NCBI RefSeq assembly: GCF_011008905.1
Contig: NZ_JAAIVI010000022.1
Span: 115,414-179,413 of the forward strand
Reading direction: 5' to 3'
DNA length: 64,000 nt
Origin: Wenzhouxiangella sp. XN201
GTDB lineage: Bacteria > Pseudomonadota > Gammaproteobacteria > Xanthomonadales > Wenzhouxiangellaceae
Shown piece after piece: positions 1 through 64,000 of the stretch. How positions within the stretch are numbered: the stretch's first letter is position 1; each line of letters opens with the position of its first letter. The position numbers were made by a program, and so were the translations under genes. The notes under the pieces were generated by a model, which was not told the DNA's origin, ran no database searches, and was given only the letters and a program-made list of their open reading frames with translations.

Positions 1-11
1 AACGCGTTCCC

Positions 12-50
12 CCGAACCGCCGATCCGGCTTCGCCGGGCGGTTAGATGGC
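12..50. repeat. Hairpin repeat, copy 1 (pair with 137-175)
   Basis: A 39-base unit starts CCGAACCGCC and ends GGCGGTTAGATGGC. Outer stem AACCGC/GCGGTT encloses an inner stem CCGGC/GCCGG around a TTC loop, with unpaired CGAT on one side. Copy 2 has the same outer stem and tail but a different, still paired, inner stem. The role is unknown; a chromosomal REP-like or recombination-site repeat is possible. Confidence 0.55.
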
Positions 51-136
51 TGACACGAGGTCAGCGACCTTCGGTTCCGTCCCTGGCCACCATCCCCGCC
101 AATTTCCAAGCATCCGCCTTCGGTCGAGGCCTTCCA

Positions 137-175
137 CCGAACCGCCTATCGCGCTGCGCGCGGCGGTTAGATAGC
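137..175. repeat. Hairpin repeat, copy 2
   Basis: This matches copy 1 at both ends (CCGAACCGCC and GGCGGTTAGAT) about 125 bases away. Its inner stem is CGCGC/GCGCG around TGC, so the differences from copy 1 are compensatory and pairing is kept. It lies just downstream of the 3' end of the leftward GGDEF gene. The 85 or so bases between the copies hold no gene that I can recognise. Confidence 0.55.
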
Positions 176-184
176 CGGGTGTGA

Positions 185-3100
185 TCAACCGCCCTCGCGG
201 CGCCGTAACTGCCCCTGTGCGATCAGCTGGTCCGGGTCTTCCTTGACCTGCTGCATGAATTCATCGCCACTCGACACGACGAGACCTTCTCCTGGCTCGA
301 GTTGGACCCAACGGTCCCGGCCGGCGCCCTTGGCCTGGTAGACGGCAACGTCGGCCAGCTGGACAACCTGCTCCCAGTCGACCGCATCGTTGGGCTTGCC
401 AAAGGGGTAGCAGGCAATGCCAATCGAACAGGTCAGCCCCAGATCCTGGCCTGCGTCGTCGATGGTGAATCGGTTGGCACGAACACCTTCAATCATGCGC
501 TGGGCAATCTGGTGCGCCTGCCCACACTCGGTCTGACAGGCCACGACGAGAAACTCCTCCCCGCCCCAGCGAATCATGTAGTCGCTATCACGCAACTGCC
601 GGCCCAAGGTGCGACTGAACTCGAGCAGGATGCGGTCACCGGCATCATGACCGTGGACATCGTTGATCTGCTTGAAGTTATCGAGATCGACCATCAGAAA
701 CGCAACATCGCCGTTGACAGGATCATCGTCGTGATGCGCCCGCCGGCTGCGCGCAATGTCGTCACCGATCCGGTCGAACAGGTAGCGCCGATTGGGAAGC
801 CCGGTAAGCTGGTCGCTGCGTGCCATGTGGCGCAGGCGGTCATTGGCCTCGCTCAATTCCGCGGTACGGCTCCCGACCAGGTGCTGCAAACGTCGACGTG
901 TGGCCTCGATCTGCCGCAAGCGCAGGTGAATAACGCCCCAGACCAGAAGGGCGAGCGTCGCGCCACACAACAAGATGAACCAGGTCCTGGCCCAGAACGG
1001 AGCGTCAACCGAAAACTCGAAGCGATCCGGGTGCTCGCTCCAGACTCCATCTGGATTACGGGCCATGACCTCGAACCGGTATTCGCCGTGCCCCAGATTG
1101 GCGTAGGTGACCTGCCGGTTATCGGTCGGTTCGGACCACCGCTCGCCGGCGCCGAGCAGACGATAGCGGAATCGCACCGCGTCTTCATCCTGAAAGCTCA
1201 ATCCAGCGTAGTTGATCGTCAGGCTGCCGGGTCGATGCGGCAGCCGTTGCCCACTCTCCACCGGCTGTCGGTCCAGTTCGACCGACTCGATCACCACCGG
1301 CGGCGCGACCGAATTGCTGTATTCACCGTCCGGGTCGTAGCGCATCAACCCGTCGGCCGAAGCAAACCACAGCATGCCGTCACCGGTCTGAAACGCGCCG
1401 GTTGCGCCGCCCTCGAGGTGCAACAGGCCGTCGCGCTCGGAGTAATTGACGAAGTTGTCGTCCTCCATTCGGGACAGCCCGCGGTTGGTATAGGCCCACA
1501 ATCGGCCACGATCATCCTCCAGCACTTGCCAGACCGAGTCGTCGACCAGGCCATCGCGGCTCGTGTACTGCTCGATGCGGCCATCGGGCCAGACGCGGAA
1601 GATACCGTCCCCATTGCTGCCTACCCACATCGAGCCGTTCGGGGAAGGAGCGATATCCCAGAGCATCTCATCGGTCAGGCCCTCGGCGGCCTGATAGGAA
1701 GCCACGGTCCCGTCCGGCTCGCGGATCAGCAAGCCGTGGCGGAGCGTCGCAAACCACAGGCGACCGGCCGAGTCCTCGCGGATACGAAGGGCAAAGGCCT
1801 GCGCCAGTTTTCCGTCAGAGGGAGTTTGAAGCTCGCCATTCTCGCGCCAGCGCACCCCGCGAGTGCTGCCGATCCAGAGTCGGTCGCCGCCGTCGATCAG
1901 CAGCGAGTGAATCTCCTCGGCCGGCAGGCCATCCCCGGCATCGATCAGCTCGGTAACACCTTTTTCATCGTGCAAGTGCGCCACACCCTGCCCGGTCGCA
2001 ATCCATGCGCTTTCCCGGCCTGTAAAGGCAATACTGAAGATCCGGTTGTCGGGCAGGCCATCGGAACGCAGGATGGGTCGCGATTCGTCGAAACGCCAGC
2101 GCCCGTCGCGTTTCGTGACGATCTGCAGACCCTCACGCGTGCCCAGCCAGAGCCGGCCCTGATCATCCTCGTTGATGGTTCGCACGAACGAGGCCAGCAG
2201 GCCGTTCTTGGTCGAGAACCCCTCGAAAGGTCCAGGCAGCACCTTGATCAGACCCTGGTCGCTACCAATCCACATCAGACCTTCGCGGTCCTGCTCCAGC
2301 GACAAGGTACGATTATTGGACAAACCTTCCCGGGTGGTCAGCAGCTCGGGCCCTTCGCTGCCTCCACGAATCAGTCCTTCAGGCGTTGCCGCCCAAAGGG
2401 TGCCGTCGGAATCGAAGGTGATGTCATCGATTCGGGTCCCGGACGGAATCGGTAACGCCCGCTCCTCGATCCCACCGGTGACCGGATCCAGGCGAAACAG
2501 GGTGCCGTTACTGCCGATCCACAGTTCGCCATCGTGGATTTCCAGGTCGTACACGGTCGAGCCATTAGCCGGAAGGGGCTGCCTTTCCAGCTCGGCCGCC
2601 GCCAGCAAGAACAGGCCCGCCTGGCCCCCAACCCAGAGACGCCCGTTATCATCCAGCGCAAGGGCGTGCACGACTGCCGACCCCGCCAGTCCGGCCCAGC
2701 CCTCGACCGGCTTGAACTGGTCATCTTCAAAAACAAACAAACCCTCGTCGGCAGCCACCCAAAGCATGCCGCCATCGATCTGAAGATCGTTGACCATCAG
2801 TTCATCTACATTATCCGGGTTGAAGCAATCGAACCGCCCTGCCTTGCGCCGACAGAGGCCGCGCGCAGTGCCGACCCAGACGGTTCCGCGGGTATCGGAT
2901 TCGACCACGTTGATGTAGCTGGTAGAGAGCCCGGCGTCGGTTCGGAAAACTTCGAAACGGTTGCCGTTATAACGTGCCAGGCCGCCGTAGGTCCCGACCC
3001 ACAGGTAGCCGAGTTCGTCCTGGTGCACACTGCTGATCTGGATCTGTGGAATGCCGTCACGCGTGTCGTAGAGGCGCAGGTTCAGCTGCCCGGCACCCGC

Positions 3101-3238
3101 GAGTGTCGGCATCAGGGCCAGGATTAACAGGAACGCAAGCGAACCGCCACTGAGCTTGCGGCAGTCTCGTTCCGACTTGCGCCCCCCTTTGGGCGACGAC
3201 CCGACCTCACGGTCAAGCCGTTCATAGCAACTCGGCAT
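185..3238 (-). CDS. Beta-propeller sensor diguanylate cyclase (Reg_prop, Y_Y_Y, GGDEF)
   Basis: The 1017-residue protein has a hydrophobic export segment near residues 33-50, then a long run of repeats of the type GxLWVGT/DxRGxLW, which is the two-component-regulator propeller, to about residue 650. A Y_Y_Y domain follows (about 680-745), then a membrane helix near 750-772, a short coiled-coil linker and a C-terminal GGDEF domain whose signature is RWGGEEF near residue 893, an active-type GGEEF. It should sense a periplasmic ligand and make cyclic di-GMP inside the cell. The ligand is unknown. The N-terminus before the hydrophobic segment is long and basic, so the true start may lie further in. 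An HD-GYP gene for cyclic di-GMP breakdown lies at 20052-21335, but not in the same operon. Confidence 0.9.
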   Translation of the reverse strand: MPSCYERLDREVGSSPKGGRKSERDCRKLSGGSLAFLLILALMPTLAGAGQLNLRLYDTRDGIPQIQISSVHQDELGYLWVGTYGGLARYNGNRFEVFRTDAGLSTSYINVVESDTRGTVWVGTARGLCRRKAGRFDCFNPDNVDELMVNDLQIDGGMLWVAADEGLFVFEDDQFKPVEGWAGLAGSAVVHALALDDNGRLWVGGQAGLFLLAAAELERQPLPANGSTVYDLEIHDGELWIGSNGTLFRLDPVTGGIEERALPIPSGTRIDDITFDSDGTLWAATPEGLIRGGSEGPELLTTREGLSNNRTLSLEQDREGLMWIGSDQGLIKVLPGPFEGFSTKNGLLASFVRTINEDDQGRLWLGTREGLQIVTKRDGRWRFDESRPILRSDGLPDNRIFSIAFTGRESAWIATGQGVAHLHDEKGVTELIDAGDGLPAEEIHSLLIDGGDRLWIGSTRGVRWRENGELQTPSDGKLAQAFALRIREDSAGRLWFATLRHGLLIREPDGTVASYQAAEGLTDEMLWDIAPSPNGSMWVGSNGDGIFRVWPDGRIEQYTSRDGLVDDSVWQVLEDDRGRLWAYTNRGLSRMEDDNFVNYSERDGLLHLEGGATGAFQTGDGMLWFASADGLMRYDPDGEYSNSVAPPVVIESVELDRQPVESGQRLPHRPGSLTINYAGLSFQDEDAVRFRYRLLGAGERWSEPTDNRQVTYANLGHGEYRFEVMARNPDGVWSEHPDRFEFSVDAPFWARTWFILLCGATLALLVWGVIHLRLRQIEATRRRLQHLVGSRTAELSEANDRLRHMARSDQLTGLPNRRYLFDRIGDDIARSRRAHHDDDPVNGDVAFLMVDLDNFKQINDVHGHDAGDRILLEFSRTLGRQLRDSDYMIRWGGEEFLVVACQTECGQAHQIAQRMIEGVRANRFTIDDAGQDLGLTCSIGIACYPFGKPNDAVDWEQVVQLADVAVYQAKGAGRDRWVQLEPGEGLVVSSGDEFMQQVKEDPDQLIAQGQLRRREGG

Positions 3239-3355
3239 TAGCTGGTTTTCATTCCCCTTTCAGTAATACCGGTATCATCCGGGATAAGCCGCACGCAAAC
3301 AAGTCGCCTGGCGGCAGCAATGAGAGTCTGGTCACGAAGCGGGAGTGCAAGCCTG

Positions 3356-4210
3356 ATGCAATCGACCACGTCTGCCGAGTGCGGTATGCCGGCAACGATC
3401 GGGCGGGCGGTGACGAACGCAGCGGCCCGTCTGGGTGAACGCCTCGAGGCCGAACTACTGCTGGCCCACGCGCTCGAACGCGACCGCGCCTGGCTGTACG
3501 CCCATGCCGGTGACCCGATCGAGGCCGAGCGGTGGCGCGCCTGCCTCGAGTTGGTCCGGCAACGTCAATGCGGTCGCCCGGTCGCCTACCTGCTTGGTCA
3601 GCGCGAGTTCTACGGCCGCGAGTTCGAGGTCGGCGACGGCGTCCTGATCCCGCGCCCGGAAACCGAGCTGCTGATCGATATCGCGCTGCAGTTGCCCCTG
3701 CCCGAGCAGGCACGCGTCGTCGATGTCGGCACCGGCTCGGGCTGCATCGCCCTGACGCTCGCCCTGGAACGTCCGGGCTGGCAGGTGATGGCCACCGATA
3801 TTTCGGCCGAGGCCCTGGCGATTGCACACCGGAACCGCAAATGGCTGGGTGCCGACGCAGTCGAACTGCTGCGGGGCAATCTGCTCGAGCCGCTGGTCAA
3901 TATTCACCCGGACCTGGTGATCTCCAACCCCCCTTACGTGGCCGAGGGCGATCCGCACCTTGCGCGAGGCGATGTCCGTTTCGAGCCGCAAACGGCGCTG
4001 GTCGCCGGGTCCGATGGGCTCGATGTCATCCGCGAACTCGTGCAACAGTCGGCGCGGGCACTGGCCGCTGGTGGATGTCTGCTGATCGAACATGGTCATG
4101 ATCAGGCCGGCGAGGTCCGGCATTTGCTGCAGGCGGCGGATTTCCATGCGATCGCCTCGCACCGTGACCTGGCCGGAATCGAACGCGTTACGCTGGGCCG
4201 AAGGACTTGA
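3356..4210 (+). CDS. prmC: Peptide chain release factor N5-glutamine methyltransferase PrmC
   Basis: PrmC methylates the glutamine of the GGQ motif of release factors RF1 and RF2, using SAM. The sequence shows the SAM-binding motif DVGTGSGCIAL and the catalytic NPPY motif (SNPPYVAEGD), with the N-terminal helical domain starting near RLEAELLLAHAL. The length, about 284 residues from this start, is close to the usual 275-280. I chose ATG 3356 because GGGAG lies about 10 bases upstream; ATG 3386 (274 residues) and ATG 3320 are alternatives. The usual partner prfA is not next to it. It stands alone between the GGDEF gene, which is divergent, and the membrane oxidoreductase. Confidence 0.93.
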   Translation: MQSTTSAECGMPATIGRAVTNAAARLGERLEAELLLAHALERDRAWLYAHAGDPIEAERWRACLELVRQRQCGRPVAYLLGQREFYGREFEVGDGVLIPRPETELLIDIALQLPLPEQARVVDVGTGSGCIALTLALERPGWQVMATDISAEALAIAHRNRKWLGADAVELLRGNLLEPLVNIHPDLVISNPPYVAEGDPHLARGDVRFEPQTALVAGSDGLDVIRELVQQSARALAAGGCLLIEHGHDQAGEVRHLLQAADFHAIASHRDLAGIERVTLGRRT

Positions 4211-4307
4211 GTTGCTCACAGGCACGCCATAGGGAAAACGCGTATATCGCCTCGACCAGCGGCCGGTTAAGCTGCCGACTTGAACCTTCATATCGAGGTG
4301 AAAACCG

Positions 4308-6455
4308 ATGAGTTCACGCCTGCTTCTGCGCCTGGCCGTGGCATGCCTCTTCCTGGCGGCCATCGTCGCCTTCGTGGCGCTGGACCTGCAGCAGTACCTG
4401 AACCTCGAGACCTTGCGCGAGCGGCGCGACGCCCTGCTGACCTGGACGCAGGACAACCTGCTGCTGGCCCTGGCCGTCTACATGGCCATCTATATCGTCA
4501 TGGCCGCCCTGTCGGTACCCGGCGCGGCCGTCCTGACCCTGGCCGGCGGCGCCTTGTTCGGAGTCGTCACCGGCACGATTGCGGTGTCATTCGCCAGCAC
4601 TATCGGTGCAACCCTGGTTTTTCTTGCCGCGCGTTTTCTCTTCCGGGAAGCCATCCAGAGACGCTTCCGCAAGCGCCTGGAGAAGATCAATGCCGGCGTC
4701 GAAAAGGACGGCGCCTTCTACCTGCTGGCCCTCAGGCTGGTGCCCGTATTCCCATTCTGGGTCATCAACCTGGTCATGGCGCTCACGCCGATCCGCACCT
4801 GGACCTACTACTGGGTCAGCCAGCTCGGCATGCTTCCGGCCACGGTCGTCTACGTGAATGCAGGCACCCAGCTCGCCCAGGTCGACTCGGTCGGCGACGT
4901 GCTCTCACCCGGACTGATCGGTGCCTTCGTGCTGCTGGGATTGCTGCCACTGATCCTGCGCTGGCTGCTGCGATTGCTCAAGACGCGCAAGGTCTACGCC
5001 GGCTTTAGCAAACCCGGGCATTTCGACTATAACCTGATCGTCATCGGCGCAGGTTCGGCCGGCCTCGTCTCGGCCTACATTGGCGCCACGGTCAAGGCGA
5101 AAGTCGCGCTGATCGAGAAACACCGCATGGGCGGCGACTGCCTGAATACCGGTTGCGTGCCGTCCAAGGCCCTGATCCGCATGGCGCGCGCGATGGCCGA
5201 GGCGCGCGACAGTAAGCGCTACGGAATACGTCGCATGGAAGCCGAACTCGACTTCGGTGAAGTGATGGCGCGGGTGCGCGAAGCGATCCGGAAGATCGCA
5301 CCGCACGACTCCCCGGAGCGCTACGAGGCGATGGGCGTGGATGTCATCAAGGCCGAGGCGAAGCTGGTCTCGCCCTGGGAAGTCGAGGTCGAAGGGCGGC
5401 GCATCAGCGCGCGCGCGATTGTGCTGGCCACCGGCGCCGAACCCCTGGTGCCGCCAATCGAGGGGCTCGACAAGGTCGATTATCTGACCAGCGATACGCT
5501 GTGGGATCTCGAACAACTGCCCGAGCGCCTGGTGGTGCTCGGCGGCGGGCCGATCGGCGCCGAGTTGACCCAGGCCTTTGCCCGTCTGGGTTCGAAGGTG
5601 ACCGTGGTCGAGATGGCAGAGCACCTCCTGCCGCGCGAAGACGCCGAAGCCGGCCAGTTGCTGGCCGAACACCTTGAGCGCGACGGCGTGCTGGTCGCGA
5701 CTTCCCACAAGGCCCTGCGGGTCGAATCCAACGCCGAAGGCCGGCGACTGGTGTGCGAACACGACGGCGAGGAGACTGCATTCGAGTTCTCCCACCTGCT
5801 GGTCGCCCTCGGACGCAGGACCCGGACCGCGGGCTACGGCCTGGAGGAACTGGGCGTGCGGATCGACGACGCGGGCCGGCTCGACGTCGACGGCTTCCAG
5901 CGCAGCAACTTCCCCAATATCTACGTCTGTGGCGATGCCGCCGGACCCTATCAGTTCACGCATGTAGCCTCCCACCAGGCCTGGTCGGCGGCAGTCAATG
6001 CCCTGATCAGTCCGCTATGGTCGTTCCGCACGGACTACCGCGTCATTCCCTGGGTGACCTTCACCGATCCGGAAGTCGCCCGGGTCGGCCTGAGCGAGGA
6101 CGAAGCACGCGAGCGGGAGATCGATGTCGAAGTGACCACCTACAGCCTGGACGATCTCGATCGCGCGATTGCCGACAGTGCCGACTACGGCCACGTCAAG
6201 GTGCTGACCGAGCCCGGCAAGGATCGCATCCTCGGTGCGACCATCGTCGGCGCCCATGCCGGCGAGATGCTGCCCGAATTCGTGCTCGCCATGAAGCATG
6301 GCCTGGGCCTGAACAAGCTGCTCGGCACGATTCATGTCTACCCCACCTTCAGCGAGGCCAACAAGTTTGCCGCCGGGGAGTGGAAGAGGGCCCACCAGCC
6401 CGAAACCGCCCTGCGCTGGGCCGAGCGCTTCTTCACCTGGCGGCGAGGGCACTGA
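4308..6455 (+). CDS. Fusion of TVP38/TMEM64 membrane domain and FAD-dependent disulfide oxidoreductase
   Basis: Residues 1 to about 225 are a TVP38/TMEM64 (DedA-like, VTT) membrane domain, with several hydrophobic helices and the family pattern GAAVLTLAGGALFG and PVFPFWVINL. From about residue 239 a complete class I flavoprotein disulfide reductase follows: FAD site VIGAGSAGLVSA, redox pair GGDCLNTGCVPSK, NAD(P) site VVLGGGPIGAEL, second FAD motif YVCGDAAG and C-terminal dimerisation domain with HVYPTFSE. The reductase half resembles mercuric reductase and dihydrolipoamide dehydrogenase, but I see no N-terminal HMA domain and no C-terminal CC pair for mercury. The substrate is unknown. Such fusions occur in several proteobacteria. 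An out-of-frame reading runs on toward rnk but is not real. Confidence 0.92.
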   Translation: MSSRLLLRLAVACLFLAAIVAFVALDLQQYLNLETLRERRDALLTWTQDNLLLALAVYMAIYIVMAALSVPGAAVLTLAGGALFGVVTGTIAVSFASTIGATLVFLAARFLFREAIQRRFRKRLEKINAGVEKDGAFYLLALRLVPVFPFWVINLVMALTPIRTWTYYWVSQLGMLPATVVYVNAGTQLAQVDSVGDVLSPGLIGAFVLLGLLPLILRWLLRLLKTRKVYAGFSKPGHFDYNLIVIGAGSAGLVSAYIGATVKAKVALIEKHRMGGDCLNTGCVPSKALIRMARAMAEARDSKRYGIRRMEAELDFGEVMARVREAIRKIAPHDSPERYEAMGVDVIKAEAKLVSPWEVEVEGRRISARAIVLATGAEPLVPPIEGLDKVDYLTSDTLWDLEQLPERLVVLGGGPIGAELTQAFARLGSKVTVVEMAEHLLPREDAEAGQLLAEHLERDGVLVATSHKALRVESNAEGRRLVCEHDGEETAFEFSHLLVALGRRTRTAGYGLEELGVRIDDAGRLDVDGFQRSNFPNIYVCGDAAGPYQFTHVASHQAWSAAVNALISPLWSFRTDYRVIPWVTFTDPEVARVGLSEDEAREREIDVEVTTYSLDDLDRAIADSADYGHVKVLTEPGKDRILGATIVGAHAGEMLPEFVLAMKHGLGLNKLLGTIHVYPTFSEANKFAAGEWKRAHQPETALRWAERFFTWRRGH

Positions 6456-6496
6456 TCCCCTTTTCATCGCGAAAGGGTTACACTTGGACAAGTGAT

Positions 6497-6530
6497 GGGC
6501 CGGTGGCCGTCGATTTGGCGGTGCCGGCCC
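6497..6530 (+). terminator. Probable terminator hairpin after the TVP38-oxidoreductase gene
   Basis: GGGCCGG pairs with CCGGCCC across a loop that can itself fold (GCCG/CGGT), and the hairpin is followed by TTTGTG. It lies between the oxidoreductase stop and rnk. A short palindrome, CACTTG-GA-CAAGTG, sits just before it at 6481-6494. The U-run is short, so strength is uncertain. Confidence 0.5.
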
Positions 6531-6562
6531 TTTGTGCATGCGAACAAGCTTCAGGAACTGTC

Positions 6563-6970
6563 ATGACAGCCAGACCCCACATCGTCCTATCCTCGATCGA
6601 TTTGCACCGGTTGGAGAACTTGCTCGACGACCTGCCCCCGGGTGCCTTTCCCGGGCGCGACGAGCTGGAGACCGAACTGGCCCGCGGCGAGCTGACCGAA
6701 CCGGCCGATATGCCCGCCGACGTCGTCAGCATGAACTCGACCGTGCGATTTTTGGCGGACGGACACCGCTATACCAAGACCCTCGTCTATCCCGCCAACC
6801 TGAAGGACTCGGGCGAGCAAATCTCGGTGATGGCGCCAGTCGGCAGCGCATTGCTGGGCATGCGAGAGGGCGACAGCATCGACTGGCCGCGTCCCGGTGG
6901 CGGCACGATGCAGGTCGAAGTCGAAGAAATCGTCTTCCAGCCCGAGCGTGAGGGCGAGCTGCATCGCTGA
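6563..6970 (+). CDS. rnk: Nucleoside diphosphate kinase regulator Rnk (GreA/GreB C-terminal domain family)
   Basis: The 135-residue protein has the Rnk layout. An N-terminal coiled region (LSSIDLHRLENLLDDL) is followed by a GreA/GreB-type C-terminal FKBP-like domain containing TVRFLADG, the stretch AGxxxDSGEQISVMAPVGSALLG and IDWPRPGG. Rnk binds RNA polymerase near the secondary channel and was first described as affecting nucleoside diphosphate kinase levels. The next gene starts only 5 bases after the stop, so co-transcription with the glycosyltransferase-like genes is likely, which is not a standard Rnk context. Confidence 0.9.
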   Translation: MTARPHIVLSSIDLHRLENLLDDLPPGAFPGRDELETELARGELTEPADMPADVVSMNSTVRFLADGHRYTKTLVYPANLKDSGEQISVMAPVGSALLGMREGDSIDWPRPGGGTMQVEVEEIVFQPEREGELHR

Positions 6971-6974
6971 AGCG

Positions 6975-7652
6975 GTGACCAAGCCCATACTGAGCATTAT
7001 CGTGCCCATCGCGCCGGGTGAGCAGCCGGATCCCGGACTCCTGCCTGTCCTCGGCACTTCCTCGCCAGCTTCAGAGCTGATCGTCTCACTGGCCGGAAAC
7101 GACTCGGCAGATGCATTGCCCCCAGCCGCGCAACTCGTTCGCAGTTCGGCCGGGCGCGGCCGACAACTTAATTGCGGAGCCGCGCAGGCCAAAGGCCAGT
7201 GGCTGTGGTTCGTGCATGCCGACTGCCGTCTCGAGCCGGGCGCCGTCGAGCGCGTCCTGGATTTTGCAGAAAAGCACCATCAGGCCATCGGCTATGCCCG
7301 GCTTCGCTTTCTCGACGACGGTCCGGGCCTGGCGCGACTCAACGCCCTCGGTGCCAACCTGCGCTCGCGCCTGCTTGGCCTGCCCTACGGCGACCAGGGG
7401 CTGTGCATTCCCGCCGAACGATTTGGTCAACTGGATGGCTTCCGTGAAGACCTCGAGCGCGGGGAAGACCTCGACTTCATAGTGCGCGCCCGGCGCGCCG
7501 GCCTGAAGACACAGCCCATGGAGATGACCATACGGACAAGCGCCCGCCGCTATCGCAAGAACGGCTGGCTGACCACGACGATCAGGCACCAGGTCGCAGC
7601 CTGGCACCTGATCCGCAATGCCCGCCGGAACGAGGGGTCGAATCGGACATGA
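6975..7652 (+). CDS. TIGR04283-type glycosyltransferase (arsenosugar / rSAM-associated)
   Basis: A GT-A type transferase of 225 residues. It begins KPILSIIVPIAPGEQPD, carries SSAGRGRQLNCGA and the metal-binding region FVHADCRLEPGAVE, and ends in a basic helical tail (RYRKNGWLTT). This is the pattern of the family once named transferase 2, rSAM/selenodomain-associated and now tied to arsenosugar synthesis. I chose GTG 6975 because it gives the normal family N-terminus; an upstream in-frame ATG would overlap rnk heavily and encode unrelated sequence. The 3' end overlaps the next gene by ATGA, which indicates translational coupling. The acceptor in this organism is not shown by the sequence. Confidence 0.88.
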   Translation: MTKPILSIIVPIAPGEQPDPGLLPVLGTSSPASELIVSLAGNDSADALPPAAQLVRSSAGRGRQLNCGAAQAKGQWLWFVHADCRLEPGAVERVLDFAEKHHQAIGYARLRFLDDGPGLARLNALGANLRSRLLGLPYGDQGLCIPAERFGQLDGFREDLERGEDLDFIVRARRAGLKTQPMEMTIRTSARRYRKNGWLTTTIRHQVAAWHLIRNARRNEGSNRT

Positions 7653-8341
7653 GCGCCATTGCCATTTTCGTCAAGACGCCCGGACGATCTCCGGTCAAGA
7701 CCCGGCTGGCCAGAACAATCGGCCCCGGGCGTGCCGAATCGCTCTACCGCCGCTGCGCGGCAGCGGTGGCCGAGGTTGCCGGAATCGCCGCCGAGCACGT
7801 CTACTGGGCACTGGCCGAACAGCCCGGGGATGTCGCTTCAGAATGGCCGGGATTGGCCCATCTCGAGCAGGGCCAGGGCAGCCTTGGCGAACGCATGCAC
7901 CGCGTGTTTTCCGAGCTGGTAACCAGGCACGGCAGCGGTTTTCTGCTCGGTGCCGACACCCCACAGCTCGATCCGGCTGAACTGGTCCGGGCGGCCGCTT
8001 GGCTGGACACTGATCGACCGCGCCACGTGATCGGACCAGCCCGGGATGGCGGTTTCTGGTCCATAGGCGGCAATCACGTAACGGCCATGCAGCAATGGAC
8101 ACGCGTTCCTTACAGCCGTGTTGATACGCTGTTCGAGTTCAGGCGATCATTGGGTAACGAATCCGAGTGGCTGGAGCTGACGAACCTGACCGACCTGGAT
8201 ACGCAAGAAGACATGGAACGAGTCGCCACAGAGTTACGGAGCCTGAATCAGCCCCTGCCCTCGCAAATAGCGCTGGCTCAAGCGCTCGAAGCCCGGGTGG
8301 GCGATGGTCCGTTGCCTGATCCCCTGAACCCTGAACCCTGA
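7649..8341 (+). CDS. TIGR04282-type glycosyltransferase-like protein (DUF2064)
   Basis: This 230-residue protein starts SAIAIFVKTPGRSPVKTRLA, with the nucleotidyl/glycosyl-transferase-like G-R-x-P-V-K-T-R-L signature, and has GADTPQLDPAELVRAA and GPARDGGFWSIGG. Those motifs fit the family once called transferase 1, rSAM/selenodomain-associated. It overlaps the preceding partner by four bases. The C-terminus is odd: the last residues (LNPEP) and the stop codon are made by three tandem CCCTGAA heptamers, so the 3' end looks as if it was extended or truncated by repeat activity. The di-iron hydroxylase gene starts 6 bases further on. Confidence 0.87.
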   Translation: MSAIAIFVKTPGRSPVKTRLARTIGPGRAESLYRRCAAAVAEVAGIAAEHVYWALAEQPGDVASEWPGLAHLEQGQGSLGERMHRVFSELVTRHGSGFLLGADTPQLDPAELVRAAAWLDTDRPRHVIGPARDGGFWSIGGNHVTAMQQWTRVPYSRVDTLFEFRRSLGNESEWLELTNLTDLDTQEDMERVATELRSLNQPLPSQIALAQALEARVGDGPLPDPLNPEP

Positions 8342-8342
8342 A
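8322..8342 (+). repeat. CCCTGAA heptamer array at a stop codon
   Basis: Three exact tandem copies of CCCTGAA, preceded by a degenerate copy (CCTGATC). They encode the last residues and TGA stop of the upstream gene and end just before the GTG start of the next. No inverted partner is visible nearby. Confidence 0.8.
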
Positions 8343-8347
8343 CTCTG

Positions 8348-9163
8348 GTGCAATCCGAACCCCTCATCCGCCTCACCATCTTCCTGGCCACCCTGGCGGT
8401 ATTGCTGATTGCCCAGCGCTTATGGCCGGCGCGCGGCGATGGACGCTGGAGCATGCGCCAGCTCACCAACGCGGCCCTGGTTGCCATCGACACCCTGGTG
8501 CTGCGCCTGGCCTTTCCGGTACTGGCCGTCACCTTTGCCGTGCAGGTCCATGGCGGCGGGCTGTACGGCTGGCTGGACTGGCCGGCCTGGCTGGAGATCG
8601 TCACGGCGATACTGCTTCTTGACGTTGCCATCTACTGGCAACACCGACTGCTTCACACCATTCCGGTCCTGTGGCGCATGCATCGCGTGCATCACGCCGA
8701 CACCGGCTTCGACGTAACCACCGGCGTGCGTTTTCATCCCCTCGAGATCGTCCTGTCGATGGGTATCAAGCTGGCGCTGGTCTGGCTGCTGGCCCCGCAC
8801 CCACTCGCCGTGCTCATCTTCGAAATCCTGCTTTCGGCCGGCTCACTGTTCACCCACTCCGACTTCCGCTTTCCGCCGGCGCTCGACCGGCGTCTGCGCT
8901 GGCTGATCGTCACCCCCTCCATGCACCGCATTCACCACTCGACCTGGCGCCCCGAGACCGACAGCAACTACGGTTTTCACCTGTCGACCTGGGACAGGAT
9001 CTTCGACAGCTACACACCGGCACCTCGCGAAGACGAACGCAGGATGCTGATCGGGCTGGAGCGATTCCGCTCGCCGCGGGAGCAATCCTTGATTTCGCTT
9101 CTGATCAATCCCTTCCGTCGCGACACCGCCGCGGACCGAAAACCGGAGAACGACGATGCGTGA
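8348..9163 (+). CDS. Sterol desaturase / fatty acid hydroxylase superfamily protein
   Basis: An integral membrane protein of 271 residues with four or so hydrophobic helices and the three histidine clusters of membrane di-iron hydroxylases: HRLLH, HRVHH and HRIHH, the last followed by STWRPETDSNYG. These enzymes hydroxylate or desaturate lipids using O2. The substrate here is unknown. The gene starts with GTG 8348, six bases after the upstream stop, and overlaps the arsS ATG by eight bases, so it lies inside the arsenosugar-type operon. That position suggests a role in making a lipid-linked product, which is inference only. Confidence 0.88.
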   Translation: MQSEPLIRLTIFLATLAVLLIAQRLWPARGDGRWSMRQLTNAALVAIDTLVLRLAFPVLAVTFAVQVHGGGLYGWLDWPAWLEIVTAILLLDVAIYWQHRLLHTIPVLWRMHRVHHADTGFDVTTGVRFHPLEIVLSMGIKLALVWLLAPHPLAVLIFEILLSAGSLFTHSDFRFPPALDRRLRWLIVTPSMHRIHHSTWRPETDSNYGFHLSTWDRIFDSYTPAPREDERRMLIGLERFRSPREQSLISLLINPFRRDTAADRKPENDDA

Positions 9164-10118
9164 AAGCTGGCCCCTGCTCGAACGAAGCGACTTCCCGGCC
9201 ATCGCCCGCGACCGGCTCGATACCCTGCAAATGAACCTGGGCTATCTGTGCAACCTCAGCTGCATTCACTGCCACGTCAATGCCGGGCCGAAACGCACCG
9301 AGCTGATGGACCGCGCGACCATGGAGACGGCACTGAACGTGGCCGATCGATTCGAAGCGACCACCCTGGACCTGACCGGCGGCTCGCCGGAGATGAACCC
9401 CGATTTCCGCTGGCTGGTCGAGCGGGCGAGAGCCAGGGGACTGCATGTAATGGACCGGCTCAATCCCACCATCATGAATGAACTCGGCTATGAGTGGGTC
9501 GGCAAGTTCCTGGCGCAGCATGAGGTTGAAGTGGTCGCCTCCCTGCCCTGCTACTCGAAGGACAACGTCGACGCCCAGCGCGGCAACGGCGTATTCGAAT
9601 CGTCCATCAGCGCCTTGCAACAGCTCAACGCGCTTGGTTACGGCAAGTCCGGATCAGGGCGGATACTCAACCTGGTCTACAACCCGCTCGGCGCCAGCCT
9701 GCCACCACCGCAGGGCGCGCTCGAGGCCGACTACAAGCGCCTGCTGGCTGAAGAGTTCAATATCCACTTCAATCACCTGTTCACGCTCACCAACATGCCG
9801 ATCAAGCGCTTCGGCGCCATCCTGCTCAGCAAGGGTGAATTCGGCAACTACATGACGCTGCTCAAGAATGCCTACCAGCCCGAGAACCTCAAGGCCGTGA
9901 TGTGCCGTAGCCTGCTCAGCGTTGACTACCGTGGTTACGTCTACGACTGTGACTTCAACCAGATGCTGGGACTGCCGCTGGAAGGCAAGCGGCAGCCTAC
10001 GCGCCTGCAGGATCTTCTGGAGGTCGACTCGCTGCCAAGGAAAATCGGCGTGGCCGATCACTGCTATGGCTGCACGGCCGGTCAGGGTTCAAGCTGCGGT
10101 GGCGCCCTGGCGAGCTAG
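9156..10118 (+). CDS. arsS: Arsenosugar biosynthesis radical SAM protein ArsS-like (DUF3641)
   Basis: A 320-residue radical SAM enzyme with the cluster motif CNLSCIHC (CxxxCxxC) near residues 32-39, then DLTGGSPEMNPDF and a Cys-rich C-terminal DUF3641 domain ending CYGCTAGQGSSCGGA. Characterised ArsS joins a 5'-deoxyadenosyl group to methylated arsenic on the way to arsenosugars. Some relatives carry selenocysteine in the C-terminal region; all codons here are ordinary TGC. It is the last gene of a tight five-gene run starting at rnk. No ArsM arsenite methyltransferase or ars resistance operon is present in the window, so its substrate may come from elsewhere or may differ. The 3' end overlaps the convergent membrane-protein gene by 30 bases. 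Confidence 0.88.
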   Translation: MRESWPLLERSDFPAIARDRLDTLQMNLGYLCNLSCIHCHVNAGPKRTELMDRATMETALNVADRFEATTLDLTGGSPEMNPDFRWLVERARARGLHVMDRLNPTIMNELGYEWVGKFLAQHEVEVVASLPCYSKDNVDAQRGNGVFESSISALQQLNALGYGKSGSGRILNLVYNPLGASLPPPQGALEADYKRLLAEEFNIHFNHLFTLTNMPIKRFGAILLSKGEFGNYMTLLKNAYQPENLKAVMCRSLLSVDYRGYVYDCDFNQMLGLPLEGKRQPTRLQDLLEVDSLPRKIGVADHCYGCTAGQGSSCGGALAS

Positions 10119-10805
10119 GGCGTTCGCCCTGTAGTAGTTGATCAGCACAAAGATTGCCATGGCCAGCGCCAGCATCAGTTCGGCCGGCTCCTGGTCGCGG
10201 AAGACGATGAACTCGCCGATAACCAGCCGCTGCCCGAGCAGACTCGGCTGAACCCACTGGGCCAGCTCGATCAGGCCGTAGACCAGCAGCAGGACGGCGA
10301 AGTAGCTGGCCAGGTACCAGTCGGCGATGACGAAGCGCCGGAGCGACTGCTCTGCCGGCGGCCAGATCGCATTCAACAACCAGGCAAAGCTGCCGTAGGC
10401 CCCCACGCACAGGTAAGCCACGTGCAGGTAGATCATCAGGGGTTCGAGGTTGTGAACGGTCAGCTCGTTCTGGAGATTGACAGCCGCCACGCGCTCGGGC
10501 GTTGCGATCCCGAAAAGCCGTTGCCCCCAGCTGATTTCGTCCATCGCCACGACCAGCAAGCCGATGCCGAGCAGCCAGTAAAGTCCGCAATGAAGTTTCA
10601 GGCCCGTCGCGACCAGGCGACGACCGGCCAGGATCGCGACGATCCCGGCACCGAAAAAGAGTAGGAACTGGAGGTTTTCGACCAGGCCGTCCTCGCGTAC
10701 CAGCGACTTGTAGTGCAACGGTGCTTCGAGCTTGAGTAGCACCATGGCAACAAGCAGTCCCAGTGGCAGCAGGAACAGGACCCAGCTTGCGCGTTGGTCA
10801 TGCAT
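10089..10805 (-). CDS. Hypothetical integral membrane protein
   Basis: About 238 residues with roughly six hydrophobic segments (for example WVLFLLPLGLLVAMVLL, LLFFGAGIVAIL, YWLLGIGLLVVAMDEISWGQ). The motif DEISWGQRLFG, a charged pair inside a membrane segment followed by NLQNELTVHNLEPL, may be functional, since it is the most distinctive part of the chain. I do not recognise a named family with certainty. ATG 10805 is preferred over the GTG one codon upstream. The 3' end overlaps arsS on the other strand, and the POT transporter follows in the same direction upstream. Confidence 0.7.
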   Translation of the reverse strand: MHDQRASWVLFLLPLGLLVAMVLLKLEAPLHYKSLVREDGLVENLQFLLFFGAGIVAILAGRRLVATGLKLHCGLYWLLGIGLLVVAMDEISWGQRLFGIATPERVAAVNLQNELTVHNLEPLMIYLHVAYLCVGAYGSFAWLLNAIWPPAEQSLRRFVIADWYLASYFAVLLLVYGLIELAQWVQPSLLGQRLVIGEFIVFRDQEPAELMLALAMAIFVLINYYRANALARQGATAA

Positions 10806-10873
10806 CACAGTCTGCCGCAGGCGTCCCGGAAATCCGGCCGGCGGCCGGACTCCGGTTGATCCACGTCGACGGA

Positions 10874-12484
10874 TCAGTCGCGACGGTCCCGGCCGGCCGG
10901 CACATCGGCGTCGAAGGCACCCGGCTCGTCCTGGCGAGTATGGTCATCATCGCCCGGGACTTTATCCAGGGCTGCCATGCGCTTGAGGAAGGGCGTGGCG
11001 ACCAGGAAGCCGACGGTCACGACACCGCAGAAAATCACAACGTTGCGATACAGCTCGGGGAACTCGGAGACACGATCACCGCTGAACGAACCGGCCAGCA
11101 GGCCGGCCAGCAGGTTACCCAGCGCGGCACCGAAGAACCACATACCCATCATCTGGCTGTAGTACTGGCGTGGGGCCAGCTTGGAGGTCGCCGAAAGGCC
11201 GATCGGGCTGACGCACAACTCACCGGTGGTGTGGAACAGATAGGTCAGCAGCAACCAGGTGGGCAGCACTTGGTCGCCGTCCTGGATCAGCGAACCGGCT
11301 ATCCACATGAAACCGAAGCCGATGCCAAGCTGAGCGAAACCAAGCGCGAACTTCATTGGAGTTGACGGGTCGAGATTACGTCGGCCCAGATTGATCCAGA
11401 GCGCCGAGAAAAACGGTGCGAAGATCAGGATGTAGACCGGGTTAAGTGACTGGAAGGCCTCGGCGGGAATCACGATGCCCAGCATCTCGCGCGCCGTGTA
11501 GCGCTCGGCAAAGAGGTTGAGTGAAGAACCAGCCTGCTCGAAGCCCGCCCAGAACAGGGCCGCGCCGATAAACAGCGCCACCAGCACTACGGTGCGTCGC
11601 CGCTCCAGGCCGGTCAGCTCCTTGTCGAGCAGAACGCGGCCGAAGAACAGAACGGCGACCGCGACAATCACATAGACGCTGTATTCGGCCAGCATCTGCG
11701 CGTTGATCTCCACCACGCCACCAAGCGCCAGGAAGGCAATCAGGAACAGCAGTGCAGTGCCGGCATAGATCGCCCAGGACATGTACTTCGTCTGCGCCTG
11801 CTTGTGGGCGGGTGTGGGGTGCGGCTTCTTGCCAAACTCACCCAGGTGCTTCTGGGTGAGTCGATAGACAACCAGGCCGGCAATCATGCCTACTGCGGCC
11901 GCGGCGAAACCCCAGTGCCAGCCGACGTTGACGCGCAAAAGCCCGCAGATAAACGGCCCCAGTGCGGCGCCGACATTGATGCCCATGTAGTAGATCACGT
12001 AGCCGGCATCACGGCGCGCACCGCCCTCCGGATAAAGCTCGCCCACGCAACTGGAGATGTTGGGCTTGAGCAGGCCGGTACCGACAACGATCAGGACCAG
12101 GCCAATATAGAAGCCGAATAACTCCGGCACCAGGCCGAAGCCGGGTAGCGACAGTACGATATGGCCAGCGGCGATGATGATGCCCCCGTACCAGATGGCA
12201 TTCTGCTGGCCGAAGATGCGGTCGGCCAGCCAGCCGCCCGGCAGCGCGGCGAGGTAAACGCCAGCGGTGTAGAGGCCATAGATCGCCGACGCGGTCGGAT
12301 CGTCCATGCCCAGGCCACCTTCCAGCACCGCGGCAGTCATGAACAGCACCAGCAGTGCCCGCATGCCGTAGTAGCTGAAACGCTCCCACAGCTCGGTAAA
12401 GAACAGTGTGCCTAGACCGGCCGGATGACCGAAGAAGCGACGCTGACCCGGGATCGCCGGGCTCCCCTCGTTATTCTGGGACAT
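10874..12484 (-). CDS. POT-family proton-coupled oligopeptide transporter
   Basis: A major-facilitator protein of about 536 residues in the POT/PTR (SLC15) family. It has the first-helix signature FFTELWERFSYYGMRALLVLFM, with the ExxER-like proton-coupling residues, GGWLADRIFGQQNAI and the conserved GTGLLKPNIS segment. It should import di- and tripeptides with protons. ATG 12484 is preferred over the TTG one codon upstream; GAGGA lies eight bases before it. It lies downstream of icmF on the same strand, with a GC-rich hairpin in the 100-base gap, so it is probably a separate unit. Confidence 0.92.
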   Translation of the reverse strand: MSQNNEGSPAIPGQRRFFGHPAGLGTLFFTELWERFSYYGMRALLVLFMTAAVLEGGLGMDDPTASAIYGLYTAGVYLAALPGGWLADRIFGQQNAIWYGGIIIAAGHIVLSLPGFGLVPELFGFYIGLVLIVVGTGLLKPNISSCVGELYPEGGARRDAGYVIYYMGINVGAALGPFICGLLRVNVGWHWGFAAAAVGMIAGLVVYRLTQKHLGEFGKKPHPTPAHKQAQTKYMSWAIYAGTALLFLIAFLALGGVVEINAQMLAEYSVYVIVAVAVLFFGRVLLDKELTGLERRRTVVLVALFIGAALFWAGFEQAGSSLNLFAERYTAREMLGIVIPAEAFQSLNPVYILIFAPFFSALWINLGRRNLDPSTPMKFALGFAQLGIGFGFMWIAGSLIQDGDQVLPTWLLLTYLFHTTGELCVSPIGLSATSKLAPRQYYSQMMGMWFFGAALGNLLAGLLAGSFSGDRVSEFPELYRNVVIFCGVVTVGFLVATPFLKRMAALDKVPGDDDHTRQDEPGAFDADVPAGRDRRD

Positions 12485-12515
12485 CAAATAAATCCTCTTT
12501 TATGGTTCTCGTCGA

Positions 12516-12543
12516 CCCGGGGAGTTGACCAGAAATCCCCGGG
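12516..12543 (-). terminator. GC-rich hairpin between icmF and the peptide transporter
   Basis: A perfect eight-base stem, CCCGGGGA/TCCCCGGG, with a 12-base loop lies downstream of the icmF stop. No U-run follows, so it may be a Rho-assisted terminator or an mRNA end stabiliser. Confidence 0.4.
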
Positions 12544-12588
12544 GGAATCAAGGCACGTCCCGAACGGCCGCTCACAGCAAGGGCAGCA

Positions 12589-15500
12589 TTACATGCTGCG
12601 CCGGTATTCACCACCGACTTCGTAGAGGGCGTGCGATATCTGGCCGAGCGAGCAGCACTTGACCGCCTCCATCAGGGCTTCGAAGGTATTGCCGCGTTCG
12701 CGCGCGACCGTCTGCAGCTGCTCGACGGCCTCTTTCGCACGCGTCTCGTTTCGCTGGCGAAACGCCTGCACGTTGGCCACCTGCTGCTGCTTCTCGTTCT
12801 CGGTGGAACGGGCCAATTCGATCGCCCCGCCTTCCTGTTCACTGCCTTCCGGCGGCAGGAAGGTATTCACCCCGACCAGCGGCAGCGAACCGTCGTGCTT
12901 CTTGTGCTCGTAGTAGAGCGACTCTTCCTGGATCTTGCCGCGCTGGTACATGGTGTCCATTGCGCCGAGTACGCCGCCACGCTCGGAGATGCGCTCGAAT
13001 TCGGCATAGACGGCGTCTTCGACCAGGTCGGTGAGCTGGTCGACGATATAGCTGCCCTGGAACGGGTTTTCGTTGTAATTGAGACCCAGTTCCTTGTTGA
13101 TGATCATCTGGATGGCCACAGCACGCCGCACCGATTCCTCGGTCGGCGTGGTGATCGCCTCGTCGTAGGCATTGGTGTGCAGGCTGTTGCAATTGTCGAA
13201 GATCGCGTAGAGCGCCTGCAGGGTAGTCCGGATATCGTTGAACTGGATTTCCTGGGCGTGCAGCGAGCGGCCCGAGGTCTGGATGTGGTACTTGAGCATC
13301 TGCGAGCGCTTGCTGGCGCCGTAGCGCTCGCGCATGGCACGCGCCCAGATGCGTCGCGCCACCCGGCCGATGACCGAGTACTCGGGATCCATGCCGTTGG
13401 AGAAGAAGAAACTGAGGTTCGGGGCGAACTCGTCGATGTCCATGCCCCGTGCCAGGTAATACTCGACGATGGTAAAGCCGTTCGACAAGGTGAAAGCCAG
13501 CTGGCTGATCGGATTCGCCCCGGCCTCGGCGATGTGATAGCCCGAGATCGATACCGAGTAGAAATTCCTGACACCCTTGTCGATGAAGTATTGCTGGATG
13601 TCACCCATCATGTGCAGGGCGAACTCGGTTGAGAAGATGCAGGTGTTCTGGGCCTGGTCCTCCTTGAGGATATCGGCCTGTACCGTGCCCCTGACGACCT
13701 TGAGTGTATCGGCCTTGATCTTCTCGTAGGTGTCGGCGTCGACCAGCTGATCCCCCGTGACACCCAGCATGCCCAGACCCAGCCCGTCGTTGCTTGCGGG
13801 CAAATCGCCGGTGTATTCCGGCACGTCGTCCCCGAGCAGTTCGGCGCGCTTTTTCTGCGCGGCCTCCCACTGGCCGGATTCCTTCAAGTGCTTTTCGACC
13901 TGCTGGTCGATGGCCGTGTTCATGAACATCGCCATGAGCATCGGCGCCGGACCGTTGATGGTCATCGACACGGAGGTGGTCGGATCGGCCAGGTCGAAGC
14001 CCGAATAGAGCTTCTTCATGTCGTCGAGGGTGGCAATGGAGACACCCGAATTGCCGACCTTGCCGTAGATGTCAGGCCGCTCGGCCGGATCCTCGCCGTA
14101 GAGGGTGACCGAATCGAAGGCGGTCGACAGGCGCTTGGCTGGCTGTCCTTCCGAGACGTAATGAAAACGGCGATTGGTCCGCTCCGGCGTGCCCTCGCCG
14201 GCAAACATGCGGATCGGGTCCTCGTTGGTACGCCGGTAGGGGTAGACGCCGCCGGTATAGGGATAGTGCCCGGGCAAGTGCTCCTTCATCAGGAACACCA
14301 GCAGGTCGCCCCAGTCGGAGGTCTGCGGCGGCGCGATCTTGGGAATCTGCAGCTTCGACAACGACTCCCGGTAGTTGGAGCCGGTAATCGTCTTGCCGCG
14401 AACCTCGTAGCTGAATTCATCGGCTTCGACCGCGGCCTTCAGGTCGGGCCACTGGCGAAGGAGATCGAGGGCTTGTTGGGGGAGGGCTTTGAGGGCTTCG
14501 GCGTAGCGTTGGCGAAGCGTTGTGATCGTGGCGTCCTCGCCCGGTTCTTCGGATTCGGGACTCGGGACTCGGGACTCGGGACTCGCGGAGTCCGGGACCA
14601 GAGGAGCCGGAAGATTTCCGGGCGTGAATTCGCGCAGCACTTCGTAATAATGCTGGGCACGGCGGGCTTCTTCAGCAAATTCGAGAATCTTTTCGTTGAG
14701 CGTCTTGCCCTGCTCGGCAATCTCCGCCAGGTAGCGCACCCGATTGCCAGGGATCAGCACCGAGGCCGACGGCTCGTGATCGTCCAACTCCACATCCGGA
14801 TCAAAATCACAACGCTCGCTGCCCCACCCCGAGTCCCGGCCTTTTTCCGAGTCCCGATCTCCACTCTTGTCGGAATCCGATCCCCCATCAGATACCCCAT
14901 TCTCCCGCAGAAGCCGGCACAAATTCACAAACATCCACGTCAGCGCCGGATCATTGAACTGGCTGGCGATGGTCGGGTAGACCGGCACGTCCTCGTCAGC
15001 CAGGTCGAAGGCCAGGCGGTTTCGCTTCCACTGTTTGCGAACATCACGCAACGCGTCCTGCGAGCCCTGACGGTCGAACTTGTTGAGTACCACCAGCTCG
15101 GCGAAGTCGAGCATGTCGATCTTTTCTAGCTGGCTGGCCGCGCCGAAATCGGAGGTCATCACGTAGACCGGGAAATCGACCAGATCGACCACCTCGGAAT
15201 CCGACTGGCCGATGCCCGCGGTTTCCAGGATCACCAGGTCAAAGCCGCTGCTGCGCAGAAGCGCCAGGGTATCGGCCACCACTTCGGACGTGGCCAGGTG
15301 CTGCCTCCGCGTCGCCATCGAGCGCATGAACACGCGCTCGGAGCGAAGTGAATTCATGCGGATGCGATCACCCAGCAACGCCCCGCCGGTGCGCCGGCGC
15401 GTCGGATCGACCGCCAGTACCGCAATGCGCATGTCGGGGAAGTACTGCAGGAAGCGGTTGAGCAACTCGTCGGTCACGGAGGACTTGCCCGCCCCGCCTG

Positions 15501-16182
15501 TACCCGTCAGCCCTATGATCGGGACTCGGGACTCGGGACTCGGGACTCGCACCTTCTTACGTAATTGCGCCAGCTCATGTTCTGTAATGGTTCCGTTCTC
15601 GATGGCAGAAAGCTTCCGCGCGACTAGCTGCGTGTCGATCCGGCCTTCCGAGTCCCGAGTCCCGAGTCCCGAGTCCCGTTCACCAGCACCTGCCGAAGTC
15701 GATCCCGCCTGTCGCTCTTCCCGAGCCTGTCGGGTCCGCTCCACCAGATCCCCAATCATCTCCTTGAGCCCCATCTTCATCCCGTGCTCGGGGTGGTAGA
15801 TGCGAGTGACTCCATAGTCCTCGAGTTCGCGGATTTCATCGAGCGTGATCGTGCCGCCGCCTCCGCCGAAGACCTTGATGTGACTGGCGCCGAGCTCGTC
15901 GAGCATGTCGACCATGTACTTGAAATACTCGATGTGCCCGCCCTGGTAGGAACTGACCGCAATGGCATCAGCATCCTCGCAGATGGCCGCGCGCACGATG
16001 TCGGCCACCGAGCGGTTGTGTCCCAGGTGGATGACTTCGCAGCCCTCGGCCTGGATCAGTCGGCGCATCAGGTTGATGGCGGCATCGTGTCCGTCGAACA
16101 GGCTGGCGGCCGTCACCATCCGCAGCGGCAGATCATTCTTGGCGCCGGGCGCCCGCGACAGGGTTTCTGCAGTCTGGCTCAT
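12589..16182 (-). CDS. icmF: Fused isobutyryl-CoA mutase IcmF (B12 domain, G-protein chaperone, mutase)
   Basis: IcmF is a cobalamin-dependent mutase that interconverts short branched and linear acyl-CoAs such as isobutyryl- and butyryl-CoA, with its own MeaB-like GTPase for cofactor loading. The 1197 residues hold, in order, the B12-binding domain ([12 protein letters not shown] with the cobalt-ligand His at 32), a G domain (Walker [10 protein letters not shown] near 227; NKFD near the end of the domain) and the TIM-barrel mutase ([35 protein letters not shown]). Length is somewhat above typical because four linker segments contain GAGTCCC/GGGACTC heptamer arrays, two of them flanking the linker just before the P-loop. 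The reading frame stays open through all arrays. It fits the branched-chain catabolism seen at 34-52 kb. A regulator gene is divergent upstream. Confidence 0.95.
14557..14584. repeat. GGGACTC heptamer array inside icmF (4 copies)
   Basis: Four exact tandem GGGACTC units on the + strand, preceded by a degenerate GGATTC and followed by GCGGAGTCC. They encode residues about 533-542 of IcmF ([11 protein letters not shown]) in a linker ahead of the mutase domain. The orientation is opposite to the array at 14831. Confidence 0.9.
14831..14855. repeat. GAGTCCC heptamers inside icmF (2 copies, spaced)
   Basis: Two GAGTCCC units at 14831-14837 and 14849-14855, separated by 11 bases, followed by degenerate copies (GAATCCGATCCC). 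They encode the low-complexity stretch around residues 440-450 ([12 protein letters not shown]). They are inverted relative to the array at 14557. Confidence 0.75.
15521..15548. repeat. GGGACTC heptamer array inside icmF (4 copies)
   Basis: Four exact tandem GGGACTC units, encoding residues 212-221 ([10 protein letters not shown]) directly before the Walker A loop of the G domain. Together with the oppositely oriented array at 15650-15677 they form an inverted pair about 157 bases long. Confidence 0.92.
15650..15677. repeat. GAGTCCC heptamer array inside icmF (4 copies)
   Basis: Four exact tandem GAGTCCC units encoding residues 169-178 ([10 protein letters not shown]), between the B12 domain and the G domain. 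Inverse complement of the array at 15521-15548. The 101 bases between them encode ordinary IcmF linker. Confidence 0.92.
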
Positions 16183-16319
16183 GAGCGTCGGTTTCGTGAG
16201 GAATTGTTAACGTGCCATTGTATCCCGGCAGGCCTTCTAGCCCCAAACTGACCGTATCCGGCCCCGGGTACTTCGAAACCTTTGCGAAGCGGGCACCAGT
16301 TGAGTAATAATCGGCGGCT

Positions 16320-16661
16320 ATGGCAAGCGTATCCACTCTGGCAACGAACGGGCCGGTCGACAAACCGGAACCACGGGAAATGGCAAGGCACGCCGAGCAG
16401 GCCTCGGGCTTTCTGAAGCTGATGGCCAATCCGCATCGGCTGATGATCCTGTGCCATTTACTCGACAACGAGCTTTCGGTCAGCGGACTCAACTCGCACC
16501 TGCCGCTGAGCCAGTCGGCACTGTCGCAGCACCTGGCCGTATTGCGCAATGCCGGCCTGGTCCAGACTCGCCGCGAGCAACAGACGGTCTTCTATTCCCT
16601 GGCCAGTGACCAGGTCTCTGCGATCATGTCCGTGCTGTATCAGGAGTTTTGCCAGCCCTGA
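16320..16661 (+). CDS. ArsR-family repressor, BigR/SqrR-like persulfide sensor type
   Basis: A 113-residue winged-helix regulator with the recognition helix region LSQSALSQHLAVLRNAGLV and the wing TRREQQTVFYSL. Two cysteines lie where the sulfide/persulfide sensors BigR, SqrR and YgaV have theirs: C45 in RLMILCHLL and C111 in the C-terminal LYQEFCQP. Classical ArsR arsenic sites are not visible. I therefore infer a reactive-sulfur sensor that releases DNA when the two cysteines are bridged. It is divergent from icmF, and its 3' end overlaps the convergent symporter gene by 38 bases. A candidate target is the palindromic promoter at 23489-23530 ahead of the DUF2892 gene. Confidence 0.85.
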   Translation: MASVSTLATNGPVDKPEPREMARHAEQASGFLKLMANPHRLMILCHLLDNELSVSGLNSHLPLSQSALSQHLAVLRNAGLVQTRREQQTVFYSLASDQVSAIMSVLYQEFCQP

Positions 16662-18033
16662 CCCGTCCGGCGAGGGCAATGACCAGGGCAATGGCGAAGG
16701 GCAGCAGGCGCTCGATCGCATTGCCCGGCGCCTGCCCCGGATAGATACTGATCAGCACCGTCAGCGAAAACCCGGTCAGCATTGCCGCCAGTCGGTAGCG
16801 CGAACGCACCCCGCCTGAAAACAGCAGCACGATCAGCAGTGGACCAAAGGCATTGCCGAGCGCCTGCCAGGCAAACAGCACGCGATCGAAAATCGAATCC
16901 GGGAACCACAACGCCAGCACCACAGCTGCGACCCCCAGCAGCAGGATTACCACTCGATCGAGCATGAGCGAACCGTTGCCGCGCCTGAGATCGTGGCTGA
17001 CCGCGGAACCGGCCACCAGCAGCTGGCTGTCCGAGGTCGACATGATGGCGGCCAGTACGCCGCCGGTCACGAGCCCACCCAGAACGGCCGGCAGCAGATC
17101 CACCGCCAGCTCCAGCAATACAGACTCACCATCGGGCAATTCGGGCATCAACACCCGACCGCACCAACCCAGCACCACCATGCCGACATAAATCACTGCC
17201 GCCCAGGACAGAGCGATGCTGCGGGCGAATCGGATTTCGCAGCTCGACCGCAGGGCCATGAACCGGTTGACCACGTGAGGCTGCCCGGGGTAGCCGAGGC
17301 CGATCCCGAACAGTCCGGCAATGAAGACCATCGACAGCAGCAGGCCGGGCTGATCGACGACCCGCATCAATGAAGGATCCTCGAGCGCCCGCAGTCCGGA
17401 CTGAAGTTCCGCGGGGCCACCGACCGCCACCAGCGCCACAACCGGCAGGACGGCCGCGACGAACAGCATCATCAGGCCCTGCAGTGCGTCGGTGACGCTC
17501 GCCGCCCAGAACCCGCCAAGAAAGACGTAGGCGATCACGATTGCCGCCCCGGCAAGGATGGCGACGGCAGTGTCGACCGTCAGGGCCGTAGCGATGGCGG
17601 TGCCGGCCGCCTGGAACTGCGATGCGACGTAGAAGGTGAAGCAGAACAGGATGATGGCGGCCCCGAAAGCGCGAATTCGCTGTTCATTGGCCGCGTCCGA
17701 GCCGCGGCCGAGAAACTCCACCAGGGTCAGCGCCCCGTTCTCGTGACTGGCCGGCTGCAGCTTCGGCGCGATGAAGACCCAGTTGATGAAAAATCCCGAC
17801 CAGATGGCCGGGATCAGCCAGAGCGCCTGCAGGCCCCAGGCGTAGGCCGCGCCGCTGACGCCCAGCAGGGTCCAGGCCGACGACGAACTGGCCGAAGCGC
17901 TCAAAGAGGCCACGATCGGACCCATGCGGCGTCCGGCCAGGTGAAAGTCGGACGTGTCGCCGACGCGTCGCTGCGCCCAGATTCCGATCAATATCAGCAC
18001 GACGAGATAGGCGACGAGCGTGACTGCGACCAT
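16624..18033 (-). CDS. Sodium:solute symporter (SSS family)
   Basis: The 469-residue membrane protein has about 13 hydrophobic segments and SSS hallmarks: the N-terminal region DFHLAGRRMGPIVASLSASASSSSAWTLLG and the motif GYPGQPHVVNRFMA, as in PutP-like carriers. It should import an organic solute with sodium. PutP-like proline transport is one possibility, but no neighbouring catabolic gene decides the substrate. The stop overlaps the end of the ArsR gene on the opposite strand. The next gene upstream on this strand is the Pho-box porin, 86 bases away. Confidence 0.9.
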   Translation of the reverse strand: MVAVTLVAYLVVLILIGIWAQRRVGDTSDFHLAGRRMGPIVASLSASASSSSAWTLLGVSGAAYAWGLQALWLIPAIWSGFFINWVFIAPKLQPASHENGALTLVEFLGRGSDAANEQRIRAFGAAIILFCFTFYVASQFQAAGTAIATALTVDTAVAILAGAAIVIAYVFLGGFWAASVTDALQGLMMLFVAAVLPVVALVAVGGPAELQSGLRALEDPSLMRVVDQPGLLLSMVFIAGLFGIGLGYPGQPHVVNRFMALRSSCEIRFARSIALSWAAVIYVGMVVLGWCGRVLMPELPDGESVLLELAVDLLPAVLGGLVTGGVLAAIMSTSDSQLLVAGSAVSHDLRRGNGSLMLDRVVILLLGVAAVVLALWFPDSIFDRVLFAWQALGNAFGPLLIVLLFSGGVRSRYRLAAMLTGFSLTVLISIYPGQAPGNAIERLLPFAIALVIALAGRVRAGKTPDTART

Positions 18034-18119
18034 GCGGCAACTCCGGAATTGCGGGGCCGCTCAGTGTAGCGGATGCCGGGCACGGCGCGCGGGCAGCGCG
18101 CCGATTCACCCCCGGGCGG

Positions 18120-19283
18120 TCAGAGCTTCCAGGTCAGGCGCGCGTACATGTCGCGGTCCTGCTGCAGCTCCGATGCGCCCAGGCGCCGCTCGATCTCCTC
18201 GCGGTAGCGCAGGCGAAAGTCCAGCCGCAGCTTTGTGTTGAAGTGATGCTGGTAGCGGATCTCGTAGAGATGATTGTTGTTACTGAAGTCATTGGATGTC
18301 AGCCAGCCGGCTTCGACCCGACCGTAGACCACGCCGAGATTGTGACCGGGGCGGATGTCGAACAGGTTGGCGCTGACCTGATAGCCGTCACCGGCCACGT
18401 CGTCGATGGTGCCGAGCTGCATCGTGCTTTGCTGCGGCGTGTTGAAGGCGCGACCGAACTCGCCGGCCAGCACGAAGCGCATGCCGGCACTGCCCACCGG
18501 CCACTCCGCGGCCGCCTTGGCGGTGGCTGTCAGGTAATCGTCCCGGCGCGCATCGCCGACTCCATGAGTGGCCAGCGCGTCGGGAATCCAGTGGAGCGTG
18601 AGCATGCGCATCGACACCGGCCCCCAGCGCTCGGTGGAACGCAGGCCGAGGTAGGCGCCAACGCGCGAGCCGCTGTCGGAAAAATCGATCGGGGCGCGCG
18701 CCGTGTTGCCCGTGCCGCGCCGGTGGTTGAGCTGGGCAATCACATGGCTCTCCCAGCCCGCGCCGAGCTGGCTGATCCAGTGCACACCGTCGGTCCAGCC
18801 GATGCCGACATTGGAGGCGTCATTGCGGTCCAGGCTCTTATCCGGCACGACCGGCAGCTTGAATCCCGTCTGGAAGCGACCCACGCGCAGCTGGTGACGC
18901 TGCGCATCGTCGGCCCATTGCAGGAAAAACTCGTCGAGATGCACCTCGCCCGGCCGCGTGCCCGTACCCGAGGCCCGGTAGCGATCGAACTCCAGCGAAT
19001 AGTCGTTGCCGTCAGTGGTGACCCAGGTGGCCACTCGCCCCCGAAACAACCAGTTGTCGGAAAGCTCGCGCTGTGCGAACAACCTGAAGCGGCCACGCAG
19101 GCTCTCGGCACTGCTCTCATTGCCGTCGCGTCCGTCGCGCTCGCTGGCATAGAAACCGCCACGCAGGTCACCACCGAACTCCCAGCCGCGGTTTGGAGCC
19201 TCCTGGCCCTGCGCCGGTCCGGCCAGTGCGATGAGGGCCAGGCAGATGCCGGTCAAGCCGGTGACAAGAACAAGTTTCTTCAT
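18120..19283 (-). CDS. Outer-membrane beta-barrel porin, probably phosphate-regulated (OprP/O-like)
   Basis: A 387-residue protein with a clear signal peptide (MKKLVLVTGLTGICLALIALAGPAQG) followed by alternating amphipathic strands, many ending in aromatic residues, as in a porin barrel (RGRFRLFAQRELSDNWLFRG, HQLRVGRFQTGF, MYARLTWKL). I chose ATG 19283, which starts exactly at the signal peptide. The central stretch VGRFQTGFKLPVVPDKSLDRNDASN resembles the region of porins that form trimers. The family alone would not show the substrate, but the three 11-bp Pho-box repeats at 19341-19369 upstream argue for phosphate or phosphorylated-compound uptake under PhoB. Alginate-export-like or other porin families remain possible. 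Confidence 0.8.
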   Translation of the reverse strand: MKKLVLVTGLTGICLALIALAGPAQGQEAPNRGWEFGGDLRGGFYASERDGRDGNESSAESLRGRFRLFAQRELSDNWLFRGRVATWVTTDGNDYSLEFDRYRASGTGTRPGEVHLDEFFLQWADDAQRHQLRVGRFQTGFKLPVVPDKSLDRNDASNVGIGWTDGVHWISQLGAGWESHVIAQLNHRRGTGNTARAPIDFSDSGSRVGAYLGLRSTERWGPVSMRMLTLHWIPDALATHGVGDARRDDYLTATAKAAAEWPVGSAGMRFVLAGEFGRAFNTPQQSTMQLGTIDDVAGDGYQVSANLFDIRPGHNLGVVYGRVEAGWLTSNDFSNNNHLYEIRYQHHFNTKLRLDFRLRYREEIERRLGASELQQDRDMYARLTWKL

Positions 19284-19340
19284 GATGACGTTTCCCGCTG
19301 TGTATTTCAGATCAGGCCGCAGCCACTGCGCGCAGATTTT

Positions 19341-19369
19341 GTGGCAGGAATATGACAGCAATATGAAAT
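19341..19369 (-). promoter_or_regulatory. Pho box (three 11-bp repeats) upstream of the porin
   Basis: Read leftward the sequence is ATTTCAT-ATTG-CTGTCAT-ATTC-CTGCCAC: three heptamers matching the PhoB consensus CTGTCAT at exact 11-base spacing. It ends about 58 bases before the porin ATG. No good -10 box is evident at the ideal distance, so the exact transcription start is unclear. Confidence 0.8.
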
Positions 19370-19474
19370 CGTCACAAATCCGAATTCAAAACGTCATTCG
19401 AGGTTATTCGCCTGTCCGGCCGGAAGTCTATTCGAGTCGCAAGTACGAAGCTTTGATCGGGGTCAAGAACGAAA

Positions 19475-19975
19475 TCAGAGATCTGCCGGCTCCGCTGCCG
19501 GCCGCTCCCGGGCAGGTAACTCACCGTCGCTGACCAGGCGCTCGATGCGGGAAAAGACCTCGTAGCGACCGAACGGCTTTTTCATGAAATCGTCGGCGCC
19601 GATCTTCTTCAGATAGAACTCCTCCACGGCCTGGGGATTGCCGCTGATCATGATCACCGGAACCGACTCGGTCGCCGGATCGCGCCGGAACTGGCGCAGG
19701 GCCGAGAACCCGCTCATCCCGGGCAGGACGATGTCGAGAAAGATCAGGTCGGGCGGATCGGTCCGGGCCTTTTCCAGGGCAGCTTCGGCGCTGTCGGCGC
19801 TGTCGGTCTCATAGCCGTTCTGGCCGAGCATGTGGCCGAGAGCGGCAACGATCGTTTGCGAATCGTCCACGATCAGTACCCGAAGACCCTTGCGCGCGTT
19901 CTTCCGCCGGGTACTCCGACGGTCGTCCGGCTGTCGCATGCCGAGCAATCGACGAAAGCGATCGAGCTGGCTCAT
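19475..19975 (-). CDS. Single-domain response regulator (receiver protein)
   Basis: A 166-residue protein consisting of a basic 30-residue N-terminal extension (RRSTRRKNARKG) and one CheY-like receiver. The acid pair is in VLIVDDSQT, the phospho-acceptor Asp in LIFLDIVLPGMSG, and the Lys in FMKKPFGRYE. There is no output domain. The receiver resembles PilG/PilH-type and other stand-alone regulators. It lies 76 bases downstream of the HD-GYP gene on the same strand, so the two probably act in one cyclic di-GMP or motility pathway. A good ribosome site, GGGAG, precedes ATG 19975. Confidence 0.9.
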   Translation of the reverse strand: MSQLDRFRRLLGMRQPDDRRSTRRKNARKGLRVLIVDDSQTIVAALGHMLGQNGYETDSADSAEAALEKARTDPPDLIFLDIVLPGMSGFSALRQFRRDPATESVPVIMISGNPQAVEEFYLKKIGADDFMKKPFGRYEVFSRIERLVSDGELPARERPAAEPADL

Positions 19976-20051
19976 GTTTTTCTCCCTCTGAACGTTGCAA
20001 CCCGCGAAGGCATTACCGGAAACCCTCTAGCCAATTATGGCCTGGGCGCGC

Positions 20052-21335
20052 TCAGTCGAGTGCCGACACCAGCATGGCCTTGACATTGATGCCGGGCAGA
20101 CCGTCCGGCAACACCTCATCGATGTGGATGAGCGGGTTGCCGTCGGCATCGCGCAGCTCCGCCAGATCGACACGCTCACCCGGCCGATAGCCCGCCGAAC
20201 CCTGAACGAGCTTGCGCACGACCGGATAGAAGCCGTGCATGATATTCGTTTCCTCGACCACCGCCAGCTCATCACTCGACAGGCGCACCAGGGTGCCCGG
20301 TGCTACCCAGCCAAGGAAGTGAATGAAGGTTTCGACCATCTTGCGATCGAACTTGTGCGAACGCCCACGCCAAAGAACGCCCAGGGCGTCGTGGTGTGAG
20401 CGTGCCGGCCGGTAGCTTCGTTGCGAGGTCACGGCATCGTAAACGTCGACCACCGAGACCAGGCGCGAGATCTGGTTGATGTCACCAATCGACTTGCCGT
20501 AGGGGTAACCCTTGCCGTCGGTACGCTCATGATGTTCCAACGCGGCCAGTGCCACCACCGGATCCAGTTCGTCACGCGTCGACAGCATCTCGTATCCCTT
20601 GAGCGTATGCGTTTTGACGTGGCGATATTCCTCCTCGGTCAACAGGTCGGGCTTGTTGAGAATGGACGCATCGGTATCGACATTGCCGACATCGTGCAGC
20701 AGCGCCGCCAGGCCGGCCTTCTCGATCATGTCTGGCGGCCACTCCAGTGCATGCGCCAGACCCAGCGCAAGAATGGCCGAGTTGATCGAGTGTTGCGCTG
20801 TGTAGTCGTCACGATCCTTGATGCGGGTCAGCCATACCATTGCCGCGAGATTCTGCTGCAGGAAACCGGCCAGTTCGGCCACGACCTTCTCGGCCGTCTT
20901 GATTTCCAGTGTGCCGCGCTGGGAAAAGCCACGAATCATCTGTCGCGCCTGGCTGTCGATCAGATTGTAGGCGCGCAATGCGACCCCGACGCTGTCTTTG
21001 TCGATGCGCTCACCGCGTAGGGCATTGGCCGGGTGCTCCAGGCTGGACGAGAGCTGCGGCGCTTCATCCTCGGCAGGCTGGGTCCCGGCCGGACGTCTGA
21101 GCGGTTTCGAAACCGGCGTGTCACTGCGTTCGTGATCGATCACCACCCACTCACAGTGATCTTCGAACCACTCGCGGGTTTTCTCGTTGTCGATGAGCAC
21201 GCCCTGCAGGGGAAATGGCGTATCGATCCAGGGAATATCGAGGCGCACCACGAAATTGCCCACCTCCAGATCGGAAGGGTGGACGATCATTTCGCGGCTC
21301 CAGATCGAGTCGGATGATGCCTTGTCGCGGGCCAT
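20052..21335 (-). CDS. HD-GYP cyclic di-GMP phosphodiesterase with DUF3391 domain
   Basis: About 427 residues. An N-terminal DUF3391 domain (VHPSDLEVGNFVVRLDIPWIDTPFPLQG) is followed by an HD-GYP domain with the metal-binding HD in LAALLHDVGNVD and the signature HHERTDGKGYPYG. The key residues are present, so hydrolysis of cyclic di-GMP is likely. I use ATG 21335; a TTG two codons upstream and an internal ATG at 21290 are alternatives. It is divergent from the Pho-regulated PhoU-like/Pit genes across a 170-base region and is followed by a response regulator gene. Confidence 0.92.
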   Translation of the reverse strand: MARDKASSDSIWSREMIVHPSDLEVGNFVVRLDIPWIDTPFPLQGVLIDNEKTREWFEDHCEWVVIDHERSDTPVSKPLRRPAGTQPAEDEAPQLSSSLEHPANALRGERIDKDSVGVALRAYNLIDSQARQMIRGFSQRGTLEIKTAEKVVAELAGFLQQNLAAMVWLTRIKDRDDYTAQHSINSAILALGLAHALEWPPDMIEKAGLAALLHDVGNVDTDASILNKPDLLTEEEYRHVKTHTLKGYEMLSTRDELDPVVALAALEHHERTDGKGYPYGKSIGDINQISRLVSVVDVYDAVTSQRSYRPARSHHDALGVLWRGRSHKFDRKMVETFIHFLGWVAPGTLVRLSSDELAVVEETNIMHGFYPVVRKLVQGSAGYRPGERVDLAELRDADGNPLIHIDEVLPDGLPGINVKAMLVSALD

Positions 21336-21428
21336 TGACAATTACACGGACAACTTCAGCCCATTATGCCAGCATTCACCGATCGCTCACCAACCGGTGA
21401 CAGGAATTCACCGCAATCTCCGTGAGCA

Positions 21429-21460
21429 CCGTCATGATTCGGTCACAAAACTGCTACAAT
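21429..21460 (+). promoter_or_regulatory. Pho box and -10 element upstream of the PhoU-like/Pit operon
   Basis: CCGTCAT-GATT-CGGTCAC-AAAA-CTGCTAC gives three PhoB half-sites at 11-base spacing (429-457). A -10 box, TACAAT, lies at 455-460, eight bases after the second half-site, which is the spacing expected when a Pho box replaces the -35 element. The coding start is 48 bases downstream. Confidence 0.82.
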
Positions 21461-21507
21461 TCGCGCCAATCACTTGCCGGCCACGCCCAATCGGGTTAGA
21501 AAATTTC

Positions 21508-22188
21508 ATGAATCCAAGCGGTTACATTTCACGAGTTTTCGGTCAGTCGCCGGTTCGTCCTCTGCAAGAGCACATCGAAAAGGCTGCGGCCTGCGCCCAG
21601 CAACTCCCGGAATTCGTCCGCGCCGCCCAGGCCGGCGACTGGACGGGCGCCGGAGAAGTCCGCAAGAGCATTGTCCGGCTCGAACACGAAGCAGACGATC
21701 TCAAGCGTGATCTGCGCCTCAACCTGCCGCGCACTCTGTTCATGCCGGTGGCGCGCACCGATGTGCTCGAGATGCTCTCGGTACAGGATCGTATTGCCAA
21801 CAAGGCACGCGACATCTCCGGCCTCATGCTGGGGCGGCGCATGACCTTTCCACAAGCCCTGCAGGATACGTACCTGGCCTTTGCCGATCGCTGTCTCGAC
21901 GCCGTACTCCAGGCACACAAGACGGTCAACGAACTCGACGAACTGTTCGAAACCGGATTTCGCGGGAGCGAGATCGAACTGGTCATGGGCATGATCAAGG
22001 AACTCGATCGGGTCGAGAACGACAGCGATAGCCTTCAGGTCGAGCTGCGAGCACGCCTGTTCGAAATTGAACGGGATCTGCCGCCGATCGACGTGATGTT
22101 TCTCTACAAGATCATCGACTGGACCGGTGATCTCGGCGACCTTGCCCAACGGGTCGGGAGCCGACTGCACCTGATGATCGCACGCTAG
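21508..22188 (+). CDS. PhoU-like protein, DUF47/TIGR00153 family
   Basis: A 226-residue all-helical protein of the family that accompanies Pit phosphate carriers. Its helices carry many conserved acidic and basic pairs (SIVRLEHEADDLKRDLR and the repeat-like IKELDRVENDSDSLQVELR), as in PhoU metal sites. It starts at ATG 21508, and 31 bases separate its stop from pit. It probably restrains or tunes phosphate uptake by Pit. The Pho box just upstream places the pair under PhoB, which is unusual for Pit genes in enteric bacteria but known in others. Confidence 0.92.
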   Translation: MNPSGYISRVFGQSPVRPLQEHIEKAAACAQQLPEFVRAAQAGDWTGAGEVRKSIVRLEHEADDLKRDLRLNLPRTLFMPVARTDVLEMLSVQDRIANKARDISGLMLGRRMTFPQALQDTYLAFADRCLDAVLQAHKTVNELDELFETGFRGSEIELVMGMIKELDRVENDSDSLQVELRARLFEIERDLPPIDVMFLYKIIDWTGDLGDLAQRVGSRLHLMIAR

Positions 22189-22219
22189 AAACCACCAGAA
22201 CCCCGGGGACCTAGGCTTC

Positions 22220-23470
22220 ATGGAACAGGCGATTTTCTACATCATCCTGGCGGCACTGTTTGGCCTGTTCATGGCCTGGGGCATCGGCGCCAACGATGTG
22301 GCCAACGCCATGGCGCCCTCGGTGGGCTCACGCGCCATCACGATCAAGCAAGCCATTCTTATAGCCGCAATATTCGAGTTCGGGGGCGCTGTGCTGGCTG
22401 GCGGCGGTGTCACCAGCACTATCCGCAAGGGTATCGTGGATGCATCTCTGCTACAGGGCCAGCCCGAGCTGCTGGTCTTCGGCATGCTCGCGGCCCTGCT
22501 GGCCGCCGGGACCTGGCTACTGATCGCCTCGGCACGCGGCTGGCCGGTCTCGACCACCCATACCATCATCGGTGCCGTGGTCGGTTTTGCGGCAATCGGA
22601 ATCGGCTTCTCGACCGTTCACTGGGACCAGGTCGGCCAGATCGTGATGAGCTGGGTGATCAGCCCGCTGATGGCCGGCTTCATCGCCTGGCTGTTGTTCA
22701 CCAGCGTGCAGCGCCTGGTGCTCGACCGGAAGGATCCGTTGCGCGCTGCCCGCCGCTGGGTGCCGGGCTATATTTTCCTGGCCGGGTTCTTCATGACCCT
22801 GGTGACCGTGTTCAAGGGCCTCAAACACATTGGCATCGATCTCGATCCGATCCATGCCTACAGCCTGGCCGTTGCCCTGGGCGTCATCATTGCGGGCGTC
22901 GGCACAGTTTTCATCATGCGCATTCCCGATACCGACCTGCAGGACACCGACTTTCACTACTACACGGTCGAGCGCATATTCGGTGTATTGATGGTCGTCA
23001 CGGCCTGCTCAATGGCCTTCGCACACGGCTCCAACGATGTCGCCAACGCCATCGGTCCAGTGGCGGCCGTGGTCAGCGTGGCCAGCAGCGGCAGCGTGAA
23101 TCAGGAAGCCATCGTCCCGGTCTGGATCCTGATCCTGGGCGGCGGCGGCATCGTTGTCGGCCTGGCTACCTACGGACACCGCGTGATCGCGACAGTCGGC
23201 AGCAATATCACCACGCTGACGCCCTCGCGCGGCTTCGCGGCCGGACTGGCGGCCGCGGCCACCATCGTCATGGCCTCCGGCACGGGACTGCCGATTTCGA
23301 CCACACACACGGTCGTCGGCGCCATCCTGGGTGTCGGCCTGGCCCGCGGCATCGCCGCGATCAACCTGCGCACCGTCGGTTCGATCTTCATGTCCTGGAT
23401 CATCACCATCCCGGCCGGCGCCCTGCTGTCGGTAATGTTCTTCCTGATTATCCGCGCCATCGCGGGCTGA
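22220..23470 (+). CDS. pit: Inorganic phosphate transporter, PiT family
   Basis: A 416-residue membrane carrier with the two PiT signature repeats: GANDVANAMAPSVGSRA in the N-terminal half and GSNDVANAIGPVAAV in the C-terminal half. It also has ARGWPVSTTHTIIGAVVG and GLPISTTHTVVGAILG, the matching inverted-topology motifs. It imports phosphate, usually as a metal-phosphate complex with protons, or with sodium in some members. It follows the PhoU-like gene directly and is expected to be co-transcribed from the Pho-box promoter. Confidence 0.94.
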   Translation: MEQAIFYIILAALFGLFMAWGIGANDVANAMAPSVGSRAITIKQAILIAAIFEFGGAVLAGGGVTSTIRKGIVDASLLQGQPELLVFGMLAALLAAGTWLLIASARGWPVSTTHTIIGAVVGFAAIGIGFSTVHWDQVGQIVMSWVISPLMAGFIAWLLFTSVQRLVLDRKDPLRAARRWVPGYIFLAGFFMTLVTVFKGLKHIGIDLDPIHAYSLAVALGVIIAGVGTVFIMRIPDTDLQDTDFHYYTVERIFGVLMVVTACSMAFAHGSNDVANAIGPVAAVVSVASSGSVNQEAIVPVWILILGGGGIVVGLATYGHRVIATVGSNITTLTPSRGFAAGLAAAATIVMASGTGLPISTTHTVVGAILGVGLARGIAAINLRTVGSIFMSWIITIPAGALLSVMFFLIIRAIAG

Positions 23471-23488
23471 ACCGGTTGGCGTTTTTCC

Positions 23489-23530
23489 TTGCAAGTTCGA
23501 GCGAACGACTTTATATTAGATTTATCTAAT
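23489..23530 (+). promoter_or_regulatory. Promoter with overlapping palindromic operator ahead of the DUF2892 gene
   Basis: A -35-like TTGCAA at 23489 and a -10 TATATT at 23512 are 17 bases apart. A perfect inverted repeat, ATTAGAT-TT-ATCTAAT, at 23515-23530 overlaps the -10 and the start point. This is the classic place for a repressor of the ArsR/BigR class. The region is AT-rich compared with its surroundings. Confidence 0.72.
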
Positions 23531-23561
23531 CTTAAAGCCGCCACGACGGCAGGGAGTCCCC

Positions 23562-23765
23562 ATGAATATCGATCGACTCGTCTTTGCTTTTGCAGGCTTC
23601 ATGATCCTGCTCAGCCTCGTGCTGTCTCAGGTTCACAGCGTCTACTGGCTGTTCCTGACGGCGTTCGTGGGCCTGAACATGTTCCAGGCTGCCTTTACCG
23701 GCTTCTGCCCCCTGGCCAGGATTCTCAAGGCCATTGGCAAACAACCCGGAAAAGCGTTCAACTAA
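23562..23765 (+). CDS. DUF2892 (YgaP-type) small inner-membrane protein
   Basis: A 67-residue protein with two hydrophobic helices and the family pattern [39 protein letters not shown]-x-ILKAIG. The conserved GFCP cysteine is present. This domain is often joined to or encoded beside rhodanese and sulfide-oxidation proteins under BigR/YgaV control. Here it stands alone and overlaps the next gene by one base (TAATG). The palindromic promoter upstream suggests tight regulation by a small repressor. Confidence 0.88.
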
Positions 23766-24328
23766 TGCGCCGGCTGACCCTGGGGCTATTCGCCGCACTA
23801 AGCACCTCAGTCTTCGCAGTCGAGGACCGGATGCCAGATTGGGTGAGTGAGGCCCGGACCGCCGCCGGGGAACTCGGGAGCCAGCTGCAGCAGGCACTGC
23901 AGGCCGCCATCGCCGAAGGCGGCCCGGTAGCGGGCATCGAGGTCTGCAGGCACCAGGCACCGCAGATCGCCGAGACCATATCCGATGAACAACTGCAGGT
24001 CGGCCGCACCTCGCTAAAAGTGCGCAACCCCGACAATGCACCCGACCGGTGGGAAACCCGCGCCATGGAAGATTTCGAACGACGCCTTGCCGCCGGCAAG
24101 GCACCCGGCGAGATCGAATCCTTCGCCATCCGCAACGACGGCGAGCGCCGCTACGGACACTGGATGAAAGCCATTCCAACCCAGCCCCTGTGCACCGCGT
24201 GCCACGGCAGCGACATCAGTCCGGCAGTCGCAGACGCTATCGAAGCGGCCTACCCCGACGACCAGGCTCGCGGGTATTCGGTCGGCGAACTGCGCGGCGC
24301 GTTCAGCGTCGAAGTCGCCCTCGACTAA
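23765..24328 (+). CDS. Periplasmic DUF3365 (Tll0287-like) haem protein
   Basis: A 187-residue exported protein. An N-terminal signal sequence (RRLTLGLFAALSTSVFA) is followed by the DUF3365 fold with EVCRHQAPQIAE and RNPDNAPDRWE, then a single c-type haem motif, LCTACH, near residue 142, and GYSVGELRGAFSV at the end. In related proteins this domain is a haem-containing sensor or redox module. The start codon shares a base with the DUF2892 stop, so the two are translationally coupled and controlled by the same palindromic promoter. I suspect a role in sulfur or redox stress, but that rests only on context. Confidence 0.87.
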   Translation: MRRLTLGLFAALSTSVFAVEDRMPDWVSEARTAAGELGSQLQQALQAAIAEGGPVAGIEVCRHQAPQIAETISDEQLQVGRTSLKVRNPDNAPDRWETRAMEDFERRLAAGKAPGEIESFAIRNDGERRYGHWMKAIPTQPLCTACHGSDISPAVADAIEAAYPDDQARGYSVGELRGAFSVEVALD

Positions 24329-24342
24329 TTGCCACTTGAACA

Positions 24343-24368
24343 GGCTGCCGGAAGCATCCCCGGCAGCC
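24343..24368. terminator. Bidirectional hairpin between convergent genes
   Basis: A perfect nine-base stem, GGCTGCCGG/CCGGCAGCC, with an eight-base loop lies between the DUF3365 gene and the convergent surface-protein gene. It lacks a long U-run on either side but is well placed to end both transcripts. Confidence 0.55.
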
Positions 24369-24416
24369 GAAGTTCCAGACTGAAGGCAATCCGCCGCCAA
24401 AACACCAATTCCGGAA

Positions 24417-27400
24417 CTATTGCTCGAACCGATCCGAGAACAGAGCGCCGGAGACCGGTTCGACGACACTCAGCCCGAGCCCGGCCTGCCGGACCCTTTC
24501 CCCGTCGCTGCCCTCGACCAGGAGCGAGTAGTCTCCGGGCGGTGTCTGGCCAGCGTTGACACTGAGCGTGAAGCTCTGGCTTCCGTCGGCCGGCGGGGTC
24601 ACGCTCACCGCTGAGGGCTGGCAATCAATCGAAGTCGCGCTTTCAAAGCACAGCAGCGACACGGCTTGGCTGTAGCCGTTGACCGATTCCACGCTACAGC
24701 TGACCTGTGCCGTGCCGCCTTCCTGGACTTCGACAGTACTCCCGCCCTCGCAGCCAAGCAGAAAGTCGGGCTGAGCAGCCAGCACGAACAGCGCCGTCGT
24801 CTCGACATTGCCTGCTGCGGTGACAGTGCAGACTGCCCCCTGACCGGCGCAGGCCCCCTCCCAGCCGATGAACTCACCACCCGATCCCGATGCGAGCGTG
24901 GCGGTGAGCACTACCTCCGCATCCAGGCTGAACAAGGCACTGCAGCTGTCGTTGGTACCCTCTCCGCACCAGATGCCGGTGGGGCTGGACTGGACCCGCC
25001 CGAGTGCGGCATCGTCGACGAGCACGCTGACCCGGGCGTTTTCTGAGAGCTCGTAAGCACCGCGATCACATTGCGCCGTTGCATCCTCGTCACCGTCGGC
25101 CGGTCTGACGGCGCCCCGCTGATCAATCAGCAAGGGCTCACCACCGGGCCGATCCAGGCAAGCAGGATCGCCAGCGTCCACGATCCAGTTAAACGAGGCC
25201 GGCGCGTGGGTCGGCGTGGAGCCACCATTGTCGGCCAAGGCGCCGAGCTGGACATGCGTGGCGTCATCGCTACCCCCGCTGTTGAACGCACACTCCGAAT
25301 CGCCCGCCATCGCGTTATAGCCCGCCGAATCGACGGATCCGTAGCAGTTGGCGGCCTGTGGTACACAGATGGGCGGCAGCGAAGGATTGGGCCTAGAACA
25401 GGCCTCCTTTCCCGTGTTGGAGCTGACGATGCTGTTGTAGAGCGTGGCCGTGGCGTTGGCATTAACGTACAGACCGCCCCCATTTCCTGAGTTATTGTCA
25501 CCTGGCCCTGCCTCATTGAAAGCAATCGTGCTGTTGTTGACCGCCAGCGATGTCGCTGCCTCGACTGAGATGCCGCCGCCCGAGGTTTCCGCGATATTTC
25601 CCGAGACCGTGCTGTTGCTCACCTGGGCAAGAAAAACACCGTAGAGGTAGGCACCACCACCCAGTAGCGCAGCGTTGCCATGCAGCGCCGAACGCTGGAT
25701 GGCGACAGCAGGCAAACTGCCCCCACCCGAGTTCCAGGCCAGGATGCCGCCACCCGCTGCGTTGGCCTGATTGTCATGAACATTGCTATCGATGACCGAC
25801 AGAGTGGCGAAACTCTCAGGCATAAAAGTCAACCCTCCCCCATCAGAGGCCTCGTTATCGAAGATTCTCACCTGCTCCAGCGTCAAGTGGCCATTGCCAT
25901 CGTCGCTGGCGCTGTGGAGGGCACCGCCGCTTCCGTCCGTCATACCATCGGTCAGGGTCACGTTACTCAGGACAAGCTCGCCGGACTGGTGCAAAATCAG
26001 CCCGCCGTCGGTGCCATTCCCATCCGTGTCCGTTGGCACGAGGCCCTGGCCTTGCAAATGCATGTTCTCTATGCGAACAAAACTGGCCGGATTGCCGATT
26101 CTGATCAGCCGGTCGGTCTCGACAGTTGGAAAGCTGCCGACAACAAAAGGTAAGTTGCCATCTTCATCGGGTATTCCGACGAGGTGCATGCGCCGTTTGA
26201 TCTTGAGGCTGCCATGGAGCGACTCATCTTCCCCACTCGTGCGAGCGAGCGTGTAGGAAAACGGCGAGTAGGGGACTTTTACGGTAAACGTACGCCCGGT
26301 AGCCGCAGCCAGGGCATTGGCCTCCATCACCGCGGCACGCAGCGAGCAGTCATCGTTGCCGGACGAGCTTTCGCAAATGCCGTCACCCGGCGAGCCATCC
26401 CAGCCGTCAATGCTGCGGTTGACCGTAAGATTGACGATCCGCGAACTTGCCACTGCGGTATCGTTACTGGAAATGTAATCTCGGTCAGTCACGCTGTAGA
26501 CCGCGACATCAACGCCCATTGCCACTTGGTCCTCGGGAATGCCGAATGCCAATTGGCACTCGCTCGGAGATGCGTGGCTCACCCAAACCGCCCCCTCAAC
26601 CAGGCCGGGCATCGTTTCGGTCAACGAACAATGCTCACCCGTTACTGAATGAAACAACATCGGTTCGCTGATCTCCACCGATACCATCGTAAGAAGTGGC
26701 TCGCTACTGGTTCCAAGGTTCTCAACTTCGAGAAACACGTTGAATTCATCACCAGCTTCCGGCAACTCGGAAGCAGCCACCGAAACCGACATATCCGGCG
26801 CTTCCAAAATCTCTACCGGAATGGATACATCATTATCCCCGGGATTGAGGTCCCCATCGCAGTCCGCACAATCGGCAACAGCATTCAGGCCCACCACGCC
26901 AGCGAATCCAGAATCAGCGCGTGCGGTGATGGTACAACTGCGCGTGTGCGGCTGCGGATCCTCCGGAATATTGAACCACCTGAAGAAATGCTCACCACCC
27001 TGTGATGCATCGACGACAGCCCCCGCGTCGCAAACGTAGCCAACCAGGGAGATCCGATCACCATGAATGATACGGAGATCCAGCGGTGTCCCGTTGTACT
27101 GAGAATCGTAGCTCACCTCGATGGTGAATTGTTGCAATGGATCGAGCTCCGTCGCACTGACACTCATTTGAACACTCACATCGGGGCGGAGTTTGCCCAG
27201 TACGGCATTGTCAAAAAAGAATTTCGCGCTCTCGCTGGATGACCCGGTTGTCGAATGCAAAGCGGTTGCAACCCGGGTGACGCCGGCCGGAACAATTCCT
27301 ACGCCGGAGGCAGATCCCCAGCCAAAGGGCTCGAACAAGAACGCGCTGGCGAAAGAGTCACCGATTTGCGGCGGCGAATCGGCTTCGGGACAGGGGTTGC

Positions 27401-27800
27401 CGGTGACGTCGAGCAGCAGCATGCGAGCTGACGAACTACCCGGATTACCCAAATTGCCATGAATATCGAGCGACATTTCATAGGCCCGGTTGGGTTCCAC
27501 ATCCACACACTGCCACGCACTGGAAACCCGGCGCTCGCCCGAGGAGGCAATCGGCGTGACTGATGCCTGCAAGCAACCTGTGGGGTTGGGCGAGTTGCAG
27601 AAATAGTCCGGATCGAACGAGGAACTCCCCCAGAGCGGCGCATCGAGCAACGTCCAGTCGGAGAACGCCTCGAAATCGCCGTTGGCAATGAGGTTGGAGT
27701 GAATCGGTTGCGCAGCCGCACTGGTCACCAAAGGCGGCACACCTCCAAGTAACGCCAGGGCACTGGCAATAAAGAAAGGGAATCGTTTCGCATATTGCAT
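24417..27800 (-). CDS. Large secreted surface protein: CARDB-like domains, CSLREP/parallel beta-helix, LFxDRFE tail
   Basis: About 1127 residues. It has a signal peptide (QYAKRFPFFIASALALLGG...AQP), an N-terminal carbohydrate-binding-like region, two immunoglobulin-like repeat regions (DVSVQMSVSATELDPLQQ and PDMSVSVAASELPEAGD), and a CSLREP motif (GICESSSGNDDCSLRAAV) that starts a right-handed beta-helix with repeated asparagine-rich turns (SNSTVSGNIAETSGGGISV). Next come an InlB-like repeat (GEFIGWEGACAGQG) and a C-terminal region ending SGALFSDRFEQ. The terminal LFSDRFEQ resembles the LFGDRFE of the protein at 28807-29118 and may be an export or anchoring tag. ATG 27800 fits the signal peptide. 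It is the last gene of the leftward operon under the sigma-54-type promoter. A surface adhesin role is inferred. Confidence 0.85.
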   Translation of the reverse strand: MQYAKRFPFFIASALALLGGVPPLVTSAAAQPIHSNLIANGDFEAFSDWTLLDAPLWGSSSFDPDYFCNSPNPTGCLQASVTPIASSGERRVSSAWQCVDVEPNRAYEMSLDIHGNLGNPGSSSARMLLLDVTGNPCPEADSPPQIGDSFASAFLFEPFGWGSASGVGIVPAGVTRVATALHSTTGSSSESAKFFFDNAVLGKLRPDVSVQMSVSATELDPLQQFTIEVSYDSQYNGTPLDLRIIHGDRISLVGYVCDAGAVVDASQGGEHFFRWFNIPEDPQPHTRSCTITARADSGFAGVVGLNAVADCADCDGDLNPGDNDVSIPVEILEAPDMSVSVAASELPEAGDEFNVFLEVENLGTSSEPLLTMVSVEISEPMLFHSVTGEHCSLTETMPGLVEGAVWVSHASPSECQLAFGIPEDQVAMGVDVAVYSVTDRDYISSNDTAVASSRIVNLTVNRSIDGWDGSPGDGICESSSGNDDCSLRAAVMEANALAAATGRTFTVKVPYSPFSYTLARTSGEDESLHGSLKIKRRMHLVGIPDEDGNLPFVVGSFPTVETDRLIRIGNPASFVRIENMHLQGQGLVPTDTDGNGTDGGLILHQSGELVLSNVTLTDGMTDGSGGALHSASDDGNGHLTLEQVRIFDNEASDGGGLTFMPESFATLSVIDSNVHDNQANAAGGGILAWNSGGGSLPAVAIQRSALHGNAALLGGGAYLYGVFLAQVSNSTVSGNIAETSGGGISVEAATSLAVNNSTIAFNEAGPGDNNSGNGGGLYVNANATATLYNSIVSSNTGKEACSRPNPSLPPICVPQAANCYGSVDSAGYNAMAGDSECAFNSGGSDDATHVQLGALADNGGSTPTHAPASFNWIVDAGDPACLDRPGGEPLLIDQRGAVRPADGDEDATAQCDRGAYELSENARVSVLVDDAALGRVQSSPTGIWCGEGTNDSCSALFSLDAEVVLTATLASGSGGEFIGWEGACAGQGAVCTVTAAGNVETTALFVLAAQPDFLLGCEGGSTVEVQEGGTAQVSCSVESVNGYSQAVSLLCFESATSIDCQPSAVSVTPPADGSQSFTLSVNAGQTPPGDYSLLVEGSDGERVRQAGLGLSVVEPVSGALFSDRFEQ

Positions 27801-27810
27801 GATCGATCTC

Positions 27811-28023
27811 TCAGTGTGTAAAAGCTCCATTGATGTGTCGTACAACGGGAATAACTGCAGACGCATCCTCAAGGCATGCGGTCCATCTTGTACTCGACAC
27901 TGCAGCCGTAGAAGCAAAGCGGTTCACCAGCGCGGCCGCTGCAAGAGCGCTCAAGATGAATAGGATTGACGTACTTTTCGTGTTGCGCTTTTTCGCACTC
28001 GTGGCATGTCCTTCGCTAGTCAT
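27811..28023 (-). CDS. Possible small membrane or exported protein in the surface operon
   Basis: A 70-residue reading frame fills the gap between two operon genes. Its ATG overlaps the previous stop as ATGA, and its stop lies about 10 bases before the next gene. The sequence has a basic N-terminus (SAKKRNTKST) and a hydrophobic stretch (SILFILSALAAAALV), which would fit a signal anchor. I recognise no family, and it may be spurious. Confidence 0.4.
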   Translation of the reverse strand: MTSEGHATSAKKRNTKSTSILFILSALAAAALVNRFASTAAVSSTRWTACLEDASAVIPVVRHINGAFTH

Positions 28024-28805
28024 GGAGTGGTGTCAAGGCAGTGGATACGGGCTTCAAAGGTGCCGGCCACGTTTGCATTGTTTGAATACACGCAACTGTA
28101 GGCAGCCAAGCCCATCGGATCACCCCAGTTAGTCGGCTCGAACGATTCCAACCCAAGACTGGAACCAGCTTCTGGACTGAAGACGCAGGCGCCACTGACC
28201 GGAATATCTTCAACCTCTTCGCAGGCTGCAGTAGCGTTAGCCCTCGAACCCAAGAAGTTGATGGTCCGTTGATCGACTTTGACGTATAGGCTGCCCCGCG
28301 TCGTTGCGTTCCAGAAGCTCTTATCGGTATCGGCGCCAGTGATGGTGCCGTCGACGATGTGATTGGTGTAAATGCTGTTGTCGGCAATGTCGACGGCCTG
28401 CACCCCGCCATCCTCCAGCTCCTGCGAGCCCACCGCTTCCTCGATCACGGTCTCGGCTCGCGAGGCCAGCGGAGCAGCGGTTACTTTCTGGCGCGGGGAC
28501 AGCAACTGCCCGTCAACCGTGATCTGCAACCAGCGACCCAGGTCCCAGGCCTGCGCCCCGAAGTCGAGCTCGACCTGGAACAGCCCCTGCAGCACGGGCA
28601 CACCGTTGGTCGCGACAGGCGAACCCACGGGGTTTCCATTGGATTCGGCGTCGAACAGTTCGAACACCATATCCACGCTGCCGTCGAAGGCCTGCCCGCC
28701 GGCATCCAGCCGGCCCTGGTAGCTGATGGTGGTGTTGGCCATGGCCGTGCCCGTATACATCACCACAACGGCGGCGAGGATGATCAATGTGATAGTGCGC
28801 TGCAT
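28020..28805 (-). CDS. Secreted protein with SYQGRL-type surface domain
   Basis: A 261-residue exported protein. After a signal peptide (ITLIILAAVVVMYTGTAMA) comes the motif TTISYQGRLDAGGQAFDGSVDM, then GLFQVELDFGAQAW, RWLQITVDGQLLSPRQ and TAAPLASRA. This arrangement recurs in bacterial surface proteins that often end in tail-fibre-like or collagen-like regions. The C-terminal third has three cysteines that could pair (ACEEVEDIPVSGACVF, SCVYSNNANVAG, ARIHCLD). ATG 28805 gives a normal signal peptide. It begins 1 base after the stop of the gene at 28807 and is coupled by ATGA to a small frame downstream. Confidence 0.75.
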   Translation of the reverse strand: MQRTITLIILAAVVVMYTGTAMANTTISYQGRLDAGGQAFDGSVDMVFELFDAESNGNPVGSPVATNGVPVLQGLFQVELDFGAQAWDLGRWLQITVDGQLLSPRQKVTAAPLASRAETVIEEAVGSQELEDGGVQAVDIADNSIYTNHIVDGTITGADTDKSFWNATTRGSLYVKVDQRTINFLGSRANATAACEEVEDIPVSGACVFSPEAGSSLGLESFEPTNWGDPMGLAAYSCVYSNNANVAGTFEARIHCLDTTP

Positions 28806-28806
28806 T

Positions 28807-29118
28807 TCAGTCTCCTTGCTCGGCTTCGAAGCGATCGCCAAACAGGCGATCGGCCAGGTCTTCCAGGCTCAAGGCCCAGAAGCCACCGGTCAGCTTCCAT
28901 TGCCCGCCTTGCAGAACGCGGGCAGCGGTGGCATCGGCCTGGCCGATGGTGCCGGACAGATCGAAATCTCCGCCGGTGGATTGCACGGCTCCACCGCCAT
29001 CAATGCTGTACCAGTCGATCGAAAAGGTTTCGGTTTCACCGGCCTGGATCGGCGCGGCAATGCAGACCAGCAGCATCAGAGTTGGCAGGCTCATTTGAAT
29101 GACTGTGCTTCCGTTCAT
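28807..29118 (-). CDS. Small secreted protein with GGDFxLSGTIGQ motif and LFxDRFE tail
   Basis: A 103-residue exported protein, first gene of the leftward operon. A signal peptide (MSLPTLMLLVCIAAPIQAG) precedes the motif SIDGGGAVQSTGGDFDLSGT and GGQWKLTGGFWAL, a short repeat often found in surface proteins that finish in a C-terminal sorting region. The C-terminus is LFGDRFEAEQGD. ATG 29118 is used; ATG 29133 is possible. The sigma-54-type promoter at 29162-29176 would start a transcript near 29150. Its small size suggests an accessory or scaffold role for the larger proteins downstream. Confidence 0.72.
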   Translation of the reverse strand: MNGSTVIQMSLPTLMLLVCIAAPIQAGETETFSIDWYSIDGGGAVQSTGGDFDLSGTIGQADATAARVLQGGQWKLTGGFWALSLEDLADRLFGDRFEAEQGD

Positions 29119-29161
29119 GCGCCAGGTCCCCATCGTTGATTCATTCGATGGCGGCTTGTAA

Positions 29162-29176
29162 GCAGTTTCCGTGCCA
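29162..29176 (-). promoter_or_regulatory. Sigma-54-type promoter (-24/-12) for the secreted-protein operon
   Basis: Read leftward: TTGGCACGGAAACTGCTT, giving GG-N10-GC with an exact TGGCACG -24 element; the -12 is CTGC instead of TTGC. It lies 44 bases upstream of the first gene of the operon and divergent from the FHA-type enhancer-binding protein gene. A perfect palindrome, CCTGATCAGG, at 29215-29224 upstream could be an activator site. Confidence 0.68.
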
Positions 29177-29331
29177 AGGTTGAACCGCTGGAAAAACGGG
29201 CCCATACCGGCGATCCTGATCAGGCAGATGTGTCATGCACGGGACACCATTCCCTCGAGCGGGACAAACCAGGTGCGAAAACTCCGGGCCTGGAGTATGC
29301 TTTCGATCGGGACAGTCAGATAATTGAGGGC

Positions 29332-31017
29332 ATGCAGCAAGCAGTCTTGTGCATGAATCTGGAGTCGGGGACCCGTCGCTTCGTCATCGAGGGAGACGAA
29401 TGCACCATCGGCACCGGCGCCGACTGCGACATCGTCATCGAGGAGATCTCGGTGTCGCGCCGCCACGCCTGCCTCAAGCGCGAGCCCGACGGCTGGCTGG
29501 TGCAGGATCTTGATTCCACCAACGGTACCCGCATCAACGAACAGCGCATCGTCGGGGCGGAATTTTTTGTAACCGGCGACCGGCTGCAGTTCGGCAATGT
29601 TCGCGCCGAATTTCGCCTTGAAGATGCGGCGGAATTCGAAATCGCAGTCGGGCAGCCCGAGCCCAGGGCCGCCACTGCCCTTGCCCTGACCGATATCCCG
29701 CCTACCCTGGCCAGTGATCGCCTGGCACAGTTCTTCATTGCCCAGCTGCCCGAGCTCATCGCCAGGCTGCGCAGCCTGCCCCCGGATACGCATGCGGCCT
29801 GCATCATCGACTGCCTGCCGAAGGTCATCGCCGGCCGCTGGCGCCTGCTGCGCGATGACTCGATCATCGTCGAATCGGGCCTGGGGGATGCCGATGCCGG
29901 TGACCAGCACCGACACTGCGACGGCCTGTGGTGCATCGAACTGGCCGCCAGAGGCAGCATCGCGCCGTCCGCGTTCGAAGCCGTGGCCGGCTTTGCCCTC
30001 AATCTGGTGCAGCTGACGGCTCAAACCACGCGCCGGGCCAAAGGCAAGACCCACAGCAACCCGTCCGACCAGGCCCCGCCACAGCCGGTGCCGCCGAGCG
30101 GCCACCCGGGACTCCACTCACTCTATCGACAGGCCGCCCGAGTGGCGGACAGCGACATCAACGTGCTCATCGAGGGCGATTCGGGCACGGGCAAGGAGTT
30201 GTTTGCGCGCTTTCTGCATGCTGCCGGCGGGCCTGAAAGGCCTTTAATCACCCTCAACTGCGCCAGCATGCCGGCGGATTTGCTCGATGCCGAACTGTTC
30301 GGCATCGAGAAAGGCGTGGCTACGGGTGTCACCGAGCGGGCCGGCAAGTTCGAACAAGCGCACGGCGGTGTTCTGTTTCTCGACGAGATCGGCGACATGC
30401 AGCCGGCGACCCAGGCGCGTATCCTGCGCGTGCTGCAGGAACGCGAAGTCTTTCGAATCGGCGGTGACCGGCCGCGCCCCGCCGACGTACGCGTGGTCTC
30501 GGCCACCAACCACGACATGAATCGGCTGGTCGAGGACGGCCGCTTCCGCCTGGATCTCTACCACCGGATCGCCGACTGGCAAGTCCGTCTGCCATCGCTG
30601 ACCGAGCGCCATATGGACATTGCCAATCTCGCCGCCCACTTCCTGCAGGGTGCCTGTCAGAAGTCCGGCATTGCCTTCGGCGGTATTTCGCGGGCGGCAC
30701 TCGACCGCCTCAAGGCCTACGACTGGCCGGGCAACGTACGCGAACTCGAACGCGAGATGAAGCGCTGCGCCCTGTTCCTCGAAGACGGCGAAGCGCTCCG
30801 ATCCGACCACCTGCAGGACCGCATCCGCCTGGCCGAGCAACAAGAAATGCCCGGCACAACCACCCTGAAAGACAGCCTGGAACATGCCGAGCGAACGGCA
30901 ATCCAGCAGGCCCTGGCCAGCCAGGGGGGGAATATCAGCAACACGGCCCGCCAGCTGGGAATTGGCCGTTCGACGCTCTATCGGCGAATCCAGGAGCTGG
31001 GTATTGTCACCGAATGA
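29332..31017 (+). CDS. FHA-domain, AAA+ sigma-54-type enhancer-binding regulator
   Basis: 561 residues from ATG 29332, which has GAGGG before it. Residues 1-95 form an FHA domain (VSRRHACL, DLDSTNGTRINE) that binds phosphothreonine peptides. After a linker come an AAA+ domain with Walker A GDSGTGKE near 282, Walker B VLFLDEIGD near 347, and a Fis-type HTH at the C-terminus (NISNTARQLGIGRSTLYRRI). The loop normally reading GAFTGA is GVATGV here (residues 328-333), so the phenylalanine that contacts sigma-54 is absent. The gene overlaps a Ser/Thr kinase gene downstream, the likely source of the FHA ligand, and faces a secreted-protein operon with a sigma-54-type promoter. Whether it still activates sigma-54 is open. 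Confidence 0.9.
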   Translation: MQQAVLCMNLESGTRRFVIEGDECTIGTGADCDIVIEEISVSRRHACLKREPDGWLVQDLDSTNGTRINEQRIVGAEFFVTGDRLQFGNVRAEFRLEDAAEFEIAVGQPEPRAATALALTDIPPTLASDRLAQFFIAQLPELIARLRSLPPDTHAACIIDCLPKVIAGRWRLLRDDSIIVESGLGDADAGDQHRHCDGLWCIELAARGSIAPSAFEAVAGFALNLVQLTAQTTRRAKGKTHSNPSDQAPPQPVPPSGHPGLHSLYRQAARVADSDINVLIEGDSGTGKELFARFLHAAGGPERPLITLNCASMPADLLDAELFGIEKGVATGVTERAGKFEQAHGGVLFLDEIGDMQPATQARILRVLQEREVFRIGGDRPRPADVRVVSATNHDMNRLVEDGRFRLDLYHRIADWQVRLPSLTERHMDIANLAAHFLQGACQKSGIAFGGISRAALDRLKAYDWPGNVRELEREMKRCALFLEDGEALRSDHLQDRIRLAEQQEMPGTTTLKDSLEHAERTAIQQALASQGGNISNTARQLGIGRSTLYRRIQELGIVTE

Positions 31018-34000
31018 CGTGAATACCAATCCGCTGGACTGGGAAACCGGTGTCCCGCTCGCCAGCGGCGGCTCGGCCGAGGTGGTTCGCGCCTGGTGCC
31101 CCTCACTCGGCCGCGATATTGCCGTCAAGTACCTGAAGGCCGAGGACCCCGGGGCCATCGCACGCCTGGTGCGCGAGGCCGAAACCCAGAAGGGGCTCGA
31201 GCACCCGCACATCCTGCGTGTCCACCAGACCGGCGTGCATCTGGGACGCCACTACATCGCCATGGACCTGGTCGAGGGCAAGCCCATCGACCAGGCGCTC
31301 GAGGGCGCCGACCAGGACGCGCGACTGGCCGTTTTCGAGCAGGTACTGGCCGCCGTGGCGCTGGCACATGAGCGAGGCGTGACTCACCGCGATCTCAAGC
31401 CGGCCAATATCCTGGTCGAGGAAGCCGATGATGGTCCGCATGCCTGGGTGATGGATTTCGGGCTCGCCCGCCAGGCCGGCGACGCAACGCTGACCGTGAC
31501 TGGACACGCAATCGGCACGCCCGGCTACATGGCCCCGGAGCAGGCGCGCGGGGAAAAGCACATCGATGCCCGTGCCGACATATTCGCTCTGGGCGTGATC
31601 CTCTACCGGCTGTTTACCGGGAGCCTGCCTTTCGACGCCGACACGCCTGTGGCGATGATGCTGCAGGCAGCCTCCGGTGACATCGCGCCGATCTCGGGCA
31701 TGCGCCGCCACTTGCCCGAAGGACTGGTGCGGATCGTGGCCAAGTGCCTGGAGTATCGGCGGACCGACCGCTATGACAGCGCGCGAAAACTGCTGGCGGA
31801 TATTCATGCCTTTCGCACTGGACAGGTGCTCGAGGCCCGGAGAATTGGCCGCCTGTACAGCCTGCAACGCTGGTCACGTCGAAACCCGGCGCTGGCACTG
31901 ACCGGCCTGGCGGCCATCGCACTGGTAACGGCCAGCGCCGCCGCTGCCCTGTGGAGCTGGCAGCAAAGTGAGCGCGATCTCGCCACGGCGCGCGGTCTGA
32001 TCGCCAGTGCCGAGCGCGTTCGCAGCGACTGGTATATCGACCAGATGCGCCCGCCGCACGACCAGGCAGAAACGCGACAGCAGGCGTTGGCGACCCTGGA
32101 TGGACTCGAACGCGAAACCCGTCGGACGGGGCCGCACGCCAGTGCTGAGGTCCATTCAGCCATGGCCGACCTGCACTACGAGCTGGGTGACTACGCAGAC
32201 GCCCTGAAACTGGCCGAAAGCGCCTGGCAGGCCGGGTTGCGGCAGCCGGCAACCGCCAACCGGGCGACACGCTCGCTGCTGCGGCAATACAACGAGGCGC
32301 GTATCCAGCGCAGCCTGTCGGTCGATCCCGAATTGCTGCCCGAACTGGACCACCGGGCGCGCAGCGACCTGTTGAGTGATTTGGCGCCCTACCGCGACCA
32401 TCTGCCGGCAGAAACCGACCGGCTGGTCCGAATCAGCCTTGGAGAGCGCGAAGGCACGGCCCTGGAGTGGATCGAAGGCATCGAGCCGGCAACCCCCGAC
32501 GACTGGGACACCCTGCTGATACTCGCCCAGCACCAGACCGCCGAGGCCGGCCTGGAACTGATGCGCGAACAGGAAAAGGCCGCGGCCAGTATCAAACGAA
32601 TCGACAGTGCGCTGGCCAACCTGATCGACACCGCACGCTCCAGCGCTGCTGCCCACCTGGCCCGCTGCCAGCTGGCCGCCGTGGAAGCCAACCCGCTCAA
32701 CACCGCCTACGACCCTGATACCCCAGGCAGTCGTGAACGCATCGGACACTGCGGCACCGGGCTTGCCATTCGTAGCGAGGACGCCAACCTGCTTGCCGCA
32801 AAGGCCTACTGGCTGTGGCAAACGGCCAAACGCAAGCTGAGGGCGCGCGAGGACTACGTGCACCTGCTTGACGAAGCGATCGAGCTGGCTGGCCGGGCGC
32901 TCAAGCTCGCACCGGACAACCACCCCGCGCGGCTCGCACTGGGCACCGCGCTGCAACTCAAGGGCCGGTGGGCCATGGGCGAAGGGCAACCGGAATCCGA
33001 GTACCTGGAACGAGCCCTCGATGTTCTTCAACAAGCGCACGAGGAGTTTCCCGGAAGCGTCAATATCATCAACAACCTGGCAGTGACCTGGACGACCATC
33101 GCCACATCACGCAATACCCGCGGGAACTCCATTGCCGGAGAAGCTGCTCATGAAGAGGCGATTCGATGGATGCAGCGCGCCGCTGCAATTCGGCCCGACG
33201 ACCGCCGACTGGTCCACAATGCGATGGCCACCGAGATTTTTTTGATGTACGACCGGCAGGAGCGCGGCCTCCACCGAATGTCGGATCACGACCGACTGGA
33301 CGAAGGTCTCGAGGCCCTGATCGAGCGCTATCCGGACTACGCCACGCCGTACAATTCCCTGGCCCTTCTGTGGTGGGGACTGGCAGAGTTTCAGCAGCGC
33401 GGCGGCGAGGATCCACAGCCCGCGCTGGCCCGGGCCGAGAACGTCCTGCGCCGTTTACTGGCATTCGACCCTGATCACGAGAGCGGCCTGGTCAACCTGG
33501 CCGGCATACTCCGCCACCAGTATCGATTCAGTACCCCCGTCCGCTCCGAGCGCCTGGAGAGGGCGGCCGACGAGGCTATGGCCATCTACCGTCGACTGGA
33601 ACGCCCCGAGGCCGAGCGCCAGGAGTTTGGCTGCCTGATTGCCGAGATCCTGGCAGCCCGGGCCCATAGACAACCGCCTGATCAACAATCTGCATTATTG
33701 ACCGAGGCTGAGCGCCTGAGCCGGACCAGCGACAATATTGACTGGTTAAAACTGGAGTGCCTGGTCACTCGGGCCGAAATTGCCATCAATATGAGCCGGG
33801 CTGTCCGGGACGACCCGGTGATCGGCCGGATCTGGGAAGAGATCGCAACGATCATGGCGGAGCGCATGCCCGAGAATGCGGCTCTGATCGATGCCGCCGC
33901 AAGACTAGCCTGGTCACTGAACAAATCGGATCTGGCGGCCGAGTGGTCCGCCCAAGCCGCAGCCGGAAACCCGCAGTTCCCGATCCTGTCCCCTGCCGGT

Positions 34001-34027
34001 GCAGATTCCGCCGTGCCGACACCCTGA
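31004..34027 (+). CDS. Hanks-type Ser/Thr protein kinase with membrane helix and TPR-like C-terminus
   Basis: About 1007 residues. The kinase domain spans roughly 15-275, with glycine loop LASGGSAEVV, Lys 42 in AVKYL, catalytic HRDLKPAN (Asp 130), DFG at 151 and APE at 177. A membrane helix near 295-315 (ALTGLAAIALVTASAAAALW) separates it from a long helical C-terminal domain with tetratricopeptide-like repeats that would lie outside the membrane and may sense a partner. I chose TTG 31004 because AGGAG lies about eight bases before it; GTG 31019 is an alternative without such a site. It overlaps the regulator gene upstream by 14 bases, so the two are translationally linked and should form one signalling pair. 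Confidence 0.9.
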   Translation: MSPNDVNTNPLDWETGVPLASGGSAEVVRAWCPSLGRDIAVKYLKAEDPGAIARLVREAETQKGLEHPHILRVHQTGVHLGRHYIAMDLVEGKPIDQALEGADQDARLAVFEQVLAAVALAHERGVTHRDLKPANILVEEADDGPHAWVMDFGLARQAGDATLTVTGHAIGTPGYMAPEQARGEKHIDARADIFALGVILYRLFTGSLPFDADTPVAMMLQAASGDIAPISGMRRHLPEGLVRIVAKCLEYRRTDRYDSARKLLADIHAFRTGQVLEARRIGRLYSLQRWSRRNPALALTGLAAIALVTASAAAALWSWQQSERDLATARGLIASAERVRSDWYIDQMRPPHDQAETRQQALATLDGLERETRRTGPHASAEVHSAMADLHYELGDYADALKLAESAWQAGLRQPATANRATRSLLRQYNEARIQRSLSVDPELLPELDHRARSDLLSDLAPYRDHLPAETDRLVRISLGEREGTALEWIEGIEPATPDDWDTLLILAQHQTAEAGLELMREQEKAAASIKRIDSALANLIDTARSSAAAHLARCQLAAVEANPLNTAYDPDTPGSRERIGHCGTGLAIRSEDANLLAAKAYWLWQTAKRKLRAREDYVHLLDEAIELAGRALKLAPDNHPARLALGTALQLKGRWAMGEGQPESEYLERALDVLQQAHEEFPGSVNIINNLAVTWTTIATSRNTRGNSIAGEAAHEEAIRWMQRAAAIRPDDRRLVHNAMATEIFLMYDRQERGLHRMSDHDRLDEGLEALIERYPDYATPYNSLALLWWGLAEFQQRGGEDPQPALARAENVLRRLLAFDPDHESGLVNLAGILRHQYRFSTPVRSERLERAADEAMAIYRRLERPEAERQEFGCLIAEILAARAHRQPPDQQSALLTEAERLSRTSDNIDWLKLECLVTRAEIAINMSRAVRDDPVIGRIWEEIATIMAERMPENAALIDAAARLAWSLNKSDLAAEWSAQAAAGNPQFPILSPAGADSAVPTP

Positions 34028-34227
34028 GCGAAACTGGCACGCCCTTCCGGTTCAGGCTAAAATAGGCGGCTGCCTCGCCGGCCTTCATGAAAGGGCGGGT
34101 CAGGTAACCGCGGCCCGGATTCCTTGCACCGCCGGGCGTGTCAACCAACTAGTCAAACCCGGCCGATTCGACGGGGATCGGCGGAAACGCTTGCGACCTC
34201 ACTGGCGCAGGCCCTGGAGGACCGTCA

Positions 34228-35331
34228 ATGAATCTGTTTGAAACCATCCACACGACCGAGCACGAGCAGGTCATCTTCTGTCATCAAAAGGATGCCGGCC
34301 TGAAGGCCATCATCGCCATCCACAACACCACGCTCGGACCGGCCCTCGGTGGCATGCGCATGTGGCCCTACGCGACCGAGCAGGATGCCCTCGACGATGT
34401 GCTGCGCCTGTCGCGTGGCATGACCTACAAGGCCGCAGTTGCCGGCCTCAACCTCGGCGGCGGCAAGTCGGTCATCATCGGTGATCCACGCCAGGACAAG
34501 TCAGAAGCGCTGTTCCGCGCCGTCGGTCGCTTCATCGATTCCCTGCACGGCCGCTATATCACGGCCGAAGATGTCGGTATCGATGTCAACGACATGGAGT
34601 ACGTCTTCCAGGAAACCGACAACGTGGTCGGTGTTCACCAGGTCCACGGCGGTTCGGGCGACCCCTCGCCATTCACCGCCTTCGGCACCCTGCAGGGCAT
34701 TCGCGCCAGCTTGCAGCGCCAGTTCGGCAACGAGGAAATCGGCAAGTACAGCTACGCCGTCCAGGGCGTGGGCCACGTCGGCATGGAGCTGGTCAAGCTG
34801 CTTCGCAAGGAAGATGCCAAGGTCTTTGTCACCGACATCAACGAGGAAGCCGTCCAGGCCGCCGTCGAGATGGGTTGCGAAGCGGTCGGTACCGACGATA
34901 TTTACGACGTGGATGCCGACGTCTACTCACCCACCGCACTGGGCGCAACGGTCAACGAACAGACCATTCCGCGCTTCAAGTTCAAGATCGTGTGCGGTGC
35001 GGCCAACAACCAGCTTGCCACCGAGGATTGCGGCGACGAGCTGGAACGACGCGGCATAATCTACGCACCCGACTACGCGGTCAATGCCGGCGGGCTGATG
35101 AACGTTTCGATCGAGTTCGAAGGCTACAACCGCGAACGTGCCAAGCGCATGACCCGTGCCATCTACTACAACGTCTCGAAGATCTTCCAGATCGCCGAGC
35201 GCGACGGCATTCCGACCTGGAAGGCCGCCGACCGCATGGCCGCCGAACGCATCGCCATGGTCGGCAAGCTCAAGCTGCCCTTCATGGGCCGCGCACACCG
35301 CTTCCCGGGCCGTGAGCGCGGGAATCACTAG
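34228..35331 (+). CDS. Leucine dehydrogenase (Leu/Phe/Val dehydrogenase family)
   Basis: A 367-residue NAD-dependent amino acid dehydrogenase. It has the catalytic lysine motif AGLNLGGGKSV, the substrate loop GGMRMWPYATEQDALDDV, an N-terminal segment typical of leucine dehydrogenase (HEQVIFCHQKDAGLKAI) and the Rossmann loop VQGVGHVGMELVK. It deaminates leucine, valine and isoleucine to their 2-oxoacids, the entry to the branched-chain pathway continued by the next genes. GGAGG lies before ATG 34228. About 200 bases upstream is non-coding, with a possible -10 TAAAAT near 34060. A repeat element separates it from isovaleryl-CoA dehydrogenase. Confidence 0.94.
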   Translation: MNLFETIHTTEHEQVIFCHQKDAGLKAIIAIHNTTLGPALGGMRMWPYATEQDALDDVLRLSRGMTYKAAVAGLNLGGGKSVIIGDPRQDKSEALFRAVGRFIDSLHGRYITAEDVGIDVNDMEYVFQETDNVVGVHQVHGGSGDPSPFTAFGTLQGIRASLQRQFGNEEIGKYSYAVQGVGHVGMELVKLLRKEDAKVFVTDINEEAVQAAVEMGCEAVGTDDIYDVDADVYSPTALGATVNEQTIPRFKFKIVCGAANNQLATEDCGDELERRGIIYAPDYAVNAGGLMNVSIEFEGYNRERAKRMTRAIYYNVSKIFQIAERDGIPTWKAADRMAAERIAMVGKLKLPFMGRAHRFPGRERGNH

Positions 35332-35344
35332 AGAACTCGAGTAC

Positions 35345-35480
35345 TTGAAACCGCAGATTGCGCAGATTCACGCAGATAGAGACCGAAAAAGCCTTAATCT
35401 CATTGGCCTTGAGATCTTCGAGTCCGGGCCATTCGCTCCTCCGGAGCAATCTGCGTACATCTGCGAAATCTGCGGTTTCA
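35345..35480. repeat. GCAGATT-type inverted-repeat element (type B)
   Basis: The left arm at 35345-35380 begins TTGAAACCGCAGATT and has three CGCAGATT units at 9- and 10-base steps. The right arm at about 35447-35480 is its inverse complement, ending in CTGCGGTTTCA. The interior of roughly 66 bases has no gene. Its outer sequence GAAACC is shared with the ACGGAA-type elements. It lies between leucine dehydrogenase and isovaleryl-CoA dehydrogenase. Confidence 0.85.
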
Positions 35481-35511
35481 TGAACTCTGCCATCTAACGA
35501 GGCACCAGACG

Positions 35512-36660
35512 ATGAAGCTTTCCGAAGACATCGAAATGCTCAGAGAGACCGTCCGGCGCTTCGCCGAGGAGTCGATCGCCCCGCGCGCCGAGGAGATCGA
35601 CCGGTCCAACGAGTTCCCGCAGGAGCTGTGGCAGGAACTGGGCGAGATGGGTCTTCTGGGCATCACCATTCCGGAGCAGCACGGTGGCTCGGATATGGGC
35701 TACCTGGCGCACCTGGTGGCGATGGAGGAAATCTCTCGGGCCTCGGCGTCCATAGGCCTGTCCTACGGCGCTCACTCCAACCTCTGCCTCGACAACCTCT
35801 GCCGCAACGGTAGCGATACCCAGCGCGAAAAATTCGTGCCGAAACTGGTCTCCGGTGAATGGGTCGGCGCACTGGCCATGTCCGAGCCCGGTGCGGGCTC
35901 GGACGTAGTCGGATCGATGAGCTGCCGGGCCGAGAAGAAAGGCGACGTGTGGGTCGCCAATGGCTCGAAGATGTGGATCACCAACGGCCCGGAGTGCGAT
36001 GTCGCACTGGTCTACATGCGCACCGCCGGCAAGGATGCCGGCAGCAAATGCATGACCGCCTTCCTGGTCGAAAAGGACTTCGACGGGTTCGAGAAGGCCC
36101 AGAAACTCGACAAGCTCGGCATGCGCGGTTCCAATACTTGTGAGCTGGTGTTCGAGAACTGCGAGATTCCCGAAGAGAACGTGCTCGGCGAGGTCAACGA
36201 CGGCGTGAAGATCCTGATGTCGGGGCTGAATTCCGAGCGCCTGGTGCTTTCGGGCGGACCGATCGGCATCATGCAGGCGGCTATGGACAACGTGCTGCCC
36301 TACATCGCCGAACGCAAGCAATTCGGGCGGACCCTGTCGGATTTCGGTCTGATGCAGGCCAAGATCGGCGACATGTACGCCGCCCTGCAATCCTCGCGCG
36401 GCTTCGCCTACCAGGTCGCCTCCGACTACGACCAGGGCGAGCGCTCGCGCATCGACGCCGCCGCCTGCCTGCTGCACGCCTCGACCAGCGCGGTCAACGT
36501 GGCACTGGAAGCCATCCAGGCCCTGGGTGGCAACGGCTACATCAACGAATACCCAACCGGTCGGCTGCTCAGGGATGCCAAGCTCTACGACATCGGCGCC
36601 GGCACCAACGAGATTCGCCGCATGCTCATCGGCCGCGAACTCGCCGCTGGCCGTAGTTGA
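35512..36660 (+). CDS. ivd: Isovaleryl-CoA dehydrogenase
   Basis: A 382-residue acyl-CoA dehydrogenase oxidising isovaleryl-CoA to 3-methylcrotonyl-CoA with FAD. It contains the FAD-binding MSEPGAGSDVVG and WITNGPECDV, and the isovaleryl-specific pattern LNSERLVLSGGPIGIMQ, with the glutamate in SERL where this enzyme has its catalytic base. The C-terminal GRLLRDAKLYDIGAGTNEIRRMLIGRE is also characteristic. It is the second step of leucine breakdown after transamination or deamination and oxidative decarboxylation. Methylcrotonyl-CoA carboxylase and methylglutaconyl-CoA hydratase are not in this window. Confidence 0.93.
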   Translation: MKLSEDIEMLRETVRRFAEESIAPRAEEIDRSNEFPQELWQELGEMGLLGITIPEQHGGSDMGYLAHLVAMEEISRASASIGLSYGAHSNLCLDNLCRNGSDTQREKFVPKLVSGEWVGALAMSEPGAGSDVVGSMSCRAEKKGDVWVANGSKMWITNGPECDVALVYMRTAGKDAGSKCMTAFLVEKDFDGFEKAQKLDKLGMRGSNTCELVFENCEIPEENVLGEVNDGVKILMSGLNSERLVLSGGPIGIMQAAMDNVLPYIAERKQFGRTLSDFGLMQAKIGDMYAALQSSRGFAYQVASDYDQGERSRIDAAACLLHASTSAVNVALEAIQALGGNGYINEYPTGRLLRDAKLYDIGAGTNEIRRMLIGRELAAGRS

Positions 36661-36673
36661 TCCCGCCTGAATA

Positions 36674-36827
36674 TTGAAACCACGGAAATCACGGAACACA
36701 CGGTTGGGAATTCAGGGGGCTGCCCGCGTGACGTCGACTCCAATGCCGACGCACATGGGGCACAATAAGGTGTCTTTCCTCCACACCGGTTGATCTTTCC
36801 GTGAATTCCGTGGCTTCCGTGGTTACC
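36674..36827. repeat. ACGGAA-type inverted-repeat element (type A, copy 1)
   Basis: The left arm begins TTGAAACCACGGAAATC and continues with two further CACGG units (36676-36703). The right arm at 36796-36827 is the inverse complement (TTTCCGTGAATTCCGTGG...). The interior of about 92 bases has no gene. It lies between ivd and the SLC13 permease and may carry part of the permease's 5' region. Confidence 0.85.
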
Positions 36828-36865
36828 ATTTCGATGATGGCAAACAAGCCGGCAAAGAGTTCGAG

Positions 36866-38686
36866 ATGACCGTCGAGATCGGGCTCGTCTTCCTCATCAT
36901 CGGCATCGCGCTGTACCTGTTCGCCAGCGAGAAGTTTCCGCTCGACGTCACCGCTTTCCTGATTCTGGTTTCCGTCACCGCGATTCCGCTGCTTTTCCAC
37001 TCCGATTGGCTCCTCGAGCGCGGCATCGACCTGCAGTCGGCATTCCCGACCGTGCGCGAGGGACTTTCGGGGCTTTCGTCACCGGCCACGGTGACGGTTT
37101 TGGCGATGTTCATTCTTTCCGCCGGCGTCCAGCGTTCGGGGCTGATTCACCGCCTCGGCAAGCTTCTGGCCCCCTGGATGAGCGGGCCGGAATGGCGTCA
37201 GATCACGATCATCGCGCTGCTGGTCGGACCGGTCTCGGGGCTGATCAACAACACTGCCGCGGTTGCGGTGGCCATTCCACTCGTGCTCGATATGGCCAAG
37301 CGTTCGGGCTCACAGGCCTCCCGCCTGCTGCTGCCGCTGAGCTTCCTGGCCATGATGGGGGGTACGCTGACCCTGGTCGGCACCTCGACTAACTTGCTGG
37401 CTTCTTCGCTGCTGGCCGAATCCGAGGCATTTGGCCGCGAGATCGGCATGTTCGAGTTCACGCATCTGGGGTTGATCGTTCTGGCGACCGGCCTGATCTA
37501 TTTCCTGTTCATCGGCCGCTGGCTGATGCCTGAGCGCGACCGCATACAGGTTCACGACACGGACGAAGAAAGCTTCATCTTTGAAGTGCAGGTCCGTTCT
37601 GGCAGCAACCTGGTTGGCAAGAGCATCAGAGAGGCGGGCTTCGACGAACGCACCGGCACCGAGGCCGTCCGACTGGTGCGCGACGAACACTCGCATATCA
37701 AACGCGCGGCGACAACGCGGCTCAAGGTGAACGACATCCTGCACCTGCGCGGCAACCGTCGGCAGGTCGCCGATCTGATCAAGTCGGATGATGTCGAAGT
37801 GCTGTCGAATTTTGGCCAGGCGCGGCGCGTCCGTTCCGACGGCCACCTGACGCGCCTTTTGCTGCGCAACGATCGAGTGTTCGAGAACACACCGGGCCGT
37901 GAAGTTGATTTCTGGCAACGCTACCAGGCCCGCGTGGTTGGACTGGAGGTCGAGTCGGTCGACTCACAGCGCCTGGCCGAAGAGCGGCTGACTGTGGGAG
38001 AGATCGTGCTGGTCCAGGTCTCCTCGACCGCGCATGATCGCCTGCGCCGCCACCCCGACGTGGTCGTCCTCGATACCTTCGAGGACGATTTCGATACCGC
38101 TCGCATGTGGTCGGCCGGCCTGGTCGTCGCCGGTGTGATTCTGGCGGCCACACTCACACCGCTGCCGATTGTCATTACCGCGCTGATCGGCGTGGTGGCC
38201 ATGTTCTTCTGCGGCTGCCTGACGCGAGAGGATCTCTACTCGGGCGTGTCCTGGAACGTCATTTTTCTGCTTGCCGGCGTGATTCCGCTTGGCATCGCCA
38301 TGACCAAGTCGGGTGCGGCCGAATGGCTGGCCACGATGCTGGCCACGAATGCCAGCGGCTGGCATCCCCTGCTTGTACTCATGGCCCTGTACCTGATCAC
38401 CACCGTGTTGACCGAAATGGTCAGCAACAATGCTTCGGTGGTGATCCTGGTGCCGGTGGCCATCAGTGTCGCCAGCCAGTTGGCCATGCCGATTTTTCCC
38501 GTCGTGCTGATCGTGATGTTCGCCGCCTCGACCAGCTTCCTGTCCCCGGTCGGCTACCAGACCAACACCATGATCTATGGTACCGGGCTTTACCGTTTTA
38601 CCGACTTTGCCAAGGTCGGTGCGCCACTCAACCTGATACTGATGGTGGTCACCAGCACTTCGATCTACTGGCTATGGCCCGTGTGA
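36866..38686 (+). CDS. SLC13/DASS-family anion permease with two RCK_C (TrkA-C) domains
   Basis: A 606-residue carrier. Two membrane halves of the CitT/ArsB-like superfamily flank two cytoplasmic TrkA-C (RCK_C) domains at about residues 230-300 and 350-420 (VQVRSGSNLVGKSIREAGF; LEVESVDSQRLAEERLTVGE). The first half has the SNT-type motif GTSTNLLAS, the second TEMVSNNASVV and SPVGYQTN. Members transport sulfate, dicarboxylates or other anions, often with sodium; the substrate cannot be set from sequence. A convergent secreted protease gene lies downstream, and ivd upstream. Confidence 0.91.
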   Translation: MTVEIGLVFLIIGIALYLFASEKFPLDVTAFLILVSVTAIPLLFHSDWLLERGIDLQSAFPTVREGLSGLSSPATVTVLAMFILSAGVQRSGLIHRLGKLLAPWMSGPEWRQITIIALLVGPVSGLINNTAAVAVAIPLVLDMAKRSGSQASRLLLPLSFLAMMGGTLTLVGTSTNLLASSLLAESEAFGREIGMFEFTHLGLIVLATGLIYFLFIGRWLMPERDRIQVHDTDEESFIFEVQVRSGSNLVGKSIREAGFDERTGTEAVRLVRDEHSHIKRAATTRLKVNDILHLRGNRRQVADLIKSDDVEVLSNFGQARRVRSDGHLTRLLLRNDRVFENTPGREVDFWQRYQARVVGLEVESVDSQRLAEERLTVGEIVLVQVSSTAHDRLRRHPDVVVLDTFEDDFDTARMWSAGLVVAGVILAATLTPLPIVITALIGVVAMFFCGCLTREDLYSGVSWNVIFLLAGVIPLGIAMTKSGAAEWLATMLATNASGWHPLLVLMALYLITTVLTEMVSNNASVVILVPVAISVASQLAMPIFPVVLIVMFAASTSFLSPVGYQTNTMIYGTGLYRFTDFAKVGAPLNLILMVVTSTSIYWLWPV

Positions 38687-38760
38687 CCGGCACCCGGGGG
38701 ATCCGTTTGGCGGCGGCCCGCAAGATCGGTTCCAGTCCCCAGGCGCTGCAGTAAGAAGAA

Positions 38761-38781
38761 GGGGCCGCGCTTGGCGGCCCC
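38761..38781 (-). terminator. Rho-independent terminator of the subtilase gene
   Basis: Read leftward, GGGGCCGC pairs with GCGGCCCC across a five-base loop and is followed by TTCTTCTT. The hairpin is about 33 bases after the stop of the leftward S8 peptidase gene. Confidence 0.8.
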
Positions 38782-38813
38782 GATTCCGGAGATCGAAATA
38801 ATCACTTGCATGC

Positions 38814-40859
38814 TCAGTCGGCGATCCTTACCGAGGTCTCGGTACTCTCCAGGGTGTAGTTGGTAAGCACGCTGATATAGCCCTCGATAACCCAGGTGTA
38901 GGTTCCGGCTTCGCTGATATCGGCCACGGCGATTTCAGGCTGTTCCAGCGATGCCGCCGAGGCGACTTCCTGGCCGCTGGGGTCGTAGAGTCGCAGATCC
39001 AGGTCGGCGAACACGTCCCAGTCAAGAATTCCTTCGATCCGAATAGTGCCCGGCTCAACCTCGAAGTCGATCATTTCGACCGACACATTCTCGGCTGATG
39101 GCCCCATGGTGCCCGTGTACACCGTGGTCTCCTCGACCAACTCGGCATCGATATCGAACAATTCACCGGGAATCCTGAACCCATCGAAATAGGTCCGTCC
39201 GTCGATCGGAATCAGCTCGACGGTGTGAATACCCGCACCCAGACCGGAGAATGCACGCGCTGCCATGGTCGTGACATCGTCGAAGTAACTGACCCGGCCA
39301 TGGAAATGGTCGTCGATATAGACATCAGCCACACCGCCCTGCTTGTCGCGCGGCAGAGGAAGCTGCAAGGTGTCGCCCGAAAAACGTCCAAAAACATGCC
39401 CCCCGCGGCGGGAATCGATCCATTGCACGCTGCCGCCCTCGGCCGAATCATGGCTGCGGCTGCGCCACTTTCCGGAAAGCGCCAGGCGCGAATCGGTATC
39501 GTCGATCCGGTTCCATTCGCCGCTGGCCGACCAACGAGACTGCCCCTCGAGAAACTCGATGCGCTCGCCGTCGGTTTCCTGGGCCAGGACGGCCGCATTG
39601 AGGACATTGATATGTCCGGCACCCACCTCGTGAAACTCGTAGCCGAACATCGGGTCGGCGCTTTCCATGAGGATGTCGAGCACCTGGTCGGGCGAAAGCA
39701 TGGGATTGGCCTCGAGCAGCACGGCGGCCGTGCCGGCGACAAAGGGCGTGGCCATGCTGGTACCGCTCATTGTCGCGTAATAGGTGTAGTACTCGGGGTC
39801 CAGCACCGGGCCCAGCAGGGGAAGCGGCGTATTGACTGCACGTGTCGAGGTAATGGTCGAGCCTGGCGCGGTGATGTCGGGGTGTTTGTAAGGGTGATCC
39901 GGCACGCCCCGGCTGGAAAAATCGGCCAGTTGGGCGTCCTGGGTACCAGCTGCCACGCTGATCGCCCACGGCGCCAGCGCATACGGGTTGACCGTGTCTT
40001 CGGCACCGTCGTTCCCGGCGGCAAACAGCACGACCATACCTCGGCGATACGCTTCGTAGGAGGCCTTGTTGATCGGATTGTTGGGGTCGAATTCGGGCCC
40101 GCCGGTGGCACCCCAGGAATTTGTAATGATGTCGATGCCCAGTCGTTCCTGGTTGCCGATGGCATAGTCGAAGCCGATCAGCGCGTAAAGAATGGCGATG
40201 GCTTCACCGGCACCGAGTCCCACAATGTCGGACTCCGGGGCGATGCCGGCCAGCGCATACGGCCGCCGAGGATCATCTGCCGAGACTTCACCCGTGCCAC
40301 CCACCGTTCCGGCGACATGCGTTCCGTGTCCCGAACTGGTGTCGGTATTGAGCTGGCCTTCGGCGTAGAGAGTCTGCCCGCCCAGCAGGCCCAGGTCGCC
40401 GATGATCTTGACGTTCTCGATCGTCTTGGTGCCGAACTCGAGATCGGGATGGGTTGCGTCCACGCCCGAATCCAGCACGGCAATGGTCACCCCACGACCT
40501 TTGATATCGAGCGTATCGTGCATCAGGTGGCCGTCGGTGATCTGTCCGGAGTTGTAGTTGAAGTACTCCAGCGGGGCGTTGAAGTAGATGCTTTCGACGC
40601 CGCTCAACCCGGAGACCAGATCGATTTCGGCGTTACTCAGCGTCAGGCCGGCCATGGGCAGCACTTCGAGCTTGAGCGCCGAGAGGCCAAGCACGTCGAG
40701 CTGGCTCAGGTCGTTACGTTTTTCGAACGTGACAATGACCTCGCATGGACACTCGCCGGCATCCATGTTTTGCTGCAATAAGGGGTCGATCGCAACATCG
40801 GCCTGGGCATGACCGGCGAAGGCCAGGCACAGGGCGATTGGAATCAATTGGCGTTTCAT
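38814..40859 (-). CDS. Secreted S8-family serine protease (subtilase)
   Basis: A 681-residue exported protease. It has a signal peptide (KRQLIPIALCLAFAGHAQA), a propeptide region of about 100 residues, and a subtilisin domain with the catalytic Asp in AVLDSGVDATHPDL, His in SGHGTHVAGTV and Ser in MSGTSMATPFVAG. After the peptidase domain come a beta-rich linker and a C-terminal prepeptidase-type domain (DWDVFADLDLRLYDPSGQEVA) that is often removed after export. It should digest external protein. The gene is single, with its own terminator, and divergent from the thiolase gene across about 200 bases. Confidence 0.93.
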   Translation of the reverse strand: MKRQLIPIALCLAFAGHAQADVAIDPLLQQNMDAGECPCEVIVTFEKRNDLSQLDVLGLSALKLEVLPMAGLTLSNAEIDLVSGLSGVESIYFNAPLEYFNYNSGQITDGHLMHDTLDIKGRGVTIAVLDSGVDATHPDLEFGTKTIENVKIIGDLGLLGGQTLYAEGQLNTDTSSGHGTHVAGTVGGTGEVSADDPRRPYALAGIAPESDIVGLGAGEAIAILYALIGFDYAIGNQERLGIDIITNSWGATGGPEFDPNNPINKASYEAYRRGMVVLFAAGNDGAEDTVNPYALAPWAISVAAGTQDAQLADFSSRGVPDHPYKHPDITAPGSTITSTRAVNTPLPLLGPVLDPEYYTYYATMSGTSMATPFVAGTAAVLLEANPMLSPDQVLDILMESADPMFGYEFHEVGAGHINVLNAAVLAQETDGERIEFLEGQSRWSASGEWNRIDDTDSRLALSGKWRSRSHDSAEGGSVQWIDSRRGGHVFGRFSGDTLQLPLPRDKQGGVADVYIDDHFHGRVSYFDDVTTMAARAFSGLGAGIHTVELIPIDGRTYFDGFRIPGELFDIDAELVEETTVYTGTMGPSAENVSVEMIDFEVEPGTIRIEGILDWDVFADLDLRLYDPSGQEVASAASLEQPEIAVADISEAGTYTWVIEGYISVLTNYTLESTETSVRIAD

Positions 40860-41062
40860 GATGGAAATACCTCGGTTGAATTGCTACCGAGTATCGACCT
40901 CCCGTGGCCCGTGCCACCACCCGGGAGATCACCCACGAAAACCGGGGAAAACCCTCAGCCCAAGAACGGACCGCCCGCCGGAACACAGGCCGGTCTGCCC
41001 AACCTCGATCGTTCCTCATGCGATAATAGCCGGCTGAGTCCCACAAACACGGATAGCCCCCC

Positions 41063-42232
41063 ATGACCGATTCCATTGTCATCGTTTCCGCCCGTCGTAC
41101 CGCTGTCGGCTCCTTCCAGGGCCAGTTTGCACCGGTCAAGTCGCCCGAGTTGGGTGCGGCCGCCATCCAGGCGGCGCTGAGCGACGCCGGGATCCGCGGC
41201 GAGGATGTCTCCGAAGTCATCATGGGCTGCGTGCTGCCGGCTGGCGTCGGGCAGGCACCGGCCCGCCAGGCCTCCCTCGGTGCCGGCGTACCGGTCAGCA
41301 CCGGCTGCACCACCATCAACAAGGTCTGTGGATCGGGCATGAAGGCCGTCATGCAGGGCGCCGACGCGCTGCTGGCCGGCTCGGCCGATATCGTGGTTGC
41401 CGGGGGCATGGAGTCGATGACCAACGCGCCCTACATGGCCGAGCGCGGCCTGCGCATGGGCCATGCCAAATTCCTCGACCACATGTTCTTCGACGGCCTG
41501 CAGAACCCCTATGACGGCCAGATGATGGGCCAGTTCGGCGAGCAGTGCGTGGCCAAGTACGGCTTCACCCGCGACGCGCAGGACGCCTTTTCCAAAGCCT
41601 CGGTCGAGCGCGCCCTGGCGGCGATCGAATCCGACGCCTTCGCCGCCGAGATCACGCCGGTGACGGTCAAGACCCGCAAGGGCGAGGTCGAGGTCAGCAC
41701 CGACGAAGAACCGGCCAACTGCCCGGTCGACAAGATGCCCAAGCTGCGCCCGGCCTTTGCCAAGGACGGCACCATCACCGCCGCCAGCTCCTCGAAAATA
41801 TCCGACGGTGCGGCCGCCACGGTCCTGATGCGCGAGTCCGATGCCGAATCCCGCGGCGCCAAGCCGCTGGCACGCATCGTTGCCCATGCCACGCACTCAC
41901 AGGAACCGGAATGGTTCACCACGGCCCCGGTCGGCGCCATCTCGAAGGTGCTCGACAAGGCTGGCTGGAAGGCCGAGGAAGTCGACCTGTTCGAGATCAA
42001 CGAGGCCTTCGCTGCCGTCACCATGGCAGCCATGACCGAACTCGAGCTGCCGCACGAGAAGGTCAACGTCAACGGTGGCGCCTGCGCTCTGGGCCATCCG
42101 ATCGGCGCCAGCGGTGCACGCATCCTGGTGACGCTCATCCACGCCTTGAAAAACCGCGGCGGCAAGCGCGGCATTGCCAGCCTGTGCATCGGCGGTGGCG
42201 AGGCCACGGCAATTGCCATCGAACTCGTTTGA
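41063..42232 (+). CDS. Acetyl-CoA C-acetyltransferase (thiolase)
   Basis: A 389-residue thiolase. The active cysteine lies in NKVCGSGMKAVM, and the remaining catalytic residues lie in INEAFA, GGACALGHPIGASGARI and a C-terminal CIGGGEATA. It cleaves or makes acetoacetyl-CoA. Followed after 4 bases by HMG-CoA lyase, it should take acetoacetyl-CoA from ketone or leucine breakdown to two acetyl-CoA. It could also act in polyhydroxybutyrate synthesis, but no phb genes are nearby. Confidence 0.94.
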   Translation: MTDSIVIVSARRTAVGSFQGQFAPVKSPELGAAAIQAALSDAGIRGEDVSEVIMGCVLPAGVGQAPARQASLGAGVPVSTGCTTINKVCGSGMKAVMQGADALLAGSADIVVAGGMESMTNAPYMAERGLRMGHAKFLDHMFFDGLQNPYDGQMMGQFGEQCVAKYGFTRDAQDAFSKASVERALAAIESDAFAAEITPVTVKTRKGEVEVSTDEEPANCPVDKMPKLRPAFAKDGTITAASSSKISDGAAATVLMRESDAESRGAKPLARIVAHATHSQEPEWFTTAPVGAISKVLDKAGWKAEEVDLFEINEAFAAVTMAAMTELELPHEKVNVNGGACALGHPIGASGARILVTLIHALKNRGGKRGIASLCIGGGEATAIAIELV

Positions 42233-42236
42233 GGCG

Positions 42237-43130
42237 ATGACTGACAAGGTCACCATTGTCGAGGTCGGGCCGCGTGACGGGCTCCAGAACGAGTCCTACA
42301 CGATTCCGACGCAGGTCAAGATCGAGCTGATCGAGCGCCTGGCCGATTCGGGCCTGGGCGTCATCGAGGCGACGAGCTTCGTCGCCGCCCCCGCCATTCC
42401 GCAACTGGCCGATGCCGAGGAAGTCTTCGAGCGCCTCGAGCGGAGATCGGGCGTACGTTACCCGGTCCTCGTGCCCAACGAGAAGGGATACGAGCGTGCC
42501 CGAAAGGTGGGCGCCGAAGAAGTGGCCGTATTTTCCGCCGCTTCCGAGGCCTTCAATCAGCGAAACATCAACTGCTCGATTGCCGAATCGCTGGAACGTT
42601 TTGCACCCGTACTGGCCCGTGCCCGGGAAGACGGGGTGCGCGTGCGCGGCTATGTCTCCACCGTACTGGGCTGTCCCTATCAGGGTGACGTGCCGGTTGC
42701 CGACGTGGTGCGGGTGGCGGAGGCTCTGTTCGACGCCGGCTGTGCCGAAATTTCCCTGGGCGACACGATCGGCGTCGGCACGCCGAACAAGGCGCGTGAA
42801 ATGCTCGAAACCGTCGCCCGCTCGGTCCCGATGGAACAGCTCGCCGTTCACTTCCACGATACATACGGCCAGGCCCTGGCCAACATTTACACCTGCCTGG
42901 ACGCAGGCGTGCGCGTGGTCGACTCCTCGGTGGCCGGCCTCGGCGGCTGTCCCTACGCCCGCGGCGCGACCGGTAACGTCGCCACCGAGGACGTCGTTTA
43001 CATGCTCCACGGTCTGGGCCTGGAAACTGGCGTCGACCTGATGCAACTCGCCCGAGTCGGCGACTGGATCGCCGGCGAACTCGACCGGCCCCGCTCAAAG
43101 ACGGGCCAGGCGATCCTCAAGCGGAGTTAG
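42237..43130 (+). CDS. mvaB: Hydroxymethylglutaryl-CoA lyase
   Basis: A 297-residue lyase splitting HMG-CoA to acetyl-CoA and acetoacetate. It begins with the DRE-TIM signature VEVGPRDGLQNE and carries the active-site loop cysteine motif SVAGLGGCPYARGATGN and the metal-binding HFHDTYGQ. It is translated just after thiolase (4-base gap) from ATG 42237. Together with isovaleryl-CoA dehydrogenase and acetoacetyl-CoA synthetase it belongs to leucine breakdown. A repeat element with its own gene follows. Confidence 0.94.
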   Translation: MTDKVTIVEVGPRDGLQNESYTIPTQVKIELIERLADSGLGVIEATSFVAAPAIPQLADAEEVFERLERRSGVRYPVLVPNEKGYERARKVGAEEVAVFSAASEAFNQRNINCSIAESLERFAPVLARAREDGVRVRGYVSTVLGCPYQGDVPVADVVRVAEALFDAGCAEISLGDTIGVGTPNKAREMLETVARSVPMEQLAVHFHDTYGQALANIYTCLDAGVRVVDSSVAGLGGCPYARGATGNVATEDVVYMLHGLGLETGVDLMQLARVGDWIAGELDRPRSKTGQAILKRS

Positions 43131-43144
43131 AAAGGCTCTGGAAG

Positions 43145-43650
43145 TGAAAAACCTTTAGAACGCAAAGCAGCGAAGCAGCAAAGAACGCAAAGAAGAGATG
43201 AACTAAAAGCCTACAGGCATGAATCGATCGGAACTGGAAGGTCTTGCGAGAGAGACAGTGGACTGTGTATTCAAGGTGCACAGCGCTCTTGGGCCTGGTC
43301 TACTGGAGTCGGCTTATCAGGCATGCTTGGCGCATGAGCTCCAAAAACGCGGGTACAGGGTTGCTACAGAAGTTCTGCTCCCACTGCGTTACGACGGACT
43401 GGAGATCGAAAAAGCATTTCGGGTGGACATGCTGGTCCATGACACTGTTCTAATCGAGAACAAAGTGACGCAAGAGGTTCTGCCGGTTCACAAATCTCAG
43501 GTCTTTACCTACTTGAAATTGACGGGCCTTCAGTTAGGACTCTTAATCAATTGGAATACACGACTCATCAAGCACGGCATTTCTCGCGTCGTCAATAACC
43601 TGTAGGTCCTTCTTTGCGTTCTTCGCTGCTTCGCTGCTTTGCGTTCCAAA
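43145..43650 (+). mobile_element. GCAAAG-type inverted-repeat element carrying a GxxExxY gene (type C)
   Basis: Left arm at 43158-43196 reads AACGCAAAG followed by CAGCGAAGCAGC, AAAG and AACGCAAAG units; the right arm at 43609-43647 is nearly its perfect inverse complement over about 39 bases, and similarity extends outward (AAAACCTTTAG against its counterpart). Between the arms is one gene of 128 codons in the same orientation as neighbours and little else. The arms are built of tandem 8-9 base units as in the other elements. No clear target duplication is visible. Confidence 0.8.
43219..43605 (+). CDS. GxxExxY protein, PD-(D/E)XK nuclease-like (PDDEXK_3)
   Basis: A 128-residue protein with the family motif GLLESAY at residues 27-33 and a PD-(D/E)XK-like core: Asp 70 in FRVDML, then IENK at 79-82 (E80-x-K82) and QVFTY with Gln 94 and Tyr 98. 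These are the usual nuclease positions, although activity is not shown for the family as far as I know. Base composition is visibly less GC-rich than its neighbours, suggesting transfer. It lies alone between inverted tandem-repeat arms and separates HMG-CoA lyase from the HSD10-like dehydrogenase. I propose it acts on, or helps spread, such repeats; this is inference. Confidence 0.88.
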   Translation: MNRSELEGLARETVDCVFKVHSALGPGLLESAYQACLAHELQKRGYRVATEVLLPLRYDGLEIEKAFRVDMLVHDTVLIENKVTQEVLPVHKSQVFTYLKLTGLQLGLLINWNTRLIKHGISRVVNNL

Positions 43651-43683
43651 GATTTTGATTTTCGAACAACCAGGAGAAAACCA

Positions 43684-44454
43684 ATGGATACCAACAAGAT
43701 CAAAGCCGTCATCACCGGCGGCGTATCGGGCCTGGGCCTTGCCGTGGCCGAGCACTTCGTTTCGCTCGGTGGGAAAGTCGCCCTGCTCGACGTTAACGAA
43801 GACAAGGCCGCTGAGGCCGTTGGCAAGCTCGGGGAGGAGAAGGCAAAGTTCTTCAAGACCGACGTCACCAGCGAATCGCAGGTCGAACAGGTCCTGTCGG
43901 ATGCGAAGGACTGGCTTGGCGAAATCAACGTCACCGTCAACTGTGCCGGCATCCTGGGTGCCGGCCGCGTGCTCGGTCGCGAAGCCCCCATGCCGCTCAA
44001 TATCTTCTCGCAGACGGTCATGGTCAACCTGGTCGGCAGCTTCAATGTAGGCAAGGCCGCGGCCAACCTGATGCAGCACAATGAGCCCAACGATGATGGC
44101 GAGCGCGGTGTGATCATCAACACGGCGTCGGTGGCCGCCTATGAAGGACAGATCGGCCAGGCCGCCTATTCCGCCTCCAAGGGCGGCGTGGTCGGCATGA
44201 CCTTGCCGATGGCACGCGAGTTTACCCGTTTCGGCGTTCGCGTGATGACCATCGCGCCGGGCGTCTTCCACACCCCGATGGTCGATGTGATGCCCGAGAA
44301 AGTGCAGCAGGCCCTGGGCGAGTCGATTCCCTTCCCCAAGCGACTCGGCAAGCCGGAGGAGTTCGCCCGCCTGGCCGCGCACATCGTCGAAAACGCCTAC
44401 TTCAACGGCACGACCCTGCGTCTCGACGGTGCCGTGCGTCTGGAGCCCAAGTAA
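43684..44454 (+). CDS. HSD10-like short-chain dehydrogenase (3-hydroxyacyl-CoA type)
   Basis: A 256-residue SDR with cofactor motif GGVSGLGLAVA, catalytic Ser in NTASVAAYEGQ and YSASK. The sequence is close to the mitochondrial HSD10/17-beta-HSD type 10 pattern, including NCAGILGAGRVLGREAP and LNIFSQTVMVNLVGSFNVGKAAANLM. That enzyme oxidises 2-methyl-3-hydroxybutyryl-CoA in isoleucine breakdown, which fits this catabolic region. AGGAG precedes ATG 43684. A short type A element follows its 3' end. Confidence 0.9.
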   Translation: MDTNKIKAVITGGVSGLGLAVAEHFVSLGGKVALLDVNEDKAAEAVGKLGEEKAKFFKTDVTSESQVEQVLSDAKDWLGEINVTVNCAGILGAGRVLGREAPMPLNIFSQTVMVNLVGSFNVGKAAANLMQHNEPNDDGERGVIINTASVAAYEGQIGQAAYSASKGGVVGMTLPMAREFTRFGVRVMTIAPGVFHTPMVDVMPEKVQQALGESIPFPKRLGKPEEFARLAAHIVENAYFNGTTLRLDGAVRLEPK

Positions 44455-44469
44455 ATCTAGGTCAAAACC

Positions 44470-44543
44470 ATAAACCACGGAATACACGGACTCTGCATAA
44501 ATCCAGTAAGGCCCTCCGTGCCTTTCCGTGTTTTCCGTGGTTA
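44470..44543. repeat. ACGGAA-type inverted-repeat element (type A, copy 2)
   Basis: The left arm holds AAACCACGGAATACACGGA (44472-44490); the right arm at 44514-44543 has three TTTCCGTG units ending CCGTGGTTA. The interior is only about 23 bases, so the whole can fold as a single hairpin between the SDR and MscS genes. Confidence 0.85.
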
Positions 44544-44651
44544 CAGGGTTCGGGAACTAATCCCGGCGTTGACACCCCGGCGACATTCTTGACGTAGGCT
44601 CATGGGCTGAATCATGATTCCGCAATAACCCGAAAAATCAGGGAGACTCGC

Positions 44652-45500
44652 ATGGAAAGCTTGCAAGAGTGGTACGCCAACCTCGAAACGGCGCAGATCC
44701 TGGCGATCGCCTGGAAGGTGATCGGTGCACTGCTGATTTTCATCATTGGCCGCTGGGTCGCCAAGGCCATCGCCGCGCTGGCACGCAAGACCCTGAGCAA
44801 GCGTCAACTCGATGCCATGCTGATTGCTTTCCTTGGCACCATCCTCTACGGTCTGCTGCTGCTGTGCGTCATTCTGGCTTCCATCAGCTACCTTGGCGTC
44901 TCCGTAACGCCAATGATCGCGATCCTTGGTGGCGCCGCCCTGGCTGTCGGCCTGGCGCTGCAGAACAGCCTGTCGAACTTCGCTTCCGGGGTGATGCTGG
45001 TCGGGTTCAGGCCCTTCACCAAGGGGCACTTCGTCGAGGCCGGTGGCGTGTCGGGCACGGTCGAGCGTGTCGGTCTTTTTCATTCGCATCTGGTCACGCC
45101 GGACAATCGAAGCGTGATCGTGCCCAACAGCGAGATCACTTCCAGCCCGATCACCAACTACTCGGCCTTTGAAACACGCCGCTGCGACCTGCTGATCGGC
45201 GTAGGTTACGGTGATGATCTCAAGGTCGCGCGAGACACTATTTGGAAGGTGATCACCGACCACGATAAGGTACTCAAGGATCCCGAACCGGCCATCCTGG
45301 TCATGGACCTGGCCGATTCCAGCGTCAACTTCGCAGTGAGGCCATGGGTGCTGACTTCCGATTACTGGGTCGTGCGCAGCGAGCTGCTCGAAAAGATCAA
45401 GACCGAACTCGAAGCCGCCGGCTGCTCGATCCCGTTCCCCCAGAGAACGATCCATCATCTCAACGAAACCCCAGCCAGGACCGGGACCAACTCGGACTGA
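44652..45500 (+). CDS. mscS: Small-conductance mechanosensitive channel (MscS family)
   Basis: A 282-residue MscS protein with a first membrane helix (WKVIGALLIFIIGRWVAKAIA), a second region and the pore helix GGAALAVGLALQNSLSNFASGVML. The following beta domain, VGFRPFTKGHFVEAGGVSGTVERVGLFHSHLVTPDNRSVIVPNSE, is in family order. The length and layout match the short E. coli type. It opens under hypo-osmotic stress to release solutes. GGGAG precedes ATG 44652. Type A elements lie on both sides. Confidence 0.94.
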   Translation: MESLQEWYANLETAQILAIAWKVIGALLIFIIGRWVAKAIAALARKTLSKRQLDAMLIAFLGTILYGLLLLCVILASISYLGVSVTPMIAILGGAALAVGLALQNSLSNFASGVMLVGFRPFTKGHFVEAGGVSGTVERVGLFHSHLVTPDNRSVIVPNSEITSSPITNYSAFETRRCDLLIGVGYGDDLKVARDTIWKVITDHDKVLKDPEPAILVMDLADSSVNFAVRPWVLTSDYWVVRSELLEKIKTELEAAGCSIPFPQRTIHHLNETPARTGTNSD

Positions 45501-45588
45501 AAACCGATGGAACCACGGAAATCACGGAAGACACGAACCTGGATTCTCCCTTCCGTGTATTCCGTGCCTTCCGTGGTTCCATGGTTTT
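45501..45588. repeat. ACGGAA-type inverted-repeat element (type A, copy 3)
   Basis: The left arm (45501-45535) reads AAACCGATGGAACCACGG and two further units; the right arm (45551-45588) ends CCGTGGTTCCATGGTTTT. The IR extends beyond the unit repeats over about 38 bases. It starts one base past the end of mscS and ends 10 bases from the convergent NYN gene. Confidence 0.88.
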
Positions 45589-45597
45589 TCGCGCCGG

Positions 45598-46404
45598 CTA
45601 CTCCTCCGCCTTGATTGACTGGATGATGTAGCCGCCGGACTTCTCGTCCGGCTTCAACTCCAGCAGCCCCCGCTTCTCGGCCTGCTGCAACAACTCCGAG
45701 AAGTTGCGGAAGCCGTGATAGGACTCGCTGAAGCCGGGTTTGCGGCGCTTCAAGGCCTGCTTGACCATCGATCCCCACACCTTTTCCTCGGCATCGCGGT
45801 CGGCAAACAACGCCTCGGCCGTTTCGAGCACCAGGTCGAAGGCCTCCTGCTGCTTGTCGTCGACCGGCTTGGCGCTGGCAGTCGTCTTCTTTTTCGAGGA
45901 CTTCTTCTTCGCTACAGGCTTCTTCGGCTTCTTGCGAATCAAGTCATCGTAGAAAATGAACTCATCGCAGTTGGCCATCAGCAGGTCGGAAGTCGAACTT
46001 TTCACACCAACGCCGATAACCGTCTTGTTGTTCTCTCGCAGTTTCGAAACCAGGGGAGAGAAGTCCGAGTCACCACTGAGCAGCACGAAGCTGTCGACAT
46101 GGCCCTTGGTGTAGCACAGGTCAAGGGCATCGACCACCATTCGGATATCGGCCGAGTTCTTACCCGACATGCGAACATGCGGGATATCGATCAATTCGAA
46201 GGCCGCCTCGTGCATCGGCGGCTTGAATTCCTTGTACCTGCCCCAGTCGCAATAGGCCTTCTTGACCACGATATTGCCCTTGAGCAGCAGGCGCTCGAGC
46301 ACTTTCTGAATATCGAAAGCCTCGTAGCGCATATCGCGCACGCCCAAAGCGATATTCTCGAAGTCGCAGAAAACCGCCAGATTGCGGGTCGGGTTGGATG
46401 TCAT
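45598..46404 (-). CDS. NYN-domain RNase-like protein with OST-HTH/LOTUS domain
   Basis: A 268-residue protein with an N-terminal NYN (LabA/DUF88, PIN-like) domain: acidic residues in FCDFENIA, SGKNSADIRMVVDALD and LLSGDSDFSPLV are the expected metal ligands. A lysine-rich linker (KKPKKPVAKKKSSKKKT, residues about 170-190) leads to an OST-HTH/LOTUS domain (KQALKRRKPGFSESYHGFRNFSELL). That pairing suggests an RNA-binding nuclease. No partner gene is evident. Type A elements lie on both sides, at 45501-45588 and 46433-46643. Confidence 0.88.
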   Translation of the reverse strand: MTSNPTRNLAVFCDFENIALGVRDMRYEAFDIQKVLERLLLKGNIVVKKAYCDWGRYKEFKPPMHEAAFELIDIPHVRMSGKNSADIRMVVDALDLCYTKGHVDSFVLLSGDSDFSPLVSKLRENNKTVIGVGVKSSTSDLLMANCDEFIFYDDLIRKKPKKPVAKKKSSKKKTTASAKPVDDKQQEAFDLVLETAEALFADRDAEEKVWGSMVKQALKRRKPGFSESYHGFRNFSELLQQAEKRGLLELKPDEKSGGYIIQSIKAEE

Positions 46405-46432
46405 ACCATCACCTGTTCGGTTGGACGAATAA

Positions 46433-46643
46433 ACCTGGAACCACGGGAATCACGGAACACACGGAAATGGGAACAACCTGGAAAGCCCGAGAAAGTGAGT
46501 TGGGCTCGAGCAAAGTTTCAAAATCATGCCCTGACTACACGACGGGAACTCACACACTCTGAAGGCACCGCCAAAGCTGACCCGTGATCCGTCATTCTTG
46601 CATTTTTTGGTCCTTCCGTGGATTCCGTGCCTTCCGTGGTTCC
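46433..46643. repeat. ACGGAA-type inverted-repeat element (type A, copy 4)
   Basis: The left arm at 46433-46466 reads CCTGGAACCACGGGAATC and further units; the right arm at 46612-46643 is the inverse complement ending CCGTGGTTCC. The interior, about 145 bases, has no gene that I can identify and is the longest gene-free interior of this family here. The element lies between the NYN gene and the DUF2207 gene. Confidence 0.85.
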
Positions 46644-46657
46644 AACAAAAAGGGAAT

Positions 46658-48556
46658 CTACCAGCCCCCGCCACCTCCGCCGCCACCTCCGCCGCCGGAG
46701 GATCCACCTCCCCCGCCGCCGGAACTCGATCCGGGCGCCGTCGAGGCCGATGCGGTGGCGCTGGCCAGGCTCGAGCCCAGGGCCGAGCCCAGGCCTGCCG
46801 CGGTGAATCGCCCATCGCTGATTGTGGCCGGGTACCAGTGGCGCGACTGTGCCGTGCCCGCCTGCGCGGCCGCTTCGATCTCGGCGGCGAAGCGCTCGGC
46901 CCAGGTATCGGCCGCGTCCAGGGCCACGGCATAGGGCAGCAGGCGCTCGAATTCCTCGAAGGTCTGCGGCGGTGCCTTGCCATGGCGCTGTTCGATCTCA
47001 TCGCGCTCGGCTACTGTCAGGTACAGTCGCAGGCCCTCGATCTGGTCGAGCAGCTTGCGTCCGCGCAAGGTCGGCGCGCGCATCCAGCTCCAGAACAGGC
47101 CGTTGACGACGGCGATCAGGACCACGATCAGGCCCGGCAGCCAGCCGATCATATTGCCGAAGATACCCAGCACCACGATGCTTGCGATCAGAAACGGCAG
47201 GCTGAATGCTGTCAACACGATGGCGCCGATCAGGCCGGTGACGCCCTTGAGGTCGCGCCAGGTCCGGTAGACGCGCATCATCAGCACCGCCGTTCCGATA
47301 TTCCAGATCGACTGGTGCACGGCCAGGAAGCCGGCCGCGAACTTCTCCTCGCCTGGCAGGGAAAGCACCATGGCCAGAAGGGTGGCCACCGAAATCACGA
47401 TACCCGGGATCACCCACCATCGGTTGAGCTGGAAGTAACGTCCTTCCATGCGGCCCGAGAGCGCCTTTTCGTGCGCCTTTAGCGCAGCGCGTATGTCGGA
47501 ATGATTGCTTTGCTCGAATGTCATCCGGTCGCCCTGCCGGGAGAGCAGCATCTCCAGCAACTTGCGCTCGGTGGTGGAATCGGTCTCGCCGTCGAGGCGC
47601 TCGGCCACGTAGTCGTCATCGTCCTTGTCGAGCTTGATCGCGCCCTTCACCGCCAGACTGACCAGGGCGGCGGCCAGGCAGGTCTTGTCGTAGCCCATCT
47701 TCCAGACGTAGCGCAGCATGCCCGGGGAGTAACCCTCCGGCGGATCGTAGCGTGGATAGATCGCTCCGCCGTCAGGGTCGCGGCCCACCCGTGTCCAGGC
47801 AAGCAGGTACCAGAGCACGACGAGGAGGGTGCCGAGTCCACCGATGACCGCTATCCGATGATCCTGCAGGAACATCTCGCGCCTCTCGGCTGCCGTGGGC
47901 TCCTTGACCAGGCCCTTCGGAAAGCCGACCGCGATCGTCAGCCCCTCGCGCGGGGCGAGGCGGCGGGTGGTCTCGAATCGCACGCGGCTGCCGCTGACCA
48001 CCTCGCCGACCGCATCGCCGCCCTGCTCGCCCTGGGCGCCGGTATAGGCATCCAGACGCAGATCGTCGGGCGACGCGCCCGGCGGCAGCTCGACAACGAC
48101 ACTGGCTTGCTCGATGGGAAAACCCCAGGCGTTGCCGGTGACGTTCCAGTAGAGCTCGTCGAAGTCCTCGAAGAAACCGATCTGGCGCTCGGTCCGATAG
48201 ATCAATTCGTAAGTGTGCTCGCCATGTTCCAGCATCCGGTCCGCGCTGCCGAAGTACACGCGCACACCATTGCTGATCGACTCGGTATGCCAGTCCTCGC
48301 GCTGACCGTTGCGACGCACAGACGTCACCTCGAACGGAACGGTCATGCGACGACCGCTGCGGTCTTCATAGCGCGTCGGAAAATCGCGATAGATACCGCG
48401 TCGGATATCGCGGCCTTCGGCCACCACGGTGATGTTTTCCACAACCACCAGCTCACCCGAGGGTTTCACCTCGATCTCGCTGGCAAATTCGACAATGCGC
48501 TCTTCGGCCACCGCCATCACCGGCAGCAGCAGGAGCGCCCACAGGAATCGCTTCAT
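46658..48556 (-). CDS. DUF2207 membrane protein with glycine-rich tail
   Basis: A 632-residue protein with a signal peptide (KRFLWALLLLPVMAVA), an exported DUF2207 domain of about 220 residues (IRRGIYRDFPTRY, GNAWGFPIEQASV), a membrane helix near 245, a cytosolic loop and further membrane helices near 400-480. The C-terminus is serine- and glycine-rich (last 25 residues largely G and S, ending GGGW). It follows lemA by 11 bases on the same strand, a common pair. The function of the pair is not known; a role in envelope homeostasis is usually assumed. Confidence 0.9.
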   Translation of the reverse strand: MKRFLWALLLLPVMAVAEERIVEFASEIEVKPSGELVVVENITVVAEGRDIRRGIYRDFPTRYEDRSGRRMTVPFEVTSVRRNGQREDWHTESISNGVRVYFGSADRMLEHGEHTYELIYRTERQIGFFEDFDELYWNVTGNAWGFPIEQASVVVELPPGASPDDLRLDAYTGAQGEQGGDAVGEVVSGSRVRFETTRRLAPREGLTIAVGFPKGLVKEPTAAERREMFLQDHRIAVIGGLGTLLVVLWYLLAWTRVGRDPDGGAIYPRYDPPEGYSPGMLRYVWKMGYDKTCLAAALVSLAVKGAIKLDKDDDDYVAERLDGETDSTTERKLLEMLLSRQGDRMTFEQSNHSDIRAALKAHEKALSGRMEGRYFQLNRWWVIPGIVISVATLLAMVLSLPGEEKFAAGFLAVHQSIWNIGTAVLMMRVYRTWRDLKGVTGLIGAIVLTAFSLPFLIASIVVLGIFGNMIGWLPGLIVVLIAVVNGLFWSWMRAPTLRGRKLLDQIEGLRLYLTVAERDEIEQRHGKAPPQTFEEFERLLPYAVALDAADTWAERFAAEIEAAAQAGTAQSRHWYPATISDGRFTAAGLGSALGSSLASATASASTAPGSSSGGGGGGSSGGGGGGGGGGGW

Positions 48557-48567
48557 CCGTTTGTCCC

Positions 48568-49149
48568 TCAGTCCTTGTTGCTTCTCCCCAGCAATCCCGC
48601 GACGCCGGGCGCCGAACGCGCCTCGATCTCGGCGCTGAAGAAGGTCGCTTCCTCGAAACCGGTCAGGCGAGCGACCAGCAGGTCCGGAAATTGCTGAATG
48701 CGGGTATTGAGATCGCGCACCGCACCGTTATAGAAACGCCGAGCGTGCGACAGCAGATCCTCGGTCTCCACCAGTTCGTTCGTCAGCTGCTGGAAATTCT
48801 CAGTCGCCTTGAGATCCGGATAATCCTCGGCCAGCAACAACAGCCGCCCCAACCCGGCGGCAAGCGCCACCTCCGCGCCGGCCATCGCCTGCGCCTGCCC
48901 CTTGCCCTCGGCCTCCTGCGCCCTCGAACGCAAGGCCGTCACATCCATGAGCACACGCTGTTCATGGCCGCTGTAGGCCCGCACCGCTTCGACCAGCTGC
49001 GGCACCAGGTCGTGCCTTCGCTGCAACTGCACATCGATGTCAGCAAAGCCGTTGCGCACCAGGTTGCGAGCGCGCACCAGGCGATTGAAAACGACGATGC
49101 CCCACACCAGCAGGACAACCAGAACAGCAATCAGAATTCCCTCGATCAT
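48568..49149 (-). CDS. lemA: LemA family protein
   Basis: A 193-residue membrane-anchored protein. One N-terminal helix (IEGILIAVLVVLLVWGIVVF) is followed by the conserved FNRLVRARNLVRNGFADIDVQLQRRHDLVPQLV and a long helical domain with the family hallmark RRFYNGAVRDLNTRIQQFPD. It is the first gene of a two-gene operon with DUF2207. A type A repeat element lies just upstream, so it may influence the promoter. Confidence 0.93.
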   Translation of the reverse strand: MIEGILIAVLVVLLVWGIVVFNRLVRARNLVRNGFADIDVQLQRRHDLVPQLVEAVRAYSGHEQRVLMDVTALRSRAQEAEGKGQAQAMAGAEVALAAGLGRLLLLAEDYPDLKATENFQQLTNELVETEDLLSHARRFYNGAVRDLNTRIQQFPDLLVARLTGFEEATFFSAEIEARSAPGVAGLLGRSNKD

Positions 49150-49180
49150 GCGTTGATTCTAAGCGAAAGCGTCCTTGGTC

Positions 49181-49332
49181 ATGAAACCACGGAAGGCACG
49201 GAAGTCACGGAAAAAAACAAGAAAGCATTGCGCTCCATGGCGTACTCGCGTTCTTGTGGTTGATAGGCCCAGATTAGTTTCAGGAGAGAAACAGCGGCCT
49301 ATTCCGTGTCTTCCGCGCTTTCCGTGGCTCCA
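49181..49332. repeat. ACGGAA-type inverted-repeat element (type A, copy 5)
   Basis: The left arm at 49181-49212 begins ATGAAACCACGGAAGGC; the right arm at 49300-49332 has TTCCGTGTC, TTCCGCGC and TTTCCGTGG units. The interior of about 88 bases holds no gene. It lies between lemA and the hydrolase gene. Confidence 0.85.
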
Positions 49333-49413
49333 GATTCCTGCACGGTCAGCGCTTGGCACCTCACCCCGACGATGCAACAATGCCGACCAAAGCACCGAAA
49401 AACCACAACACCA

Positions 49414-49941
49414 ATGAACTCAATGCCCATGCGCGTCATCTTCAGCCACGGCCACCTCTCCAGCCCCGACAGCCTCAAGATTCGAGAACTCGAGCCCGTA
49501 GCAAATGAATTGGGCTTCAAGACCCTGGCCGTGGACTACCGCGATCTGCAGGACGAGCCTGCTGCCCGCGCCGAGCGGCTGATCGAGACGATTCGTCAAC
49601 AGGCCGAGCCGCCGATTCTCGTCGGTTCATCGATGGGAGGATGGGTTTCCGTGCACGCCGCTGAAGCCGTACCGGTCACCGGCCTGTTCCTGATGGCGCC
49701 CGCCCTGTACCTGGAGGACCGTGTCCCCGAAGGCGTGATACCCGAAAGCTATGCCCCGAAATGCGATCGCATTGCCGTCATCCACGGCTGGCACGACGAC
49801 ATCATCCCCTGGCAACACAGCCTGCGCTTCGCCGAAGCCAGCAAGGCCGCCCTCCACCTGCTCGACAGCGACCACCGCCTTGAGTCGGCATTGCCGGTGC
49901 TGAAATCACTTCTTGCGCAGTTTCTTCAGGAAAAAAACTGA
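49414..49941 (+). CDS. Alpha/beta hydrolase (YqiA-like esterase)
   Basis: A 175-residue hydrolase with oxyanion segment VIFSHGHLSS, nucleophile elbow VGSSMGGWV (catalytic Ser) and a distal His in DSDHRL. The acid is probably the Asp in HGWHDDIIP. It resembles YqiA/YcfP-type small hydrolases. ATG 49414 is chosen among three close in-frame ATGs. It is flanked by type A elements on both sides, and its stop codon abuts the right one. Confidence 0.82.
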   Translation: MNSMPMRVIFSHGHLSSPDSLKIRELEPVANELGFKTLAVDYRDLQDEPAARAERLIETIRQQAEPPILVGSSMGGWVSVHAAEAVPVTGLFLMAPALYLEDRVPEGVIPESYAPKCDRIAVIHGWHDDIIPWQHSLRFAEASKAALHLLDSDHRLESALPVLKSLLAQFLQEKN

Positions 49942-50021
49942 GCCACGGAAATCACGGAAGTCACTGAATCAATTAAAGACCTCGCTGCCTTTTCCGTGCA
50001 TTCCGTGTCTTCCGTGGTTCC
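49941..50021. repeat. ACGGAA-type inverted-repeat element (type A, copy 6)
   Basis: The left arm (49941-49967) starts at the last base of the hydrolase stop codon: AGCCACGGAAATCACGG. The right arm (49989-50021) has three TTCCGTG units ending CCGTGGTTCC. The interior is about 21 bases, so it can form one long hairpin between two convergent genes. Confidence 0.85.
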
Positions 50022-50029
50022 AGACTCCT

Positions 50030-51979
<1,950 letters not shown>

Positions 51980-52124
51980 GGTCTTGGCTGCTATCTTTTG
52001 TGAGTCCAGCCCCAAAGGGTACCCAACTCCGCCCCGCATCGTCACCTGTACTTTGGTGCGTTGCCACCCCTTGCGTACCGCCCTGGCGTAGAATTCAGGC
52101 TTTCCCGAGCGACTAAAGAATATC

Positions 52125-53099
52125 ATGAGCAAATTCCTTACCTTCGTGCTGCTGGCCACTTGCGCCTTTCAGGCCCAGTCTCAGGATCCGCGCGTCTGGC
52201 TCGATACCGACCAGGGCCCGATCATCATCGAACTCGATCCCGGGGCCGCCCCAATCACGGTCGAGAACTTCCTGCGCTACGTTGATGACGGCTTCTACGA
52301 CGGACTGATCTTCCACCGGGTCCTCTCGGGATTCGTGATCCAGGCCGGCGGATTCGACCAACACCTCGACTTTCAGGACGACACTTACGAGGCGATCGTC
52401 AACGAAGCCGACAACGGCCTGTCCAACCTGCGCGGCACCCTGGCCATGGCGCGTACAAGCAATCCCGATTCGGCGACATCGCAGTTCTTCATCAATCTGG
52501 AGGACAACCCGGACCTCGACCCCGGCGGAAACACCGACGAGGGGTACGCTGTTTTCGGCGAAGTGGTGCATGGCATGTCCACGGTAGACGCCATCGCGCA
52601 GATTCCCACCAGCAGCATCACTTCCCCCATTGGGACATTGCAGCAGTTCCCCCGCAATCCGCCGGTCATTCTCCGCGCGGCACGCACCGAAGGCTTCCCC
52701 TTGATGCCACAGCATTCCGGATCCTGGTACGACCCCGATAATTCCGGCGTCGGTTTCAACATCGAAATCGCCAATGACGCCGGCGGTAATGGTCCGCTGG
52801 CCCTGGTCTACTGGTACAACTTCGACCAGCAGCGGCAGTTCTGGCTGATCGGTAGCAGCTCCTTTGATTACGGCGCCAGCGAAGTCACGGTGGATTTGCA
52901 AAGCCACCCCGGCACGGAAGAAGGCGTCGGCTTTCAGAACCCGCCGCAATCAGGTTTCGACGGCTACGGCACCCTGACCCTGAGCTTCGACGACTGCAGC
53001 AGCGGCACGGTCGCCTACGACATGCCCGGCTACGGCAGCGGCGAAATCGCCGTCACCCGCCTGTCCACGCCGGATGGCTACAAATGCGAGGCACTCTGA
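52125..53099 (+). CDS. Exported cyclophilin-type prolyl isomerase with C-terminal surface domain
   Basis: The 324-residue protein has a signal peptide ([18 protein letters not shown]), a cyclophilin domain of about 170 residues with the active-site pattern [15 protein letters not shown], and [14 protein letters not shown]-terminal domain starting near residue 195 ([31 protein letters not shown]) is not part of cyclophilin. That second domain is a WYDP/GxGF type seen in other secreted proteins of related bacteria. The protein should fold exported proteins in the periplasm. It is followed by an ABC exporter 7 bases downstream. Confidence 0.88.
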
Positions 53100-53106
53100 G
53101 CCCGGC

Positions 53107-54054
53107 ATGAGCGCATTGCTTCAAATCGACAACCTCGACAAGCGCTATGCAGGCGGCCTACAAGCGCTCAAATCGATAAACCTGGACATCGAGCGGGGCG
53201 AGATCTTCGCCCTGCTCGGCCCCAACGGCGCGGGCAAGACCACCCTGATCAACGTCATCTGCGGCATCGTCACACCCACCTCGGGTAGCGTCACGGTCGA
53301 CGGGTACGACACGGTCCGAGATTTCCGCACCACCCGGCGCCACACCGGCCTGGTGCCGCAGGAGCTCTACACCGACATGTTCGAGACCGTGATCGACACG
53401 GTCAGCTTCAGCCGCGGCCTGTTCGGGCTCGCCCCCGATCCGGCCCATATCGAGCGCGTGCTTCGTGACCTTTCGCTTTGGGACAAGCGTGACCACGCCA
53501 TCATGACGCTCTCCGGCGGGATGAAACGGCGCGTGCTCATCGCCAAGGCACTGGCCCATGAACCCAAATTGCTATTTCTCGACGAACCCACGGCCGGGGT
53601 CGACGTGGAACTGCGACGCGACATGTGGCGGATGATCGAGAAGCTGCGCGGAACCGGCGTGACCATCGTGCTCACTACCCACTACATCGAGGAAGCCGAG
53701 CGCATGGCCGACCGTGTCGGCGTAATCCGGCGCGGCGAGATCATCGTGGTCGACGAAACCGCCTCGCTGATGAAGGAACTCGGCCGCAAGCACCTGAGCC
53801 TGTACCTCGAAGCGCCGATGAGCGAACTGCCCGAGTCGCTCGACGACTGGTCGCTGACCCTGGCCGACGAGGGCCGCAGACTCGACTACAGCTTCGCCGC
53901 CGACGAGGAGCAATCCTGCGTTCCTACCCTGCTCAAACGCCTGCACGCACAAGGCATCGAGTTCACCAACATCAATACGCGCCAGAGCACGCTCGAAGAG
54001 ATTTTCGTCGACCTGGTGCACGAAGATGATGAATTACTGGAGAGCGAGCGATGA
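53107..54054 (+). CDS. ABC transporter ATP-binding protein (YadG-like)
   Basis: A 315-residue ATPase with Walker [10 protein letters not shown], signature LSGGMKRRV, Walker [13 protein letters not shown] and the switch His in [12 protein letters not shown]. The C-terminal extension matches exporter ATPases of the YadG/DrrA type. It overlaps the permease gene by ATGA. The substrate of the exporter is unknown. Confidence 0.93.
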
Positions 54055-54827
54055 GTGCCCCGATGCTCAACCTGCGTGGCACCTGGGCCATCTACCGCTT
54101 CGAGATGGCGCGCTTCAAGCGCACGCTGTGGCAGAGCCTCGCCACGCCCATCCTCACAACGGTGCTCTATTTCGTGGTCTTCGGCTCGGCCATCGGCTCG
54201 AGAATCGGCGAGATCGACCAGGTCAATTACGGTGCCTTCATCGTTCCGGGACTGATCCTTCTGACGGTGTTCACGCAGAGTCTCAACAACGCCTCGTTCG
54301 GCATCTACATGCCACGCTTCTCGGGAACCATCTACGAAATCCTGTCCGCCCCCGTCTCGACGGCGGAACTGGTGCTGGCCTACGTGGGTGCGGCGGCCAC
54401 CAAGTCGGTGCTGCTGGGCCTGATCATCCTGCTCACGGCGCACCTGTTCGTCGATCTCAATGTGGGTTACCCGGTGTGGATGCTGGTCTACCTGGTGATG
54501 GTGGCCTTTGCCTTCAGCCTGGCCGGCTTCATCATCGGCATCTGGGCCGAGGGCTTCGAGGCCCTGCAATTCATCCCCATGCTGGTGGTCACGCCGCTGA
54601 CCTTTCTAGGCGGAGTGTTCTACTCCATCGACATGCTGCCCGAGACCTGGCAGACGGTGAGCCTGTTCAATCCCATCGTCTACATCGTCTCGGGTTTTCG
54701 TTACTTCTTCTTCGGTAGCGGGGATGTCAGCGTCTGGGTGAGCGTAGCCTCGCTGGCCGGCTTCATCATCGTGTGTTTGGCCATCGTTTCCTGGATCGTA
54801 AGAACCGGGCATCGGCTCAAGAGCTGA
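54051..54827 (+). CDS. ABC-2 type transporter permease (YadH-like)
   Basis: A 258-residue membrane protein with six hydrophobic segments and ABC-2 features, [30 protein letters not shown] and [27 protein letters not shown]. It is encoded directly after its ATPase with a four-base overlap, so a two-component exporter is likely. The stop is 13 bases from the convergent DUF3300 gene. Confidence 0.93.
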
Positions 54828-54840
54828 AGCAGGGTTTCGA

Positions 54841-56604
54841 TTACCGCCGCTCTTCCTCACCCCCACGGCCACCGCGCCGCGAATCACCGCCGCGTGAGCG
54901 GCTCTGGACCGCGCTCCTCGTAGAGCGCGGGCTCGAAGCAGCGCGACTGCTGCGCGAAGGCGACGAGGAGTTCCGGCCGCGGTCGGGGGCAGAGGATCGA
55001 ACCCGGGGCTCCGCGCGCGACGGCGCTGAATCGCGGCTGCCTGAATGGCTGCGACTCGGAGCCGACTGCCGGCTCGGGGCTGAACTGCGCTCATTGATGA
55101 TGGCTCCGCCGCGTGACGGCGCTGCCGAGCGAGTGCTCCCGGCCGGTGCCGCCGAACGGGCGCTGCGCGAAGGCGTGGAGCTGCGTTCCCTGCTACTGCT
55201 CGAACGCACGGTCAGATCGCGCGGAATCGCCACGGACGAACGCTTGCTGTCAGACCGGCTCGTTCGACCGGCGGTGCTCGAGCGCCCGGACGAGCGACTG
55301 CTCGCCCGCTCGGACGAACGCTCAGTCACCGGCGACCGGCTGGTCGCCTGAGTACGCGAACTCGAACCGCTACGCAGCGACTCGCTGATACGGCTCGCGC
55401 GCGTGGCGGGCGAACGCGTCGATTCGATCGAGCCACCACTGCGCGAGGCAGCCCGTTCCGGCGCACGTTCGGTCACGGTGCGACTGCGCGCTGTCGCGCG
55501 GCTCGATTCGACACGCGCCGAGCCGGATCGGCTGGCTGCGCGTTCAGAACTGGCGACCCTTGATGTGGCTCGTTCACCGCCGCGCAACTCGGCCACACGC
55601 TCCGACCTCGAGCTTGATCGCGTTGCCGACCCAACCTGGCGGTCGAATGTGGTGCTCGAACGGCGTTCTGCCGCCCATTCACGCCGATCCGATCGCACCG
55701 CCGATCGGCTTGTGCTTGCCTTCTGGCGCGCCGAAGCCGGCCGGCTACTGCCGCTATCGACGAAACGTGTCTGCTCCACCCGGCCGCGATAGCTCACACC
55801 CCGACGATGCGTCGGATCGTGCTTCCAGTGGCGAGCCTGTTCGAAGCGGGCCACCTGGCGGCCGGAATGGAAGCCGTGATCCCGGTAGTAGTGATGGTGA
55901 TGATTGACCACCACGACCCGGCGCTGTGCCCAGTGGAAGGAGCTGAAGTAGAAGTTCGGCCGGACATAGTACGGGCGACCCCAGTGGAAATTCACGCTCA
56001 GGCTGAAACCGCTGGGACGATGCCAATACACCGGCGGATGACTCGACCAGCGCCAGCTTGAGTAAATCACGCGCGGGTCGTAGTAAGGCACGTAGACCAC
56101 GCGGGTGCGCGCCGGCTCGATGTAAATGTACTCCTTCTCGCGCACGACCTTGACACGGTCGTTGCTGGCCAGGTGGCCCTGCGAGTAGGCCTCCGAGCGC
56201 AGATACTGAATCGAGGCGATCAGGTCTTCCTCCTGCATCAGGAAGGCGTCACCCAGACGCTGCGTCCACTGCAAGTCGTCGTCCATGCGCTCGAGCAATT
56301 CCGGGAAAGCGACCAGCGCCTTCACGCTGGGATCCCAGTCCTGGTATTCCACCGCGGCCACGGCATCTTCACCGCGCAGGCCCGGTCGTTCGCGCGACCA
56401 GCGCGCGGCCTGAATCACTTCCAGCGGATAGGTCGCCGCGATCAAGACATGCGAAAGCACGCTGTCGGGATACAGCGCGATCGGGGCCAGCATCGAGTCG
56501 AGCTCGGCCTGACTGAAGTAGTCGTCATCGGCCTGAACCTGGCCGGTCATGCTGCAGCCAAGCGTCAACAGGGCGGAAAGTACCAGCGTCATCAGGGTTT
56601 TCAT
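54841..56604 (-). CDS. DUF3300 lipoprotein with long Ser/Arg-rich tail
   Basis: A 587-residue protein with a lipoprotein-type signal (LMTLVLSALLTLGCS, lipobox with Cys near 17), a DUF3300 domain of about 250 residues (QAELDSMLAPIALYPDSVLSHVLIAATYPLEV, YYDPRVIYSSWRW) rich in His and Tyr. From about residue 275 to the end it is low-complexity, rich in Ser, Arg, Ala and Pro. The tail is strongly basic and presumably disordered; it may bind polyanions. Function is unknown. Confidence 0.85.
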   Translation of the reverse strand: MKTLMTLVLSALLTLGCSMTGQVQADDDYFSQAELDSMLAPIALYPDSVLSHVLIAATYPLEVIQAARWSRERPGLRGEDAVAAVEYQDWDPSVKALVAFPELLERMDDDLQWTQRLGDAFLMQEEDLIASIQYLRSEAYSQGHLASNDRVKVVREKEYIYIEPARTRVVYVPYYDPRVIYSSWRWSSHPPVYWHRPSGFSLSVNFHWGRPYYVRPNFYFSSFHWAQRRVVVVNHHHHYYRDHGFHSGRQVARFEQARHWKHDPTHRRGVSYRGRVEQTRFVDSGSSRPASARQKASTSRSAVRSDRREWAAERRSSTTFDRQVGSATRSSSRSERVAELRGGERATSRVASSERAASRSGSARVESSRATARSRTVTERAPERAASRSGGSIESTRSPATRASRISESLRSGSSSRTQATSRSPVTERSSERASSRSSGRSSTAGRTSRSDSKRSSVAIPRDLTVRSSSSRERSSTPSRSARSAAPAGSTRSAAPSRGGAIINERSSAPSRQSAPSRSHSGSRDSAPSRAEPRVRSSAPDRGRNSSSPSRSSRAASSPRSTRSAVQSRSRGGDSRRGGRGGEEERR

Positions 56605-56711
56605 GTCATTGCCTCCTTACGGCAAAACGCGCCGCGTGGACACTTTGTACCCCGACCCGCCTGAAGTCAGCCTGAACGAAAACCTGAACGAGGCTCGGCC
56701 TGAGCGTCAAT

Positions 56712-56797
56712 ATGGACCACGGAATTCACGGAAGACACGGAAGACGCGGAAAAAAGAGGTCCAGTATTCTTCCGTGCATTCGGTGCTTTCCGTGGTC
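56712..56797. repeat. ACGGAA-type inverted-repeat element (type A, copy 7)
   Basis: The left arm at 56712-56750 has four units starting ATGGACCACGGAATTC; the right arm at 56768-56797 has three units ending CCGTGGTC. The interior is about 17 bases. It lies between DUF3300 and the PhoD-type phosphatase genes. Confidence 0.83.
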
Positions 56798-56819
56798 AAT
56801 TTCTGGTTTCAGGCCCCGC

Positions 56820-58136
56820 TTAGGGCTGCAAATCCTGCTGCCGAATCTCGCCGCGCCAGACTTCCTCGCCGTCGCTGTTGTGCAGGATCAGGGAGGCGAC
56901 GCGCTCGTTGCGCGGCCCCGTTACTTCGATCATGCCGAAATTCCGCTCGGTGTAGAGACTGCCGTCGACATCGTACTGCATGGCCTCGTCGCCGGGATTG
57001 TGTGATCCGGCGGTCAGCGGCGAAACGGTCCATTCGTGGAGCGGATAGGTGCGATAGCGGTCCATTTTCAGCAGCACCGAGTGGTGCCGGTCACCGGTCA
57101 GGAAGACCACGCCGGGAATGCGCTCGGCCTCGATGCGGTCAAGCAACTCGCGCCGCTCGCCGGGGGCGAGATTGATGTAGCTCTCGCTGCTTTCGGCCGA
57201 GTTGAGGAACTGCCCGCCCATAACCACGAACTTGAAGCTGGCATTGCTGGTCTTGAGCGCGTCGATCAGCCATTCGACCTGGTCCTCGCCCAGGATCGTC
57301 CGGTCACCGGATACGCGGTAGTTGGCCTGGCGGAAGTAGCGGTTGTCGAGCAGAAAGAAGCCGACATCGTGCCACTCGAAGTAGTTGGTCACTCCGCCCG
57401 TTCCGGCAGCCGAGAAGTCCGGGTTGGCCCAGAAGGCGTTGAACACCTCCAAAGCAGCCTCGCGCATGGCGTAGCCGCGGTCGGAGTTATTCGGTCCGAA
57501 ATCGTGGTCGTCCCAGGTGGCGTAATGGTGCGTGCCGGTCACCAGCCGTGACAAGGCTTCGTGGCCCCGGGTGTGGCTGAAGCGCGCATACATGCCCGAT
57601 TTCGAATTCCAGTCGGCTTCACGGTAGTAAACGTTGTCGCCGAGCCACAGCATGAAGGCCGGTTCGGCGTCGGCGATGGCATCGAAAATCCGGTAGTCGC
57701 CGCCGTACGGCTCACCCGGTCGGTCGTACTCGGGCTGGTTGATATAGGCGCAGGAGCCGAGTGCGAAACGGAAGTCGGGCGGGTCTTCACGCCACTGCCA
57801 TAACGGCTGGGTGACGAAACGCTGCGTGTGTTCGGCCGGCTGTACGACATCGTCGACCAACACCTCGTATTCGTAGTGCAGCCCCGGCTCCAGGCCCGTG
57901 GCAAGCACCGTTGCCGTGTTGGCCTTTTCGGAATTGGTGGCCTCGGGTTCGCTCGTCAGCCAGTCCTCGCCTTCATCGGCGCGGTAGCGAAGCTGCACCA
58001 GGGCCGGTTCGTCGGTCTGCACCCAGACCTTGACCTGGCGCATGGTCGAATGCCCGGGCATCGGCCCGGCCACGATCTCGGCGGCCGAGGCGGCAACGGA
58101 ACAAACCGACAGCAGTACTGCAATCAGAATTCGCAT
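56820..58136 (-). CDS. PhoD-like metallophosphoesterase (alkaline phosphatase D family)
   Basis: About 438 residues. It has a signal peptide (RILIAVLLSVCSVAASA), an N-terminal beta domain, then the PhoD catalytic part: FALGSCAY, MLWLGDNVYYRE, YATWDDHDFGPNN, VVMGGQFLN and FLTGDRHHSV. Secreted members hydrolyse phosphodiesters or phosphomonoesters. ATG 58136 has GGAG nine bases before it; ATG 58142 is two codons earlier. A TATAGT -10 lies upstream, but no Pho box was found there. It may work with the Pho-box porin and Pit, but this is inference. Confidence 0.88.
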   Translation of the reverse strand: MRILIAVLLSVCSVAASAAEIVAGPMPGHSTMRQVKVWVQTDEPALVQLRYRADEGEDWLTSEPEATNSEKANTATVLATGLEPGLHYEYEVLVDDVVQPAEHTQRFVTQPLWQWREDPPDFRFALGSCAYINQPEYDRPGEPYGGDYRIFDAIADAEPAFMLWLGDNVYYREADWNSKSGMYARFSHTRGHEALSRLVTGTHHYATWDDHDFGPNNSDRGYAMREAALEVFNAFWANPDFSAAGTGGVTNYFEWHDVGFFLLDNRYFRQANYRVSGDRTILGEDQVEWLIDALKTSNASFKFVVMGGQFLNSAESSESYINLAPGERRELLDRIEAERIPGVVFLTGDRHHSVLLKMDRYRTYPLHEWTVSPLTAGSHNPGDEAMQYDVDGSLYTERNFGMIEVTGPRNERVASLILHNSDGEEVWRGEIRQQDLQP

Positions 58137-58221
58137 TCCCATTTCTCCGTTGGGTGTCGCTCCAGTGACGGGACTATACCGGCTCGCCCGATTCGATGTC
58201 GTGACATGGCTTCCACGCACC

Positions 58222-61200
58222 CTACGCAATCTTCGACACACGGTTCTCGGCATCCCCGGGCCCGGTCAATCCAAACACCGTCGACACCGTCTCGAACGCC
58301 CGTTCCCCCTCAACGCAACGACGGCTCTCGACCAACCACTGCCACACCGCACCGCGGTCGCTCGGCAGGGCATCGCGCGGAAAGCCGCCGGGTGGCGGAC
58401 TGGGCTGCCAGCGCCCGTCCAGTGACAGGAACCAGTCCAGCCGGGGCGTGGCAATCCAAAGTCGCTGCCTGGTTTCGGGATTGACCAGCGCCAGGGCGCG
58501 TCCCTCGCGCACGAGCTTCGAAAACCAGCGCGTCCAGCCCCCGGCCGGTGCCGGATGCGCCAGGCCCAGCCCCGACTCCCCTTCGCGCTGAGTCAGGAAA
58601 CCCGACTGCTCCAGCAATCGCTCGAGCGCGGTGGTCGAGGGTTTGCGCGGCGCCAACTCGCCGCCGCTGGCCACCTCCGGTGCCGCAACACCCGGAGTGC
58701 GCGCCGGCGGCTTCGTGGCGCCCGTCCGCTTCCCTGACGGAGGCCGCGGCGCGCTACGTGAGCGCACCGCGGATCCGCCCGGCCGCTTGGCCGGTCGCTC
58801 GAAGTTGCGCGTGCGTCGTTCCTCGGCGTCGTCCTCGTCCAGGTAGCTATAGCGCGGGGCGTGAATCAGCGCCTCGGCCAGGGGCGAAGGGCGTTGGGTG
58901 TCAACCGCATGCACCTCGACTTCGCCGGTTTCGACGCGCGCCAGTAGCTGCTGCAGCCCACCCAGGTCCATGTAATCGTCCAGGCAGTCGGACAGTGCCT
59001 GCTGCACCAGCGGATGGTCGGGCACCTCACGCGCCCCGCTCAAATTCTCCAGGCAAGCAAGCTGATCGGGAAACACGCAGGCGATCAGGTTCTCGGCCTG
59101 GCTGCGCTGTCGCTGTGAGGGCAGCGGCCCGTCCAGGCCGTTTTTCAGCAGCACCAGGGCGTTGTTGGCGCACCAGCGAAAACGCGTGACGAACAACGGG
59201 GTGTCGAGCATCGCCTGGGTGAGCACATCGGCGACATTGTGCGACTTGACGAATCCGGCCACCGCCGGCAGGTCGAACTGGCTGGTCACGCCCAGTGAAA
59301 TCAGCACGCCGTCGTCGGTGGCCGCCGCCTGCAGCTCGAAGTTGAACTGGCGGCAGAAGCGCTTTCGGAGCGCCAGGCCCCAGGCGCGATTGATGCGCGC
59401 CCCGGCAAAGGTATGCAGCACGATATGGCGGTCGCCGCCGGGATCGGAAAACTGCTCGATCACCAGGCGATTCGGCGCTGGCAAGGCCCCGAGCAGAGCG
59501 CGCGATTCTTCCAGCAACTGCAGGGCCTGCGGATGCGGCGGATTGGGCCCCTGCCCGCCGATGACCCGCAGCATGGCCTGCGCCATCTCCTGGCTGCGCC
59601 CCGCCCCTTCGCCGAACCAGAACGGCATCTCGGCCGGCTCTTCGTCGGCCGGTTCCACGCGCACCAGGCCGGTCAGCACGCGCAGGATCCGCCAGGGCCG
59701 ATTGCCCAGCTGCAGCACCTGCCCCGGCGAGGACTCGAAAGCCACTTCCTCGTCGAGCCTGCCCACCACCTCGCCGGTATCGACGCGCACCACCTCGTAC
59801 TCGAACCATTCGGGAATCGTGCCGGCGTTGGTCAGCACCAGGCGATCGGCCTCGGCATGGGCGCGGTAGCCGCCGCGCCCGTCGACAACCAGCAGGGGAT
59901 CGAGCTGCTCATGGGGCATCAGTTCAGGCCGATCGGCCAGGGAGGCCAGCAATGCTTCCAGTTCCGCCTTCGAGAGATCGCGGTACGGCCAGGCCGAACG
60001 CACAACCGCCAGCAGTTCGTCGACATCACCCGTGCCGTTGGCGACCAGGGCCACCAGTTGCTGCGCCAGCACGTCCAGCGGCGCCGCCAGCGGCTCGACG
60101 GCGTCGACGCCGCCGTCGGCGATCACGTCTTTCAGTGCGCGGGTCTCGACCAGCTGGTTGAGCGTCAGTGGAAATAGATGCATGCACGGACGCCGACCTG
60201 GCCGATGCCCGCTTCTTCCGGCGCGCTGGCGCACCAGGTTGACCGAGCCGGGCACGCCGATCTGGCAGACCCGGTCGACATGGCCCAGGTCCAGTCCCAG
60301 CTCCAATGAGGCACTGCTGACCAGAACGCGCAACTCGCCGGCCTTGAACCGTGCCTCGATTGCCTCGCGGTGCGCGGTATCCAGGCTGCCGTGATGCGCG
60401 CCGACCTGACCGGGCTGCCCGGCGGCTTCGAGCAACTCGTCCAGCGTCGCGGCCGTGCGCTCGACGCGCGCACGCGTCTGACAGAACACCAGCAGGGAGC
60501 GGTCGGCCGCCGCCAGCTCGGCAATGCGAGAGTGAATCTGCTCCCAGTGCACGCTGTTGGGGTACGGCCCCAGCGGCATGTCCGGCAGTTCCACCGCCAG
60601 CTTCACCGGCCCGGGTGCATCCGGAGCCACGATCTCGCAGTCGCCCGCGCCGGCCAGAAACTGCGCCAGGGCCCCGGCTGGATGGGCCGTGGCCGACAGG
60701 CCGATACGCTGCACGGGCCTGCCCGCCAGCCGGTCCAGGCGGGCCAGTGACAGTGCCAGGTGCGCCCCGCGCTTGTTGCCCACCAGGGCATGCAGCTCGT
60801 CGACCACCACGGATTCCACCCTGCGCAGCAGGGCCCGCCCGCCGCGGCTTCCCAGCAGCACGAACAGGGATTCCGGCGTGGTCGAGAGAATCTCGGGCGG
60901 ATTGCGGCGCTGCCGGTCGCGCTCGGACCGCGGCGTGTCACCGCAACGCAGCCCGATCCTCGGCGCCTGCCCACTGAACGGAACAACCGCCTCGAGCAAG
61001 GGCGCCAGATTGTGCGTCATGTCCCGCGCCAGGGCCTTCAGCGGCGCAATATGCAGCGCCCTGACCCCACGTCCGCGAGCCGGCCGGTTCACCAGCCCCT
61101 CCACAAGCGGCCGCCAGGCCGCCAGACTCTTGCCCTGCCCGGTCGAGGCAATCACCAGCGCATTGCGGCCGCCGCGCAACACCGGCCAGGCCGAACGCTG

Positions 61201-61272
61201 CACCGGCGTGGGCTCGCCCACAGCTTCGGCGAACCAGGCGTCCAGGGTCTTTTCGGCATCGAATAACGACAT
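58222..61272 (-). CDS. Lhr-like DEXH-box DNA helicase
   Basis: A 1016-residue superfamily 2 helicase. Motifs: Walker A ASTGQGKSLAAW, Ia HIAPLKALARD, Ib STTPESL, DELH box VVVDELHALVGNKRG and SAT-type ISLSAT. The second RecA domain has LVFCQTRARVE and VRQRAGRSGHRPGR. Then follow the Lhr-type winged-helix and DUF4... associated region with HTFAGARINRAWGLALRKRF. It is shorter than E. coli Lhr (about 1540) and longer than ligase-associated forms (about 830). A low-complexity Arg/Pro/Ser linker at residues 880-930 precedes a final small domain. No ligase gene is adjacent. Confidence 0.88.
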   Translation of the reverse strand: MSLFDAEKTLDAWFAEAVGEPTPVQRSAWPVLRGGRNALVIASTGQGKSLAAWRPLVEGLVNRPARGRGVRALHIAPLKALARDMTHNLAPLLEAVVPFSGQAPRIGLRCGDTPRSERDRQRRNPPEILSTTPESLFVLLGSRGGRALLRRVESVVVDELHALVGNKRGAHLALSLARLDRLAGRPVQRIGLSATAHPAGALAQFLAGAGDCEIVAPDAPGPVKLAVELPDMPLGPYPNSVHWEQIHSRIAELAAADRSLLVFCQTRARVERTAATLDELLEAAGQPGQVGAHHGSLDTAHREAIEARFKAGELRVLVSSASLELGLDLGHVDRVCQIGVPGSVNLVRQRAGRSGHRPGRRPCMHLFPLTLNQLVETRALKDVIADGGVDAVEPLAAPLDVLAQQLVALVANGTGDVDELLAVVRSAWPYRDLSKAELEALLASLADRPELMPHEQLDPLLVVDGRGGYRAHAEADRLVLTNAGTIPEWFEYEVVRVDTGEVVGRLDEEVAFESSPGQVLQLGNRPWRILRVLTGLVRVEPADEEPAEMPFWFGEGAGRSQEMAQAMLRVIGGQGPNPPHPQALQLLEESRALLGALPAPNRLVIEQFSDPGGDRHIVLHTFAGARINRAWGLALRKRFCRQFNFELQAAATDDGVLISLGVTSQFDLPAVAGFVKSHNVADVLTQAMLDTPLFVTRFRWCANNALVLLKNGLDGPLPSQRQRSQAENLIACVFPDQLACLENLSGAREVPDHPLVQQALSDCLDDYMDLGGLQQLLARVETGEVEVHAVDTQRPSPLAEALIHAPRYSYLDEDDAEERRTRNFERPAKRPGGSAVRSRSAPRPPSGKRTGATKPPARTPGVAAPEVASGGELAPRKPSTTALERLLEQSGFLTQREGESGLGLAHPAPAGGWTRWFSKLVREGRALALVNPETRQRLWIATPRLDWFLSLDGRWQPSPPPGGFPRDALPSDRGAVWQWLVESRRCVEGERAFETVSTVFGLTGPGDAENRVSKIA

Positions 61273-61311
61273 CGCGGCATTATGGCCGCGAAGCGTTCTC
61301 AAAACCTGAGA

Positions 61312-61465
61312 ATCTGGCTGGTTGGCTGGTTGGCTGGTTGGCTGGTTGGCTGGTTCGGCAAATTATCGGCTGCCCGCCATCCTGCCGCGGCAAAGCCGCC
61401 CCGCAAGGCGGCCAGTTGTCGAACCAGACAACAAGCAAACAAGACAACCAGCCAACCAGTCCCCT
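61312..61465. repeat. TTGGCTGG-type inverted-repeat element (type D)
   Basis: The left arm holds five tandem TGGCTGGT units at about 61315-61354; the right arm at about 61413-61460 contains the inverse complement (AACCAGCCAACCAG and degenerate AACCAGACAACAAG units). The interior of about 60 bases contains its own GC-rich pairings. It lies between the helicase and the 5-oxoprolinase gene, and probably includes part of both promoters. Confidence 0.8.
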
Positions 61466-61480
61466 GCTAAAGTCTCCCCC

Positions 61481-64000
<2,520 letters not shown>

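Follow-up and report, generated by a model that had tools for sequence, protein, structure and literature searches.

Inverted tandem-heptamer arms around GxxExxY nuclease-family genes and a possible REPIN/RAYT-like gene-plus-repeat system

The window locus and its predicted nuclease

The window analysed here is a stretch of 64,000 nucleotides (G000:C22:115414-179413) of the Wenzhouxiangella sp. XN201 genome, which comprises 3.13 Mb in 22 contigs. A small GxxExxY gene lies there between HMG-CoA lyase-like and short-chain dehydrogenase-like genes (names read from the translations), all on one strand, and is enclosed by a pair of inverted arms:

43148..43195, + strand: left inverted arm of the GCAAAGCAGC class, 48 nt of tandem GCRAAG units
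43219..43605, + strand: GxxExxY gene, 128 aa, predicted member of the PD-(D/E)XK nuclease family
43609..43656, - strand: right inverted arm, pairing with the left arm

The arms around this 128-residue gene, given as 39 bases in a preliminary description of the locus, are confirmed at 48 nt, of which 45 are paired. The low GC content reported there is also borne out, with 0.499 in the gene vs 0.653 and 0.627 in two neighbouring genes. Across the window, seven inverted repeats were detected, vs 0-2 in ten order-2 Markov copies searched with the same settings.

Profile searches place the protein in PF13366 (126.5 bits, cut-off 22), the sole Pfam family to match above its cut-off, and in TIGR04256 (132.6 bits, cut-off 35). 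The GxxExxY motif (G27, E30, Y33) and the PD-(D/E)XK residues are both present; D70, E80, K82, Q94 and Y98, which had been read as intact from the sequence, are conserved at 98-100% in 55 proteins (the window protein included), as are G27, E30, Y33 and N111. The order of E30, D70, E80-x-K82 and Q94-xxx-Y98 presumably matches the motif arrangement of Cas4, lambda exonuclease and LHK-Exo. A PDB sequence search with the window protein gave two chance-level serpin matches only (E 0.8). For the AlphaFold2 model (pLDDT 95.6), the top Foldseek matches in the PDB are SSO0001 (4ic1, E 4.9e-4), which is taken here to be a Cas4 protein, and LHK-Exo (3sz4, 1.4e-3); lambda exonuclease ranks below them. These are the nearest solved folds for a protein that is smaller than any of them, and because the TM-scores are ~0.5, the predicted likeness to Cas4 and LHK-Exo is one of core fold only.

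GxxExxY proteins are under purifying selection, dN/dS being 0.02-0.19 in 11 of 16 pairs where it is computable, several of them with high synonymous change. A defence role was considered for the window protein and rejected, as PADLOC gave no match to it; among 15 GxxExxY members, weak PADLOC matches were to Cas4 (3), RTasPDDEXK (2) and PDC-M36A (3). PHROG matches were found for some members of the family and none for the window protein.

Arms and gene-less elements

The preliminary description proposed a search for enrichment of inverted tandem arms around GxxExxY homologues, and the outcome is strongly positive. Arms were scored by local alignment of the upstream flank with the reverse complement of the downstream flank, with a threshold score of at least 30. 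The family occurs in 43 of 200 genomes of relatives within the order, giving 64 loci, one of which was dropped for a cut flank; 61 of the 63 testable loci have inverted arms above threshold, the remaining two being L031 and L050, and one of the 61 (L010) owes its score to a repeat other than the core type described below. A scan of 84,980 species confirmed 581 loci, and the 80 of these that ranked best by likeness to a GPGLLES-type subfamily, less three with cut flanks, make up a global set; arms were found at 57 of its 77 loci, 20 falling under the threshold, vs 1 of 117 neighbouring ORFs at the same loci. The 76 global loci used for a tree span 16 phyla, archaea included, as assigned from the record titles. 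Phylum changes on this tree number 35, between a minimum of 15 and a shuffled mean of 52, which suggests transfer between phyla on a tree of a short protein in which most forks are weak. One locus of the order set (L041, G068:C111:8548-9741) has three consecutive GxxExxY matches in the same orientation, of which two contain a stop.

An arm is a row of the degenerate heptamer CRCNRAK, repeated in steps of mostly 8, 9 or 10 nt. At least two such cores occur in an arm of 53 of the 61 armed order loci and 54 of the 57 armed global loci, and at least three in 43 and 45, respectively; shuffled arms contain two or more in 1-2% of cases. When the arm finder is set aside and tandem cores are sought within 250 nt on both sides, they are found at 47 of 63 order loci, 60 of 77 global loci and 1 of 137 controls. 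The window locus is among the 16 of 63 order loci that fail this strict test, because some of its arm units read GCAGCGAAG. The core variant changes with the protein subfamily (CGCAGATGAA, CGCAGATT, CACAGATGAA, GCAAAGCAGC, CACAGAG and others), and for loci at different sites, the more similar the proteins, the more similar the arms (Spearman rho 0.29 over 52 loci, with 0 of 1000 permutations as high), so that the arms either travel with the gene or are matched to it. Arms can also be coding. The left arm at the carA-carB junction (L002) encodes the last residues of carA (METADERR), and in several loci (L002, L043 and L030 were examined) the start of the GxxExxY protein (MNAD) is encoded by the left arm; arms thus double as stop and start regions.

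The G000 genome has five GxxExxY genes (one truncated), all armed and each with a different unit. The window also contains gene-less elements, for which no strand is given. The nine reported nearby were indeed present as a kind, the number being amended to eight of the core type:

35339..35487: gene-less element, CGCAGATT class, with arms as in the gene-bearing locus L001 of the same genome
36676..36824: gene-less element, CACGGAA class, limits combined from two analyses
44473..44542: gene-less element, CACGGAA class, common to G011
45499..45590: gene-less element, CACGGAA class, site unoccupied in G011 and taken by different classes in G003 and G017
46436..46644: gene-less element, CACGGAA class, common to G011 including the interior (131/140 positions)
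49187..49327: gene-less element, CACGGAA class
about 49944..50016: gene-less element, CACGGAA class, with concentric nested elements here in G011 and G003
56715..56797: gene-less element, CACGGAA class, common to G011

Under a stricter script the window retains six merged element places; 20 order-3 Markov copies give none. Seven of the eight elements are of the CACGGAA class and one is of the CGCAGATT class, whose gene is at L001; none has the arm class of the window gene, and the earlier suggestion that these neighbours derive from that gene does not hold, since the classes differ. For the CACGGAA class (13 copies examined), no gene-bearing copy was found among the five GxxExxY genes of the genome.

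A wider sample of the same genome covered 464 kb of 3131 kb, made up of the window and 20 further stretches, four of which were chosen for holding GxxExxY genes. Of 46 inverted repeats in it, 37 are tandem-armed, among them five around GxxExxY genes and two that seem unrelated; in an order-3 Markov copy of the sample, five inverted repeats were found, none with two cores. The proposed kinship of gene-less elements with resident genes stands at the level of arm class, as the gene-less elements of the genome include all five classes of its GxxExxY genes. For the GCAAAGCAGC class, manual pairing gives eight inverted pairs genome-wide, one being that of the window gene and seven being gene-less and located elsewhere.

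The interiors of the gene-less copies do not resemble the GxxExxY gene, and within one core class of the genome they give, with few exceptions, no alignment above noise to each other, so that the empty copies do not have the look of internal-deletion forms of the gene. Other origins were considered and rejected. Captured host DNA was set aside for the 16 interiors searched, as each has one full match in its own genome, with the next best at E 0.04 over 22 nt. Native spacer enclosed by arms was set aside from four window sites with an element not common to G011 (35339, 36676, 45499 and 49944), where no interior sequence was seen in G011 (by eye). Nor are the interiors structured: fold z-scores for 15 of them run from -1.35 to 1.89, no better than shuffles. 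In 30 genomes of the genus, matches of at least 60 nt beyond the own genome were found for three interiors, two of them in G011 and the third in G010, along with two short matches, a count that is a lower bound since part of the candidates was scored. Spacing is more regular. Among the gene-less CGCAGATGAA pairs listed, 30 of 42 have arms 100-135 nt apart and 10 of 42 have arms 40-85 nt apart; the pairs were read from the matches listed for G018, G002 and G001 (44 pairs, taking up 88 of 111 arms, with unpaired arms left out). Gene-less arm pairs thus have two preferred spacings and mostly unrelated interiors.

Site occupancy and arm number across the genus

The preliminary description expected occupancy to vary between related strains, and between related species it does, at carA-carB, at hmgL and at other junctions. 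GxxExxY genes or remnants of unlike classes occupy the hmgL junction in 11 species of the genus; in other species it is empty or has relic arms. The sufB-sufC and oppA-oppB spacers mostly differ between related species, often by another inverted tandem element (by eye), and at window position 45499 G003 has an element of the CGCAAAG type, G017 has one of the CACCGAA type, and the site is empty in G011. Elements may also enclose one another, and concentric nesting of one arm class within another was found, for example, in G003, G011 and G029:

L315:16805-17027: arm pair within a pair of another class
L316:7876-8100: arm pair within a pair of another class
L320:17469-17659: arm pair within a pair of another class
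L330:6957-7174: arm pair within a pair of another class

By impression, such nesting looks frequent. In other species of the genus, REP-like palindromes around GTAGGTCGGGG were seen at the same junctions (L207, L209, L211-L213, L233 and L322).

The relation between a gene and the number of its arms was followed for two classes. The CGCAGATGAA pattern was searched in 30 genomes of the genus, its reversed control pattern giving zero matches. Where carA-carB contains an intact gene of this class (five genomes), arms number 23, 27, 43, 52 and 43; G027, in which the gene is degenerate, has two, and the 19 genomes in which the junction is assembled without the gene have 0-2 (G012 and G028 both 0). 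The permutation p is 3e-5, computed on 23 of the 25 junction-assembled genomes. The nearest relative, G011, has two such arms vs 23 in the window's own genome. Five further genomes have 41 (G001), 47 (G005), 5 (G029), 2 (G013) and 0 (G006) arms; the junction runs off the contig in G005 and G029, G001 and G006 give no carA-carB match, and the G013 contig lacks carA and has a TIGR02436 gene ahead of carB. The many arms of G001 and G005, in which no gene was found, count against gene dependence.

For the GCAAAGCAGC class, four genomes with the window-class gene have 16, 20, 13 and 14 arms, and 19 of the 21 other genomes in which hmgL and its downstream side are assembled have 0-2. The exceptions are G011, with 21 arms and a gene of another class at the site, and G028, with 16 and a broken gene; G012, for which no hmgL match was found, has 15. 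The permutation p is 0.001 (25 genomes), for a pattern whose reversed control gave eight matches in four genomes (G009, G011, G017 and G029). Either arms may outlive their gene, or these exceptions may weaken the link between gene and arms. Among genomes with an assembled junction, the link is clear for CGCAGATGAA; it is weaker for GCAAAGCAGC, and CACGGAA is an exception. As drawn from one genus, it includes a contribution from shared ancestry among the genomes.

A REPIN/RAYT-like reading and its alternatives

Alongside the observed association of genes with arms, the class match between gene-bearing and gene-less elements, the differing occupancy of sites, the selection on the protein and the link of gene to arm number in one class, the locus is read here, with a probability of roughly 0.6, as the gene-bearing copy within a gene-plus-repeat system of REPIN/RAYT-like action. 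The GxxExxY nuclease would recognise the heptamer cores of the arms, which are candidate binding sites, and would cut the hairpin or duplex formed by two arms. Cutting would copy or move arm pairs into other spacers, often beside or inside existing arms, and gene-less pairs of the same class, with their two preferred lengths, would form a population dependent in trans on the gene; the copy with the gene hardly moves from site to site. Recognition, cutting and movement are attributed to the nuclease because the features match those of REPINs, and it is by this analogy that the nuclease is inferred to mobilise the gene-less pairs.

REPIN/RAYT is the closest analogue, and the preliminary description's comparison with RAYT/REP systems is apt in several features, among them the gene-less pairs, their spacing and the single-copy genes. 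In the available text on Pseudomonas fluorescens, REPINs are pairs with a fixed spacing of 71 and 110 bp and a spacer less conserved than the ends, and RAYT genes are distinct single copies that are apparently unable to mobilise themselves (PMC3116915); TnpAREP, according to the part of a second source available, processes single-stranded REP in vitro (PMC8266576). Both systems have gene-less intergenic inverted pairs with fixed spacing and a variable spacer, genes that are distinct single copies (here at most 63% identical between sites, 52 loci) and, here for CGCAGATGAA in genomes with an assembled junction and with exceptions in other classes, a repeat class tied to its cognate gene. However, the enzyme here is a PF13366 PD-(D/E)XK protein with a predicted Cas4/lambda-exonuclease-like fold rather than an HUH (Y1) protein, the arms are rows of heptamer cores rather than one REP hairpin, the interiors fold no better than shuffles, and the GxxExxY gene lies inside the arms. 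The system is thus not a RAYT, since enzyme family, arm build and unstructured interior all differ.

It is improbable, if the least so of the alternatives, that the arms are instead mRNA hairpins at operon junctions, processed by the GxxExxY protein or regulating it, with gene-less arms as selected targets. Such an RNA regulon would suit the near-perfect inversion of the arms and the orientation of the gene, shared with the flanking gene in all 24 of the cases compared, which come from four sites and are not independent. However, Cas4, lambda exonuclease and LHK-Exo, the nearest folds, are enzymes that act on DNA; the same junction has unlike classes or none in related species, which is odd for conserved regulation; and window positions 34000-58000 give 0 Rfam matches.

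The terminal inverted repeats and the gene-less relatives would also be expected of a classical autonomous transposon in which the gene-bearing unit jumps and gene-less copies are internal-deletion MITEs. Two composite gene-less copies in G003 (L320:18259 and L321:3406) are alike at 217 of 240 positions, interior included, so that whole gene-less elements can evidently be copied. The gene itself behaves otherwise: no two GxxExxY genes at different sites are more than 63% identical (1224 different-site pairs, 52 loci), which argues that gene-bearing copies have not multiplied lately in the compared set. The 16 gene-less interiors, single-copy in the genome and unlike the gene, also stand against deletion derivatives, and the window protein matches 7 of 72,556 plasmid records, on which plasmid carriage was rejected. 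No target-site duplication could be demonstrated; the sole readable empty site, carA-carB, has ATG on both sides, possibly by chance. A jumping gene-bearing unit is accordingly given little credence.

No greater credence is given to a homing element, whose nuclease would cut the empty allele of one site and be copied in by repair. It would account for the recurrence of subfamilies at the same junction across genera. The empty carA-carB junction of G011 (L176, compared with L175) contains ACCGCAGATG, which resembles the arm unit of the G000 element there; as a lead, this may reflect target choice by likeness, templating or a scar. Because carA-carB is the one site to support them, target-templated arms stay a lead. 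In G017 and G003 (L319 9401-13300 vs L320), the element, together with some 100 nt of flank to either side, is 92-98% identical, vs 75-93% for most of the adjacent hmgL, which could point to a recent transfer; yet some distant flank windows are also at 0.95-1.00. Homing as a general process was rejected, since the synonymous difference of the gene is below that of every measured flank gene in only 2 of 102 same-site pairs, and it leaves the gene-less population unexplained. Least probable of all is a host-domesticated nuclease whose binding sites, the arms, are homogenised by gene conversion without mobilisation: the strong purifying selection and the closer resemblance of arms than of interiors in the orthologous elements at 44473 and 56715 (by eye) would agree with it, but presence and absence at orthologous junctions, class nesting and the near-alike composite copies call for insertion or excision.

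A parallel to the proposed REPIN/RAYT-like system is found in the TIGR02436 genes, which encode S23-like four-helix-bundle proteins. In 61 genomes of the order, 21 of 30 TIGR02436 loci (flanks L285-L314) have inverted arms over the threshold, built mostly of 7-8 nt units. In G022, G013, G034 and G038 and, by eye, in G039, such a gene adjoins carB at the carA-carB junction. Gene-less GGTTGGCT elements, which share the arm class of the one TIGR02436 gene in the window's own genome, have related interiors, and the window contains two gene-less inverted tandem elements of this other kind:

15516-15682: gene-less inverted tandem element, TIGR02436 kind
61318-61459: gene-less inverted tandem element, TIGR02436 kind

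A small ORF inside an inverted repeat is also known from the 23S rRNA intervening sequences with an S23 ORF, called selfish in the available portion of one source (PMC4990558). The S23/TIGR02436 system differs from that of GxxExxY in its unrelated protein and in its arms of mostly 7-8 nt units, which are without the CRCNRAK core (by eye).

The foldback transposons Tetris and Galileo are eukaryotic and have another transposase. They are far larger than GxxExxY elements, with the likeness, in the available text on these Drosophila transposons, that their inverted repeats are associated with tandem repeats (PMC4079207, PMC4168063). In the literature searched, which most subscription journals lie outside, the accessible text mentions GxxExxY in passing only and barely names PF13366/PDDEXK_3, and no description of the arm system was found. 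Searches for the arm strings returned animal papers only, none on bacterial repeats, and by title nothing on these arms appears in the literature on four-helix-bundle proteins, intervening sequences, foldback elements or REP/RAYT.

More tentatively, and at somewhat less than even odds, GxxExxY genes and CRCNRAK arms may constitute an undescribed class of repeat-spreading system found in many phyla, in which a Cas4-like nuclease of variable specificity would maintain and spread inverted tandem arms around interiors of fixed length and arbitrary sequence. Such a class would be convergent with REPIN/RAYT, and TIGR02436 would run a parallel system, with units of mostly 7-8 nt, at the same operon junctions.

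GxxExxY, a frequent gene name, has no assigned function, and the link to repeats gives it a testable role; the pairs of gene and arm class are ready candidate substrates for a nuclease with no target described in the literature searched. Widespread intergenic repeats would thereby gain an owner gene, and the system would offer a second, independent case of the question raised by REPINs, namely how such repeats persist in compact genomes.
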